Positions 1-64,000 of a stretch of 64,000 nucleotides of DNA are shown here, piece after piece. A program made the position numbers and the translations under genes. The notes below the pieces were generated by a model that saw only the letters and a list, made by a program, of their open reading frames with translations, was not told the origin of the DNA and made no database searches. The DNA is taken from contig SIJG01000038.1 in the NCBI GenBank assembly GCA_023374025.1, positions 270,686-334,685 of the forward strand, given 5' to 3'. Source of the stretch: Heterodera schachtii (taxonomy: Eukaryota; Nematoda; Chromadorea; Rhabditida; Heteroderidae). The first letter of the stretch is position 1. Every line of letters begins with the position of its first letter.

Positions 1-871
1 AATGGCCACGCTCCCCTCTCACCTCGTTCCAAAAATTCAAGAAAAACTGTGAAGAAACTTTCAAAAATCTAATCAATTTTTTAAAAATTCAATTTTTCGT
101 GAAATGTTTGCTTGAACAATAAGAAAATGTTGAAAAATTTTTTAGAAAATTTTACTTTCTCTCCGAAACTCTTTTCCATCAAAATTTTTGTTCATGAATC
201 ATAAATAACTTTTCCTTAAGTTTCTTTAAAAATTTTCATTTTTTTTCAAGAATTTTAAGAAAAACGCTAGAACGACCTCCAGCACAAATGGCATTCTTTC
301 TCTCTCATCAGGTAAAAAATAAATATTTGTGCCTAATACAAAATTACGTTTTGAATAAATAAAAATCCCAAAAAAATATTTGTTTTTGGCATTTTCAAAT
401 TTTAGCACCTATTTTGGCCTTTTTCCATAGTAAAAATGCAATAAAAACGAAAAATACTCCCCTAAGAATTGATCCCAAAAAATTTTAAAAATATACCCCA
501 TAAATATTGACCAAAATTTGAGAAAATATTCCCCTAAGAAATAAAAAATTTTCCAAAAATTCGTCCCCAATATTTATTATTTATTTTCTTGACAAGTTGC
601 AATTTGTGCGGGCGAAATTGATCAAAAATAGTCACTTTTGCAACTTTTATGCATAAATACTGGATTTTCCAATTTTTAACACCTATTTTCGCACCTATTT
701 TGCATATTTTTGGCGTTTTTAGCACATTTTTGGCACCTATTTTAGTATCTATTTCAGCATATTTAGCACCTAAAAATCCTAGCTCTACACAAAAAATCGA
801 AGGAAAGCATCGGAATTTCTCGGCTTTAAAAAATTTTCGGGAATCGGAATTGGGCTTTCTTTCTCTATTAG

Positions 872-873
<2 letters not shown>
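1..873. other. AT-rich gene-less stretch with CCTATTTT-type repeat
   Basis: No coding exon could be supported. From about 395 to 780 the sequence repeats short phrases of the type GCACCTATTTTGGC, which also fill larger inverted-repeat elements elsewhere in the window (for example 20308-20889). It is probably a decayed copy of that family; its own ends are not clear. The phrase GGAATCGGAATTGGGCTTTC at about 840 recurs at about 2028. Confidence 0.5.

Positions 874-919
<46 letters not shown>
874..919. repeat. 46-nt poly-A tract
   Basis: An uninterrupted run of 46 A residues follows a copied phrase that recurs without the tract at about 2060. It could be the tail of a retroposed sequence or a slippage expansion. 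No target duplication was recognised. Confidence 0.9.
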
Positions 920-921
<2 letters not shown>

Positions 922-1287
922 AAATTCGCTTAATTCCATTTTTTCTCAAAAGCAGGATGGTGTAAAAAATTCAATAAATTTTGAAAAAAAAATTGTGTTC
1001 CACGCCTATTATGCTGGAGAATTTCGGAGTTTCTAAAAGAAGAGGAAGTAAAAATAAAATTAAATATTATTAAGAATTAATAATAAAAATCAACCTTTAC
1101 AAAAAGTAAAATAAAGAGTGAAAAAGATCCTAATGTCTTTTCTAAACAATCGATTTTTAAAATTTATTTTATTTTTAAAAAAATCGCTGTTTTTGAAAAA
1201 TTACTGATAAGAAAACTTTAAAAAATTTCAAACTTTGTACGCATTATTTGATCAATTGGCTTACAAATTAGACGGCAAATTTGAAAA

Positions 1288-1712
1288 AAGAATTGGCGAT
1301 TTTGCGCTCAAGCCGACTCCAACCGAATACAACCGGAGGCAGGTCTTGGCCATTGCCAGGGAAACACTGGGGAGTAAAGACTCCGACCAAGTGCACACTA
1401 CACACAAACAAATGCGTCTCAATTGTCGCTACTCGCCAAGCGAGCAGCGAACAAACGCCGCCGGCCACGAGGACCAACCGCGAGCAGCGGGAAACGGCGT
1501 CAGCGAGCAATCGCACAACGCCACCAGCAATCGCCGTTATTATATATGGCGAAAAATTAATGCCTTATTTTTTGCTGGGGTGTAAAAGAGGCGAGGAATG
1601 GGTGACAGAGGGGCGTATTGTCATGCACTATTTCCCCCGCTGCTCTCGTTTCTCTACCAACGAATAATGTGCAATGATGCTATACTATTTCTCCACCCAT
1701 TATTCATTGATA
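1288..1712. repeat. Dispersed repeat A, copy 1
   Basis: This is a GC-richer block of about 425 bp that opens with TTGGCGATTTTGCGCTCAAG and closes near CTATACTATTTCTCCACCCA. It is related over its whole length to blocks at 2720-3295, 12655-13150 and 25588-26088. Shared internal landmarks are GCGAGCAATCGCAC and GGTGTAAAAGAGGCGAGGAA. The reading frames inside it are not conserved between copies, so they are not treated as genes. Neither terminal inverted repeats nor a transposase were seen, and the element class is unknown. Confidence 0.7.
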
Positions 1713-2719
1713 AAATGATCTCCCGCAACAGAATACTAGCGTGTTTCTTAAAAACGGTCTGCAAACTTATTTCAGAAAATCCAAGAGAAAATTTAGAAAA
1801 ATACTTTAAAAATTTTGACAAAATTTTAATTTTAAAAGAAATTTCAACAAAAATTTTACTAAAAATTTCAAAAATTTCAGAGAAATAAAAATAGTATAAA
1901 TTTTGATAAATAAAAATCCAAAATCGCAAAATTTATATATTTTTTATCATTAATAGTTAGAACTTCAAGTTTATATAAATTTTAAAAAAATCACAAAAAA
2001 GATATGAAAAACTGCTTAAAAATCTGAGGAATCGGAATTGGGCTTTCTTTCTCTATTAGGCCAAACATTGGAATTTTTTTCAACAATTAACAATTATGTA
2101 TATTAAATTTTTCAAACAATCAACAAAAAAAGGAACAGAAAGTCGAAGATTTAAAAACGCGAAATTCTAAAATTTGATGCTTTGGCTTAACATTCAAATT
2201 CCGGTTGGTCCAGGGCTCGAAATTGATCAAAATGCTAGAATTTTTCGCAAATTCTGAGATGTAGGAACCAAAATAATTTTATCTCGCATCAGCGGACGAG
2301 GAAGAAAAATTTAATAAAAAAAATAATTAATTAAAATTAAAAAGAAACATCAAAGACCAAAAAGAGTCACTTTTATGTACTACAGAAAAAAGCGAACTTT
2401 CATAAAAGTAAAATAATGAGCATTAGAAACAAAGAATGGTTTTCCGTGACGAAAAAACACAATTTAGTAAAATGAGCAACAAAAAAAGAGTGAAAAATGG
2501 TAAAAATAAATTATACCGAAAACAAAACAATTAAATTCCCAAAATAATTTTTTTAATAGTTTATTTAAATTAATTGTTTTTTGAAAGTGTAAAAAGTTAA
2601 TATTAGGAAAAAATATATAATAAAAATTTAAACCATTCAACAAAAAATTGTTCTACATTTTCATAAAGATAATTTGGGAGAAAAAAAAGTATATTTTAAA
2701 AGTATTAAACAGATTGAAA
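1713..2719. other. AT-rich stretch, nothing coding seen
   Basis: Low-complexity AT-rich DNA. The only structure noted is the phrase at 2028-2066 that duplicates the sequence just before the poly-A tract at 874. Confidence 0.5.
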
Positions 2720-3295
2720 AAATGGCGATTAGCGCTCAAGCCGACTCCAACCGAATACAACCGCTAATAGGGCGCATGGCGATTGCAATTAGCGATCGCA
2801 CATGAGGGCGAGCTGGCCATCGCCAGCCCAATTGCCCCGCTTCCGATGGACGTGGAGCCAAAACAGTCGCCGGCGTCCATGCGCGACAGCGCCAAATTTG
2901 TCCCTTGCGGCTGAATTCCATAAGGACAGAATTTGGGACATAATCCCATGGGCCCATTGGAATTTTGCACCAAATCCGGCCCTTATGGCCACCAGCCACA
3001 AGTGACAAATTTGCCGCTGGCGCGCATGGACGACAACGACTATTTTGACTCCACGTCCATCAGGTTGCCATTGCCAAACGAGAAGCGGGAAACGGCGCCG
3101 GCGAGCAATCGCACTGTATCAACGGCAGATTACTTTTTTATATATTATGATGCAAATTGGGCGTTTGGTTTTCCGGTGGGGTGTAAAAGGGGTGAGGAAT
3201 GGGTGACAGAGAATGCACTATTTCCCCGCTGTGCTCGTTTCTTTTACGACAAATAATGCAATTAATTGCGTACTATTTCTCCCAGTGCTCTCTTA
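2720..3295. repeat. Dispersed repeat A, copy 2
   Basis: Begins with ATGGCGATTAGCGCTCAAGC and ends with the block containing TACTATTTCTCCCAGTGCTC. It is longer than copy 1 because of extra internal sequence at about 2800-3060, which carries its own internal near-repeats. The 3' third (GGGGTGTAAAAGGGGTGAGG onward) is the best conserved part among the four copies. It is not considered coding. Confidence 0.7.
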
Positions 3296-3863
3296 CGTTT
3301 ATTTATTTATTTATTTTTATTTTAACATGCTTTTAAAATGGTAACTTTCTGAATAAAATGGGTAAGGTTATTGGGATTGAAAGATTAAAAATCAATTTCA
3401 CTTTTGCATGACGGCACTCAAATTTGGGAAAGTGCCCAAAAAATTTCAATTATGCATTGCTTCTGCTGGGGAGGGGGGGGGGGGGGCGCGGAATAATTTA
3501 TTTATGAGCAATAAAATTATTTCTCTATATTTAATCATTTTGAATCTTAAATGATCATTTTAAAAAGTCATAATTTAACAATATTTAATTTTATATGAAT
3601 ATTTTTCGGAAATGAAAAATTTAATAGAATTTTTACCGTAAAAATTATGAAAAAATTTAGACAATTAACTAATAATGAGAAAAAATCCAACATTCATTAA
3701 AGTAAATTATGAGCATAAGAAGAGAGAGTAATAAAAAATAGTGCTTTTAGTGAAGAAAAAGCCAAAATTAATTAACAAGAAATTCAAAATAATTGGTGAA
3801 AACTTATAATTGAATTGCCCGAAAATAAAATGCTTAATATTTAATTTTAAAGGTAAAAATTTT

Positions 3864-3894
<31 letters not shown>

Positions 3895-4211
3895 TTAAGA
3901 AAACTTATAAAAAATATCAAACATTCAACCAAATTTTTGGCCAAAAAGGCAATTTACATTTTCAAAAGGAGGAATAAAATTGGATAAAAAAGGTAAAAAT
4001 TTGAGAGTCATTTTAAAAAAATTATAGGAAAATTTTTCGGAAGTCAAAATTTAACTTGGTTTGATCCTAAAAAAAATGAAAAATTTAATGAGGTGTGAAA
4101 GTTCAAAGGTTTGTATCCATAAAACATATAGCATAAACGCGCATATATGTATACGGGGGGGGGGGGAATTTGGTGGACGACGGACGACGACGAGAAATTA
4201 GCAAAAGTTGG
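3296..4211. other. AT-rich intergenic DNA with homopolymer and TTA microsatellite
   Basis: No exon supported. Landmarks are a 14-nt G run at 3473-3486, a TTA/TTATT microsatellite at about 3856-3897, and a 12-nt G run at 4155-4166. Confidence 0.6.
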
Positions 4212-4550
4212 AAAGGGAAAACTGGGCGCTGGCCCGGTTTTTGGGGGTATACTAACTCTTTCCATATTTCTACAAATCGAAGCCCTAAATGTTCCCTAAT
4301 TACCCTGCAAAATTTCGAAAATTTCATTAGGATACAACAAACACATTGCGAAAAAAAGAAATTCAAAAAAGCTGCATTTCCAAACTTTTTGGCATTATTT
4401 TTTTTGAATCTTAATGAAATTTTCAAAAATTTTGTAGGGTGGTAGAGGACACCTAGGCCTATCGAATTACATCTAATTTACTTGTATGAAGGGGATGCAC
4501 CCCCAAATCCCTGGCCCGGCGCCCAGTTGGCCAGCGCCCAGTTGACGTCC
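4212..4550. mobile_element. Foldback element, arm word AACTGGGCGCTGGCC
   Basis: The left arm (about 4220-4250) reads AACTGGGCGCTGGCCCGG and the right arm (about 4510-4543) carries the same word twice in inverse orientation. The interior pairs with itself: TGCAAAATTTCGAAAATTTC at about 4310 faces GAAATTTTCAAAAATTTTGT at about 4415. The interior also resembles the cores of the elements at 15016, 33405, 54427 and 61285. It has no coding capacity, and I could not find a target-site duplication, so the outer limits are approximate. Confidence 0.65.
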
Positions 4551-6680
4551 CCCACCGAGGCAAATCGTTGGGGCGAGGTGGGGGCGGCGGGAGGGAAATC
4601 CATTTTCTGTTGCTGTACATGTACATACAAATATTTAAGGGCTATTTAGTGGGCGAATTGGTCGGTTGGTCAAAAGCCAATCCATTCATTCATTCTTTGT
4701 GTGTACATACAAACATATGTATGTTTGTGTGCTTTGAAGTAGCAGAAACAGCAGCGAAAGTTGGTGAGAGAGAATGGGAAATGGGCGAGGGACGGACATG
4801 GACAATTAACGCTAATTAATCACTGTCATTAGCGGCGACAGCGGGGCGGGCGGGCGGGCAGAGAGCAATTAGGGGCACAATTCAGACAACGCTGACAAAA
4901 TTAAAGGCCCAGAAAAAGCAGAAAATTTGGTGCGAGGTATTTCTAAAAAAGGATAGCCGAATCCCGGCCAAAAAGCGTGCTCCCGATTTAATCGCCCGGC
5001 TATACAAAAATGAGATTTGGTCTCGAGACCGAAATTAGAATATTTTGCTCTAGCTAGCGAGACTATGGGAAGAATGAATGAGAATTAAATTCAAAAACAG
5101 AAAATCAAAAAGGAAATAATGGAATTAGAAAATTAAAAATTCTTTTTTTTAAATTTAATTTCATCGACCTTTAATTTAAGTATAAAAATTTTTTAAATCC
5201 ATCGTTGGGCCTCAAAATGGTGATGGTGCCAAAGTGAAGGTATGAATAAAATATGAATTTTTGCCTTTGCGCGGCAGGGGGAGGGGAGAGGCGCGGTTTT
5301 GGTGGGGACGGCGAGCAGCGACTTTTAAAGGAGAGGGGGCGAGCGACGACCGTCTGTCCGGCAGACGGAAGAGTTTCCTGCCGCTTCTAATGCTCGCCAC
5401 GCCGGGAGTTTTTTTCCTTCCTAATGCACGCCTCAATCTCCCCCGGAGGGCTTATGTCTATAATGCTCGCCCACCCCGCACTCGCTGGGAATGGGGGGCG
5501 TCTCTTCCCACGGTTTAACACTCGCCGCTCCAAATCTCGCCCGGGGCTATATTTAAAAAAAAATCCCCCCCCCCCCCTTCCCCCAGCTGGTCCCATAATG
5601 ACCTAATGTTGGTCCATCCCCCCCCCCCCCCCCGTGCCCCCAGCCCGCGGGGGAGGAGGGGGGAGGCTTTTCCTTCCAATGCTCGCTGCTTCAGCCGCCC
5701 CCCGCCCCCGCCGGCGGTGGCCCCTTTCCCCCAAATGCTCGACCTTTCCGCTCGCAAAGTCTTCTACATATGTGCCCACATTTGTGTGGTGTGTGTTGTT
5801 TTGTGTGCACTTCATCAATTTTGCTGCTAGCTCTTAGCAGACAAAATGTGGAGGTGTCTGTCTGTCCTCCGTCCGCCCCCGGGGGGCGGGCGCTCAGCTG
5901 ACGCGTGCGGCAACAAAGCGCCAGGCGCAAATTCAGTACCACTGCTTAGTTGTGCTAATAGCGCTGGGTGGGACGGCGCAGCGCTGGCACATTCAACGCT
6001 GTCGCACTGATCCGGGCATTGATGATCAAAGAAAACAGTGAGGGAGGAGAGAACAATTTGCCAGAATTTTGGCATTTTTTTGCCCAATTTATCAGGCACA
6101 GTCACTCGAGCGATGGACCATTCAGTACCTCACTCTTTCGTAACCCCAGCACAGAACCGTTAAGTACAACTCGAGGGATGCCCTTAAAAAAATTAAAAGG
6201 GTTAATTAATTTCCTGGTTTTTTCAAAAACATCCCCCCTCCCCAATGTCTGTCCATCCATTCCCCCGACTCCACTTTTTTGGCACTGAATTGGCCGTCGC
6301 TTAGCCGTCCGGCCCACCGGCTGTCATTTGTGATAAATGATGGAAAAATGACTTTGCCATCGGGGCCGGCTGGCAGCAGCAGAAGAAGAAGCAGAGCAGT
6401 AGCAATTCGATTTTCTTCCCCCCCTTCCCCCTTCTTTTTACTAATATTCATGGGAGGCGGCGGCAAAAGCGGAAAAAAATTTTTTTGGGAAAAAGTGAAG
6501 GATGTGTGGCAAAAAAATGAGGAAGAAGAAGAAGAAGGAAGGAAGGAAGATGGATGTAAATCCGAAGATAAATATTTACCTAACGGCGCTGTTGGCGGTC
6601 GAGAGTCTCGAGGGGGCGAGGGAATCGACCGACGGCTTAAAAAGTTAGGCAGAAAAGCGGAGGGCAAATTTTGAAAAAAT
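4551..6680. other. GC-rich island without a supportable gene
   Basis: The composition is strikingly GC-rich compared with its surroundings. It contains C runs at 5565-5577 and 5618-5633, G-rich strings, a TACATA/GTATGT simple repeat at about 4615-4720, and the phrase AATGCTCGCC or close variants at about 5389, 5422, 5461, 5680 and 5732. Long overlapping ORFs occur on both strands in all frames, as expected from GC-rich low-stop DNA. None has a convincing domain, signal peptide or splice structure. Confidence 0.5.
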
Positions 6681-7350
6681 TATTTGAATGTATGCAAAAA
6701 AATAGTTTAAGGAACCCGGCGGTTTGTTGAAACAAAAAAAATTTTCTTAGAAATTTAAAAAGAAAAGAGGGAAAATTTTAAAATTTTTCCTTCTTTAAAA
6801 CAAAATAAAAAGAGGATTGAAATTTTTTAATATTTCCTTTTCAAAACACGGGCGCAATAAATATTTCGAAATACAAAAAATGCTTAAATTAATATTCCAA
6901 ATAAAAATGGAATAACAAAATCGTAAAATTCGAACCTTCCATTTGAAATGCAAGATAAAAAAAAATGATAATTTTTTATAGGAATATGTATGTGTTGTAA
7001 ACATAAACCCGGCCTGACGAATTTCGAATTTTTAATCGCTTTATAATTTAGCCAAAATTTTTTTTAGAAAACAGCAAAATATAGTCATTTTTGGACAGAC
7101 AAAATCTACTAAGAAATCCGGGTTAAATTTTCAAAAAAAAAATGTACCCGGCGGCGTCTATCGGCAGTGCTGATTCGGCACCGCCAGCCCCTTACTAATC
7201 AACAAATTTTTTGTTACAAAGTCAACCGCGCTTAAACAAGGCGAAAAAAATGTTATTTAATCAAAATCACTTCATAAATTTTTTGAATGCGAGATTTGCG
7301 GGATTAATCCCACGGAATTCCATCCCGAAAAAACGAAATTTTAGCGAATA
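6681..7350. other. AT-rich stretch with a GC palindrome-like repeat
   Basis: No gene seen. At about 7148-7190 there is a diverged copy of the word CCGGCGGCGCCTATCGGCAC, which recurs at about 19668, 29547, 29686, 53229 and 53399 in similar AT-rich surroundings. It is probably a fragment of a dispersed element. Confidence 0.5.
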
Positions 7351-7358
7351 GACATAAA

Positions 7359-7991
7359 TAGGGATCATTTTTTTATGTAAATACATGTTTTTTTCCTGGA
7401 TTCTCCATGCTCTAATTAGTAGGAAAAACACTTTCTTTTTTGTGTTTGCGAACAAAAGTTGGGACTTTTATTTACATATTTTTAAATATTTTCGGATTTT
7501 TCTACATATTACATATGTACATATTTTTATACATATTTTGGACTCTTTCGCATTTTTTCGTACATATTTTGCATTTTTTGAGAATTTTTAGGGAATTTTT
7601 TTATGAAATACCCTCAAAAATATCCAAAATTTCGCAATTTTTTTCAAAAATTTTGAGAATTTATAGAAATTTTTTGCGAAAAGCAAAAAAATTTTTTGAA
7701 AATGTGCCCCAAAAAATAGTTTTTTTTTTCAAAAATGGAATACCAAAAATTAATTTTTAAATTACTAAAAGATAATTTTAAGCCTATTTAGGTCATTTTT
7801 ATGGCAATTTGTGCCTATTTCACCCTTTAGAAAGAATTTTTTCCAAAAAATCACCATTTAAAAAATTTTATTTACATATTTTAGTACATATTTTTGGATT
7901 TTTGTACATATTTCATACATATTTCAGTGTTTTTTATACATATTTTATTTATATATTTCGCGATTTTTCTTACATAAATAAATGATCCCTA
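7359..7991. mobile_element. Non-autonomous inverted-repeat element with 8-bp duplication
   Basis: Ends are TAGGGATCATTT on the left and AAATGATCCCTA on the right, continued inward by an inverted pair around TTATGTAA / TTACATAA. The flanks carry a perfect 8-bp direct repeat GACATAAA (7351-7358 and 7992-7999). The interior is made of phrases such as TACATATTTT and contains no transposase. An 8-bp duplication and TAGGG termini fit hAT-type transposition. A related but truncated copy lies at 10318-10848. Confidence 0.85.
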
Positions 7992-7999
7992 GACATAAA

Positions 8000-8296
8000 A
8001 TTTTACTTTCAAAATGAACCATCGTATCGGTTGTGTTTCTTAAAATACCAACCCAGCCCGCCGGCTGATTTGAAAATCTCATTCCCTATTAAATTCCCAA
8101 AATTTTATTTGTGCCTCAATTTTTAATTAAATCTAATTAAATTTTGCATTTCATTTCTTTCCACATAAATAAATTTGCAAAAAATACTTTCTCTTCTTCA
8201 CCCATGAAAACGGAACTAAAAATAGCACAAAATAACGGTACAATCCAACCAACCAATCAATAAATCAATCGATAATCAATACTCTATGATCTTTGG
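8000..8296. other. AT-rich 3' flank of the RING gene
   Basis: Contains the stop-proximal downstream region of the minus-strand gene at 8297. Nothing else was recognised. Confidence 0.4.
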
Positions 8297-11061
8297 TCAA
8301 TGTTCTTTGGAAAACATGTTTTTAAACATCTTAACCAAATTATGTTCGTGGTGTTCCTTCTTGTGGTGGTTGTGTTCATGCTGTTTCTTCTGTTGGTGGT
8401 GGGGTTGGTGCGGCGGCTTTTCCTCCTCTTCTTCCACAACAATTTGCATTTGTTCAATGGCATTGTTGGCTTCCAACAATGACACTCTCGGTGCCGTTTT
8501 GATCAGTGCCAACGCCTCCTTTTCAATATCAGTGCTAAAGCCTCGGTCATCGCCCAAAATTTTGATGTATGTCTGGATATAGTCAAGAAATGGGTCCTCA
8601 GCAAATTTGCCCTCCTCGTCAATGTTGAACAATGGCATTTCCAAATTTTCAAAACCAAATATTGGCAACAAAACCTTCAAACGTTGGTCAATTTCCTTCA
8701 CTTTGGTACTGATTTGGCTGATGATTTGTTGGGCTAGCAGCACGCGCTGAGATGACCCACCAATTTTGGCATTTTTAATTCTGTACAGTTCCTTCAACGG
8801 GTCCATGTAAAAATGGGCGTACATTTTTTCGGACTCGGAGAAAATTGGTTGAAAATGAAAATCCTTAATTTTGTTTTTTTTTAATTATCATAATTAATTA
8901 TCTTTTAGTTGAGCTAATTAATAAATCAAATTAAATGTGGCAAAAATAATATATAAAATTATTTTTAATTATTTAAATTAAATATTCAATTTTCTTAAGA
9001 TTTTATATTTTTGTTTATTAATTAATTAATTAATTTAATAAATCAAATTAAATGTTGCAAAAATAATTTATAAAAAAGCTTTATGAAATTTTTCTTGAAT
9101 TTTATCTTTTTTGTTTAGCTAATTAATTTTTAATGCAATTATTCAATTAAATGTGACAAAAATAAAATAATTTATAAATAATATTTTTGTAAATTATCTT
9201 TTATAAATTATTTATTTTTAATCGGTTTTTAATATTTAAATCAAAAAATAAAATTTCATATTTTACCAAAAATGGTTTTGACTCAACATTACAGAATGGA
9301 CAACGAATTTCCTTCTTTTTTTCAAACCTTTAAAATAAAAATAAAATTTTTATTATTTTGTTGCCTAAAAACAACACAACTAAACACAAACCATTCTTTG
9401 ACGCATTTGTAGTGAGAAAGTGACTGAAAAAAAATTAAATTAATTTTTATAATATTTTAATGGACTATTTTTTCGTGGAAGATAATAAAAAAAGGAGAAA
9501 TATCTTTTTTTCAAAATTTTTTTAACAAAACTTTCGAAAATTTCATACGAAACAACAACCAAAATTCATGGTATCTATCAGGGATGGCATTTCGAGGCTC
9601 CAAAAATTTTCGGAAATCGAAATTCCGAGGTCTAAAAATTTTTCGGAAATCGCAATTCCGAGGCTTAAAAATTTTTCGGAAGTCGGAGATCGGAATTCCG
9701 ACCCCAAAAAAGTCGGAAATCGGAATTCCGTGCCATCCCTCTGGTATCTTTCGTTTGATAGCCCTGCTGGCAAATTAATGTCCCCTCCAGCGTAAATGGC
9801 CGCGCGTGTCTTTGATTTTACCTCGTGTTCATGAACTTGAATTTGTTCCTCATTAACTTTCATTTCATTGAAGCAAATTGGACAATCATCCTCATCCTCA
9901 TCCTTGTCCTCATCCTCATCCTTGTCCTTATCCTCATTCTTGTCTTTATCCTCATTTTTGTCCTTATCCTCATCCTTTTCCTTATTCGCATAAACTGCAG
10001 TTTTAATAAATTTTTTGACAGTGAATTTGCACTTAAAAATGAAAAAGAAAATGTAATTAAAATTAATGAGGCAAAAGCATTTTCGGGGCCGGAGGATGTG
10101 TGGAGCCGGGGACTGCTCTGTTTTTATGTTGTGAAAATTCCAGAGAAAACAGAAATTTTTATGAAAAATATTCATTTTAGGATGTTTTTCCTTAAAATTA
10201 CTTAATAGGGGCAAAAAGAAGCAATTTAAAAAAATGGACAAAAAAGTGAAATATTAAACAAAGGAACAAAAAAAAATAAATAATAATTTATAGAAAAAAA
10301 AAGCAGGACAATTTAATCAAAAATAACCAAATTCTTCTGGATTCTTCATAACCTAATTAGTAGGAAAAACACTGTTTGCGAACAAAAGTTGGGACTTTTA
10401 TTTACATATTTTCGGATTTTTCTACATATTACCACCATATGTACATATTTTTATACATATTTTCGACTTTTTCGTACGTATTTCGCATTTTTTCGTACAT
10501 ATTTTTAATTTATTTTTACATATTTTGATGATTTATGAGAGTTTTAGAAATTTCTTGTGAAAAATTAAAAAACATTTTTTTTTTGAAAATCCGCCTTAAA
10601 AAAGCATTATTTTTTTCAAAAAACGAGATATTAAAAATTATTTTTAAAATACTAAAAGGTCATTCTAAGCCTAATTAGTCATTTTTAGGGCATTTTGTGC
10701 ATATTTAACCCTTTACAAGATTTTTTTTTCCAAAAATAACCATTTTCAAAATTTTATTTACATATTTTAGTACATATTTGTGGGTTTTTTATACATAATT
10801 AATTTACAAATTTCGCGATTTTTCTTACATAAAAAGGAATCCCAATTATATTTTGCACCCAAAAATGCCAATTTTTGATAAAGTAAATTCAAACATAGTG
10901 TAAAATTGCAAATCCTGCTGACTGGTGTTAATTTGCAGAAATAAACATTGATCTTACCTCGGAATCATAATGAAAAATGGACAGTTCGAGCCGTTCAATT
11001 TTGTGGCGATAAAAATGCGTCAAATTCACAGGGATTTTCAGCTCGTACTCATTGAACACAT
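8297..11061 (-). CDS. RING-H2 zinc-finger protein, multi-exon, 5' end unresolved
   Basis: Predicted E3 ubiquitin-ligase-like protein. Exons on the minus strand, in reading order, are about 11061-10958, 10031-9822, 9423-9392, 9327-9267 and 8863-8297; the last four join in phase into 289 codons. The RING is split over three exons: CPIC in exon 2, then HYKCVKEW, then FEKKKEIRCPFC. It is preceded by a run of about 30 K/D/E/N residues. The positions expected for C3 and H4 read HEH, so the third zinc ligand is His or the domain is imperfect. The last exon encodes a helical region, an acidic stretch and a His-rich tail (HQPHHQQKKQHEHNHH). The first listed exon (encoding FNEYELKIPV) has a good donor but no convincing acceptor or ATG. 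Introns hold a MITE and a large repeat. RING zinc-ligand spacing is established knowledge; substrate and function are unknown. Confidence 0.65.
9579..9743. mobile_element. 165-bp hAT-like MITE built of CGGAATTCCG words
   Basis: Ends are CAGGGATGGCA and TGCCATCCCTCTG. The interior repeats CGGAAATCG(A/C)AATTCCGAGG with small variations. Flanks are GTATCTAT (9571-9578) and GTATCTTT (9744-9751), an 8-bp duplication with one mismatch. CAGGG termini and 8-bp duplications are typical of hAT elements. It sits inside an intron of the RING gene. A relative is inserted at 29345. Confidence 0.85.
10318..10848. repeat. Truncated relative of the 7359-7991 element
   Basis: Shares long phrases with 7383-7985, including TAATTAGTAGGAAAAACACT, GCGAACAAAAGTTGGGACTT and repeated TACATATTTT, but lacks the TAGGGATCATTT ends. 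It lies in the large first intron of the RING gene model. Confidence 0.7.
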
Positions 11062-11220
11062 AAAATAAAATTATTTTTAAATTAATTTTAATTGGTTTTT
11101 AATGAAAATCCTCTAGATTCCGAATTTGTTTCTACTTCACATTCAAAAATCCGATCCCGACTGGACAAGCATTCCCGAAGTGATGAATTAAATTAGGATT
11201 TAATTCGCTGGACCCATCCA

Positions 11221-11604
11221 TTATAAATATCGTTTAAATGATGCCTTTTTCTGCTGCCCGGATGTTGTTCCAATGCCATCACCAACAATCGCCACCGTTT
11301 GTGCCACTTCTTCTTTATCTTTGATCAGCGGGGCATAGCCCAACAATTCGCGCTTCTCACCGGCAGCCAAATCATTACGGTCATTAGCATTAGCGTTGTT
11401 CTGCTGATCTCCACTAGTATGACCGCTTTGATCATTACCGCCATCGCCGCCACCGCCACCATTTTGTTGTGGTTCTTCTCTCCTATTTTCCCGCACAATT
11501 GCGAACAGAAAGGCATGATAATTACCACCGGTGCCTTCATTTTTCGTCTCCACTAACACGCGCCGGTGCCAAAACAGACCACTGGGCTTGATGCTGAATG
11601 GCAT
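11221..11604 (-). CDS. Gly/Asn-rich protein or exon, unrecognised
   Basis: An open frame of 127 codons. An ATG lies at 11604, but the sequence CCATTCAG just inside it is a good 3' splice site, so the block may be an internal or terminal exon starting at 11593 (encoding IKPSGLFWHRRVLVETK). The protein has a compact N-terminal part, a Gly/Asp/Asn/Gln-rich low-complexity centre (about residues 45-80) and a basic end, KKASFKRYL. A diverged copy at 24481-24843 is frameshifted in the low-complexity region. The reading frame is better conserved than its surroundings, which suggests it was coding before the duplication. No family was recognised, and it could be the far part of a larger gene whose other exons were lost. 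Confidence 0.45.
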   Translation of the reverse strand: MPFSIKPSGLFWHRRVLVETKNEGTGGNYHAFLFAIVRENRREEPQQNGGGGGDGGNDQSGHTSGDQQNNANANDRNDLAAGEKRELLGYAPLIKDKEEVAQTVAIVGDGIGTTSGQQKKASFKRYL

Positions 11605-11639
11605 TGTATTATTTTATGTGATTATGGAATATTCTCGGC

Positions 11640-12055
11640 AAGATTTATATTGTGGTACGAAATGCGCGACATTTGCTGCATTTTGGGGGTCGACGCCGCA
11701 TTTTTTGCTGCTTTTGAGCTTTTTTGCCTCTTTTCTTGGGTTTTTTTCACTCAAATTCGGGATAATTCCTTAACAAATTTCATTAAAAATTACAAATTAC
11801 CCCCGGACGACGTTATGTCGGCACATTTTTGAAAAAAAAAACGAACTTAAAACTCGAAATTTGCCATTTTTGTACAAAAAAATCTATCAAAAATTAGAAT
11901 TAATTTTCAAAATTTTCTCAGCGGACCTATCGACATCGCCTGACTACTATTATTCGTTTTTCCATTAATGACTATTTAGTAAAAATTTTTAAAATTATTT
12001 CATAAATACTTTTATGAAAAAATTTATAATAATTTTATAAAACAAGTGAAAAATG
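11640..12055. other. Region between exon block and repeat, nothing firm
   Basis: The first 80 bp are conserved in the second copy (about 24900-24950, phrase GCGCGACATTTGC). They may be part of an intron or an upstream exon. The rest is AT-rich without features. Confidence 0.35.
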
Positions 12056-12258
12056 GGGTGCTATAGAGCCCGAAAAGTTCAAATTTGCGGGTCCCGCTGC
12101 CCCGAGGCATTAGAATTCAAAATTTTTTCTGGACGGAATCCCTCGAGTAATCCCGCAAATCACACATTCCCAAAAATCCCGCTTTTTCCAAAAAAAAGGT
12201 GCGGGATTTGGACTGGGATCCCGCAAAATCCCGCGCGGGATACGGCCCCACTCCGATC
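12056..12258. mobile_element. hAT-like fragment with CGGGAT words
   Basis: Left end TATAGAGCCCGAAAAG and right end CGGAGATCTCTAG-like sequence (read inverted) enclose repeated GCGGGTCCCGC, TCCCGCAAA and GCGGGATTTGG words. Related blocks with TAGAG ends lie at 24966-25112, 32080-32613 and 35538-35690. No duplication of the target was recognised here. Confidence 0.6.
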
Positions 12259-12654
12259 TCTAGCGTTTTGATTTTTTATGCCAATTTACATTTAAACAGA
12301 AGCCGAACTTTGAAACCAAGCGCTATTTCATATTTTTCACAATTTAATTTCGTATTTTCTGTAATATTTATGCGTTTTTTCAAAAAATCCTCTATTAGAA
12401 CGACCCGTTTGGCCCTTTTGACCCATAAAGACAGGAAAATTTTCTTCATTTTTAGAAAAATTTTCTCAAAGAATATTAATAAAAATTATCTTACGAAAAA
12501 TTGGTAAAATTGTGACGAAAATAAACATAAAAATACAGAAAATGTTTTATTTCACGCGATATTATTTTTTTAAATTTATTTTGTGTTTTCTCAAAAACAT
12601 TTTTAATCCTATTTTATAATAATAGTATTTTTTTTTCTCAATTAATTTTTAGAA

Positions 12655-13150
12655 AAAAAATTGGCGATTTCGCTCAAGCCGACTCCAGCCGAATGCAAGC
12701 GCCGTAGCCGCCACATGGCGCCGTCAGAGTGACTTCTCATGCGGGCGAGGGCACATTGCCAGGGCCAATGCGCCTGTCTTTGCCGTTAAGCTCGAGGCGC
12801 GTGTCAGGGGCGGTACCGCCACATGGAACACATTTTCTGCCAATTGTCGCGGCGATGCTGCGCTTTTCAGCGTGTAGCCGGTCAATGGACCATTTTCAAC
12901 CGAGCGACAACGGCGAGTGAGGCGCGAAACGGCGCCGGCGAGCAATCGCACGGCGTTAATGGCGAATTGTTCATTTTATATACAGTGAGAAATGAGCGAT
13001 TCAATTTTGGTGTGAGGTGTAAAAGGGGAGAGGAATGGGTGGCATAGGGGCGCACTATCTATGCGCTATTTCGCCCGCTGCGCTCGTTTCTTTACCGACT
13101 AATTAAGCAATAGTTGTGTACTATTTCTCCCACCGCTGTTTGTTTAAATT
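12655..13150. repeat. Dispersed repeat A, copy 3
   Basis: Begins TTGGCGATTTCGCTCAAGCC and ends near GTACTATTTCTCCCACCGCT. It is closest to copy 4 (25588-26088), consistent with both lying at corresponding positions of the large segmental duplication. Confidence 0.75.
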
Positions 13151-13434
13151 AGGCACAAATTTCGGTTTTCTTTGAAATGGACGGGGGGGGGGAGACCAAC
13201 TGGGAAGCCGTTTTTTAAAAAAAATTGTTTTGCTTTTGACAATTGATTAAAATTTTTAAAGTAAAGATTTTGCAAATTTTAGACAACATTTTTAAAGAAA
13301 ATTTGTATATAATTTTAAAAAAACGCATCCATATTTCGGGGAGGGGGGGGGGGAGGGCAAACATCCAAAATTTTTTCTAATTTACCTTCCATAAAAATTT
13401 CATTAATTAAAATTTAAAATTTCGGTTGTTGAGA
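13151..13434. other. Short AT-rich spacer with G runs
   Basis: G runs at about 13183-13191 and 13342-13354. No gene seen. Confidence 0.5.
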
Positions 13435-13944
13435 CTACTCCTTCCCCCCCTTTTTGTTACGTTTGACCGACCTGCCCAAATTGATGCGGTGCAGTTTTGA
13501 AAAATCCGGCTTATAAATTTGCACGCGGATGGTCCTGATCAGTGCTCGCAGCTCACTGCTGTCATGGTGTTGTTGTGGTTGATCAGTTTCTGTCGGCTGA
13601 TCACTTTGATTTGTCGGCGATGGCACTTTTTCAACAGCCAATGGCTCAACATGGCACTCAAAAACCAGCTCAATTTGCGCAGATTGGTCGGCATTTGAAA
13701 TGCCAAGTTCAAATGCTTCGCCACTTTTTATGAGGCGTGACGGCACATTGCCATGGCGTCCGTCAAAATTTAAAAATGCCAAAACAATTTTTGTTTTACG
13801 CGTGTTTTGGTTAGCATTTTGGTAGTCAACGCACAATTTCAAATTTTTTGTTTCAATCCGATCATTAGCAAAAGTGCCAAAATTGTTGGACAAAAACGGA
13901 TGGGCGAACAGAATGACAGTGAGTGCAAAAGAACAAATAAACAT
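13435..13944 (-). CDS. Small secreted protein, unrecognised family
   Basis: A single-exon frame of 169 codons with a clear signal peptide (MFICSFALTVILFAHPFLS, hydrophobic to about residue 20, likely cleaved near residue 26). The mature part starts as a basic/Asn-rich segment with one Cys (LCVDYQNANQN) and continues with FLNFDGRHGNVPSRLIK and a single-Cys ELVFECHVE strand-like segment. A Thr/Gln/Pro linker (about residues 110-128) and a basic tail, RSVKRNKKGGKE, follow. No catalytic motif was seen. A 5'-truncated, interrupted copy lies at 32622-32850 with the same FETFEIAFSN/FELGISN region, so the gene belonged to a duplicated segment. The signal peptide suggests export and an effector role is possible, but that is inference only. 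Confidence 0.6.
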   Translation of the reverse strand: MFICSFALTVILFAHPFLSNNFGTFANDRIETKNLKLCVDYQNANQNTRKTKIVLAFLNFDGRHGNVPSRLIKSGEAFELGISNADQSAQIELVFECHVEPLAVEKVPSPTNQSDQPTETDQPQQHHDSSELRALIRTIRVQIYKPDFSKLHRINLGRSVKRNKKGGKE

Positions 13945-14610
13945 TTTTGCTTAATGAATCTTTTTTAGAGCAATTTGTTTAATTTATTTGTTTAATTCAA
14001 TTTATTTCTAAACAAAAATAAATTAAATAAATATTTTTTATTGTATAAATGCTTAATTTAAAATCATAAATATTTCTAAAATAAATTTTTTTAAGAAAAG
14101 TAAAAATTTAATTTAAATTTTTTAATAATGATTTTATATTTTAATTGTAAAATATAATTTTATTCTGTTATTTATCAATTTTTGTATTGAATTTAATAAG
14201 AAAGATTCGCAAATCAATAGATTCATTGACGTTTTATATTTCATTAAAAACATTTTTACATTCATTTGACGTAATTGATGCTCATTTATTTTTAAATAAA
14301 TCTAATTTCGTCAATTATGCTCAAGTAAATTAAAAATGGAAAATAATCATGACGTCATCTGTTATTGAATTCAATAGTGAAAAAATGATGACGGCATTGC
14401 TTAGGCGATGATGGCACTTTGTTCCTACAATGGCATTTTTGAACGGTTGGTATTCTGAAATTTTTTCATTAAATTAAAAAGTCCCCACTTAAATAAACAA
14501 TTTTTTTGTTAAAAAATTAAAAATGATGACAGCATTGCCTAGGCGATGATGGCATTTTGTTCAGGTAAGGGTCAATAGCGTCTTATTCAAGTGTAAAGCA
14601 TAATGACTTT
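13945..14610. repeat. Upstream region with repeated GATGATGGCA phrase
   Basis: An AT-rich 5' flank of the secreted-protein gene. The phrase GGCGATGATGGCA with surrounding sequence appears at about 14404 and 14542, and a related piece at about 14925 (TTTTGTTCCTACAATGGCA). The same phrases occur at about 33218, confirming duplication of this flank with the gene copy at 32622. Confidence 0.6.
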
Positions 14611-14614
14611 TTTT

Positions 14615-14902
14615 TTTCTGGATTGACAAAATTTTATAAGATTGACATATTCAAGAATTTCAAATGTCTACAAGCTATTGATAAGCTTTTACTGAGCGAT
14701 TCAAAAATTTTTTATAAACGGCTGCTGCAACACAAAAACCGAAAAATTTCAGAATTTTTTCATATTTTTATTTGTAACTTTTTTACATGTCGCTTTATCT
14801 TTGCTATTTTTGGAAAGCCAACAAAGTTAGATAAGAGCTGTCAAATGATACCAAATTTGTTGAATTTGATCAATAAAGAAAAAAAACTTATGATGCTCTA
14901 AA
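14615..14902. mobile_element. Arm-less fragment of the foldback core
   Basis: Contains AGAGCTGTCAAATGATACCAA and TTGAATTTGATCAATAAAG, matching the right half of the core found in the elements at 15016 and 61285, but with no GC-rich arms. It is probably a decayed copy next to the intact one. Confidence 0.5.
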
Positions 14903-15015
14903 CTTGGCTGGGGGTGTAACTGATCCCCATCGCTTTTGTTCCTACAATGGCACCTTTGAAGGACGCGTTTGGCATTATGACAATTTTTCATTAATTTATA
15001 ACGGTAGTGGTCAGT

Positions 15016-15476
15016 CGGTTTACCTCAGTTCGGCCGTCACGGTTCGGCCCTCACGGTTCGGCCGTCACGATTCGGCCGGCACGGTTCGGCCCCAGCGTGT
15101 TTTTCCAATATAACTTTCTATAACTTTTTTCTTTGTAATCCAAATCCAACATTGTTGGTATCATTCGAAAGTTTATCATGTTTAGAAGCTTTTTCTAAGC
15201 TATTGCTTAGCGATTAGACAATTAACCAAAAAGTTATACATGAAAATTGCAAAAAAGTCGAAATTTTTGAAGTTTTTCTTAATAAATTTTTTCCAGGACT
15301 TAAAATTTTTTGTTTTTAGCAAGGCTAATAAAGCATGTTAAGAGCTTTCGAATGATACCAAGATTATTGGATTTGGATTATAAATAAAAAAGCTATCGTG
15401 GAAAAACACGCTGGGGCCGAACCGTGCCGGCCGAACCGTGAGGGCCGAACTGTGACGGCCGAACTGAGCGAGTCCG
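15016..15476. mobile_element. Foldback element, arm word GGTTCGGCCGTCAC
   Basis: The left arm (about 15030-15110) is four tandem variants of GGTTCGGCC(G/C)TCAC followed by CCAGCGTGTTTTTCCA. The right arm (about 15398-15468) is its inverse complement with the same number of words. The core is also self-complementary: TTGGTATCATTCGAAAG at 15155 faces CTTTCGAATGATACCAA at about 15345. An 8-bp duplication TGGTCAGT flanks it (15008-15015 and 15477-15484). End sequences CGGTTTACCTCAG and CTGAGCGAGTCCG match those of the element at 61285. It has no coding capacity. Confidence 0.9.
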
Positions 15477-15597
15477 TGGTCAGTTCCGTTGCAGTTCTTT
15501 AAAGCGTTTTTCGTCCCAGAGAAAAATTTTGATCGAAATACAAAAATCGACAAAATACATATTATATTTTTAAATATATAATTGAATTTGTACACTT

Positions 15598-15792
15598 GGC
15601 AAAAATTCAAACAGAAATTTCTGAATATCATTTTAATTATGGAATTTCACGAAACCAAAACAAAATGAAACAACAAAAAACTAAGATTTCTGAGGATTTT
15701 GGAGCGCTAATATTCAGGAAAATGCAACTACAAATTTCTAATGATCATCGCTATTATCAAAACCAAATTGAACCGAATTTGATTATTGGAAT
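15598..15792. repeat. Segmental duplication, copy A, first part
   Basis: Near-collinear with 26578-26768 (shared phrases ATTTTAATTATGGAAT, GAGGATTTTGGAGCGCTA, GAATTTGATTATTGGAAT). In copy A it is cut off by the MITE at 15793 and about 3.1 kb of other sequence, and resumes at 19003. Confidence 0.75.
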
Positions 15793-15861
15793 TAGAGTTG
15801 CACGGGACCGGGAATTTTGACAAAAAACCGGGAATTCCCGGCCCGGTCCCGTGCAACTCTA
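15793..15861. mobile_element. 69-bp hAT-like MITE
   Basis: Near-perfect hairpin: TAGAGTTGCACGGGACCGGG on the left, its complement ending CAACTCTA on the right. Flanks are ATTGGAAT and ATTGGAAA, an 8-bp duplication with one mismatch. Its insertion point is exactly where copy A of the segmental duplication departs from copy B. Confidence 0.9.
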
Positions 15862-15866
15862 ATTGG

Positions 15867-16290
15867 AAATAATTCAACAGGAAGGCCAATGAATTTGATG
15901 TGAATGAAGGAATTTATTATGAAATGGTGTTATGCTGTCCACAAAATCTGCCCTTTTCTGATAATTTCCTTTATTCCTCAAATTGATTGTTTCATTAATT
16001 ATGTTAATTAAAAGGCTATTTAAAGAATAATTGGTTATAGAAGGAATACCAATGAAAAGGGAAATGAAAAATATCAGGAAAGATTAAAGAATTTAATAGA
16101 AAAAAAGATTTTTTAAATTTTTTTTTTGTTTTCCCAAATTTGTCTTTCTTTCTATTGGCATTCGAAATATAAAAACCAAAAAAAAAATACTATGAATGAG
16201 AAGTATAAAAGAGAAAATAAATAAATAATTCAACAGAAACGCCAATGAATTTGATGTGAAAGAAGGAATTTATTATGAAATGGTGACGAA
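15867..16290. repeat. Direct repeat of a 60-bp phrase downstream of a pseudogene
   Basis: ATAATTCAACAG, GCCAATGAATTTGATGTGAA and GGAATTTATTATGAAATGGT occur at 15870-15930 and again at 16224-16287. The second copy forms the 3' end of the secreted-family pseudogene; the first is separated from it by AT-rich DNA. Confidence 0.7.
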
Positions 16291-18634
16291 ATGAAAATGC
16301 CAAATTTGCTTTCATATTCTTCACTAAGTTGTTCTTTTGCTTCACTATTTGTCGCATTTTTAATTGCTTTTTTCAATTTCTTCTTCTCTTCTTTGGCATT
16401 TTCTTTGGCATTTTCATACATTTTTTCCAATTTTTGCTCAAATTCTTCCCGAATTCTTTCAATGTCCGTTGGTCCGTTCGAAATTTGTTTTTCATTTTGC
16501 ATTTTTTTTATGGGACCAATTTTTCTCTTCTTTAATTTCAATATTTAATTCCTCCTCATTTACCAATTTTATTTCATCAGCGGGATTTTCATGTTTTTTC
16601 CAAAAGAATTTAGAAAAATCATTCATACTTTTGAAAACATTAATTAAACTGCGAGGATATTGTTGTATAATGAATATTGGCTTCACCAATGGTGGCAATT
16701 GTTTTTTTGACACTTTCGGATTTTTAGCTGAATAAATTATTATCATTATTTTAGGGGCTGTAAATTATATGATTTTGCACATTTTTTTTAGCGCATATGC
16801 TATGAAGAAAAGGGCTCAAAAATAGCATTTCTACGTTAAAATTTATTTGATTTGGTGAAGGTTTTTATTCCATATAAATCCATATTTTGGGGGTTTTCGA
16901 GAATAAATGTATATTTCGCCATTTTTGCATTTTTAGAGCATATTTCAGCCATTTTTGACAAATTTTCGAAAGAAAAATTCAATAAAAACGAAAAACACAC
17001 CCTTAAGGATCGACTTTTTGGAATTTTTAAAAAAATACACCCTTAAAAGAAAAATTTTTAAATTTTTGAAAGAACTTTTGAAGGAAAAATTTTTGATACA
17101 AAAGATGAAAAAAAAGTAATTTTGTTTTAGCATAAAACAAAAATTCAAAAAAAAAAAATTCAAAATTGCATATGTAAATTTTTAAATTCAAAATTTTTGC
17201 AATTGTCTAAAAAACGCTCCTAGCAATTGTTTAGGTGTTTTTAAAGTCGATCCTGCATTTTAACACAATTATTGGCATTTTTTGAGAGTTAAAAGCCATT
17301 TTTGGTAGTTTTTAAGGCATATTTTAGTGCATATTTGGGAATTTTTTGGTTTTTAGTGCATATTTGAGGGATTTTTAGTGCATACAACTTCGAACCCTAA
17401 TTATTAATTATGAAAAATCAAACCTTCAGCATATAATCGGAATAAATATTCATATAAAATGTCCACAAATTTTCGATACTTTTGGCATTCTGTCCGTTCG
17501 TTTTTTTCAAATTTCTTCCCAATTTTTTCAGAATGCCAATTCTCTCTCATCAAATACAAAAGGCCAAGATGGGCTTCATATGCTTGCGTCATATGCTTTT
17601 TCGTTTTCTCAATTTCGTCCAACTCAAAAGAAAAAATGAATTCCTTTCACTTTCAATCTATAAAAAAAATTCGAATATTCTTTAGCCAGCTTAAAAAATT
17701 TCTCAAAATTTGTTGCTAATCCTTTGACAAATTCCGAAAAAAGGGCATCTTTATACTAAATGTTGAATTTGTTTTATTTCCATTGAATCTAAGTCTTACC
17801 CATGTGTGTTGATCTTCGAATTTTGAATACGCAATTATCAAATGTTTGTCATCATTAATTTCATCATGATCATCTTCTTGTTCTTCTTCTGCCCTTTCTT
17901 CCGCTTTTTTCAACATTTCCTCCAAATAATCTCCAAAATTTTGTCGAATTATTCCTTCTAAACTTTTATTTGTTTTATAATTATTCGTTGTGTCAATTGC
18001 CAATTGCAAAATCATTTCATTAATTGGCATCATTTGTTCATTTTCAAATTTTATTTCATAATTCAATCTCTTCTCATTCAACAGTTTTGGTTTAAAAGTG
18101 TTTTCGTCAGGTTTTATGAACAAATTGTTTAATTTATATTCATAATATTGTCCCTCCCATTTATTAAAATAAAATCGCGAAATTTTGACGAGACAATTCA
18201 CCGAATAAATTATTGGTCCTTCAATTTCTATTTCACCTTTAAATACGAATTTTGGCTTCATTGTTGGAATTCCGGCGTATTCTCTGTACAAATATTCATA
18301 CAAAATGTCCAAATATTTGCGATATTTTTGGCATTCTGTCCGTTCATATTCCTCAAATTCATCCGCTATTTGATCACACTGCCAATTTACTCTCATAAAA
18401 AACATAATGCCAAAGTGTGCTTCACATTTTCTCATTGAATATTCACTCATTTTCGTTTCTTTAGGACTTTTCATAAATGTTATTAGCATATTGTCCTCAA
18501 CCTAATTAATTAAATGGATTAATAAAATTAATTATTCCAATAAATTATCTCACCGATTGATTTGCATTTAAAATTGGAATAAAAAAATGATGGGAAATAA
18601 TTATAAAAGAAATTAAAGAGAATGAATAAAACAT
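16230..18634 (-). pseudogene. Secreted modular family, member 1 (frameshifted)
   Basis: Minus-strand paralogue of the intact gene at 59055. Exon 1 (18634-18554) encodes a signal peptide of about 25 residues ending SNANQS-like (ILNANQS). Exon 2 runs from 18501 to about 17802 and carries the module ECQKYRKYLDILYEYLYREY. Exon 3 (about 17757-17414) carries the second module CQKYRKFVDILYEYLFRLY, and exon 4 starts near 16731. Two lesions break it: a frame change with a stop near 17635, where sequence present in the intact gene is missing, and another frame change in an 8-A run at 16502-16509. The stop codon used by the intact copy is also lost. Intron 3 is enlarged by an element at about 16753-17398. 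An assembly error at the homopolymer cannot be excluded, but the first lesion looks real. Confidence 0.75.
16753..17399. mobile_element. Inverted-repeat element in the pseudogene intron
   Basis: Left end TAGGGGCTGTAAATTATATG and right end CATACAACTTCGAACCCTA (inverse of TAGGGTTCGAAG) enclose phrases such as GTGCATATTT. The flanks ATTATT are similar, but a clean 8-bp duplication is not evident. It is related to the element at 23488-24176. Confidence 0.7.
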
Positions 18635-18732
18635 TGTTTTATTGCTTTTTTAAAATTTTCATAAATGAAAAATATCTAATTCAGTTCCCCTTAAAAATGG
18701 GCCAATTTGGGCAATCTCAAAAAAAAGAAAAC

Positions 18733-18995
18733 GTACTGATTTTTCGTTTGTCCTGAATTGGAGATGGGCAACCTGTACTGATTTTTATGATTTGTCCTGA
18801 ATTTGAGATGGGTAATCTCAAAAATAGTAAATGTACTGATTTTTATGATTTGTCCTGAATTGGAGATGGGTAATCTCAAAAATAGAAAATGTACTGATTT
18901 TTATGATTTGTTCTGAATTGGAGAAAGGCAATTTCAATTATAAAAAATGTACTGATTTTTACGATTTGTCCTGAATTAAATATGGGCAATGTCAA
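18733..18995. repeat. Tandem repeat, about 58-bp unit, 4-5 copies
   Basis: Units begin with TGTACTGATTTTTATGATTT and continue GTCCTGAATTGGAGATGGG plus a GGTAATCTCAAAAATAG-like end. Starts fall at about 18735, 18775, 18833, 18891 and 18949; the first unit is shortened. Confidence 0.85.
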
Positions 18996-19529
18996 TTATC
19001 TGCATAGGGGAATTCCCAGCTGGTCGATAGCCAGAAAAAAAAATTTCGGAGGATGGAACCCTGACTTTTTTTTACTTTTCGGGCAACCGATCATATTTTA
19101 GAGAAATTTTAAACCATTTAGTATGTACATATTTACAAAGCAATTAAAATATTTTTCAAATTTCGCCAATTTTTTAGTTAAATTTTTCTTAGTGACGAAC
19201 TGAACAGTGACAAAAAAACGCCCACAAAGAACTGGGCCGGAACAGGCAGGACGGAACTGGCCCCGTTCAAATTAAAAAGTGCCCAAAAAAGCGAAATTAA
19301 TTTTTTTTTTTTTCAAAGAAAATAAATTCTCATTTAAAGAAGCCGGACCCACTCACAAAAATTATATTTAGTGACTTTACACGCGAAAAAAAAAGAAATT
19401 TTTTTTTTGAGAAATTGAAAAAATTGTCCATTATTGTATCGTGAGTCCTTTACGGAGGAATTTAAGGATTTGAATTAAATTGATTTATGATCACGAGATA
19501 AAAACTGAGATTTATATAATTTCTAAATT

Positions 19530-19850
19530 TTAATGAGTGTATTTCACGTTTTTTGAAATCCCGATTTATGGGGTGTATTTAACAAAATTTTTCGCCATTT
19601 TTCGCCAAAAAATTACTATTTTGCCATTTTGTCTCATTTTTCAAAAAGTATGGTAAAATGGGGATCCGGCGGTGCCGATAGGCGCTGCCGGGAAAATTTT
19701 TGAGTATTTAAATGCAATTTTGTTAAGAAAATTGCATAAAATTTCAAAAAAAAATTATTGAAAATTTTTACTTTTTTGGGTTTCGGGGGCGGGGGCTTTA
19801 GCCCCCTCAGCCCCCCCCCCCTGCCTACGCCCTTGCCCTGAAGTACTTTT
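19530..19850. mobile_element. Insertion private to copy A, ending CTGCCTACGCCCTTG
   Basis: Present in copy A but absent at the corresponding point of copy B (about 27270-27370). It contains a GC hairpin GGGGGCTTTAGCCCCC, a C run of 11, the recurring word CCGGCGGTGCCGATAGGCGC and the end CTGCCTACGCCCTTG. It is probably a non-autonomous DNA element; its left end is not defined. Confidence 0.55.
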
Positions 19851-20307
19851 CGGTTTTGGGGCCTAGATTTGAATTTTTAAAAAAACAACAACAAAGGACG
19901 CGCAATATTGAAAAAATATTCATTCGCATTGCATAAATTAACGATAGGACATTTGCTTTCCAAATTCACCACTCTGATAGAATAAATTAGCGCAGAATAG
20001 CCATTCCTTGGCTCTTAACTTCTCATCCTAAGGAGAGAAGGTGTTTCCCAGTCGCTTCATTGACAAATCATTCGCCTAATTTGCATTTTCAACCACAATT
20101 TTTATGGATGTGAAATAGTCAATTTTTTAAAGTTTTTGGGCAAGGTATAAGAAAAGGTCATTTTAAACAGTTATAAATTTGGATGAAAGTTTTATGTGCT
20201 AAAACTGCCTAAATAGTTATTTAAATCTTATCAAATAAATCAAAATTAATTTAATTATTACAACCATAATGAACGAATATTTTTTAAGATCAGTCCTAAT
20301 TTATAAT

Positions 20308-20889
20308 TAGGGATGATATTTTTAGGCAAAAGCCTATTTTTTCCTGAGCTCCCCGTGGCCTGAAACGCACGAAAAACATTTTTTTGGGCTGTTGTTAAGC
20401 TACTTTTCGAGTTATTAGTGCCTATTTTCTAGGCTTTTATTTTTAGCGCCTAAAAAGCCTAAAAAATTTTGAAAGAGCCTATTTTTGCCTATTTTGGCGT
20501 TTTGTCCAAAATTTGTTAATAAAAATGCAATAAAAACGAAAATGACACCCCTAAGAATCGACCCCAAAAAATTTAAAAAATATAGACCTAAAAATTGACC
20601 AAAATTTCAGAAAATGTTCACCTAAGAAATGAAAAAATTTTCCCAAAATTCGTCTCAAAAATTTATTCATTTAATTTCTTGACAAGAATTTTTGATTTAA
20701 AAATTATTTAGCTTAATACTGATTTGGCTTAATATTTGTTGACTTTTGAATAAATTTTTGTTATTTTACATCCCTAAAAATTGGGTTTTTAGTGCCTATT
20801 TTCCATTTTTTAGAGCCTATTTTGGGGTTTTTTAGAACCTAAAGCCTACCTATTTTGGCGGTTTTTAGAGCCTAAAAATATCATCCCTA
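20308..20889. mobile_element. 582-bp inverted-repeat element with perfect 8-bp duplication
   Basis: Ends TAGGGATGATATTTTTAGGC and GCCTAAAAATATCATCCCTA are exact complements. TTTATAAT flanks both sides (20300-20307, 20890-20897). The interior consists of variants of GCCTATTTTGGCG with no transposase. It is private to copy A of the segmental duplication, so it inserted after that event. Confidence 0.9.
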
Positions 20890-21290
20890 TTTATAATGTT
20901 TAATCGAATGGAAATAATTAAAATATAATGATAATAATGATTGATTTTAAAAAAATATTCGTTCATTAATGTAGTAATAATTAAATTAATTTTGTTTATT
21001 TGATAAGATTTTCCCTCAGAAAGCCGAAAATTAAGGATTAAATGCAATGCAAAGTTCGGGTGGTTTGCAATAATTTTTGAATGTGAAAACTGAAAGTCTG
21101 AACGCCTTAGGCTTTGACAGATTCTTTTATTATTGTGCCTAAAAGTTTTTATTGCTAATGTTGTTTGGGCAATTCCAGAATTTTGATAATATGGAATAAA
21201 TATTTAAAAATTGAAATATTAATGAGAAATAAACTTAAAAATATACTTCTACAATTTTATTCTCATAATAATTAAATAGTGAGGTACCCG

Positions 21291-21880
21291 AAAACATTTT
21301 ATTTATTTATATGTATAAAATTTATTAGATTCTTTTCATTTATCCTATGATTTATTTATTCTATTTTTGTTCCTTTATAATTTTTTTTGTGATTATCAAC
21401 AAATTTTTTCAGAATGGTCGCGCAAATTGTTAATTGTAAATTTCAATACCATTTAAGAAAAGTTTATTTTTTCTTTCTTAAATAAAAGAAACAAGGCAAA
21501 AAAGGTAAAATTCCAAAAAAGACAAAGAAAAAATAAACAGTAAATGCTTTTAAATTGGTCTGTCCCAAAAATCGCAGATAATTAATATAAAAAGAGCTTT
21601 TGTGATCAGCTACTTTGAATGACACTTTCCTTATCCTGTTTTAGCGGACTTAAAACTTTTCAACATACTCTCCATCCAAATTCTTTTTCGAACTATCTTC
21701 CACTAATTTTCGCCATTTTTCCTGTATAAGGTGTAATTTTATTAATTTTTTAACTCACAATTTACTATTTTCTTTCTTGTTGGGCAAAATTGACACGTCA
21801 AGTTTGCAACTTGAAATGATTTTTTGCACGACCAAATTAATGCGCTTTTTTAGATTTAGACGAACTATTATCAACTGCCA
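21291..21880. other. AT-rich spacer with a possible isolated terminal exon
   Basis: On the minus strand, TATACAG at about 21728-21722 is followed by 23 codons (EKWRKLVEDSSKKNLDGEYV...) and a TAA at 21650. It has the composition of coding DNA, but no upstream exon in a matching phase was found. It may be a remnant. Confidence 0.25.
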
Positions 21881-21886
21881 AAAGAA

Positions 21887-22607
21887 ATGTTCAGCAACTT
21901 GGCTCTGTACCGCGAATTTGATGTGCCACCACTTTATATCGAGAAAAATTTAACTGCCCACGAGATTGGGCATGCCATGATTGCGGTGCTTGACCGAGAC
22001 GCGACTCCACTCCGATACGTCACGAAATTTTTTGTGACAAAGGGCCAATGGTCGAAAAAGGATTTTCTTTATTGAGAAATTGGAAGAACATGTAAGCCTT
22101 CTTCGTGAGCCGGGCCATCATGTCTGTTGCCAACTGACCAAGGCACTTGTACTCTACGGCTTGTCAGGAATTGGCAAAACGCATATTGCCAAAACAATAG
22201 CTCGTGAGGCCAATTGCCGCTTCGTCGAAATGGTCGCGATGTCCGAGAATCTTCTGCTACATTCGTCATCAGGCCGTGAAATGACCGTGGATGGAACTTT
22301 CGGTAAAAATGCATTTTAACTATTTTTTAATTAAATGCGAATATTTTGTTCATGCCATCAACCGGACTAAACGCATTGACGGCTTTTTGATGGTCGGGAC
22401 GATAAACGATTGTCAACCAGAAGAAATGTTCAGCAACTTGGCACTGTATCGCGAATTTCAGGTGCCACCACTTTTTATTTCGAGAAGGCGCAAGCTTATC
22501 AGGTAATCGGAATTCATTGCATTTGGGCAGGAATGAAGCTCAAAAAATTTTTGTATGCAGAAAATGCGAGTGCCTTTTATTCTTTAAATCAAAAATTTGC
22601 TATTTGA
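21887..22607 (+). pseudogene. FtsH/YME1-like AAA protease fragments
   Basis: Scrambled pieces of an AAA metalloprotease. 21887-22072 encodes TAHEIGHAMIAVLDRDATP, which contains HEIGH, matching the HExxH zinc site of M41 peptidases. 22080-22310 encodes a Walker A region, YGLSGIGKTHIAKTIAREA, normally located upstream of the protease domain. After a GTAAAA intron-like start, 22340-22500 encodes RIDGFLMVGTIN (post-Walker B type), then repeats the MFSNLALYREF segment already present at 21887. The order protease-then-ATPase is reversed relative to FtsH, so this is tandem or rearranged debris rather than one gene. FtsH domain order and motifs are established; loss of function is inferred. Confidence 0.7.
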
Positions 22608-22879
22608 GGCCAAGTTCATTTTCAAGGGAAACAATACCTTTAAAAAGATACGTCTTCTAATTAAAATCAGATTACAAAAAACAATTAATGATTATTGAAA
22701 TTTCAATTTTCAGTTCCTTAAAACGATAAAATAAGATTTGAAATTATTAAAATTTGACAATTTCTCATCTAAACTGATTTTTTACGCATTTCCTCTAAAA
22801 TTTTCATTTGCGGGCAGTTCCTCCTTTTACGTACCTGGATATTTTTGCTTGTGATTTATCGCTTTATTGTTTGACAATT

Positions 22880-23130
22880 TTTACAGTTGCCCGAAGTTGT
22901 TCAGCAGTTGAAAGAACACATAAGTCTTCTTCATGAGCCGGGCCGTCATGTCTTGTGCCAACTACCAAAGGCACTTTTGCTTTACGGCATGTAAGGAATT
23001 GGCAAATCACACCTTGCAAAAAACAACAGGCAATTGCCGCTTTGTCGTTATGGTAGCAATGTCCCAATAATGTCTACTCCATTCGTCATCGGGACGAGAA
23101 ATGACGATGGAAGGGACTCTCGGTAAAAAT
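22880..23130 (+). pseudogene. Second AAA-protease fragment, with stop
   Basis: Aligns with 22075-22315: VVQQLKEHISLLHEPGRHV, then LPKALLLYGM, a TAA where the intact phrase has a sense codon, then GIGKSHLAK and a shifted remainder. Both copies end in the same GTAAAAATG donor-like sequence. A 40-bp phrase at about 23112-23150 (CTCGGTAAAAATGGGTTTGA) is itself duplicated in tandem. Clearly dead. Confidence 0.8.
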
Positions 23131-23224
23131 GGGTTTGATTCTTAATTAAGACTCTCGGTAAAAATGGGTTTGATTCTTAATTAAATGTTTTAACTATTTG
23201 AAGAATTAAATTCGAATATTTTTC

Positions 23225-24440
23225 AGGAGGTTTTCCTTAAAATTACTTAATAGGGGCAATTAAGCAAATATAAAAAATTATGGCAACAAAGGAGCATGCC
23301 GCATTGGTGGTGTCTACATTAGGCAAACTTTTACTTTTTACGTATTCTAAATTATTTTTCGATTTGTAAAACAATAATTTAATCAAAAATAACCTAATTT
23401 CCCTATTTTTTAGTAAAATTTTTTGAAAAATTTCTTAAGGACGGCAAATGTATGCAGAACATTCAAAATTTTAATTGGATTAATCATTAAGGTTGTAAAT
23501 TATATGGGTTAACATATTTTTCTGCGCATATGCTATGAAGAAAGGGGCTCAAAAATAACATTTCTGCGTCAAAATTTTTTGAATTGGTGAAGGTTTTTGG
23601 TCCATATAAATCCATATTTTGGGGGTTTTCGGGAATAAATCCATATTTCGCCATTTTTTCCTTTTTAGTCCATATTTCGGCCATTTTTGGCAAAATTTTT
23701 CACAAGAAAAATGCAAAAAAAAAAAAAGAAGGAAAAATACACCCCTAAAGCTCGACTTTTTTGAAATTTAAAAAAATTACACCCTTAAAATAAGAAAAAT
23801 TTGTCATGATATTTTAATAAATATTTTCACCATTTTTTGCGAACTTTTCTTTTTTTTAAATGAGATTTTTTTTGAAATTGGCAAACTTAGAGGTATTTTT
23901 ATACAACGGACGACAATAAAAATTTTGCATTTTTTAAGTTTTAAATCCATTTTTTGATTGTTTATTGCATTTCATAAGTTTATTTAAGCAAATATGAATA
24001 TATAAAACCTTTTTAGGAATTTTTGAGGATTTAAAATATATATTTGGCAGTTTTTAGTCCATATTTTGGTCCATATTTGGCCATTTTTGAGCTTTTTAGT
24101 CCATATTTCGTGCTTTTTTAGTCCATATTTTATGTACATGATTCGCGTTTTTTAGTCCATATAATTTACAACCCTAATAATCATATTTTTTGCACCAAAA
24201 ATGCTAATTTTTGATAAAGTAAATTCAAACATACATTGAATGTCTAAAAATAAAAAAAATTAATTTTATTCCTTAGACTCCCAAATTAATTTCGACAAGC
24301 AACTATGAATTTGGCGTTCGGTTACAATGCATAATTCATTTAAATTTTTTTAAATTTTACTGCACACTCAAAAATCCCTATCCCGATTTGCTGATCACCC
24401 AGCCCCTTAATTGATTAATAAAAATCGTGGATTTAATTCG
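23225..24440. repeat. Segmental duplication of the RING-gene 5' region
   Basis: Collinear with 10180-11215: TTTTCCTTAAAATTACTTAATAGG (23228/10184 region), AATTTTTGATAAAGTAAATTC (24200/10870) and ATGGATGGGTCC read on the minus strand. The exon encoding FNEYELKIPV is missing here and has been replaced by unrelated AT-rich sequence. Confidence 0.7.
23488..24176. mobile_element. 689-bp inverted-repeat element with 8-bp duplication
   Basis: Ends TAAGGTTGTAAATTATATGG and CCATATAATTTACAACCCTA. Flanks TTAATCAT and ATAATCAT match at 7 of 8. The interior is variants of AGTCCATATTTTG. Related to 16753-17399. Confidence 0.85.
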
Positions 24441-24480
24441 CTGGACCCATCCATTATAAATATCGTTTAAATGATGCCTT

Positions 24481-24843
24481 TTTCTGCTGCCCGGATCTTG
24501 TTGCAGTGCCATCACCAACAATTGCCGCCACCGCTTGTGCCACTTCTTTATATTTGATCAGCGGGGAATAGCCCAACAATTCACGCTTCTCAGCGGCAGC
24601 CAAATCATTACGGTCATTAGCATTAGCATTATTCTGCTGGGCGCCATCATTATCACCCCTTTGATCATTGCCGCCGCCATCACCACCACCACACCACCAC
24701 CACTACCACCACCACCACCATTTGTTGTTGTGGTTCACTCCTGTTTTCCCGCACAATTGCGTACAGAAAGGCATGGTAATTACCACCGATGCCCTCCTTT
24801 TTCGTCTCGACTAACACGCGTCGGTGCCAAAACAGGCCACTAG
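24481..24843 (-). pseudogene. Frameshifted copy of the Gly/Asn-rich exon
   Basis: Same start (IKPSGLFWHRRVLVETK) and same end (KKASFKRYL) as 11604-11221. Around 24690-24722 the low-complexity part has become a run of CCA/CAC units and the frame changes, so the two ends are no longer joined. It is part of the segmental duplication and most likely not functional. Confidence 0.65.
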
Positions 24844-24965
24844 GCTTAATGCTGAATAGGCAGGATATTATTATAGGTAATTAAGGACCGGATACATTTT
24901 CCCGGCAAGTTTCTATTTTGGCATGGAACGCGCGACATTTGCCGCCTTTTGGGGGTCCGTGTCCT

Positions 24966-25112
24966 TTTCAAATAGAGTCCGAAAATTTGAAATTTGCGGG
25001 TCCCACTGCCGCGCAATTGGGATTCAGAGATTAATCCCAGATGTCCCGCCTTTTTCAAAAAAAAGGTGCGGGATTGCGGGCCAGGAGCACGTAAAATCCC
25101 GCGCGGTCTCTA
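24966..25112. mobile_element. hAT-like fragment with GCGGGAT words, copy at duplicated position
   Basis: Starts TAGAGTCCGAAAATTTG and ends GCGCGGTCTCTA with the same word types as 12056-12258. Both copies are followed by TTTTATGCCAATTTACATTT, so the insertion predates the duplication. Confidence 0.65.
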
Positions 25113-25149
25113 GCTTTTTGATCTTTTATGCCAATTTACATTTTAAACC

Positions 25150-25580
25150 GGGCTAAAAAATGTTGCGTTTTTTTGCCGTTTTTAAAAATTTTTGCAACTT
25201 TTTTTTTGAACTCTTGCGCCGCTTGTTGGCATTTGTTGGAACGTGTGAAGCTCAACTTACTCACGAAGCCAAAGTTTGAAACGAACACTCGCAAAGAGCT
25301 TTTTTGCCTATGAATTTAAAAATATTTATTTTAGGCAATTTTTCGGAAATGAAAAGAATTCAAAGACCGATTTTTAGGGAATATATTTTTATTCTTTTTT
25401 AAAAATCCCGAAACAGAAGCTGTGATTTACAGAAATTTGTAGCCGTTTTGCGCCAAAAATGACTATTTTTTGTCATTTGAGGTCGATAATAGGATAAAAT
25501 TTTTAAAAAATTTGACCATTTCTTCCTTTTTTAGGCTTCAGAAGTGGGGGGAAGGGTTTTAAAAAAGGTTTATCTGCAAT
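25150..25580. other. AT-rich spacer
   Basis: No gene or element recognised. It corresponds loosely to 12300-12650 in the other duplicate. Confidence 0.4.
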
Positions 25581-25587
25581 AGTGAAA

Positions 25588-26088
25588 AAAAATTGGCGAT
25601 TTGCTCAAGCCGACTCCAACCGAATGCAAGCGCCGCTGCGCCTCAAGGCGTCGTCTTGGCGACTGCGCAAGCGACGGAGGCCACATCGCCCAGGCCAATG
25701 CGACTGTCTTGGCCGTTAAGCTCAAGGCGCGTGTCCGAGGCGGTACACCCACCGCCACAGGGGACACATTTTCTGCCCATTGTCGCGGCGGTGCTGCGCT
25801 TTTCAGCGTGTAGCCGGTCAATGAACCATTTTCAACCAAGCGACAATGGCGAGCGAAACGCGAAACGGCGCCGGCGAGCAATCGCACCGCCTCAATGGCG
25901 AAATGTTCATTTATAACAGTGAGAATCAGTAATTCCATTTTGGTGTGGGGTGTAAAAGGGGAGAGGAATGGGTGGCATAGGGGCGCACTATCCATGCACT
26001 ATTTCCCCCGCTGCGCTCGTTTCTTTACCGACTAATTAAGCAATAGTTGTGTACTATTTCTCCTCCCACCGCTGTTTGTTTAAATTAT
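25588..26088. repeat. Dispersed repeat A, copy 4
   Basis: Begins TTGGCGATTTGCTCAAGCCG and ends GTTGTGTACTATTTCTCCTC followed by CCACCGCTGTTTGTTTAAAT. Very close to copy 3, including the flank, as expected for duplicated positions. Confidence 0.8.
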
Positions 26089-26345
26089 GCAAATATTCCA
26101 CCATTTTTTTTTGGGAAAATATTTGACTAAGCAAGCATAGAGATATGTTATGTCAGCAGGAAGTATACAGAAAAAAAATCAATTTTGTGCTTGAGGGCTC
26201 ATTTTCAACTTGTTTCACTTTATATCGGTTTTTCTCTACTTTACAATGACAGATTACATTTATTTAAAAAAAAAGAAATAATTTAATGCATTTTTCATAT
26301 CTAAAAATGTATTTTTTAAATATTTATTTTGTTAAAAATTTAATT

Positions 26346-26412
26346 AAATTTATTTATTTTTACGTTGGGTTCGAACCCGGACCTCAAATTATTAATCAAC
26401 TGAGCCACCAAT
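26346..26412 (-). repeat. tRNA-like SINE remnant
   Basis: Read on the minus strand it has an A-box-like TGGCTCAGTTGATTAA and, about 25 bp on, a perfect B-box-like GGTTCGAACCC, then an AT-rich tail. The spacing fits a tRNA-derived promoter, but no complete cloverleaf can be drawn. It is most likely a SINE head or tRNA relic. Confidence 0.55.
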
Positions 26413-27596
26413 TTTAAGTGAAAACACAGCAAAAATTTTGTTTTGAGGCTCTATAACTTGTGAAGTAGGCAAAATGCACCGCTAAAATTAAAAATTCACA
26501 ATAGAAGTTGACCCTGCTCTATCCAATGGTATATAGCTGATATGCCTTTTCCTAGTTACAGCTCGGAATATTCCCTTGTTAGCAAAATACTGAATACCAT
26601 TTTAATTATGGAATACCCCTGAAACCAAAACAAAATGAAACAATAAAAAAAAACTAAGAATTCTGAGGATTTTGGAGCGCTATATTCAGGAAAAAAAACA
26701 ACTGAAAATTGTTCATGACCATCGCTATTACATAGACCAAATTGGACCGAATTTGATTATTGGAATGCGTAAGGGAATTCCCAGCAGGTCGATTGTCAGA
26801 AAAAAAAAATTTCGGAGGGTGGAACCCTAAGACTTTTTTTTTACTCTTCGGGCCAACCAATCACTTTTTGCGAAATTTTAAACAATGACGGAACTGACAG
26901 GACGGAACTGATCCGTTCCAAATTAAAAAGTGCCAAAAAATGAAGTGATTTACTTTCTTTTTCCGAAGAAAATAAATTTTCATTTAAATATTGGACACAA
27001 TGTTCGGTAAGAAGCCGGTCCAACTCACAAAGTTTTAATTTATTGACTTTAAACAAGAAAAAAATTTTTTTGAAAAATTGAAAAAAAAATTTTCTTCAGC
27101 CCTTCGTTAAGGGTGTGTTTTTGAACAGAAAAAGGCCAAAATTGCCACATTACAATGGCAATAAAAGTTTTCGAAACCATAAAAGAAATACGGAGGAATT
27201 TAAGGGATTTGAATTAAATTAATGTTATGATCACGAGAATAAAACTGAGATTTATATAATTTCAAAATTTTAATTATTTTTATTTTTTGTTAATTAAAAT
27301 AAAACAGCAAAATGAGAAAATAAAAATTTAAAAAAAATAAAACAAAAGAAGAAAATTTGATAAATCAAACCCAGAAGGACTTTTCGGTTTTGTGGCATAG
27401 ATTTGAATTTAAAAAAAGAACGCGCAGAATTGCAAAAATTTTCGTTCCCTTTGCATAATTAACGACAAGCGCATGGGCGCCGCTTCGCGGCGCCAACCGC
27501 TCTGTTTTGTTCTCAAATAAATTAAAACCTTGATAAAATTTAATGTTTAATTTTATTTTTTCCCTATTCATTTCTCCTCTATCTAGCTGTTTCTCC

Positions 27597-28416
27597 CGGT
27601 CAGGGTCGTTTTCGTACCGCCATTTTCGTACCGCCGTTTTCGTACCGCCGTTTTCGTACCATGGACGTTTTCGTACCGCCGTTTTCGTACCGGGGACGTT
27701 TTCGTACGAGTTCTTGTACAAGCGTCAGATTCGATTTGAATAACTTAAGAATCTCATTCATAAAATATAAAGTAGAAAATTCATAAATTTAACAAAAATA
27801 ACAAAATTCCGGGACAAAATAAGGTCGCATCTCATAGTTTTGGGAAATACACGAAGAAAATTGTTAAGATTTTCGAGATTGACATTGGCATAATTGTGAT
27901 CATTTTGAGGGACAATATTGTTAAGTCCATCGTTACTGAATTTGTGGAACACATAGAGTGCACCATCATTCACCAACTTATCATTATTTCGTTTTGTTTT
28001 AATTACTTGCTGCTGGTTCATTTTATAGTTAATAAAAGCTAAATTGTCAAAACATTAAGAGATTCTTCCAACAATTAAGAAAAATGCAGCCAGGTTTCAC
28101 TGCATTTTTATCGATCGAAATTTTTATCTTTCGGAATTTTCTTTGTATTTTTCGGCATGTTCTTCACTAAAATCAAATTTTGCCTCAAAAAGTCAAACTC
28201 CTTCATTTAGAGTTAGAGAAAAAAAAGTCATTTGACTTAAATTCCCAGCCCTAGTAATTACTTAGATTAAAAAAAATAATATAAATGCAATTTTTTGCAT
28301 ATCAACTGGTACGAAAACGGCGGTACGAAAACGTCTCCGGTACGAAAACGGCGGTACGAAAACGGCGGTACGAAAACGGCGGTACGAAAATGGCGGTACG
28401 AAAACGTCCTGGCCCG
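27597..28416. mobile_element. Foldback element, arm word GGTACGAAAACGGC
   Basis: The left arm (27603-27712) is six inverse copies of GTACGAAAACGGCG, and the right arm (28309-28409) is six direct copies with minor variants (AACGTCTCC, AACGTCCTGG). TGTTTCTCC is duplicated on both sides (27588-27596 and 28417-28425). The 580-bp interior contains a minus-strand frame (28021-27758) whose segment KLVNDGALYVFHKFSNDG resembles the start of a FLYWCH zinc finger, a domain found in several Mutator-like transposase genes. It is truncated and has no transposase core. Classification as MULE-derived is tentative. Confidence 0.8.
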
Positions 28417-28425
28417 TGTTTCTCC

Positions 28426-28700
28426 CCCCCCCCCCCCCCACTCTCGCTTTCTTCCTCCCACTTTTTATCACTCTCTCTCTCAGTCACTTTCTCCCTCTCG
28501 CCCTTTCACTTAATCTCTCGCTTCCTTTCTCTCTCTTCACACTCTACTTTCACCCTCTCACTTCCTCTCCCTTTCACCTTTCATTTAATATCTCTCTCCC
28601 CCTTTTTTCTCTCATTCTTCCACCACTTTCAGAATTCCTTGCTCTCTCTCCTTTCTTTCTTTTCTTCTCTCCTTCCTTCATTCTCTCGGTTTTTATCTTA
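28426..28700. repeat. Polypyrimidine low-complexity tract
   Basis: About 275 bp almost entirely of C and T, dominated by TCTC and CTTTC units, beginning with a C run. It directly abuts the right end of the foldback element. Frames through it are not considered coding. Confidence 0.9.
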
Positions 28701-29342
28701 GGTGGGTTATTTTCTTTTCCACTTCACCACTCGTATAGAATAAATTAGCGCAGAATGGCCATACCTTGGCTCTTTACTTCTCATCCTGCTGAGGAGAGAA
28801 GTGTTTCCCACCAGTCGCATCATTTTGACAAATCAATTGCTTCTTTTTTCTACTTTTCAACCACAATTTTTTATGGATGTGAAGTCGTCAATTTTTTAGT
28901 TTTTAGGGCAAGGTATAAGAAAAGGTCATTTTAATAATTATAAATAGGGATGAAATGTTTAAGTGCTAAAAACTGCCTAATTTAAATCTTATCAAATAAT
29001 TTAAAGTTAATTTAATTTTTGCTACAATTATGAACGGATAATTTTAAGAGCAACCTTTTATAATAATTATATGTTTTATATTATTTTCAATGAATTAAAA
29101 ATTGCAAATAGGGATTGATCTTAAAAAAATATCAATTCATTATTATAGTAATAATTAAATTAATTTCAATTTATTTGATAAGATTTTCACTCAGAAAGCC
29201 GAAAATTAAGGATTAAATGCAACCCAAGGTCCGGATGGCTTACAATAATTTTTGAATATGAAAACTGAAAATCTGAACGCTTCTGGCTTTGACATATTTT
29301 TTTTATTATTATGTATAAAGTTTTTATTGCTACTGTTGTTTG

Positions 29343-30018
29343 GACCAGGGATGGCACGGAATTCAGATTTCCGACATTTTTGGGGTCGGAATTCCGATTT
29401 CCGCTTTCCGAAAAATTTTTGGACGTCGGAATTCCGACTTCCGAAATTTTTGATAAAAAGTCGGAAATTTTCGGATTTTTTTTGATTTTTTTTTCAAAAA
29501 ATGAACAATTTTTGTTAATAAATCGCACTGAAATTTTCAAAAATTTCCCGGCGGCGCCTATAGGCACCGCCGGACCCTAAAAATCTTATTTATCTTGAGA
29601 AATTTTTGCATTAAAATCGCTAAATTTGGTCGGTTTTTTGGACAAAATTTGTTAAGTATTTGCATTAAAAATTATAAAATTTTTCCCGGCGGCGCCTATC
29701 GGCACCGCCGGACCTCCCCCGCCATGTTTTCAAAAATTTTGAAAAAACGCGCCGCAAAAAGTAAAATTTTTGATGAAAATCATTGAATAATTTTAACGTA
29801 AATATGTATTTAAATAGATCAAAAAATTTTTGAATCACCTTTTACTTGGTTAAGAATTTAATTTTAACCTATTAAAATATTTAGAAAATTTTTATTATAT
29901 TTTGTGTTTTTTGAAAAATTTCCGATTTCCGACTTCCGAATTCCGAGTTCCGACGTTTTTGGGTCGGAATTCCGATTTCCGAAAAATTTTTGGGCCTCGG
30001 AATTCCGATTTCCGAAAT
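29343..30018. mobile_element. Insertion with CGGAATTCCG words and CCGGCGGCGCC repeats
   Basis: Left end CAGGGATGGCACGGAATTC matches the MITE at 9579. The interior has arms of TCGGAATTCCGATTTCCGA words at about 29380-29450 and 29920-30016, flanking two copies of CGGCGGCGCCTAT(A/C)GGCACCG at 29549 and 29687. The right end is not the expected complement, so it is truncated or nested. Absent from copy A at 21165. Confidence 0.7.
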
Positions 30019-30119
30019 ATTTAAAAATAGAAATATTAATGAGAAATAAACTTTAAAAATATACTTTCACAATTTCATTCTCATAATAATTAAAACTTTT
30101 TGACTGCTGTGGCAATGCG

Positions 30120-30660
30120 GGAACCACGGGAACGGATCCCGATTTTTCACCTTGGGGCGATGGGAGCCCAAAACGAAAAAAATTGGCAATTTTCTCTAAA
30201 GAGAGGTGATCGTCCCTTAGGCAGAAAAGCGACAGAATAACCAAACACAATTTATTTGCCTAAGGGGAAAAAGTCAACGATAAGATTAAATAGGTCAACA
30301 GACGGCAAAATTAGAGTGGAAGAAAATTGAGGCAAAAAAGAAATGAGGGAGCAAAAAAAGAGGGGACGTAATGACATTATAATTATTCATTTTTGTTCTT
30401 GGTAATCGCCAACCGCACCGATCACCACCAATGATGGACTTTTTTGTCCAAAAGTGTGCATTCAACACAAATCAAAGCCATTTCTATCACTATAAGCGAT
30501 CATTTACCCTCCCCCCTCCCTCCCTACCTCGTCCCTAGGCTAATCTCTCTCTCTTTTGTCTCTCATTCTTTCTCGCTTCATCTCTTCCTCCTTTCTTCTT
30601 CTCTGGCAACTTTTCTTTTTTCAATTTTTAGCTTATTAACTGCTTTTGCTGTTAATATTT
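30120..30660. other. Spacer with polypyrimidine tract
   Basis: Pyrimidine-rich run at about 30508-30630 ending in CAATTTTTAG, a plausible cis- or trans-splice acceptor for the ORF starting at 30664. A minus-strand frame at 30250-30053 begins without an ATG and is not annotated. Confidence 0.35.
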
Positions 30661-30663
30661 AAA

Positions 30664-30891
30664 ATGTCGGAAAACGAGCAATTTGGCCGAGATGCAGTTG
30701 ACGAAAGTGCGCGCATGGCTGCGGCAGCTGAAACAGCACGAAATTCTGCTCACACTCAGATGGACGCCGAAAATGCGGCTCGAATTCATAATTGTTTCTT
30801 TTTTGAGTATTTTAGGCCTCCCGAGTTGATCAGAAAATGGTGGGAATTTGCCATGCCATTGATAACAAATACAGTATCGTTTTTCGCCTAA
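30664..30891 (+). CDS. Short Ala/Glu-rich ORF, uncertain
   Basis: ATG at 30664 follows an acceptor-like TTTTTAG by about 30 bp. It encodes MSENEQFGRDAVDESARMAA and an Ala-rich helix, ending at 75 residues. A second, longer open frame begins after TATTTTAG at about 30816 in another phase (ASRVDQKMVGICHAIDNKYS), so the real structure may include a splice there. Just downstream (30930-30975) is a relic of the FVTKG(Q/K).SKK(D/N)FL segment also found after the HEIGH fragment at 22030. The region may therefore be part of an AAA-protease-like pseudogene. Function unknown. Confidence 0.3.
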   Translation: MSENEQFGRDAVDESARMAAAAETARNSAHTQMDAENAARIHNCFFFEYFRPPELIRKWWEFAMPLITNTVSFFA

Positions 30892-31238
30892 TCCAAATCG
30901 TTGACTCGATTTGGATAAAATTCGAAAATTAATTTTTTTGTGACAAAGGGCAAATCGTCAAAAAAGAATTTTCTCTAAGCATCTGTTTTAAGCAATGAAA
31001 AAATTCGAGTGCTCAACGATCGAATGGACAGGGGTAAGCGCTTTTCCTTTGGTCGGATGCCTTGGCTTCTTCAAAAATGGAACTCAAACAAATGAATTGA
31101 GATTTTTAGACAGAAATGACTAATAATGTTGATTTTCGTTCACATCTTGCCCGCCCCATTTTCTTCTGGTTGGAATGAACAGCTATTTGGCACTTTTGTA
31201 AGTTGATTGGGGTTTAAATAGAAAAACTGGCCAAAATA

Positions 31239-31457
31239 ATGATTTTCTCACTTTTCAGTGTGTTCATTACTATTATTATCGCAGTGGACAGCGGCATCCT
31301 GGCACACCGGCGTTTCGTCAACCAGGAAACAGAACCACTTCCGGATGGAAAAACGGCATCAAACCCGGATGTGATTGGAATGAATGGACAACACCAACCC
31401 GATGTTAGAACAAAGAGGAATGTGAAAGTGTGGCGAAAAAAGCGGGTAACATTTTGA
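31239..31457 (+). CDS. Possible small secreted peptide precursor
   Basis: 72 codons. The start MIFSLFSVFITIIIAVDSG is a good signal peptide, and the rest is polar with dibasic stretches (RTKRNVKVWRKKRVTF at the end) that could be processing sites. An acceptor-like CTTTTCAG lies within the first codons, so the sequence could instead be the start of an internal exon. No family was recognised and no copy elsewhere in the window. Confidence 0.4.
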   Translation: MIFSLFSVFITIIIAVDSGILAHRRFVNQETEPLPDGKTASNPDVIGMNGQHQPDVRTKRNVKVWRKKRVTF

Positions 31458-32071
31458 TGCCCGCCCTCGCATAAGTAGGCCTTGACAAAAGATTCGAGAA
31501 ACTGTTTGGCACTGATAACTCATTCACTTTGGTTATTATTCTTTTGATTTTGCTTTTATTTTCATTATATTTTGTTCATGTTGTTGCTATTGTTGCTGTG
31601 TTATTTTTGGTGTTTTCTTCTACCGTAAGCAAACGCCCCCCACCACCAATAGCATTGAGCTTTCAAATCTGTCCAATCATTCCAATCGTCCCAATCTTAA
31701 CTCATGAATTGTGCCGCTTTATTTTATCTCATCGCTTATTGCTGTTTTTTTCACAATTTGAATTAATTTTAATTTTTTTAACATTCACTTTTGAAATTTA
31801 AAAAATTATGACAAATAAAAAATTCAAACATAATCTGTTGTCCATTTTATGTAACGTTGAGGCAGAATTTTTTTGATAAAATATAAAAATGATTTAAAAT
31901 TTAAAAATAAGTTTTCGGGTGGATAAAAGCAAAAAGCCATTAAAAATTATTTTTAAAAGATAACAAATCAAAATAAAGTGAAGGAAATTAAAAATTTTTT
32001 AATTTTGTTATTTTTTACATTTCTCTTTGGGAAAAATTGTGTCGATTTCTTAAAATATAAACGAATCCAAA
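31458..32071. other. AT-rich spacer
   Basis: No gene supported. A leucine-rich frame near 31529 lacks an ATG and has T-rich bias only. Confidence 0.4.
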
Positions 32072-32079
32072 ATGGCAAT

Positions 32080-32613
32080 TAGAGACCGGACGGGATCGGG
32101 ATCCCGCGGGATTTCTTCGGGATCCCGCGGTATTAAATTCGGGATCCCGACCTCGGGATCCGTCCCGAAGGATTTTTTAAATTCATCGGGATTGGTCGGG
32201 ATCGGGATTTCATCGGGATCCCGAACCGGGATCCCTCCCGACCATTTTACCAATCCCGCGGGATCCCGCGGGATTGAAGTCATGATAATTTTTCGAAAAA
32301 TCTCCATTTTTTAATTAATATCTTGAATTTTAAATTAAAAAATATTGTCATTTTCTTAAAATCTGATTTTTTAGGCATGATATTTGAATTTTGAAAATTT
32401 TCTAAAAACCTGATAGAGTTCCCATTCCTATTTTTCTTCAATGGAATTGATCAATTATAAATTTTAGCATTATAACAAAACTTGACACAAAACATAAAAA
32501 ATTGAGTTTTTGCAAATCCCGATAATCCCGCGGGATCCCGAAAAAAAATCTTCGGGATTGATCGGGATCGGGATTCGGTCGGGATCCCTCCGATCCCAGT
32601 TGTCCGGTCTCTA
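32080..32613. mobile_element. 534-bp hAT-like element built of CGGGATCCC words
   Basis: Ends TAGAGACCGGACGGGATCGG and GTTGTCCGGTCTCTA. ATGGCAAT is perfectly duplicated (32072-32079, 32614-32621). The left arm (to about 32275) and the right arm (from about 32520) consist of CGGGATCCCGCGGGAT-type words, separated by an AT-rich centre. It has no coding capacity. It interrupts the copied secreted-protein pseudogene next to it. Confidence 0.92.
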
Positions 32614-32621
32614 ATGGCAAT

Positions 32622-32850
32622 ATGCAAGATGCGCAACTTGTCTGCATTTGAAAAAGCAATTTCAAATGTTTCGCCACTTTTTATTAGACGCGACGGCACA
32701 TTGCCATTTTGGCAGTACAAATTTCTAAAATTTCAAAAGAATTTTTGTTTTCCGCCTGTTGAGTCGGCATTTTTGTAGTCAAAGCGAAATTTCAAAATCT
32801 TTGGTTTCAACCCCATCAAAAGTGCCAAAATAATGTACAAAAATGAATCC
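32622..32850 (-). pseudogene. Truncated copy of the 13435 secreted-protein gene
   Basis: Matches about 13670-13870, covering NVPSRLIKSGE(A/T)FE, FLNFDG-type and LCVDYQNAN regions, with frame breaks. The start region with the signal peptide is replaced by a fragment ending CCCGACCTACCCTA. The C-terminal half ends at the inserted hAT-like element. Its flank (to about 33310) also matches 14340-14480. Confidence 0.75.
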
Positions 32851-33404
32851 GGTTTTGCCCAAAATTCCCGGTCCCGACCTACCCTACTATTAATCGCATA
32901 AATCAATAAAATAAATTCAAATTTTTAAGTCTTGTAAAATAAACTTTTTATGGAAGAGTAAAAAATGTTCGAATAAATTTAAATTTATGTAAAAATAAAA
33001 GCGAGTTTAAAATTAAATTATAAGATTTATTACTTTTTACATTAACTAGCACGAAATTCTTGCAATCAAAATTTGATGACTTTTTTTATAATTTATTTAA
33101 AAAGAAAATTATATTTAGTTGGCGTAAATTGCTGCATATTTATAAAAATCAAATGTAATTAAATAAAAAAGAAAATGAAATTATCTGAATTCATTAGTGA
33201 AAAATGTTGGCGGCAGTGCCGGAGGCGATGATGGCACTTTTGTTCCAACAATGGCATTTTTGAACGGACGCATTTTGGCATTCTGAAAATTTTTCATTAA
33301 ATTGAAGCATTCCCAATAAACGAACAAATAAAAAATTTAAAATTTTTTATTAAAAAAATGATGGTTGACAATGGACTCGAAATTGGCCTTTTGACCAGTT
33401 TCAA

Positions 33405-33598
33405 CGGACCCGATCAGTTGGGCCCTGGCACGTTTTAAAATTGACAAAATTTTTTGAAATTTTGCAAGCTATTAGAGCATCTGAAGAGCTATCGAATGAT
33501 AACAAGATTGTTAGATTTCGTTGACAAAGAAAAAAAAAAGTTGTAGTCCAAAAACATGCTGAGGCCCAAACGTGCCGGGGCCCAACCGAGGTAGACCC
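33405..33598. mobile_element. Short foldback element, arm word GGGCCCCGGCACG
   Basis: Left end CGGACCCGATCAGTTGGGCC, right end GGCCCAACCGAGGTAGACC. The inner part CTATCGAATGATAACAAG matches the right half of the 61285 core, while the left half of the core is missing. It is an internally deleted relative of 61285-61666. No clean target duplication. Confidence 0.75.
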
Positions 33599-34035
33599 AT
33601 TTTCGAATGTCCAAACATAGGGCGCTGAAGAAAGCCCAAATAGTTGAAAAATTCAAGTGGCAAAATTTAATGAAGAAATTGGAAATCCGGGCTGTACAAA
33701 AAGTGCCGAATAGGAAGAAAATCGTAGCATTTTCTAAAGAAGTGCTCAAGAGACAAGAATGGGCTATTTTTATAATTTAAAAAAAGTCTCTCTTTAGTTT
33801 TTGTTCCCTCCTTTTAAATTATCCTCCCCCGTAATTGGTTAATTTCATTTAAATCATTTTTTCGTAAATTTTCTAAAATATTTTTTTTCAAATTCACAAC
33901 AACATACAATTAAACCACACCACAATTTCATTATGCACAGCACTCAATAAAAAAAAATATTCATTCTCACGTGGAATCAGACCAGCAGTCCATTTCCGTG
34001 GTTCAGGAAATTATTCTTTTAAAATTTTTTAAAAA

Positions 34036-37000
34036 TTAAAATTTTTTATATAATTTTTGAATTTTAATCACTTCTGGCAATGGAGCAGGGTCACCGCAGT
34101 AAGGCAACGGAAGACCGTCAGGCCCAGGTGGACAAGGCGCCTGAAACAGAAAAATTTTCGTTTTTTTGTGGATTTAAGAAAAATGGGCATACATCGAGAC
34201 CCGGCAAGCCCTGAAAAATGCAAAAATTATGTACAAAATTAAAATTTGATTAATAAAGAAAAAATTAATTGAAATAAATTTTTATTTGAAAAGATGATAA
34301 AAAATATTTAATTAAAGAATTTATAAAAGAGCCGTAGGCTTTCCAATAAAACTTATTTATTTTTATTTGAAATAAAAAAATGAATTTTATTTTTCTTTTT
34401 AAAATAATTGTAAAAAAAATTAATGTAATCAAATATTTTGTTAAAAAAATATAAAAAGTCTTTACTAATATGTTTTCCACTTTATATAATTATTAATATT
34501 AATTAATAAATTATTCAACATTTATAAATTAAAAATATTTTTCAATTTTTATTTTATTTTTTAAATGCATTTTGTTCATTTACCTGGTCACCCTTTGGCC
34601 CTCTGTCCCCTTTTGTGCCGGGTGGGCCAAGTGGGCCTGTGTCACCCCTTGTGCCGGGGAGACCCTAAAAATTTAAAGAAAAATTTTTGAAAATTTTTCA
34701 TAGAATGTAACGAAGTAGAAAATGGAAAATTTTGGAAAACACACGTGCAAAGAGAAAATTTCAAACAAAAAAATTGTTTACACTTCTCCCATCGACGCCA
34801 GGCGGCCCTCGGAGACCCATTGGGCCTGGGAGGCCTAGAAAATTTTAAAAAATTATTTTACATAATTTTTCAGCTACCTGGCAACCCAAGAGTTCCTTGT
34901 GGTCCAATAGGTCCTGCAGAATTTTTGTTTTTCTTGATTTTTTCCCTATTTTGCCAACCTGATGGTCCAGGTGGGCCTGGCAACCCGGGAAGGCCTGGCG
35001 GACCCTAAAGAAAACGTCAAAAAATTAAATTTTTTTTTGAATTTTATGAGTAAGTTTACCCTCGGACCAGGAATCACCATCTTTGGTTGACCAGTTCCTG
35101 TGAAGACGGTCGGAGTGGCAGGAGGCGCCTGGGATTTTTTTTGAAATTTAAATAAAAAATTTGGGGTTTTGATTACCATGAAAAATTCCGAAATTTTTTA
35201 ATTTTGTTTTCAAGGTATTCCCTGACATTTTGTGCACTTTAAAAAGATTTTTAAGGCATTTAATTGGCTTTTTATGGGATCATAAAAATTCTGAATAAAC
35301 CCAAAAATGTGGTTCCTAATTGAGATAGGCCAGCAACACCTGAGGTAATGAATTTGTTGAAATTTTCTATCATTTTTTACTGGTTGTCCAGGCAGCCCGG
35401 GTAAGCCGATGTCACCGCGTTCGCCCTTTTCTCCGCCATGGCCGGGCAGGCCTTGGAGCCCGGGTGGACCGCGCGGACCAAGCGGGCCAGGCACATTGCG
35501 AATGCCGAACGGAGGCTGGAAAATATGTATTGTAATAGGAGACCGGATTTCAAAGTTGCGAATCCCGCTGCTGCGAGATTTGAATTCAAATTTTATGCGG
35601 GATGATATCCCGCGGTATTAATCCCGCAAAATCCCGCTTTTTCCACAAAAATATCGGATTGCGTACTGGAACCCCGCGACCGTTTCTAATTTTAATGAGA
35701 GTGGTAGGAAAAATTTCACATTTTGAATGGTTGAGATTTGTTCATTGTAATTGGTAGGTCTTAAGGGTTGGGAAATTTTTTTTTATAAATTTCGGTATAG
35801 CAAGGTATTTTCCGCAAAAAAATCGTCACATTTTTTGAGACCTGACCAAATCTTAAAGATTTCTACAACAAAATTCTTACCCGCTTATACACATAAAATG
35901 TAAAATATTTTAGATAAACAAAAAAGCCCAAGGGCTAAATGGTCAATTAAATATTAGGCTTTAAAAAACCAAGGCCTCATTAATTACTAGCAACAATCAT
36001 AGTAATCTCACCCCACCCCAAAAAAAACATGATACCGTAAACCAATTAGGCAATTAGGAAGTGGCCCCCTAGACCAAGCAAGACCAATACAGTAAATCAA
36101 TCCTAGACATTGCGGTAGTCCCCAACTATTTAATACAGTACCTGAGTCTGGCTGCTCAGGTTGCGCAACAGTTGTTCCTTCAGCATGGGCAACAGTTGCT
36201 GCACCAATGCATGTTGTTGCCGCTGATAGTTGTTGTCGTCGTACTGTGCCTGCCTCTCTTTGCTATACGGTAGTTCTTGTACTGCTGCTCCCGCCAGCAG
36301 TTGCTGCTGATTTTTGTGGTGTTGTTTATGGTGGTGATGTTGCTACAATAGATATACGCCACAATTTTTGTGCATGACAAACCACAAAACAGTGTGTAAA
36401 AGTGAGAGAGAGACAGTCAGACAGAAAGAGGACGGAATGCCAAAACCAATTTAAATATATCTCAGTACTGTACCTTTCGCCCTTTCTTGCCCGGTTGACC
36501 TGGCAGGCCGGGCGGGCCCAAGTCGCCCTGAAAACAAAAAGTGCCGAGAATTATTAATTTATTTATTCTTCATTGATGCTTTTCGGTCCATAATTATCGA
36601 AATTAATTAATCAATTAATAATTAGAAAATGTAAAACAACCCTTTCTAAAGCTTTTTTGTTATCGAAATTTTTTATTTTATTTTTTTGCGGTTTTTTATG
36701 GAAATTTACTCCCCGACGAGGGTAGTTGCTCAGCGACTTTTTAAATTTCTCTACAGCTATCCCCTACAAATTTTTTCAGGGATTTCCTCTTCTTTTCTCT
36801 CCACGAGAGTTGGGACTTCACCATAATTTTATGTATGCATTTATTAAACCATAATATTTATATTTTATTTAATTATTAATAAAAAATTTTCAATAAACAA
36901 CCAATATTTTTTGAATTTTCGAAAAATATCATTTAAATCACTAATAAAATTTATTTCAAAACTATTAAATTAGCAATTCAATTTAAAAAAATCAATTTTA

Positions 37001-40000
37001 AGCGCCATTCCACCCACCTTTTCCCCTTTGGGCCCAGGCGGCCCAGGTGGGCCTTGAAGCAATGTGTTGGTGCCACCGCCAACATGTGCCAACATCGACG
37101 GGGCCATGCCTGGCACTCCCGGCTCACCTTTGGCACCCTGGGAATTTTTAAAAATTATTTAAAAATTTGAAACTTAAAAACAAAAAGAATGGAAAGATAG
37201 TGAAAATGGAAAAAAGAAAGCACCGGCACTCCGTCACGACCCGGCAACCCATCACGGCACGGCTGGAAGCAAGTTGCTGTGCCATTGTTGTTGATGTTGT
37301 TGGCATTGGATGAGGAGATGTGATGGTAAGGGGGGCCAAGAGAGGGTGCTCCAGGCTCACCCTAAGGCCGACATTTTTTTGAAAATTTTATAAAAAGATG
37401 GCTCTATTTGGGCATAAGAAATTTCAAAAAAACCCAAACATGATAAATTAAATTCGGTGACTTAACCTAAAAATAAATTGTCGAAAATTTATTTTAAAAA
37501 AACATTACAAATAAATTTAAGCCTTTTAAATTTTTCCATAAAATTCAAATCGAAAATTATTTATTATAAGAGAGTTATTAAAAAAAACTTATTCACAGGT
37601 AAGAAAAAAAATTTCAGAAAGGCCCAAAAGGAAAGCAGAAAATTTTTTGTGAATTTTTATTAAAAACAAAAAACTGAAGGAAAAAACTTCGGTTTTTATC
37701 TAAAAAAACACCTTAGGCCCCGGAAACCCTCGCGGCCCGACAAGGCCCGGCTGTCCGATGCGTCCGTCTCGGCCTGGCAAGCCCATGGAACCCTTTAAAA
37801 AAGATGGACAGAAGAAAGTGTGGAAAAAGCACGGACAGAAGACAAAAGTACACAAACAAATTAAAAGAAATGGATAAATAAATAAATAATAAAAATTTAA
37901 AATTAGAAATTCGAAAATTAAATATTCATTAAAAATAAATTTTTTTTTAATTTATTAATTTAATACAAATTTTATTATTATTCGTTTAAATTTTTCTAAA
38001 ATTTTGAAAGTTAATTAATTATTCATTTAAGTAAAATTAATTTTTCCCAATTTAATATTATTACCAAATTTATTTATCCTTTTTTTTATATGGCTATGGA
38101 AAAAGTTTTTTTTTTGCCAAAATATGCAGATTTTTTGTTTTTTTAATTATTTTATTTTTTAACGTAATAAATTTATTATTATTATTTTTTAATTTGGTTT
38201 TTAAGGCTAAACAATTTTAATTTACTTTTTTAACTTTCAAATATTTTTATTTCTTCAAATATAATTCAAACATTAATAAATAAAGATGCATTTGTACACT
38301 TATTCCTCTACCTTTTCCCCTTTCTCCCCGCGCTGCCCGGCCGCGCCAGGCCTTCCAATTGATCCCGGCTCGCCCTTGGGTCCAACTTTGGATTCACCAT
38401 CATAGCCGGGAAGGCCTTCAAAAGCAAAATTTTCAAAAAAAAAAAATTGTAAAATTTTCAAAAACCCGACCCCGTTCTCCCCTTTGGGCCTGCCATTGAC
38501 TTTCCAGGCGGTCCCGGGGGGCCCGGAGGGCCGGGCGGGCCCTGGATAATGATCGGTGCCGGTTGGCTGCTGATGCTGCTTGTCGGATGAACGCGGGAGG
38601 ACTGATGGAGCTAAATTTTCAAAAACTTAATATTAATATAAAATATTGCCATTTTTATTTTGATTGTATTCAAATTAAAACCCATAAAATTACAAAAAAA
38701 TATTAAATTTTAATGTTTATATTCTCATTGAATTTTTACTAAAAGTAATATAATTATGTTAATTATGCAATGCTTTTCTTATTTTAATATAATTGATATT
38801 TTCCAATTTTTGGTTGATGAAACAACTTTTTGGCAAAAAAATGAGAAAGTAAAAAAAAAATGGAAAAAAATGATGAAAATTTATTATTACTTTTTTATAG
38901 AATTTTGGCCCCCCATACACAGCAGGGATATCTTCTTAAAGCTTTTAAATTATGTTTTCCAAAATAATTTAAAAAAAAATCAAGATCAAAATTATTTAAA
39001 TTCCTCGAATATTTTAAAAGTTACCAAACAGAAAAATAAAGGCTTTATTGCATTTAAATGCCTGTAAAAAACATTTCAACTTCAAAGCATGCTAAATATA
39101 TTAATTAATAATTTATAAAACAAATTATTGTAAGTTTAAAAATATGGTATCATTTAGGGTGGTAGGTCGGGACCGGGACCAAAACACGGACAACTGAGTA
39201 CCGAAGTCCCGGTTTTGACCGGGACCAGGAAATTCCCGGGTTTTTTTCCGGTTTTCCCAGCCAAAAAGTCCCGGTTTTTCATCCCGGTCCCGGTTTTGCC
39301 CAAAATTCCCGGTCCCGACCTACCCTAATATCATTTTATTTGTCCTGTTCCCACTTGGTATCTCTGATTTAAATGTGCCGTTGATGGTGCTTGTGCCGAA
39401 TATCCAGCATATTTGTGTTCAGTAGCAGCAGGTGCAGCACAATCACCCTTGTCACCTTTGGGGCCCGGTGGTCCAACGGGACCCTACAAAAAAATTTAAA
39501 AAATTTTTGAATTTTCAAATTTCCATTTACGGGCAGGCCTCGTTGTCCGTCCAATCCGATAGGACCCTCAAAAAATTAAGATTCTGGCGAAAAAATCATG
39601 GTTTTTTTTACCGGAAAGCCTGGATGTCCACGGGCACCCTTTTCGCCCTGAAAATTTTCAAAAAAATTCGGAAATTTTGGACAATTTCAAGCACAACAAA
39701 AAATTATAGCGGAAAATCAGAGGGACAACAAAACGCCACACCCATACAAAAATTTAAAAAAAAAAGAAAAAATTTATCACGAACAGGCATGCCAGGCAAA
39801 CCGCGCAAATAAATCACATGCCCATCAACGGAATACAGAAAGCCGAATGTCCGGACGTCATACCCCGGAATGGCAAGCGGCTAAGGCAAAAAAAAAAAAT
39901 AGTGGAAAAATTATGAAAAAATTCGATAGGATACGGTAGCCTTAAATATCTCATATACCGTAAATCCGCTATTTGAATGCCCGGGCATTGTATTGTTCAA

Positions 40001-43000
40001 CCCCTCCCAAAACGGGCATTTAATTGGAGGGGCATTCAAATAGCGGATTAGCATGTAACAATTAATTAATTAATTGGCTAGCACTACTGACAATGGGACG
40101 AATGCGTTGTTGCGGGAATGCCGGTGGCGGCAGCTTTCCGCTGCCGACGCGCCGCCGCTGGGGCCACACGCGGCGCCACGGGGACGCGTCGCCGGGCGGG
40201 AAACGCGTGCACGGCTTAGCAGCGGGGGCGGGCACAATGGCCAAGTGCCGTCGTCTTCTGTACTAAAAACACAACAACAACGGAAAGGGCAAAAACAGCA
40301 GACAAACAAATTTAAAAAATGAAAGAAAAAGCACAACGCCAAAAAATAAAAAAATGATAATTAAAGAAAACTGTTAATTCTCTAACGAAGGAAAAGCCAC
40401 ACACGATCGCCCTATTTCGAGAAAGAATTTCATATCACGAAAAATGGTATTTATATTATACCACCACGAGAAAAATGTCAACAAAATTTGAAAGACCACT
40501 TTCAAGGACGTTTTCAAATTCAAGAACGTCCTTGAAATTTTTTGATCCTGTTTTTCTCATTTGGCTTTAATAGCCCAATCAAATGTATATCTATTGGACA
40601 AAAGAAAACAGAAAAAAAAAATTCATTTAAGGACTCAATTACCTGTGTGCCTTGGTCGCCTTTGGGACCTAAAATAAAAAATATTTTTAAATAAATTAAT
40701 TCTTAAATAGTTGAAAATTATGATTGCATGACAGAAAGTGCCAATTCTTTAAATGATTTTACAATTGGCAATTGACATAGCGAATGAATGAATGACAAAT
40801 AAATGAAAATATATCCCGATAAAAATTAAAAAAAATTTGGAGAATTTTTGGAGGAAATGTTTAAAAAAGCGGAAAAATGGGGGAAAGAATTACAACCATT
40901 GAATGCCTGTGAAATAAATGTTGTAAAAGTGAAAAGTAAGGCGAAATTGGAATTAAGCATTGACAAATGAGAAAAATATTTTAGTAATACACAATATATA
41001 ACAACATGAATCTTTTGATAATTTCATTTTTTCGTATTTTCATAAAAAATTGTTTGATCTAAAAAGCTTTTCCCATATTTAAACCTTATTTGTTATTTTT
41101 TAAATTTATTTAATTATAATTAGTCGCATAAACTTTTTGAGTCAAAAATTTTTTCAAAAAAACGCACACATTTGAAAAAAAAAAAAATTCGTTTTTTATT
41201 TCCGATGGGCAGCTGAGTTCCCCACACCCCTGAAATCATGTAGCCAATATTTTAATTGCCATAATTACCGTGAGGGCACATGCATGCCGTTGTTGTTGCC
41301 GCCGCTGTCCTCTGCTGCTGATTGTGGTGGTGGTGCCGATTTTGGTGGTGCCGTGTGCCGCCGCCGTCCCTTTGCCGTCTCCGATCGTCGTACAGTGAAC
41401 GCAATGTTCGCCTCAACTGTTGAGCATTTTCAATGGTGAAGACGTCATCGGACTAAAATTAATTGAATTTAAAAATGTGATAAAAAATAAATAAATAAAT
41501 TATAATTTTACAAATGTAAGCCAAAAGTTTTTAACAATTAAAAATCCATTCTAAAATTTAATCGGCAATTAATTTGTAAAATTTCTAATGAGTTCTAATG
41601 GTTTTGTTGTGTCCACGGGGTTTAAGGCTTTAAGCCATTTCAAATTACCGTTTTCAGAGAGAGAAATTTATTGAAGGAAAAGCATTGACAAAATAATTGT
41701 GAATTCAAAATCCGGGAATAGTTTTGAGGTCAACAATCTCAGAGCATTTTGGGATGAGTAATTACTAATTAGTTTTTGGAAAAAGGATTGCCAAAGGCAA
41801 AGCAAAAAAATTTTTTGTACTGACACAATGGGGAGGGGGGGGGACACAAAAAATGAGAGGAGAACGATGACTTGGGATGGGATAAACAAACAGACAAAAA
41901 TTGATTGGGTCGGGGGGGATAAAGTAGGGCAATTTACATATATTTTGCACAAAATATGTGAATAATTTGATTTCTGCGGATACAAAAATTTAAATAATAA
42001 TTGATTAGTTAAAAAATTGGAATCAAAGAATTTCTTTGTCAAAAATTTCATTAAAATTTTTTTTTAACCTAAATTAGTAAAGTTAAACCATTTATAAAAA
42101 AATGAATTTATTTGAAACTTTTTTTTATATAAAAAAACATTTTTACATAAAAAATGAATGTTAAAACATAAAATATTTTAATAAATAATAAATTGAGTGA
42201 ATTTAAAAGGTAAACAAAGATAAACGGATTTTTATATTAAACAAAACATTCGTTGAAAAACCAAACAATTCATTAACAAATAACAAATCATGAACTTTAT
42301 AAATATTCAGTCATATGAAAATGTTATTTTTTAAAAATTATTAAAAATTAAATATAAAATGTTTTTTATTAATTAAAATAATTTATTTTTAAAAAATTTA
42401 CAAATTTACATTTTCCATTCCAGGTTCTCAATTTTCGCATTTTCTTTTGCGTTCCCCATTCATTCATCTCATTCACCAGCAGCAGAAAAAATGGATTTGG
42501 TAACGCGGAGATTATCCCCCCAAAAAACCTCCAATTTCCGATTATGCAAATCCGTGCCCATTTTCTGACACCGGTTAATCCCCGCGGGGGCCAAACAGAA
42601 ATTTAATTGGCACCTTTTTTGTGCCGATTAATGAAATGCATTACAAATTACAAAAAAAATGAAAGCCAACATTTAATTGGATTAATTAAATAATAAAAAA
42701 AGAAAATATCATGAAAAGATATAAATTAAAGGAATTAAAAATAAATATATTTATAATTTAATTAAATTATTTAGACCAAAAAAAATTATTATTCAAGTTT
42801 TATTAATTTTAATTATTAAAACTTGATAAAAAAAATTTTACAATGGCAAAAAAGTCAAATGCCGTCTCTATTGATAATTAATTATTGAATTGTTTGATTT
42901 TTTTTTTTTTTTGGTTTTCTTGAGGGATATCAAAAAGTAGGTCAAATTTTTTCAAAAACTCTATTTTAATTTTTAAAAACCCTATTTTTAAAAGTTTTAC

Positions 43001-44458
43001 ACAATTTAAATTTTAACGTCAAAATTAATTTCATATCAAAACAAATTAAAAGTTTTATAAATTTTTTTAACCGAGCGGTTTCGTAATCTGCAAATTTTAA
43101 AGGCAGAATTTTCGGGAATTTTTACGGCACCCAGTTACCCCTCCCCTGTATTAAAAAAGCAAAATAAATATTTCAATCAATTTACCGGTTCTTCGAGCAG
43201 TTCAACAACATTTTTGCACCGCTGTTCCAACCGGGACAGTCGCTGCTCCAACTGTTCCGTGTGCATGTGTTGTTGGAGCAGTAACAGGGCGAACAGCAAC
43301 AGGAACAGAAATGGACAAATGCGATGCACACAATCGGTGGAGGGCCAAAGGTTTGCCAATTTTGAATTTGGCGCCATTGCGTTGGCATTTATGTGGCATT
43401 TTGGTTTCATTTTTGTGGCATTGTGTTTGGCCGATTTTGACACTTTGTTGGAAAATGTAGTCGAATTTGTTGTGGATGATGAAGAAGCAAAAGAAGAGCT
43501 GGGAAAATCCTGAAAATTAAAAAATTTTTTGATTTTTTGGCAAAAATCCAAAATAGGCACTAAAAATTTTGGGTCTTTTTTGTAAAATCATAAAAAACAA
43601 ACTTTTCGAAATTTTGAATTACTCAAAATGGTAAATTAAATTCCAAAATTTTAATTTTTGGATATATTTTTAAGTCATTGTTAGCAATGCACTTTTTGAA
43701 AATTTGAAAGTTCATTATTTTAAAATAAATTTAACAAATTTTATACAAAGTCTACCGTACCAGATGGTATTCATTGTTACAGTTGTTGTTGGCATACTGT
43801 CGTTGTTTGGTCTCGTCCCCAACCAATTTGACTGTTGTTGGCGTTCGGTTTATGCCAATGTTGTTGCTGTTCAACATTGACATCATTTGTCGGCTTCTTT
43901 TTGTGCGTCCATACCTGTGCATGTTGAACCTATAACAACGCCTTACGGTATATGCGCTACCGTCTCTCAATTTTTTTTAAAAGTACGGTACCCTAATTGG
44001 TAATATTATCGTTTTATAACTATTTAAATTTCACTCCAGTAGAATTAATATGAACTCATCGAGAAATCACTATTGATTTGATTCACTTTATTTTCTAATC
44101 GCGACTGTATATACCGTATGCATCATTGTACCGTATTATACCCGTTAATGCTGCTGTTTCTCAGTCAAAAGTCGAGAAAATTTTCCTGTTTCTTGCATCT
44201 CGAGGCAAATTTTTAGTTCATTTCTTTAGAAATTTGAACTCTCCAGCAGCCCTAATACCATATTGAACAGCCAGGTACCGTATCATCCATTCCCAAATAT
44301 ATACCGTACATTGCCTCGGTGGGGGTAGTCTTCCAATGTTGCCTTTGTTGTCCATGTTCAAGTTCAGTTAGTGGGCGAACAAAGTGTTCGTGGCCCGGAT
44401 TTTGTGGCATTTGTGTACAACACATACCGTAGTCCGCCTCATCGTAATCAGATGCCAT
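34036..44458 (-). CDS. Transmembrane (MACIT-type, col-99-like) collagen
   Basis: Type II membrane collagen; about 25 exons join in phase to about 873 codons. Exons (high-low): 44458-44428 and 43963-43761 (both tentative), 43509-43186, 41452-41269, 40668-40643, 40262-40092, 39880-39785, 39647-39612, 39566-39531, 39483-39355, 38610-38466, 38415-38312, 37792-37712, 37361-37224, 37137-37018, 36527-36474, 36342-36142, 35515-35381, 35128-35060, 35004-34959, 34913-34878, 34834-34782, 34664-34584, 34210-34193, 34140-34036. Exon 3 encodes a cytoplasmic part, the membrane segment [15 protein letters not shown] and a heptad-like [12 protein letters not shown]. Exon 6 starts YRRRRH, a likely furin site. 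Gly-X-Y blocks alternate with non-collagenous exons, including a His/Gln-rich one (36342-36142). The C terminus has CPPGPDG and PYCGD, and stops at 34038-34036. Several introns split a Gly codon in phase 1. MACIT layout is established knowledge; orthology to col-99 is inference. The donor at 38466 gives one imperfect triplet. Confidence 0.88.
35538..35695. mobile_element. hAT-like fragment in a collagen intron
   Basis: TAGGAGACCGGATTTCAAAG on the left and CGCGACCGTTTCTAA on the right, with TCCCGC and GCGGGAT words between. Related to 12056, 24966 and 32080; target duplication not recognised. Confidence 0.6.
39155..39327. mobile_element. 173-bp hAT-like MITE with CCCGGTCCCGG words
   Basis: Ends TAGGGTGGTAGGTCGGGACC and GGTCCCGACCTACCCTA. 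Flanks GTATCATT and ATATCATT agree at 7 of 8. The arms repeat CCGGGACC and CCCGGTTTTG words. It lies in a collagen intron, 28 bp from the donor of the exon ending at 39355. A stray piece of the same right end occurs at about 32850-32886. Confidence 0.88.
39962..40051. repeat. 90-bp hairpin in a collagen intron
   Basis: AATCCGCTATTTGAATGCCC on the left faces GGGGCATTCAAATAGCGGATT on the right with about 45 bp between; an inner GGGCATT is also repeated. It may be a small MITE; no target duplication was found. Confidence 0.75.
40745..40972 (+). pseudogene. Secreted-family remnant inside a collagen intron
   Basis: [12 protein letters not shown] followed by a stop, then after a deletion [14 protein letters not shown], matches NEMILQLAIETANNYK and [13 protein letters not shown] of the intact gene at 59055. 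It lies opposite in strand to the collagen gene, between its exons at 40643 and 41269. It is a clear fragment without start or splice sites. Confidence 0.75.
41453..43185. other. Large collagen intron
   Basis: 1.7 kb between the membrane-domain exon and the next extracellular exon. A 127-codon minus-strand frame at 41668-42051 is T/L/F-rich without domain or conservation and is not treated as a gene. G run at 41831-41842. Confidence 0.5.
43753..44431. promoter_or_regulatory. Cluster of TACCGTA/TACGGTA words at the collagen 5' end
   Basis: The 7-mer or its complement occurs at 43753, 43944, 43984, 44112, 44129, 44276, 44302 and 44425, spanning the first two tentative exons and intron 1 of the collagen gene. 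Further copies inside the gene are at 36033, 36266, 39932 and 39956. Elsewhere in the window I noticed only 3634. It could be a regulatory motif cluster or a remnant of a repeat; function not shown. Confidence 0.4.
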
Positions 44459-44519
44459 GTTTTTAAATCTTAAAACTACTTTTAAAATTGGTTGGAAACT
44501 TTTATTTAAGTGCATTAAA

Positions 44520-45720
44520 ATCATTAATATTTATATAATAAAAATATTATATATTTATTTGTTTATTAGTTAATTGATGAATTTTATAAAATTAGTAAAA
44601 AAATATTTGTAAAATAATTATTTTATTTTTTAAATTAAATAAAAATATTTTATAATATTTTTTATTATGTCTTACCAAAAGAGCAAATTGCACGTCCTTC
44701 AGCTAATTTCCATCAAAAGAATATTAAATAGGTAGGGCGTTATTGCCGAATTACAATAATAAATTCTGCAATAATTTGTATTTAATAAAAAAAACATTTA
44801 ATAATAAAAGTGTTTTTGGCAAAATCATACATTAAAATAAAATTATTTTCATAGTGTAAATAAAAATTAAGAAATTTGAAAAAATTATTTTTTGGCAATG
44901 TGTTTAATATCCAAATTAATTAAAAAAACAATTTTTAATTCCAAATTCAACATTTTTGTAGCAAAAATGTTTATTAAAAGGAAGCCGCCAATAAATAAAT
45001 TTTGTTTCTGTGTATTTTCCGAGTGAGCGAAATCGAACTAAAACAAATTTCAGCTGCCATCGTCGTAAAAATTGGTGCCGGCGCGACGGCACTTAAAAAT
45101 TCTTTTATGGGCTAAGGTCGGCGGAGAAATCGGCGGAAGGGGTGGGAAAATTTGTCGTGGGATTTTTTTGGAAAAAAAGTAATTTTTATTGTGGATATCG
45201 TTGCTTAAAAATTTTTTATTTTTATTTGTGTAAAAATTTATGAATTCGTTAAAAAATATTTGAGTGTAATTTTTTAAAATTTAAATTTTAATTTTTATTA
45301 TCTTTTCAACAGAAGAATTTTAAATTTAATAATTAAGTAATAATTAATTCACATCAAATAAAAATTATTCAGTCCAAAAAATCCTTTTTTAGTTGATAAA
45401 ATAAAGATTAATAATTTAATTCTTTATTATTGTTTATTTAATTTTTCATTTTTCATTATGAAATATTTGAATTTTAGTTTTAAATTCTTAAGCGGCGATA
45501 AGTCACTAAATTTTTTAAATTTGATTTTCTTATTTTTTTAATAAGGGAATTTTTTAAAAAATATTTGAAAAATATTAATTAAATTCTTAAAAATTATGTT
45601 AAATAATAATATAACAATGATTATTCTGTATTAATCATTCATTATCATCATTTTTTAATATTGTAATTTAAACATAAAAAAAAGTTATTTATTTATTTTT
45701 AAATTGCACATAAATTTTGA
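44520..45720. other. AT-rich upstream region of the collagen gene
   Basis: No ORF or repeat recognised. A slightly GC-richer patch at about 45040-45160 contains no frame of note. It may include the collagen promoter. Confidence 0.4.
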
Positions 45721-45746
45721 TTGTTGTAATTGACCATTAAACAAAA

Positions 45747-46001
45747 TATTGTGAGGAGGAAAGGACATCATCATCAACATTTTCATTGTCCAAAAAATTC
45801 TTTGCGCGGAATGACCAAAAAAGAGCAAACAACACAAAATATGCAGCACAAAAATCTGCCCCGCTTTTTAAGGGTTATCCAAAACGGGGACGGGGCGGCG
45901 GGGGGACGGGGATTAGTGAAAAACGACCCCTCGGGGATGGGGAAGAATTTGTTAATGAGACAGGAGGGGAAGAGAAGTTCGTCCGCAAAAGCAACTAAAT
46001 G
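45747..46001 (+). CDS. Possible terminal exon overlapping a tandem array
   Basis: Continuous frame (TSSSTFSLSKKFFARNDQKR, then GYPKRGRGGGG, then EEFVNETGGEEKFV) ending TAA. There is no ATG in frame upstream before a stop, so it would have to be an exon or start at a non-ATG codon. Its last third is the first unit of the tandem array. All later units carry TGA where this one has CGA (after SEK), so only unit 1 is open. No family recognised. Confidence 0.25.
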
Positions 46002-47060
46002 ATTAAAATTTTTAAATTAAAATAAAACTTTTTTTATTTATTTAAAATAATAAATTCAATATTAAGATAAAGGTCGATTATTTACCTATTCAACGAAAAT
46101 AGTCAAATATAAATAAGAAAAGGTTTTTTTAATATTGGGCGGGGCGGGGATTAGTGAAAAATGACCCCTCTGGAATGGGGAAGAATTTGTTAATGAGACA
46201 GGAAGGGAAGCGAAGTTCGTCAAATAATTTTTATTTATTTAAATAAATTCAATATTTGGATGAATGTCCATTATTTAAATATTCAACAGAAATAATTAAA
46301 TATAATTTAGAAAATGTTTTTTAATAATTTTGAACGGGGATTAATGAAAATCGACCCCCCCCCAGGGATGGGGAAGAATTGTTCATGAGACAGGAGGGGG
46401 AAGAAGTTTTCCGCAAAATGCAACTAATAAAAAATATTAAAATTTAAAAAAGATTTTTTTAAATTTTAATTAATATAAATTAAATAAATATTTTGGATGA
46501 ATGTGGATTATAAATTAAGAAAATATGTTAATTTGGATGAATGTCGATTATTTAATATTCAACGAAAATAGTTAAAATAAATTAAAAAAAGGTTGTTATT
46601 TTCTCTAATTTTTGGACGGTGACGGGGGACGAGGCTAGTGAAAAATGACCCCTCGGGGATGGGGAAGAATTATTAATGAGACAGAAGGGGAAGAAAGTTT
46701 GTCCGCGTAATGAAAATAAATGATTAAAAATTATATTAAAATTAAAATTTTTATTTAAATAAATTAAAATAAATATTTGGATGAATGTTGTATTAGTTAA
46801 GTATTCAACGAAAATAGTTCAATTCGATTTTCTGTAATTTTTGATTAGTGAAAAATGACCCCTCGGGGATGGGGAAGAATTTGTTAATGAGACGTGAGAG
46901 GAAGAAAGTTCGTCCGCAATATGTAAATAAATGATTAAAATTATAATAAAAATGAAAATACATTTTTTCTAATTCCTTTAAATTATATAAATGAAAAAAA
47001 GCGAAAAATTTAATCGGGGATTGGGAAAATTAATTATTGAGACAAAAGAGAATATAGAAA
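45880..47060. repeat. Tandem array, about 190-300-bp units, 5-6 copies
   Basis: Each unit has a GC-rich phrase GACCCCTCGGGGATGGGGAA with GTTAATGAGACAGGAGGGGA, followed by AT-rich DNA containing TTCAACGAAAATAGT. Units start at about 45905, 46149, 46338, 46633 and 46844, with a degraded one at about 47015. The GC-rich part is much better conserved than the AT-rich part. Confidence 0.85.
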
Positions 47061-47309
47061 ATGATGTTATTTAAATATGTCTGAAAATGATTTAAAATAG
47101 GCAATTTAAAAAATTTATCACAAAAATTAATTATTTAGGTATTATTTTGTCGAAAAATTTTTGAAAAATAAATATTTATTAAAAAAATATGGCGTGAACA
47201 TTTTGACTCGCAGCTATAAGAACTTGTCGGCAAACAAAAATTTGTAAATGCCAGGGGCAGAAATTTAATATGCGGCACACTTTTTTCTATAAAAAAAATA
47301 CTAAATAGA

Positions 47310-47771
47310 ATGCCAAAGGCAACATATTATTACATGAATATTGAGTGTTTGAGCCATCAAAACGCCTCGGGCGCTTTCATTCAGCACAAAACGCATGCCG
47401 AAACATCAAATGGCAAATGCCCCCGGCGGGGAAAAGGCGCCTTTTCGCCTTCACACCCCATTTTTCACACTCAGTCAGTCCATAAAATATTCATCATCAT
47501 ATTTTGCCCATTGGACCACGTCGGCGGTGGTCCGCCAATGCTTTTCAGGTGTGCCATTCATTGGTGGCGCCGTCCGTACATTGGCATCTTTCTCACCTTT
47601 TGGCGGCAGGCAAAATGCCGCGCCCGGGGGTGGGGGAAATGGTGGCAACTTTTGGGGTGTGTGGCCGGCCAACTCACCCCACAGGGTTGGCCAGATTATA
47701 TTGCTGCTGGGGCCACACAAATTCGCATAGACAAAATAATGCAAAAATGCTGGTGGGATATATGGGGATAA
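47310..47771. other. GC-rich patch, coding status unresolved
   Basis: Open frames exist on both strands (plus 153 codons; minus 89 codons at 47744-47475), neither with domain, signal peptide or clean splice structure. A hairpin CATTGGACCAC / GTGGTCCGCCAATG lies at 47512-47542. It could be regulatory DNA or an exon; not called as a gene. Confidence 0.35.
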
Positions 47772-48262
47772 AAAATTAATAATTTGATTTTATTGGGATT
47801 TAAATTATAAAATAGCAAAAAAATATGGTTTTTACTTGGACAAAATTTGCCCAAATAAATTTGTTTACATTGTATTATGTAATTAATTGTGGGAGCCATT
47901 CTAATTGAGTGATGATTTTTTTGAATTTTTTTTAAATAGGATTTTACACGAATTAAAAATTGACATATGACAAACAAACAAAATAAAAAGCTCAGACAAA
48001 ATGTAATTAATTTTTTTGAAGAAATTAGAAAAAAAAGTCATTAGTCGCACTTCAGTCCATCATTAAGGGTGCATTTTTTTCACTTTCAAAACTCGGCAAA
48101 TCTTTCGGTGTGTATTTTTCTCGAACCTTCGAATTATTTCAATAAAAAAAGCTTTTTTGTTAAATTAATTTAATTGAATTTGTTTTATGAACTGGAAATT
48201 TATTTGCGGACTATTAAATTAAAATAAAATAAAAAGAAAATTTAAAGAAAACAAATAAAATA

Positions 48263-48478
48263 ATGCCACAGCGAATTTTAGTCATAAAGCCATTGGGGAA
48301 AACAATGGTCCCAAAATGGCAGCGGAGGCTTAAAAATAACTACCCACCCACGGCGGTTTGGGCGTGCACATTTTTTTATGCCATCAAAATTGGGTGCCGA
48401 GGAGAAGCAATTCAGCAAATTGAGAAGGCTCATAAAATTGTACGAAAAATGGAATACAATAATAAAGCAAAGGAATAA
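48263..48478 (+). CDS. Small basic protein, possibly single-pass membrane
   Basis: 71 codons from an ATG in an AT-rich context. Contents in order: basic N-terminus (MPQRILVIKPLGKTMVPKWQ), a hydrophobic stretch AVWACTFFYAIKIG (about residues 31-45), then a charged helix IQQIEKAHKIVRKMEY and a basic end. The size and layout resemble small mitochondrial inner-membrane proteins, but I do not recognise a family. It has no introns, and its composition is clearly unlike the AT-rich DNA on both sides. Confidence 0.5.
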   Translation: MPQRILVIKPLGKTMVPKWQRRLKNNYPPTAVWACTFFYAIKIGCRGEAIQQIEKAHKIVRKMEYNNKAKE

Positions 48479-48479
48479 A

Positions 48480-51300
48480 AATTTTACAATTACAAAATAC
48501 ACAAAAAATAAATTATATTTAAACGAAGAATTTTTTTTTGAATTTTGTTTATAAATTATATTCAAAAAAAATTCATATTCTGGCTATAATTAATGTTTTT
48601 TAATATAAAAAAATAAAAAATTCAGGTTAAATTAAATTAAATTCATTTTTAACTATATTTTTATGAGTTTGAAAATGTCGGATAAATTTTTAAAAAGTTA
48701 TCCTCTTATAGATTTCAAATGTTTAACTTAATTAATTAATGAATTAATTAATCATTAATTAAGTTGCATTTTGCACAAAAAAATTCTCAAATTACGCAAT
48801 GTTACAATTTTGGGAAAAAAGAATGATGCGCTTGGAGATGAAGAGATAAATTGGATAATCGGATAAAAAGAGATTCGGAAGAACGAACTCCCACTAATTA
48901 CTTAATCCATTCCGTTGCACTAATATGGTAAAGAATTGCACAGAAAAATATAATAAAAGATGAAAGAAAATTGAAAAAATAGAATATATAATTTAATAAG
49001 CTAAAAAGTGATTTTTTATTGAAGTATTTAAGTAAAAATTGAAAAAATAAAAATAATTTAGTTTAAAATTAAAAAATGCAATGGTTCTTACTTTGAGAAA
49101 TTGTTAAAATAGAGTTTTGCCCGGCTGTTTTGAACGGAAAGAAAAAATTTACAGCAAATTCTGATAAATTTTTCAAAAAAGCTATGAATTCTCCTTTCAG
49201 CCATTTAAATACGGAATTTTCTTGAAAATTATAAATAAAATTTTCAAAAATTTCCTATTGACTTTCCTTTAGCCCCCTCTTTTCTATTGGCTTCTTCCAT
49301 GCCATATGCCCCTTTCTCTGATGGCACTCTGTCAATTTTTGGCACATTGTAAAACAAAATTACAAATTTGCATATATGCCAACACTCGCGGGGTGAGGGG
49401 CAAATCATCTGCTGCTGATCGTAAAGTGAAACTGAATTATGCTTATGGTGGATGGATATGCAGCCCCACCGGCGGGGGTTGACGGACGAACGATTTGACT
49501 GGTTTCTATGCTCAGATTTTGCCCCCCTCCGGGCAGCCCCAAATTTGTGCCCCCCCCCCCCCCCCAATCACAAAAATGACCACTCACATGGACATAATGA
49601 AGGGGTGGGAACAATTTTGTAAATGTGTAGAGGAGATTTGTTTGTAGTAAAAAAAAACGAAAAAACCAATGGATTTTAATGGAATTTTTAAATTTTAAAA
49701 TATTTTTTTAAGGAGTTTCTACTTGAGAAAGAAGGCAGACCTCCTCTGATTCTGTTAAATTTTTATGAAATTTATGGGGAAAAAGAAATTTAAAAGATGA
49801 AATTTTTGTTTGATTTGTTTCTAAGACTTTTTTGGAGAAATTTTTATTATTTTTTCGACTTTTTATGAAATTTATTCCCCGATTGAGGCTGTTGCTCCCC
49901 GACATTTTTGAAATTTCTCCAGTTTTCTATCTTTCTAAAAATTGTCATAAGTTTTCTCAAACGAAACTAAGCAAAGCAATTTGGTATCGTTTAAATTAAA
50001 ACGGCACGGCGCCGAACCAGCCCGTCCCGCGGAGGTCTGGGATGTGGCGGGTGCTCTTAAAAATGCTACTCCCTTGATACAACATTTTTTTTGAAAAAAC
50101 TAATTAATTTAATTTAAATTTTGAGTGTCCAAAATGCATGGGCTGCTGCCCCCGGCTCTTTCTTCGTCATCATTACGTTTCGCTAGCACAAGCACACAAA
50201 CAGCATCAAGCAGTACACAAAATGCTCTGCTGCCAACAAAGAAGATGGGGCTTTTCCCAGATGAAGCGTTGACAGATCCCCCGGGGGCTCTCTCTCTCTG
50301 TCCCTCTGTCAAATTCTCCCATTAATCTTCACCCGCACAACCCAACCCAACCCAAACGTCTCCCACACGTCCCCCGGGGCGATTTTGCAGCAGCAGCACA
50401 GAGCGGTGGAGGGAATGGCAAATTGCTGCAGGCCATCAAAGTGTGTTTGTGGGTTTTTTGGGAATTAATTGGACATGGCCAGGGGGGGGGGGCGGGGGAG
50501 ACATTTTGTCCAAAAATTTTGAATTTGGACAACGTTTGGCTTTTGCTGGAAATTGGTTGATGAATTTTATTTAAAATTTAAAATGTGTGTGTGTGGCTTT
50601 AGGAAATTGGTATAATCTTGTTTAAAATATAGGAAAATCTTTTTTTTTGGGTCAATGAAAATGGCATAAGGCCTCTGGAGTGTGAATTTTTAGAAATTTT
50701 TTTTTGGCATTTTATTGAACTATGATGCATTTACCGGTGAGTTGTGAATTGGGATTTTGCCAAAAAACATTGCCGTAGGTATTATAAAAAATATTTAGCA
50801 TTTCAAAAAAAAATAAATGAATACGACCCATTGGGCCTTGGAAAATTATGAAAAAATCTTAGACGATCATTTTCAAAGGCAATGAAACTCAGTAACTATT
50901 GGAATTTTGACGACATAAGCTTTAGAATTTTTTTTTGAATTGCTTAACTGAACCAGTCCTCTGCTGGTGGGACTGGAATAGAATGGACAGACTTAAAAAT
51001 TTGTTTTGCGTGGCGCGGGACAAAAAATTTTGCCCAATTTCAATTCTTGCCCAAAAATTATGCTATTAAATTAGTCAAAAAACAAATCAAAAAATAAAAT
51101 TTTATTTGAAATTTTGCTATATCAACAAATTTTTAATTCAATGACATAATTATATTGCCTAAAGGTTCTCTGTTAGCCTGTAACATTAAATAACTACAAA
51201 TTGGCCATAACTTTTTTGAAAAATTAATGAAAATTTTTGAAATTTGGCAGGGCTAAATAGACAAATCTTAGTGGTGGGCCAAAATTCCTTTTTAACGTTG
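48480..51300. other. Intergenic DNA with two GC-richer patches
   Basis: Patches at about 49240-49570 (C run at 49550-49565) and 50100-50500 carry overlapping frames on both strands; none is supported by domain or splice evidence. The phrase at 49856-49925 (TTTATGAAATTTATTCCCCG, GCTCCCCGACATTTTTGAAA) resembles 36700-36770 in a collagen intron, indicating a dispersed repeat. Confidence 0.45.
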
Positions 51301-51311
51301 CCAAAAATTTA

Positions 51312-51551
51312 TTATTTTTTCATGCCAATAGCGCTTTTTTGACGGGAGAAATAAGACAAAAGTGGACATGACATGACACGGGGAGGAATTTGCCCCCTCC
51401 GGGGCCATTTCACATTTACACATTTTGATGGGATGTCGGGAGAAGAAATGGGCCCGGCTTTAACCCCATCGGCGGAGCTTACAATGTCAATTTTTGATGA
51501 AAATGTCACCGATTTATGAGCTCTTTGAATTTCGCTGTCCTTACGGTGCAT
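51312..51551 (-). CDS. ORF or first exon of unknown protein (present three times)
   Basis: 79 codons beginning MHRKDSEIQRAHKSVTFSSK. The same N-terminal 50 codons recur on the plus strand at 63404 (intact start, cut after PRS by a hAT-like insertion) and at about 62905 (ATG lost). The conserved region has coding-like composition, ends in a basic KWPRRGQIPPR and could continue by splicing. No domain recognised. It is shared only as part of the inverted duplication, so conservation does not by itself prove selection. Confidence 0.4.
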   Translation of the reverse strand: MHRKDSEIQRAHKSVTFSSKIDIVSSADGVKAGPISSPDIPSKCVNVKWPRRGQIPPRVMSCPLLSYFSRQKSAIGMKK

Positions 51552-52490
51552 TATTTTAATTTTTAAGAATTAAATTTAATATTTAAATTAATATCGTAAA
51601 ATTGTTTTACTTTTATAAATTAATTTTTTTTATTAAACTTTGAATATTTCTGCAAATAATAATCTATTCTTTTTAAAATTAATTTAAAAATATTCTTTTA
51701 ATTAAAGGAACAAATTAAAAAAAACAAAAAAAAAATTGGAATAAAATATATTATTTTTTTTGAAATGTATCCTATTTTAAAGTGTTAAGAAAATTATAAA
51801 AATAACATAAATTAGATTTGGATGGATATAAAAATAAAATCGCTTAAAGAAAAAAAGGAAAGTTTAAAATTTAAATAATAAATAAATATTCAAAATCAAA
51901 CGAGAAAAAAATGCTCTAATAAAATTTAGAATTCTGTAAAGCATAGAAAATTATTTTTAAATTATTTTATTTTGTATAACTAAAAAAAACGAATTTTTGA
52001 AAAATTAAGAGCCTTAAATAGAGACAAATGAATCCATTTCGCCTTCGCTGTGTCGCCGTCGTCTTCCACTAATTGCTTAATTTTTTGTAATTACCAAAAT
52101 GCAACAACAACAACAAAAAAAAAACAAACAAAAAAATGATGAACGGGAGAATATTTTTCTTCGGGGCATTCTCATTCATATTCATTCCCTCTCAATGCAC
52201 TAATTGCGACACAACACAACATAATGCCAACCAAATTATGAATAATAATTTGAAAAATGGGCAAACGCCCACCGCCAAATGGCCTTCATTAAGCGAGAGA
52301 CCCCTGGGGGGAAATTGTAACAAAAAATCACTGATTGTGAGGAGTTAGGTGGTCGGTCAATCGTTCGTCCGCCATGCGATTCCAACACATTTTTTTACTA
52401 TCTGATTTAGTGGTTTAGGAAATTGCTTAGAAAAAAATAGTTTATATTAAAAAAAAGATGGAAATTAATTAAGTGTAATACCTCACAATT
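51404..52490. repeat. Inverted duplication, left copy
   Basis: Nearly identical in inverse orientation to 61996-63555 (excluding insertions there). Landmarks: GGTGGTCGGTCAATCGTTCG at about 52350 faces its complement at about 62115, and AAGCGAGAGACCCCTGGGG at about 52295 its complement at about 62180. The few differences suggest a recent event. About 9.5 kb lies between the copies. Confidence 0.9.
52136..52348 (+). CDS. Possible small secreted protein (copy 1)
   Basis: 70 codons. MMNGRIFFFGAFSFIFIPSQ looks like a signal peptide, followed by a polar Asn/Gln-rich part with three cysteines (C-TN-C and GGNC). The inverted copy at 62134-62379 differs in coding only at one signal-peptide residue and extends the frame upstream with MQQQQKKTNKK. 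Unknown family; the frame could be fortuitous. Confidence 0.35.
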   Translation: MMNGRIFFFGAFSFIFIPSQCTNCDTTQHNANQIMNNNLKNGQTPTAKWPSLSERPLGGNCNKKSLIVRS

Positions 52491-52737
52491 TTTGAGGATT
52501 AAAGATTGATTATCTAATGGAAAATTACAAAATCTCCAATAATAATAATAACAACAACTATTTTTTGCATCCAAATAACTAATTTTGTGAATTCAAGGCT
52601 AATTATAAAAACGAACAAATTTTTATTTTTATTTAATTATTTAGAATAATTTTCATTAAATAATAATTTTAATCGTTTTGTTCTACCTAAATTTAATTTC
52701 AATATTTGGTTTCGTTTTGCGGAGTTTAGGTGCACAA

Positions 52738-53892
52738 CAGGGGTGGGACAACTCTCGCCTCTCGTCTCTCGCCAACTCTCGCCATTTTTGGTACTCTCGC
52801 CTCTCGTCTCTCGTCTCTCGCCTCTCGTTTTTTGGGACGAGAGGCGAGAGTTGAAAATACACCCCTAAAGATTGAACTTTTGAGCAGTCAGAAAAATTTT
52901 CAAATTTACGCGAAAAAAATCATAAATCTTTTTCTCCTTCCTTAATGACTTCTCTATTTTTGGATAGCTCAATTCAAATGTGGTCTGGTGGCTAAACCAT
53001 CTACCTTTCATTATTTTTTTCTTGGGTTCAATTCCCCAACGGAACATAAATTTTTTTTATATTTTCTTTACATTATTTCAATTGAAATTTAATTAATAAA
53101 AAATATTCAACTTAAAAATTATTGTTTTTTTATTTTTTTAAAGAGCCTAAAACCGCAAATTTAACCAAAACTTTGATCATTTTTTGATAAATTCTGTAAA
53201 CAAATCTCACTCAAAATGTCAAAATTTTTCCGGCGGCGCCTAGGACCCCGCACCCGCCCCCAATGTTCCAAAAAAGTTTTTTTGAAAATACAGCGCCACA
53301 AAAAATCGATTTAAAAACAAAAAATTAAAAAAACAAGTTTTGGTCATTTTTTGAATAAAATCTGTTAACAAATCCAAAGTCAATTTTCAAAATTTTTTTC
53401 GGCGGCGCCTACCGGCACCGTCCGACCCCAACTGTCCCCGAAGTTTTAAAAAACGCACCGCAAAAAAAGGTGGTTTGAATGGCAAAAAATAATAAAGTTT
53501 GTTTGTAAAATAAATATTTTTCATGAAAATATTTATTTTATTTTCATGAAAAAATTTAAAGATTTTTTGGATTTTTCAGGACCTGACTCGGTTTAAAAGC
53601 TAGGGCCCTGACCCGGTTTTTCTGGAGCCGGCAATACCCTGACCCGGTATTTGCCCAAATACCCGGGCCTGTGACCCTAATTTAATATACGATTTTGAAG
53701 TTTTTTAAATAAAAAAAATAAGGCTACAGAAAAAATTGAAAAACTCTCGCCTCTCGTCCTCTCGCCTCTCACCAACTCTCGTGTTTTTGGGGACTCTCGC
53801 CTCTCGCCAAACTCTCGCTCTCGTCTTTTTGGGGACTCTCGCCTCTCGCCAAACTCTCGCTCTCGTCTTTTCTGAGACAAGTCACACCCCTG
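52738..53892. mobile_element. 1155-bp hAT-like element with CTCTCGCC words
   Basis: Ends CAGGGGTGGGACAACTCTCG and AAGTCACACCCCTG, a classic hAT terminus. Flanks GTGCACAA (52730-52737, 53893-53900) are a perfect 8-bp duplication. The left arm (52751-52852) and right arm (53742-53878) repeat CTCTCGCCTCTCGTCT, partly in the same and partly in inverse orientation. The interior contains a tRNA-like piece (52980-53045) and two copies of CGGCGGCGCCTA (53229, 53401). No transposase frame: non-autonomous. Confidence 0.92.
52980..53045 (+). repeat. tRNA-like segment inside the hAT-like element
   Basis: TGGTGGCTAAACCATCTACC followed about 20 bp on by GGGTTCAATTCCCC, resembling A and B boxes of a tRNA. 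The anticodon arm cannot be drawn. Probably a SINE or tRNA relic captured by the element. Confidence 0.5.
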
Positions 53893-54426
53893 GTGCACAA
53901 GTTTATTGATAGAAAACCGATTTGATATATAATTTGTTGTTTTATCAATAAATATAATAAATCGCAAATAGTTTTTAATTAAAACAAAATTATTTAGTAA
54001 AATAAAGAAATAATGTCAGCAAATTTATTCATAAATTAATGCAATTTGAATTATTTAATAATGAATAAATTATTATTTTATATATATATATTTTAATAAA
54101 AAAATAAATAGAAAAGACATCGCCCAATGCCGAAGAGAATGCGTCTCAATTAGGATGAATTGATGCCGTAAATAATTGCGCAGTGTGTGCCGTTTTTGTG
54201 GTGGAGCAGAAGAAAATAAAGGTTAATTTTGTTGGTGTAAAAATGGCACACAAAAAGATGATGGTCCATCGAGATAAGAATGAAAATATTCACTAAAATG
54301 AAAAAATATTTAATTTTTTTTTACCATTTTCATAAATAAGATAATTATAATCAATCAGATCAGAGGAAGCTTTCGCTAAAATTTTTTTTTAAATTCTAAC
54401 ATTTAACAGAAGAATCCCCTTTTTTT

Positions 54427-54807
54427 AGGGGGCACCCCAAAACGTCGCCGGCCGAAACGTCGCCGGAAGACTTTTTGACCATAACTTTGTTCATTGTAAA
54501 TCAAATTAAGCATTCTTGGTGTTGTTCGATAGCTTTATGTGTTTACTATTAATAGGCTAAATTTAAAAAATTTTCGTTAAGTTTCAAAAAAGTTATGGCC
54601 AGAAGGAACTCAAAAACCTAGTATTTCGAAGAACTTTTTTTGCTCTGATTTTTTTTTGTACATTAATAAAAAACTTTGAAAAATTTGTAGTTTTTCATAA
54701 GCTTTGGAACAATACCAAGAATGTTTAATATGGTAGAGTAGTAAAAAAGTTATGGTCCAAAAATTCGCCCGGCGACGTTTCGGCTGGCGACGTTTTTTCC
54801 TGGTCCG
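54427..54807. mobile_element. Foldback element, arm word AAACGTCGCCGGCCG
   Basis: Left arm AAACGTCGCCGGCCGAAACG and right arm its complement (CGACGTTTCGGCTGGCGACG). The core includes CATAACTTTGTTCATTGTAA, CTTGGTGTTGTTCGATAGC and AAAGTTATGGCCAGAA, matching the cores at 15016 and 61285. Flanked by CTTTTTTT on both sides (54419-54426, 54808-54815); the low complexity makes this duplication less certain. Right end TGGTCCG corresponds to the CGGACC end of the 61285 element. Confidence 0.85.
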
Positions 54808-55199
54808 CTTTTTTTATTGATAAAAATTATTCCTCATTAATTTGTTTTACCATTTATAGTCACTTTTTGGTCATTGCGAAAGGAAAAAAAGAAAAAATTC
54901 ACAAAAAATTTCAATCACTAATTAGTCACAATTAATTAATTAATTAATTATTTAATTTGTTTTTAACTTCTTTTGTGATTATGAAAAATTTTAAAAATAT
55001 TAATCGTTTATAATAATAATTACCAATATTTTGTGATGCAATGTTTCTATTCCAATAAGCGTAAAAACATATTAAAAAAGAATTTATTTATTAATTAACT
55101 AATAAATTAGGCAATATCCGTCGTGGTTAAAACTCGATTTTTAATATAAGAAATAAAAAATTAGGAAATTACCACAAAATTCCCTGATTTTAATGGCAA

Positions 55200-55815
55200 T
55201 GTGACAAAATTGGGGAGAAATTTGGAGAATATGAAAGGACAGAATGCCAAAAATATGGCAAATATTTGGATATTTTATACGAATATTTATTCGGACTTTA
55301 TGTTGAAGGTTTGTTGTTTTTTTAATCTGATGTAATTTAAATTACAAAATTATTTTATTTAGCTAAATGTCCTGAGATAAAGAAACAATTGCCATCACTG
55401 GTGAAGCCAAACTTTCGGCTTACAAGCTTATTTGGTGCTGTCAAAAAGTTGGACGATATTTCGAAATATTTTTGGAAAAAAGGTGAAAATGAATTTGAGG
55501 ATTTCAATGATTATTTAAGCATAAATTTGTCAAATGAGAAGGAATTGAATTACGAAATAAATGGGGAGAAAATTGAAGAAAATGGAGAAAAGGCAATGAT
55601 CAAAAAGGAAAAGCAAAAAAAGAAACATTTCAATGATCCGGAGGAAATTGAAAATTTGAACTAAAAATGGAAAAAAATATGTGAAAAAACAAAAGAAAAT
55701 GCCAAGGAAGAAAAGGCCAATTTGGAAAAAGCATTGACAAATACGGCAAATAATTATACGAAATTAAAATGCAATGGCAAATTTGGCATTTTCGATTCGT
55801 CGCCATTTTCATAAA
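55200..55815 (+). pseudogene. Secreted modular family, member 2 (5'-truncated)
   Basis: Begins in the middle of the second module (WQCDKIGEKFGEYERTECQK, then YLDILYEYLFGLYVE). An intron follows (55309-55362), then KCPEIKKQLPSLVKPNFRL. A TAA at 55662 interrupts the frame, after which homology continues (KWKKICEKTKENAKEE to FGIFDSSPFS and a stop near 55814). The signal-peptide exon and first module are absent. A foldback element is inserted 30 bp after the stop. Confidence 0.8.
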
Positions 55816-55848
55816 AATGATTTGTATTTCAAAAATCCTTGCTTCTTT

Positions 55849-56854
55849 GCCTTACGGACATTTGCGGACGGACATTTGCGGACGGACACTTGCGGACGGA
55901 CATTTGCGGACGGACATTTGCGGATGGACATTTGCGGACGGACATTTGCGGACAATTTCGTGCAAAAATAAAAAAATTTCGTAAAATTTTTTTTTATTTT
56001 TCTGAAAATAATGATTGGAGACTTCAAAACAAATAAAACTTTGTTTTTTGGTTTTAAAGCCTAATATCTCATTTTTACACTTCTAAAAAATTAATTTCAT
56101 TAGTCAAAGTGCAAGGCTGGTAATTTTCATTCGGGTGAGAGTGCTGTCATTTTCAAAAAATCCAAAAACCTGAAAATTTATTTTCAATAGGATTTTTTCA
56201 CCGTCATTTTTTAAATTTCTCTAGCCATACAGACAAATCTTTGACTTTGCTACACGCCCCCTCAATTTTCTTTTCCTTATTTGTTCGGTGTAGAGAAGAA
56301 CCAAGATAAATCTTGCTCTACTGTACATTAGCAGGGAAAGCATTCGAGACCCTAAAAATTTTCAGAAAGTCGGAAATCTGATCCCTAAAAATGTTGGGAA
56401 TCGGGTTTTAGTGCAGTCTGTATTTATAAAATAGTCTGTGCATTTTTAAATTGCAAGCAAATTTTGTTCTCTATTAAGCATGTCTCATAATTTTCTAAGG
56501 ATAAAAATAGCACTCTCACCCGAATTTGAGTGCAACAGGCGACATTCACACTTCCCCGATCATGGGGACCAACTCTACTTTAATCACTTAAAAGAACACC
56601 AGCATTGCACTTTGATCAGTGAAATTAATTTTTTAGAAGTGTAAAAATGAGAGATTAGGCTTTAAAACAAAAAACAAAGTTTTATTTGTTTTAAGTCTCC
56701 AATCCTTATTTTCAGAAAAATTTAAAAAAATTTTATGAAATTTTTTTATTTTTGCACGAAATTGTCCGCAAATGTCCGTCCGCAAATGTCCATCCGCAAA
56801 TGTCCGTCCGCAAATGTCCGTCCGCAAATGTCCGTCCGCAAATGTCCCACTGCG
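55849..56854. mobile_element. 1006-bp foldback element, arm word TTGCGGACGGACA
   Basis: Left arm: seven tandem TTGCGGACGGACA words (55859-55951) followed by about 160 bp of unique sequence. Right arm: the same in inverse order (about 56600-56848), including TGCACGAAATTGTCCGCAAA. Inner sequences also pair (TTCGGGTGAGAGTGCT at 56132 with AGCACTCTCACCCGAA at 56509). GCTTCTTT is perfectly duplicated at 55841-55848 and 56855-56862. No coding capacity. Confidence 0.92.
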
Positions 56855-57099
56855 GCTTCTTTATGCCTTTTCCTATATTTATTCATTTTTAACAGATATT
56901 CATTTTTATGTCCTCTTTTCCATTATCATTTATTTTTCAAAATTATTGGATTTTATAATCATTTCCTATATTTATTTATTCATTTTTAACTTTTCCTATT
57001 TTTCGTAATCATTTTCTAAAAAATCCCTTGTGCTAACCATAAAATTCGTTCTAAATTCTAGTTGATCACTACTCTATTTAGCATTCATTTATTTAAATG

Positions 57100-57540
57100 T
57101 GATTTGGTGCATGAAATTTGTTTATCTTTTTTTTTTATAAAAATTGTAATTCTTATTGTCAGCGCCGAATTATTAAGGGCAGCTAAGCCAAAATCTGACA
57201 TTTCGCCAAACGGACATAATTTTGGTTAAAGATGAGAAAATAATTTTTAAAAAATGTTCAATTTTTTCTTTTTTTGCATTTTTTGATCTTTTTCATGACT
57301 TTTTTCACTTTTAAGGCAAAATTTGAATTTTAACGAAGAAAATTCCGGAAAATAAATAAATTTTTAAGAGCAATTAAAAATTTAAGCCAAAAATTAGCAT
57401 TGTGCTAGCGAAATGGATAAAAAAAGAGACTTTTTGGAGAAATTCACATTTTTTATTAAACAGTTTTTCTTTATTTTTTGGCACATAACAAATAAAAACA
57501 TCAAATTTTAAATATAAAAATGTTTTCGAGCTTTTTACTT
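57100..57540. other. AT-rich spacer
   Basis: No gene or repeat recognised. Confidence 0.4.
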
Positions 57541-57549
57541 TCGCCTTCG

Positions 57550-57827
57550 CACATATTTTTCATTTTTTTGCTCAAATTCTTTTCGAATTCTTTTAAGGTA
57601 CGTCGATTCGTTGAAAATTTCTTTTCCCTTTTTTAGGTTTTTATGTCCGGTAATTAAATGCTTTGTCATCGACCTTATAAAATAGATGGTGTAAATAAAA
57701 TATTTCATTAATTAGCTCAAATTTAAATTCTCACCGATGGATTTGCATTTGAAATTGGAATTAAAAAATATTGGATAATTATAAAAAATAAAGACACAGC
57801 AGAAGTAGTGCAAACAGTTATTTTCAT
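57550..57827 (-). pseudogene. Secreted modular family, member 3 (deletion derivative)
   Basis: The signal-peptide exon is intact (57827-57735, 31 codons, ending PISNANPS before a GTGAG donor). After an intron ending TTATAAG, the next exon opens VDDKAFNYRT and then hits a stop. Beyond it lies the C-terminal coiled region (KKGKEIFNES, then EFEQKNEKY) in the same orientation. Everything between, including both modules, is deleted. If spliced it could still make a 41-residue secreted peptide, but there is no evidence that it does. Confidence 0.7.
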
Positions 57828-57989
57828 CTTATTTAAAATTTAATTAATTAACAATATTAAAATAATATGGAAAAATCCCCGTTTAGTTATTGACCAATTT
57901 TCCGGTCTAATCATTTAAAAAAATAAATTCAAAATTTTTTGAATAATTTTTCAATAAAAAATTTAAATAATTAAAACTTAATTTTTGAA

Positions 57990-58795
57990 ACATGCATTAA
58001 TTAAAAATTGGAATTGATCATAAGTATTATCCAAATCTACTTAATATAATCATTTATTTATTAAAGAATGATGCAATAATTAAAAAATAGGGATTGATCA
58101 TCAGTAGGATTATCCAAATCTACTTAATATAATTATTTATTATATTAAATAATGATGCAATAATTAAAAAATAGGGATTGATCTTCAGTAGGATTATCCA
58201 AATCTACTTAATATAATTATTTATTATATTAAATAATGAGGTAATATTTAAAAATTGGGATTTATCATAAGTAGGATTATCCAAATCTACTTAATGTAAT
58301 TATTTATTATATTAAAGAATGATGCAATAATTAAAAAATAGGGATTGATCTTCAGTAGGATTATCCAAATCTACTTAATATAATCATTTATTTATTAAAG
58401 AATGATGCAATAATTAAAAAATAGGGATTGATCATCAGTAGGATTATCCAAATCTAATGTAATTATTTATTATATTAAATAATGATGCAATAATTAAAAA
58501 ATAGGGATTGATCTTCAGTAGGATTATCCAAATCTACTTAATATAATTATTTATTATATTAAATAATGATGCAATAATTAAAAAATAGGGATTGATCTTC
58601 AGTAGGATTATCCAAGTCTACTTAATATAATTTATAAGTTTTTATTCCTATTAAAGAATGATGCAATAATTAAAAAAAAATGGGACTTCTCATCAGTAGG
58701 ATTATCCAAATCTACTTCGTATTTTTGTTTATTATATTAAAGAATGATGTTAAATAGATTTGGATAATCCTACTTGTGATTAGTCCAATTTTTTA
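57990..58795. repeat. Tandem repeat, about 83-bp unit, about 9 copies
   Basis: Unit contains AATGATGCAATAATTAAAAA, ATAGGGATTGATC, AGTAGGATTATCCAAATCTA and TTAATATAATTATTTATTA. AATGATGCAA starts fall at about 58067, 58151, 58234, 58318, 58401, 58481, 58564 and 58657. The last unit (about 58750-58790) is inverted (AGATTTGGATAATCCTAC), so the array ends in a foldback. Confidence 0.92.
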
Positions 58796-59054
58796 AACAT
58801 TACACGTTAATAATAAACAATTTTTAATAAATAAATATGGATTTTGAATGATTCTACTTATGATTATAATATAAAAGAAAGTGTTGAAGGATAGAATTAA
58901 ATTTTTTTATATATATAATGTTTATTAATGTTATTTAGGTTTATCTAATTTCTTAAGAAAAATTTTTATTAATTCACTTTTAAGTTAATATATTGAAAAA
59001 ATAATTAATAGGCTTTAAATTCCATTTGAAAATTTAATTTTATTTAAGAAAAAA

Positions 59055-60835
59055 ATGTTTTATTCTTTTTCTATTATCCCTTTTCAATTTATTATTCACC
59101 TTTCTTTAATTCACATTTCAAATGCAATTCCATCAGTGAGTTCATTAATCAGGGTAATTATTTTGTCTAATTATTTTTAATTAGGGAGACGACAAAATGC
59201 TAATTGAGTTTGTGAGAAATGGTCAGAAAATGCAAATCATTGAATATACAAAGCAAAAATACGAAGCTTATCTTGGCATTTTGTATTTTATGAAAAAACA
59301 TTGGCAATGCGACAAAATAAGGGAGAAATTTGGAGAATATGAACGGACAGAATGCCAAAAATATCGAAAATATTTAGACATTTTGTACGAATATTTATAT
59401 AGAGAATATTTTGGAATTCCAACAGTGAAGCCAAAATTTGTTTTTAAAGGTGGAATTGAAATAGAAGGACCAATAATTTATGCGGTTAATTGTCTGGCCA
59501 AAATTTCGCAATTTTATTTTATGACATGGGAGGGACAATATTATGAATATAAAATAGACAAAATGTTCAATTCTTTTGGAAATTTTGAACCAAAATTGAT
59601 GAATGAGAATAGATTGAATTATGCATTAAAATTGCCAATTAATGAAATGATTTTGCAATTGGCAATTGAAACAGCAAATAATTATAAACCAAATGAAAGT
59701 TTAGAAGGAATAATTCAACAAAATTGTGGAGAAAAATTTGAACAATATTTAGAGGAAATGTTCAAAAAAGCGGAAGAAAATGAAATAAAATACCATCCAT
59801 CGATAGCAGATGAAATAAATTGGGGCAAACACAAAATAATTGTGCATTCAAAATTCGATAATAAATTGGATTGGGTGAGAATTAACATTCAATAAAAATT
59901 AAACAAATTCAAAATTTAGACTGAAGATGCTTTATTTTCGGAATATGTCAAAGGATTAGCGACAAATTCAGAAAAATTTTTTAAAATGGCAAAACAATAT
60001 GCAAATTATTTACATCGAAAGAAAGAGAAAGGAAATCTTGCTCTGTATTATGAATATGGACTTAGGTATGATGGAATTGGACAAATGATGATCTTTTTGG
60101 GATTATACGAAATTGAGAAAATGAAAAAGCATTTGACGCAAAAATATGAAGCCCATCTTGGCACATTGTATTTGATGAAAGAGAATTGGCACTGTGAAAA
60201 AATGCAAAAAAAAATTAAAGAAAATTGCCAAAAATATCGCAAATATTTGCACATTTTGTACGAATATTTATTCGCACTTTATGTTGAAGGTATGCAATCA
60301 TTAATTAAATTAATTATTTTATATTTAAGGTAAAAACTCAGAATTGGCGAATAAATTTTCAGCAGTTAAGCCAAAATTTATACGTCCTTACGCATATTAT
60401 CAAAATGATTTAATTTCCATCATCAAAAAACTGAATGAAATTTCGAAATGTTTTTGGCAAAAAGGTGCAAATGAATTGAGCAACATCGATGATATTTGGG
60501 AGATTGTTTTGTTAAATGAGGTCGAATTGAATGATGAAATTAAAGAGGAGGAAAATTGGCTTAGTAAATTTAAACAAAATTTATTCGGACGAAAAAATGT
60601 GCAAAAAAAGGGAAAGGAAATTTTAAATTTAAGAAACAAATTTGAAAACAATTTTGGTCAAGAATTTAAGCAAAAAATGGAAAAAATTTATGAAAATACT
60701 AAGAAAAATGCCAATGAAGAAGAGGCGAAATTGGACAAAGCAATTGAAAATGCGGCAAATCATGAAGAAAAAGAAGATTTGGAAAATGAATACAAAGACA
60801 AATTCGGCACTTTCAATTCGTCGCCATTTTCATAA
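59055..60835 (+). CDS. Secreted modular family, intact member
   Basis: Four exons: 59055-59135, 59185-59874, 59920-60289 and 60330-60835. They join without stops into 548 residues (intron phases 0, 0, 1; introns of 40-49 bp). Exon 1 is a signal peptide ending HISNAIPS. The protein has an internal duplication. Module 1 is KYEAYLGILYFMKKHWQC, then ECQKYRKYLDILYEYL, then KPKF; module 2 is KYEAHLGTLYLMKENWHC, then CQKYRKYLHILYEYLF, then KPKF. Module 1 is followed by VFKGGIEIEGPI and a helical region; the C terminus is a Lys/Glu-rich coiled-coil-like helix ending FGTFNSSPFS. No catalytic motif was seen. It is the only one of six family copies in the window with an unbroken frame. I do not recognise the family; export and amplification in a parasite-like genome make an effector role conceivable, but that is inference. 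Confidence 0.8.
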
Positions 60836-61158
60836 ATTTTTTTGGTCACAAAATCTGAACTCTTTGCAAATCATTTCATTTTTCCTATTTTTGGCATTTA
60901 AATATTCTGTCTACTTCTCCCATTTACTGTATTTTTACAATTTATTTTCCTTTTTCTTATATTCATTTTCTTATGAATTTTTTAATTTTTTGTTTGGATA
61001 AAATTTATTTTTTTTAAATTCCTATTTTCTTTCAGGTCGATAATCATTTTATAATTTTTATTTTGTAATTGAGTAAATATTTATCAGTTAATTTGCGTGG
61101 TACGCACTAACGTAATATCATTTTCAACTTATTACAGGTCCTAATAAAAGTATTAAAT
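60836..61158. other. AT-rich spacer between family members
   Basis: 3' flank of the intact gene. No separate feature recognised. Confidence 0.4.
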
Positions 61159-61159
61159 G

Positions 61160-61995
61160 TGTTTTTTATGCAGGGTTTTTTTTCCATTTTTTCTTCAAAT
61201 TCTCTTCGTAAATTGGCAATTTCCACCGGATCATTGAAATGTTTCTTTTTTTGCTTTTCCTTTTTGATCATTGCCTTTTCTCCACGGACCGGCTCAGTTG
61301 GGCCCCGGCACGTTTGGGCCCCAGCGGTTTTTTGGCTATAACTTTTTTGTTGTCAACCAAATCCAACATTCTTGGTATCATTCGAAAGCCCTAAGTGTCT
61401 TCTATTAGCTTGCAAAATTTTGAAAAATTTCGTTAAGGTTAAAAAAAGTTATGACCAGAAAAATTCAAAAAGCCAAATTTTCCAACTTTTTTGGCCATAA
61501 ATTTGTTCAAAATTGGCGAAATTTTTTGGAATTTTGCAATCTATTAGAGCATCTGAAGAGCTCTCGAATGATACCAATATTGTTAGATTTGGTTGACAAT
61601 GAAAAAAGTTATAGTCCAAAAACATGCTGGGGCCCAAACGTGCCGGGGCCCAACTGAGGTAGACCGTTTCATTTCGAAATACCATTCATTATTTTGACAA
61701 CGTCAATTAATCCTCTAGTGTATTTATCACCTTTTAAAAATTTTGGCTTCGCCAGTGATGGAAATTGTTTTTTTATCTCCGGACTTTATATTTAAATTAT
61801 TTAAAAATACTATTGAAATGATAGAAATATTAACAACAAACCTTCAGCATAAATACGGAATAAATATTCATACAAAATGTCCAAATATTTTTGGTATTTT
61901 TGGCATTCTGTCCGTTCATATTCTTCAAATTTCTCTGATATTTTGTCACAGTGCCAATTCTTTCCCATCAAATACACAGTGCCAAGATGGAAATT
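61160..61995 (-). pseudogene. Secreted modular family, member 4 (interrupted)
   Basis: Reading the minus strand from about 61995: HLGTVYLMGKNWHCDK, ECQKYQKYLDILYEYLF, RIYAEG and an intron start, then KKQFPSLAKPKFLKG and IMNGISK. The frame is then cut by the foldback element at 61666-61285. Beyond it GEKAMIKKEKQKKKHFNDP (61282-61200) continues. The upstream end stops abruptly at the junction with the inverted duplication at about 61996, so the signal-peptide exon is lost. Confidence 0.8.
61285..61666. mobile_element. Foldback element, arm word TTGGGCCCCGGCACG
   Basis: Left arm CTCAGTTGGGCCCCGGCACG with a second GGGCC word, right arm its complement ending CCCAACTGAGGTAGACCG. The core has TTGGTATCATTCGAAAG on one side and CTCTCGAATGATACCAA on the other, shared with 15016-15476. 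Comparison with the uninterrupted paralogue at 55560-55610 shows that sequence is broken exactly at the element's left end. The flanks do not show a clear duplication, so an adjacent deletion is likely. Confidence 0.88.
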
Positions 61996-63555
61996 GTGAG
62001 GTATTACACTTAATTAATTTCCATCTTTTTTTTAATATAAACTATTTTTTTCTAAGCAATTTCCTAAACCACTAAATCAGATAGTAAAAAAATGTGTTGG
62101 AATCGCATGGCGGACGAACGATTGACCGACCACCTAACTCCTCACAATCAGTGATTTTTTGTTACAATTTCCCCCCAGGGGTCTCTCGCTTAATGAAGGC
62201 CATTTGGCGGTGGGCGTTTGCCCATTTTTCAAATTATTATTCATAATTTGGTTGGCATTATGTTGTGTTGTGTCGCAATTAGTGCATTGAGAGCGAATGA
62301 ATATGAATGAGAATGCCCCGAAGAAAAATATTCTCCCGTTCATCATTTTTTTGTTTGTTTTTTTTTGTTGTTGTTGCATTTTGGTAATTACAAAAAATTA
62401 AGCAATTAGTGGAAGACGACGGCGACACAACGAAAGCGAAATGGATTCATTTGTCTCTATTTAAGGCTCTTAATTTTTCAAAAATTCGTTTTTTTAGTTA
62501 TACAAAATAAAAAATTTAAAAATAATTTTAGTTTTCTATGCTTTACAGAATTCGAAATTTTATTAGAGCATTTTTTCTCGTTTGATTTTGAATATTTATT
62601 TATTATTTAAATTTTAAACTTTCCTTTTTTTCTTTAAGCGATTTTATTTTTATATCCATCCAAATCTAATTTATGTTATTTTTATAATTTTCTTAACACT
62701 TTAAAAATAGGATACATTTCAAAAAAATAATATATTTTATTCCAATTTTTTTTTTTGTTTTTTTAATTTGTTCCTTTAATTAAAAGAATATTTTTAAATT
62801 AATTTTAAAAAGAATAGATTATTATTTGCAGAAATATTCAAAGTTTGATAAAAAATTAATTTATAAAAGTAGTAAAACAATTTTACGATATTAATTAAAC
62901 CGTAAGGACAGCGAAATTCAAAGAGCTCATAAATCGGTGACATTTTCATCAAAAATTGACATTGTAAGCTCCGCCGATGGGGTTAAAGCCGGGCCCATTT
63001 CTTCTCCCGACATCCCATCAAAGCTTCTTCCTTACAGCTCCATCCTCATCGGGACCGGTCCCTCGGTCCATTAATTAATTGCTGCTGGCGCGGTGGGGCA
63101 ACCATCCGGTGCTACCAATAAGAAATGGGCAAAATGTTAAACCTCGGGTGGGAATCGAACCCACTCATGCACCCTTTCCGTGGGCAGCTCTACCATTAAG
63201 CTACCGAGGCACATCCGCCCTTTCTTTTATGGATCTTAACAACCCCCGCTTTCCGCGTTTTAACCGCCCAGTCAGCTTCTTCCTTACAAGATTATTATTT
63301 ACAGAAATATTCAAAGTTTAATAAAAAAATTAATTTATAAAAGTAAAACAATTTTACGATATTAATTTAAATATTAAAATTTAATTCCTTAAAAATTAAA
63401 ATAATGCACCGTAAGGACAGCGAAATTCAAAGAGCTCATAAATCGGTGACATTTTCATCAAAAATTGACATTGTAAGCTCCGCCGATGGGGTTAAAGCCG
63501 GGCCCATTTCTTCTCCCGACATCCCATCAAAATGTGTAAATGTGAAATGGCCCCG
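61996..63555. repeat. Inverted duplication, right copy, with internal tandem duplication
   Basis: Inverse counterpart of 52490-51404. It contains the MHRKDSE region twice, at about 62830-63020 and 63290-63550. A 15-bp direct repeat AGCTTCTTCCTTACA (63022-63036 and 63274-63288) flanks a 237-bp insert between them. The minus-strand frame 62379-62134 is the inverse copy of the ORF at 52136 and is nearly unchanged. Confidence 0.88.
63141..63210 (-). tRNA. tRNA-like sequence, probably pseudogene
   Basis: Minus strand: acceptor stem GCCTCGG pairs with CCGAGGT (one wobble), D arm AGCTTAATGGTAGAGC, T arm GTGGGTTCGATTCCCAC is perfect. The anticodon arm (between GAGC and GTGGG) does not fold well and lacks the invariant T before any plausible anticodon, so an isotype cannot be assigned. 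It lies in the 237-bp filler between two halves of a tandem duplication. It may be a real but degenerate tRNA or the head of a SINE. Confidence 0.5.
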
Positions 63556-63576
63556 GAGCAGGGCTGGCCGTGATTG
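63404..63576 (+). pseudogene. Copy of the MHRKDSE ORF, cut by an element
   Basis: Same ATG and first 50 codons as 51551-51400 (minus). The frame runs into the CAGGGCTGGCC end of the element at 63558 and stops soon after. Confidence 0.65.
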
Positions 63577-64000
63577 AATTTCCAATCACGGAAATCCGTG
63601 AGCCGTGATCACGGGGCTTTAAAAAAAATCCGTGACCCGTGAACCGTGATCACGGCACCCCAAAAACCCCGTGATTTCCGTGATCCGTGAGCCGTGATCC
63701 GTGATTATAAAAAAAAAATTTTTCTAATGATTTTTTACTTATTTATTTAAAAAAATGGAATTTAATCGCTGGAAAAATTCCCAAAAATATTTTAAAGCAA
63801 TCAAAACATATAAATCGCTTTTTTGCGCGTACTTTTTCCAAAAAATGAGTAATTTACGATTTTTGACCAATTTTTTTGAGGAAAATTAGAGCTTTTTGTA
63901 GAAATCTCCAAGGAATATTTTTTTAAACAAAGTTTATTAAGAAAATTTTTCAAATTTTTCTTAAATTTAACCAAAAATCTATTTATGTTAAAATGGGGGT
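63558..64000. mobile_element. hAT-like element with CCGTGATCACGG words, runs off the window
   Basis: Left end CAGGGCTGGCCGTGATTG is inserted where the paralogue at 51404 is continuous (GGCCCCGGAGGGGG). The left arm (to about 63707) repeats ATCCGTGA, GCCGTGATCACGG and ACCGTGATCACGG. The remainder is AT-rich, and the right end lies beyond base 64000. Confidence 0.8.

Follow-up and report, generated by a model that had tools for sequence, protein, structure and literature searches.

Arm words of Tm1-like foldback elements in Heterodera schachtii appear to vary in step with single FLYWCH residues of related transposases

The foldback elements of a 64-kb window of the Heterodera schachtii genome are non-autonomous members of a large Tm1-like set of Mutator/Foldback transposons of the Phantom type. 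Their tandem arm units are probably (we would put it at about 0.7) FLYWCH binding sites of cognate MULE transposases, in which single residues would read single letters of the unit, with elements sharing a common core following suit. Binding of the word by the FLYWCH finger is predicted from covariation. The stronger statement, in which single transposase residues set single word bases, the FLYWCH domain holds a two-letter code, all units follow and parasites with a shared core have been re-addressed repeatedly, has in our estimate somewhat better than even odds. The window, by which we mean the whole stretch analysed, covers positions 270686-334685 of contig C38 in a genome of 178.5 Mb and 356 contigs. 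The observation behind the original prediction, a constant foldback core with copy-specific arm words, is confirmed as real, and the interpretation given to it is partly supported.

Results

Elements of the window

The element at 15016-15475 is flanked by exact 9-bp direct repeats, GTGGTCAGT, forming its left (15007-15015, + strand) and right (15476-15484, + strand) target-site duplications. It is a non-autonomous Mutator/Foldback element of core type A and word class CC (TTCGGCC), and it consists of a left tip, CGGTTTACCTCAG (15016-15028, +), identical to the 5' tip of the transposase-bearing copy L102, a left arm of five TTCGGCC units with their spacers (15029-15091, +), an AT-rich self-complementary core that includes both copies of the landmark (15155-15361) and a right arm of four TTCGGCC units in inverse orientation (15415-15463, -). 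Four other elements had been named along with it. The one at 61285-61666 has a core of type D and two units of class GC (TTGGGCC) per arm, with no target duplication of at least 8 bp found at its flanks; 33405-33597 is a truncated core-type element of class GC that has largely lost one core half; and two diverged core elements carry the words AAACGTCGCCGGCCG (54439-54796, the 54427 copy) and AACTGGGCGCTGGCC (4218-4543, the 4212 copy), the former resembling by eye the word AAATCTCGCCGGCCG of the MULE locus L065.

It had been proposed that these five elements share one core and that their arm words are unrelated. With at most two mismatches, the landmark TTGGTATCATTCGAAAG has six matches in the window against 0.07 expected. 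It forms an exact inverted pair at 15016 and a pair of one exact copy and one copy with a single mismatch at 61285, while the closest stretches at 4212, 33405 and 54427 are 2-7 mismatches off its 15 bases, on one strand or the other; both landmark copies are thus kept only by the first two. The interiors of the last three nevertheless align with fetched core copies at scores of 181, 160 and 207 respectively, as compared to a top score of 66-78 in 30 shuffles each, and since they align so far above shuffles all five elements can be considered kin on alignment grounds. The words are unrelated as far as AAACGTCGCCGGCCG and AACTGGGCGCTGGCC, which belong to other families, are concerned, but TTCGGCC and TTGGGCC differ by one letter.

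Two further foldbacks of the window have the same build without this core. The first (27598-28415, word CGTTTTCGTACCGC) contains at 27926-28012 (-) a 29-aa match to the N-terminal end of the FLYWCH-MULE protein P0053, which suggests that it is a deletion derivative. The second is 1 kb long (55854-56847, 14-bp word ACGGACATTTGCGG). Its arms are 92-98% complementary in several pairings, and no match to a transposase was seen at E 1e-4; it is another word family within the window.

The same word in both arms

The main word, TT[GC]GGC[CG], has two variable letters, termed X and Y, that define classes GC, CC, GG and CG. About 234 kb of the genome was read. Core copies were located mostly through exact landmark patterns, and the sample therefore favours well-kept cores. 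Among 60 core pairs parsed, 35 had the main word in both arms and were counted; the other 25, without it in one or both arms, comprise other word families and decayed or truncated arms. The two arms agree in class in 34 of the 35 copies (mean 10.7 and maximum 21 agreements in 10,000 shufflings of the right arms), and 192 of 194 units match the majority class of their own copy. The claim that each element repeats one word, inverted and in similar number, in its two arms thus held, with five and four units at 15016. The proposed count of words per core, carried out on this sample, gave five labels (the four classes and one other family) among 44 core copies, so that the possibility of only one or two ancestral words was rejected.

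Transposase-bearing relatives

The MULE domain (PF10551) has 95 matches genome-wide, 30 of which were fetched as loci. By manual reading of the array listing, in which L044 was partly masked, 21 loci have arrays on both sides, seven have one array and two have none; in all 21 two-array loci both arrays are made of the same 14-16 bp word in inverted orientation, and L058 and L059 overlap and are therefore not independent. About a dozen word families can be distinguished by eye among the 30 loci. Pfam detected FLYWCH and MULE in one frame of L057 and in separate frames of L047; in the two frames of L068 that were tested it found FLYWCH but not MULE. A transposase enclosed by the arms is thus a feature of these relatives, the window elements themselves encoding none. 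We call the transposase-bearing copies autonomous only as shorthand; several are decayed and their activity is putative. FLYWCH-MULE relatives were also found in Meloidogyne, fireflies and aphids, and FLYWCH gene models in Heterodera trifolii.

Some of the relatives share words and tips with the core elements. In both, arm units of 14-16 bp are in tandem and inverted between arms, and the tips, which lie outside the repeats, are asymmetric (for example CGGTCTAC.. at one end and CGGAACC.. or CGGACTC.. at the other). The words of L046, L064, L068 and L073 belong to classes also seen in core copies, and for three of these, L046, L068 and L073, the tips also agree with those of core copies, as in L073 and core copy L021. 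We compared the flanks of 38 array-bearing copies, 34 core and 4 with a transposase, taking the best match among a range of tip offsets. In 20 of them the tips are bordered by exact repeats of 8-11 bp, one of these being a run of A (L026); none of 1,480 mismatched pairs reached 8 bp. From this difference we conclude that all four word classes include copies that have transposed as such, with one copy (L028) standing for class CG.

This architecture is already known. According to the sections of the report available to us (PMC3169594), Tm1 of Meloidogyne is a Mutator/Foldback element with asymmetric 7-bp tips (CGG[TA]TAA / CCTACCC), 9-bp target duplications, long inverted arms built of 13-15 bp units in tandem (consensus CG[AT]TTCAGTATCGC), a FLYWCH and MULE transposase of the Phantom type and MITE-like members with inverted-repeat interiors; each species has one unit consensus, and one transposase-encoding element is given for M. 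incognita. The H. schachtii elements resemble it in their asymmetric tips, inverted arms of tandem units, duplications of about 9 bp, FLYWCH and MULE domains and inverted-repeat interiors, and the statement that no described system matches was too strong. They are Tm1-like and not Tm1 proper, which we rejected because words and tips differ from its consensus. Unlike Tm1 as described there, they display many word families and classes in one genome, letters that change in lock-step, a link between letters and residues and cores shared between words, none of which is mentioned in those sections. Galileo, a foldback-like Drosophila element, offers a second comparison: the accessible parts of two reports describe long, internally repeated arms, chimeras and exchange between copies (PMC3573991), several transposase binding sites in the arm repeats and a THAP domain of one subfamily that binds its own arm better than those of two other subfamilies (PMC3688188). 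It shares the long repeated arms and is a precedent for binding sites in arm repeats and for chimeric copies. A Galileo or P-superfamily foldback was rejected for the elements studied here, which have MULE and FLYWCH domains and 8-11 bp repeats, whereas Galileo belongs to the P superfamily, with a THAP finger, 7-bp duplications and tandem repeats of about 210 bp in one group (PMC3573991, PMC3688188); no letter-residue code was found in those parts of either report.

Word letters and FLYWCH residues

The FLYWCH domain and the 5' arm were read together in L046, L064, L068, L073 and the fetched places L094-L142. Across 23 copies with words of the first family, a single FLYWCH column out of 33 separates the X letters (G with N, C with D) and a single one the Y letters (G with D or N, C with A or V). 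In an alignment of 82 columns from 19 full-length copies, the same two columns alone separate X and Y. The X column is the fourth residue after the first zinc Cys and the Y column lies in the preceding strand. The X and Y columns hold, for example, N and A in L073, D and A in L100, N and D in L046 and D and D in L106. In eight copies of a second word family, CA[GA][TC]T[GC]CGTC, G goes with R and C with H at the X column, as illustrated by L115 (H) and L122 (R), the X column being here one of six of 82 columns that separate. A second variable pair in the words of L115-L127 (GT or AC before T) was matched by no single residue by eye.

Set aside from the column scan were L104, L107-L109, L113, L130, L131 and L133 (broken frames), L114 and L128, L111, L112, L132, L136 and L139 (where either the word or the domain was missing), L134 (domain unread) and the other word families (L072, L117-L119, L124, L126, L141, L142 and the remaining MULE loci). 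Nine copies read after the rule was noted fit both letters (L101, L102, L110, L121, L129, L135, L137, L138 and L140), L135-L140 being a separate lineage. As to exceptions, the relic L128 has K at the X column, L114 has mixed words, and eight broken relics fit the rule for X and fail the A/V rule for Y.

How often letter and residue have changed together was read from trees. The tree of 22 rows in which both trait codons are masked, and which omits L064, has two co-changes for X and two for Y; the second family, with the X codon masked, gives one, on a tree without well-supported inner branches. Another row set with the X codon masked (without L107 and L128, and with L131, L133 and later loci not among its rows) gave three X changes on the best tree, two of them on well-supported branches. 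Independent co-changes thus amount to five concordant and zero discordant, too few for a sign test. The link between letters and residues appears to be new.

A domain model of this FLYWCH is closest to FLYWCH 2rpr and then to WRKY domains, a likeness that may reflect a common arrangement only. WRKY and GCM1 fingers have been proposed as relatives of FLYWCH, and the WRKY-type fold is a zinc-binding four-stranded sheet, part of which, in WRKY, enters the major groove; WRKY differs from FLYWCH by its fixed WRKYGQK signature and its W-box, and FLYWCH is too divergent to be aligned with it (PMC4350883, in the sections available). The open-access literature, surveyed mostly at the level of titles and abstracts, yielded no study of FLYWCH specificity, and no FLYWCH-DNA complex was found by sequence among solved structures.

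Lock-step change of the letters

Genome-wide, 5,680 of 5,978 adjacent units (95.0%) share both variable letters (GC-GC 1,779; GG-GG 1,396; CC-CC 1,182; CG-CG 1,323) and 298 pairs are mixed, when about 26% same-class pairs would be expected from random pairing at these class frequencies (our own arithmetic). Reversed patterns yield 192 pairs, 165 same-class (55, 4, 105 and 1) and 27 mixed, and a small part of the count therefore stems from other repeats. We partitioned the variation of 126 14-bp units from 19 copies, found with X and Y left free. X and Y have between-copy shares of 0.95 and 1.00, and unit positions 8, 10 and 11 follow with 0.81, 0.72 and 0.76, whereas the shares drop to 0.17 and 0.39 at positions 9 and 14, the two spacer positions that vary most. 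X, Y and some neighbours thus differ between copies, whereas positions 9 and 14 are mixed within them. L068 and L073 provide the clearest pair. When their alignment is cut into 16 blocks of 150 columns, identity is 0.87-0.97 in the first 13 and 0.73-0.79 in the last three. The two are nearly alike in spacer order, yet letter Y is G in all 16 units of L068, both arms included, and C in all 14 units of L073. This lock-step of the word letters also appears to be new, no paper on lock-step words or on a FLYWCH code having been found in the open-access literature.

The core across the genome

With at most one mismatch the core landmark has 5,433 matches genome-wide (2,688 + 2,745), and the reversed pattern none. 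There are 290 exact inverted pairs at a gap of 160-190. The majority of the matches lie outside exact pairs of this spacing; some sit in other repeats (L005, L008), and the landmark is therefore spread wider than these elements. We asked whether the core could be a plain deletion derivative of the transposase copies, and rejected this because the landmark is nearly absent from the 30 MULE loci that were fetched: an exact 12-base segment of it occurs only in L052, at 3159 and outside its arrays, and the only pair with at most three mismatches (L067, 2933-3134) is a separate core element. Beyond the main types, L004, of core family A, bears the word GGCCAGTTGCGTCTG, which by eye resembles the one at MULE locus L069, and two further core types, B and C, carry TTTCGTACAATGGC and TTTATGAGTCCAATCGAC. 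L020 shows nested foldbacks of two word families, a core-C element being inserted at 1082-1696 in the arm of a core-A element with a 9-bp duplication by eye.

Discussion

We propose that every arm unit of 14-16 bp serves as a site at which a cognate MULE transposase would bind through its FLYWCH finger, and that the array would form a multi-site address at the end of the element. Residues at the X and Y columns would read the X and Y bases. Upon a change of residue, units with the matching letter would become the only good sites, and the copies carrying them would be those that move, so that transposition would retain the matching copies. The non-autonomous elements, without a transposase of their own, would depend on their arms, and those that share the AT-rich core would either follow suit or take over whole arms, by which one core could be carried by many transposases. 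That a transposase has to tolerate or track a change of word had been anticipated, and the transposase-bearing copies appear to do so, residue for letter.

The exchange of arms as blocks could by itself account for part of this pattern: core elements would acquire whole arms, tip and array together, by recombination, and both arms would change in one or two steps. When the word letters are masked and core arms are compared with a panel of 18 GC, 7 GG and 1 CC transposase-bearing arms, an arm of the same class is the best match for 21 of the 22 core arms of classes GC and GG; L037 and L102 have four successive units in common, and chimeric copies exist in Galileo (PMC3573991, sections available). 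None of six CC core arms, however, best matches the one CC arm, and when the neighbouring letter is masked as well the figures become 16 of 22, plus one tie, for GC and GG and two of six for CC. The exchange also leaves the letter switch between L068 and L073 unexplained and requires both arms to be swapped for the same donor. As the whole explanation it is possible, but we hold it for the less probable one; given the masked matching, whole-arm exchange and letter-by-letter change may both be at work.

Plain descent of subfamilies would make the word a founder's mark, with letter and residue agreeing through shared ancestry and nothing being read. The core tree of 44 copies with a labelled word speaks partly for it, words being clustered (14 changes needed, shuffled mean 23.3), and the residue link depends on those few independent changes. 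The same tree, in which 22 of 41 inner branches are open, nevertheless splits families A (25 rows) and D (19 rows) at 100/100 with all four word classes in each, and its well-supported branches alone force two to three changes per class. The constancy of the core under a copy-specific word is supported. Furthermore, one FLYWCH column is seen to change together with one letter in two lineages belonging to a single word family, and it does so once more in a different family. Descent cannot by itself change 14-16 units at once. We consider it unlikely.

Conversion through the hairpin, by which a changed word would be copied from arm to arm and along the array whatever the transposase does, had been put forward by way of example; as the principal cause it is not supported, and it is less likely still. 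The two arms of a copy do share spacers more than same-class arms of different copies (GC, 0.76 versus 0.24, n = 13; GG, 0.83 versus 0.19, n = 9; observed values reached in 0 of 5,000 permutations each), and in L041 the unit order is identical in both arms. The expected greater likeness of a copy's own arms therefore holds for GC and GG but is not significant for CC (0.24 versus 0.08, n = 6, p 0.06); the test covered these three classes, CG having two copies only. Such sharing is equally expected from plain descent. Homogenisation of units would also level their spacers, yet arrays contain mixed spacers beside two word letters that hardly vary, and in L068 and L073 the order of spacers is almost unchanged with one letter different in every unit; moreover, the same letter switches are found in two core families and in transposase-bearing elements. 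Conversion fits the pattern less well than the reading of letters by FLYWCH residues, and it may contribute, since the arms of one copy share spacers. Chance as the source of the window pattern was rejected by the landmark expectation, the arm shuffling and the interior shuffles.

If FLYWCH residues do read the arm letters, the elements bear on the open question of how a transposase can switch to a new binding site without all of its copies being lost, a change that is puzzling because many dispersed sites must change together. A single genome appears to have kept several states of both the sites and their readers next to each other, which makes the question accessible to simple binding assays. 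The residues would give a first map of candidate FLYWCH specificity positions, and the thousands of small elements are an apparent natural record of how this poorly understood domain reads DNA.

Other features of the window

Outside the foldbacks, 26612-26785 has a tblastn match (E 1e-07, 48% over 58 aa) to residues 292-349 of a Heterodera trifolii gene model named FLYWCH-type. A search with one open reading frame of the window found no relative. The open reading frames at 17716-18489 (-, 257 aa) and 59197-59895 (+, 232 aa) appear by eye to belong to one gene family, and an 84-bp tandem repeat in nine copies occupies 57992-58749, with an inverted relative at 58725-58803.
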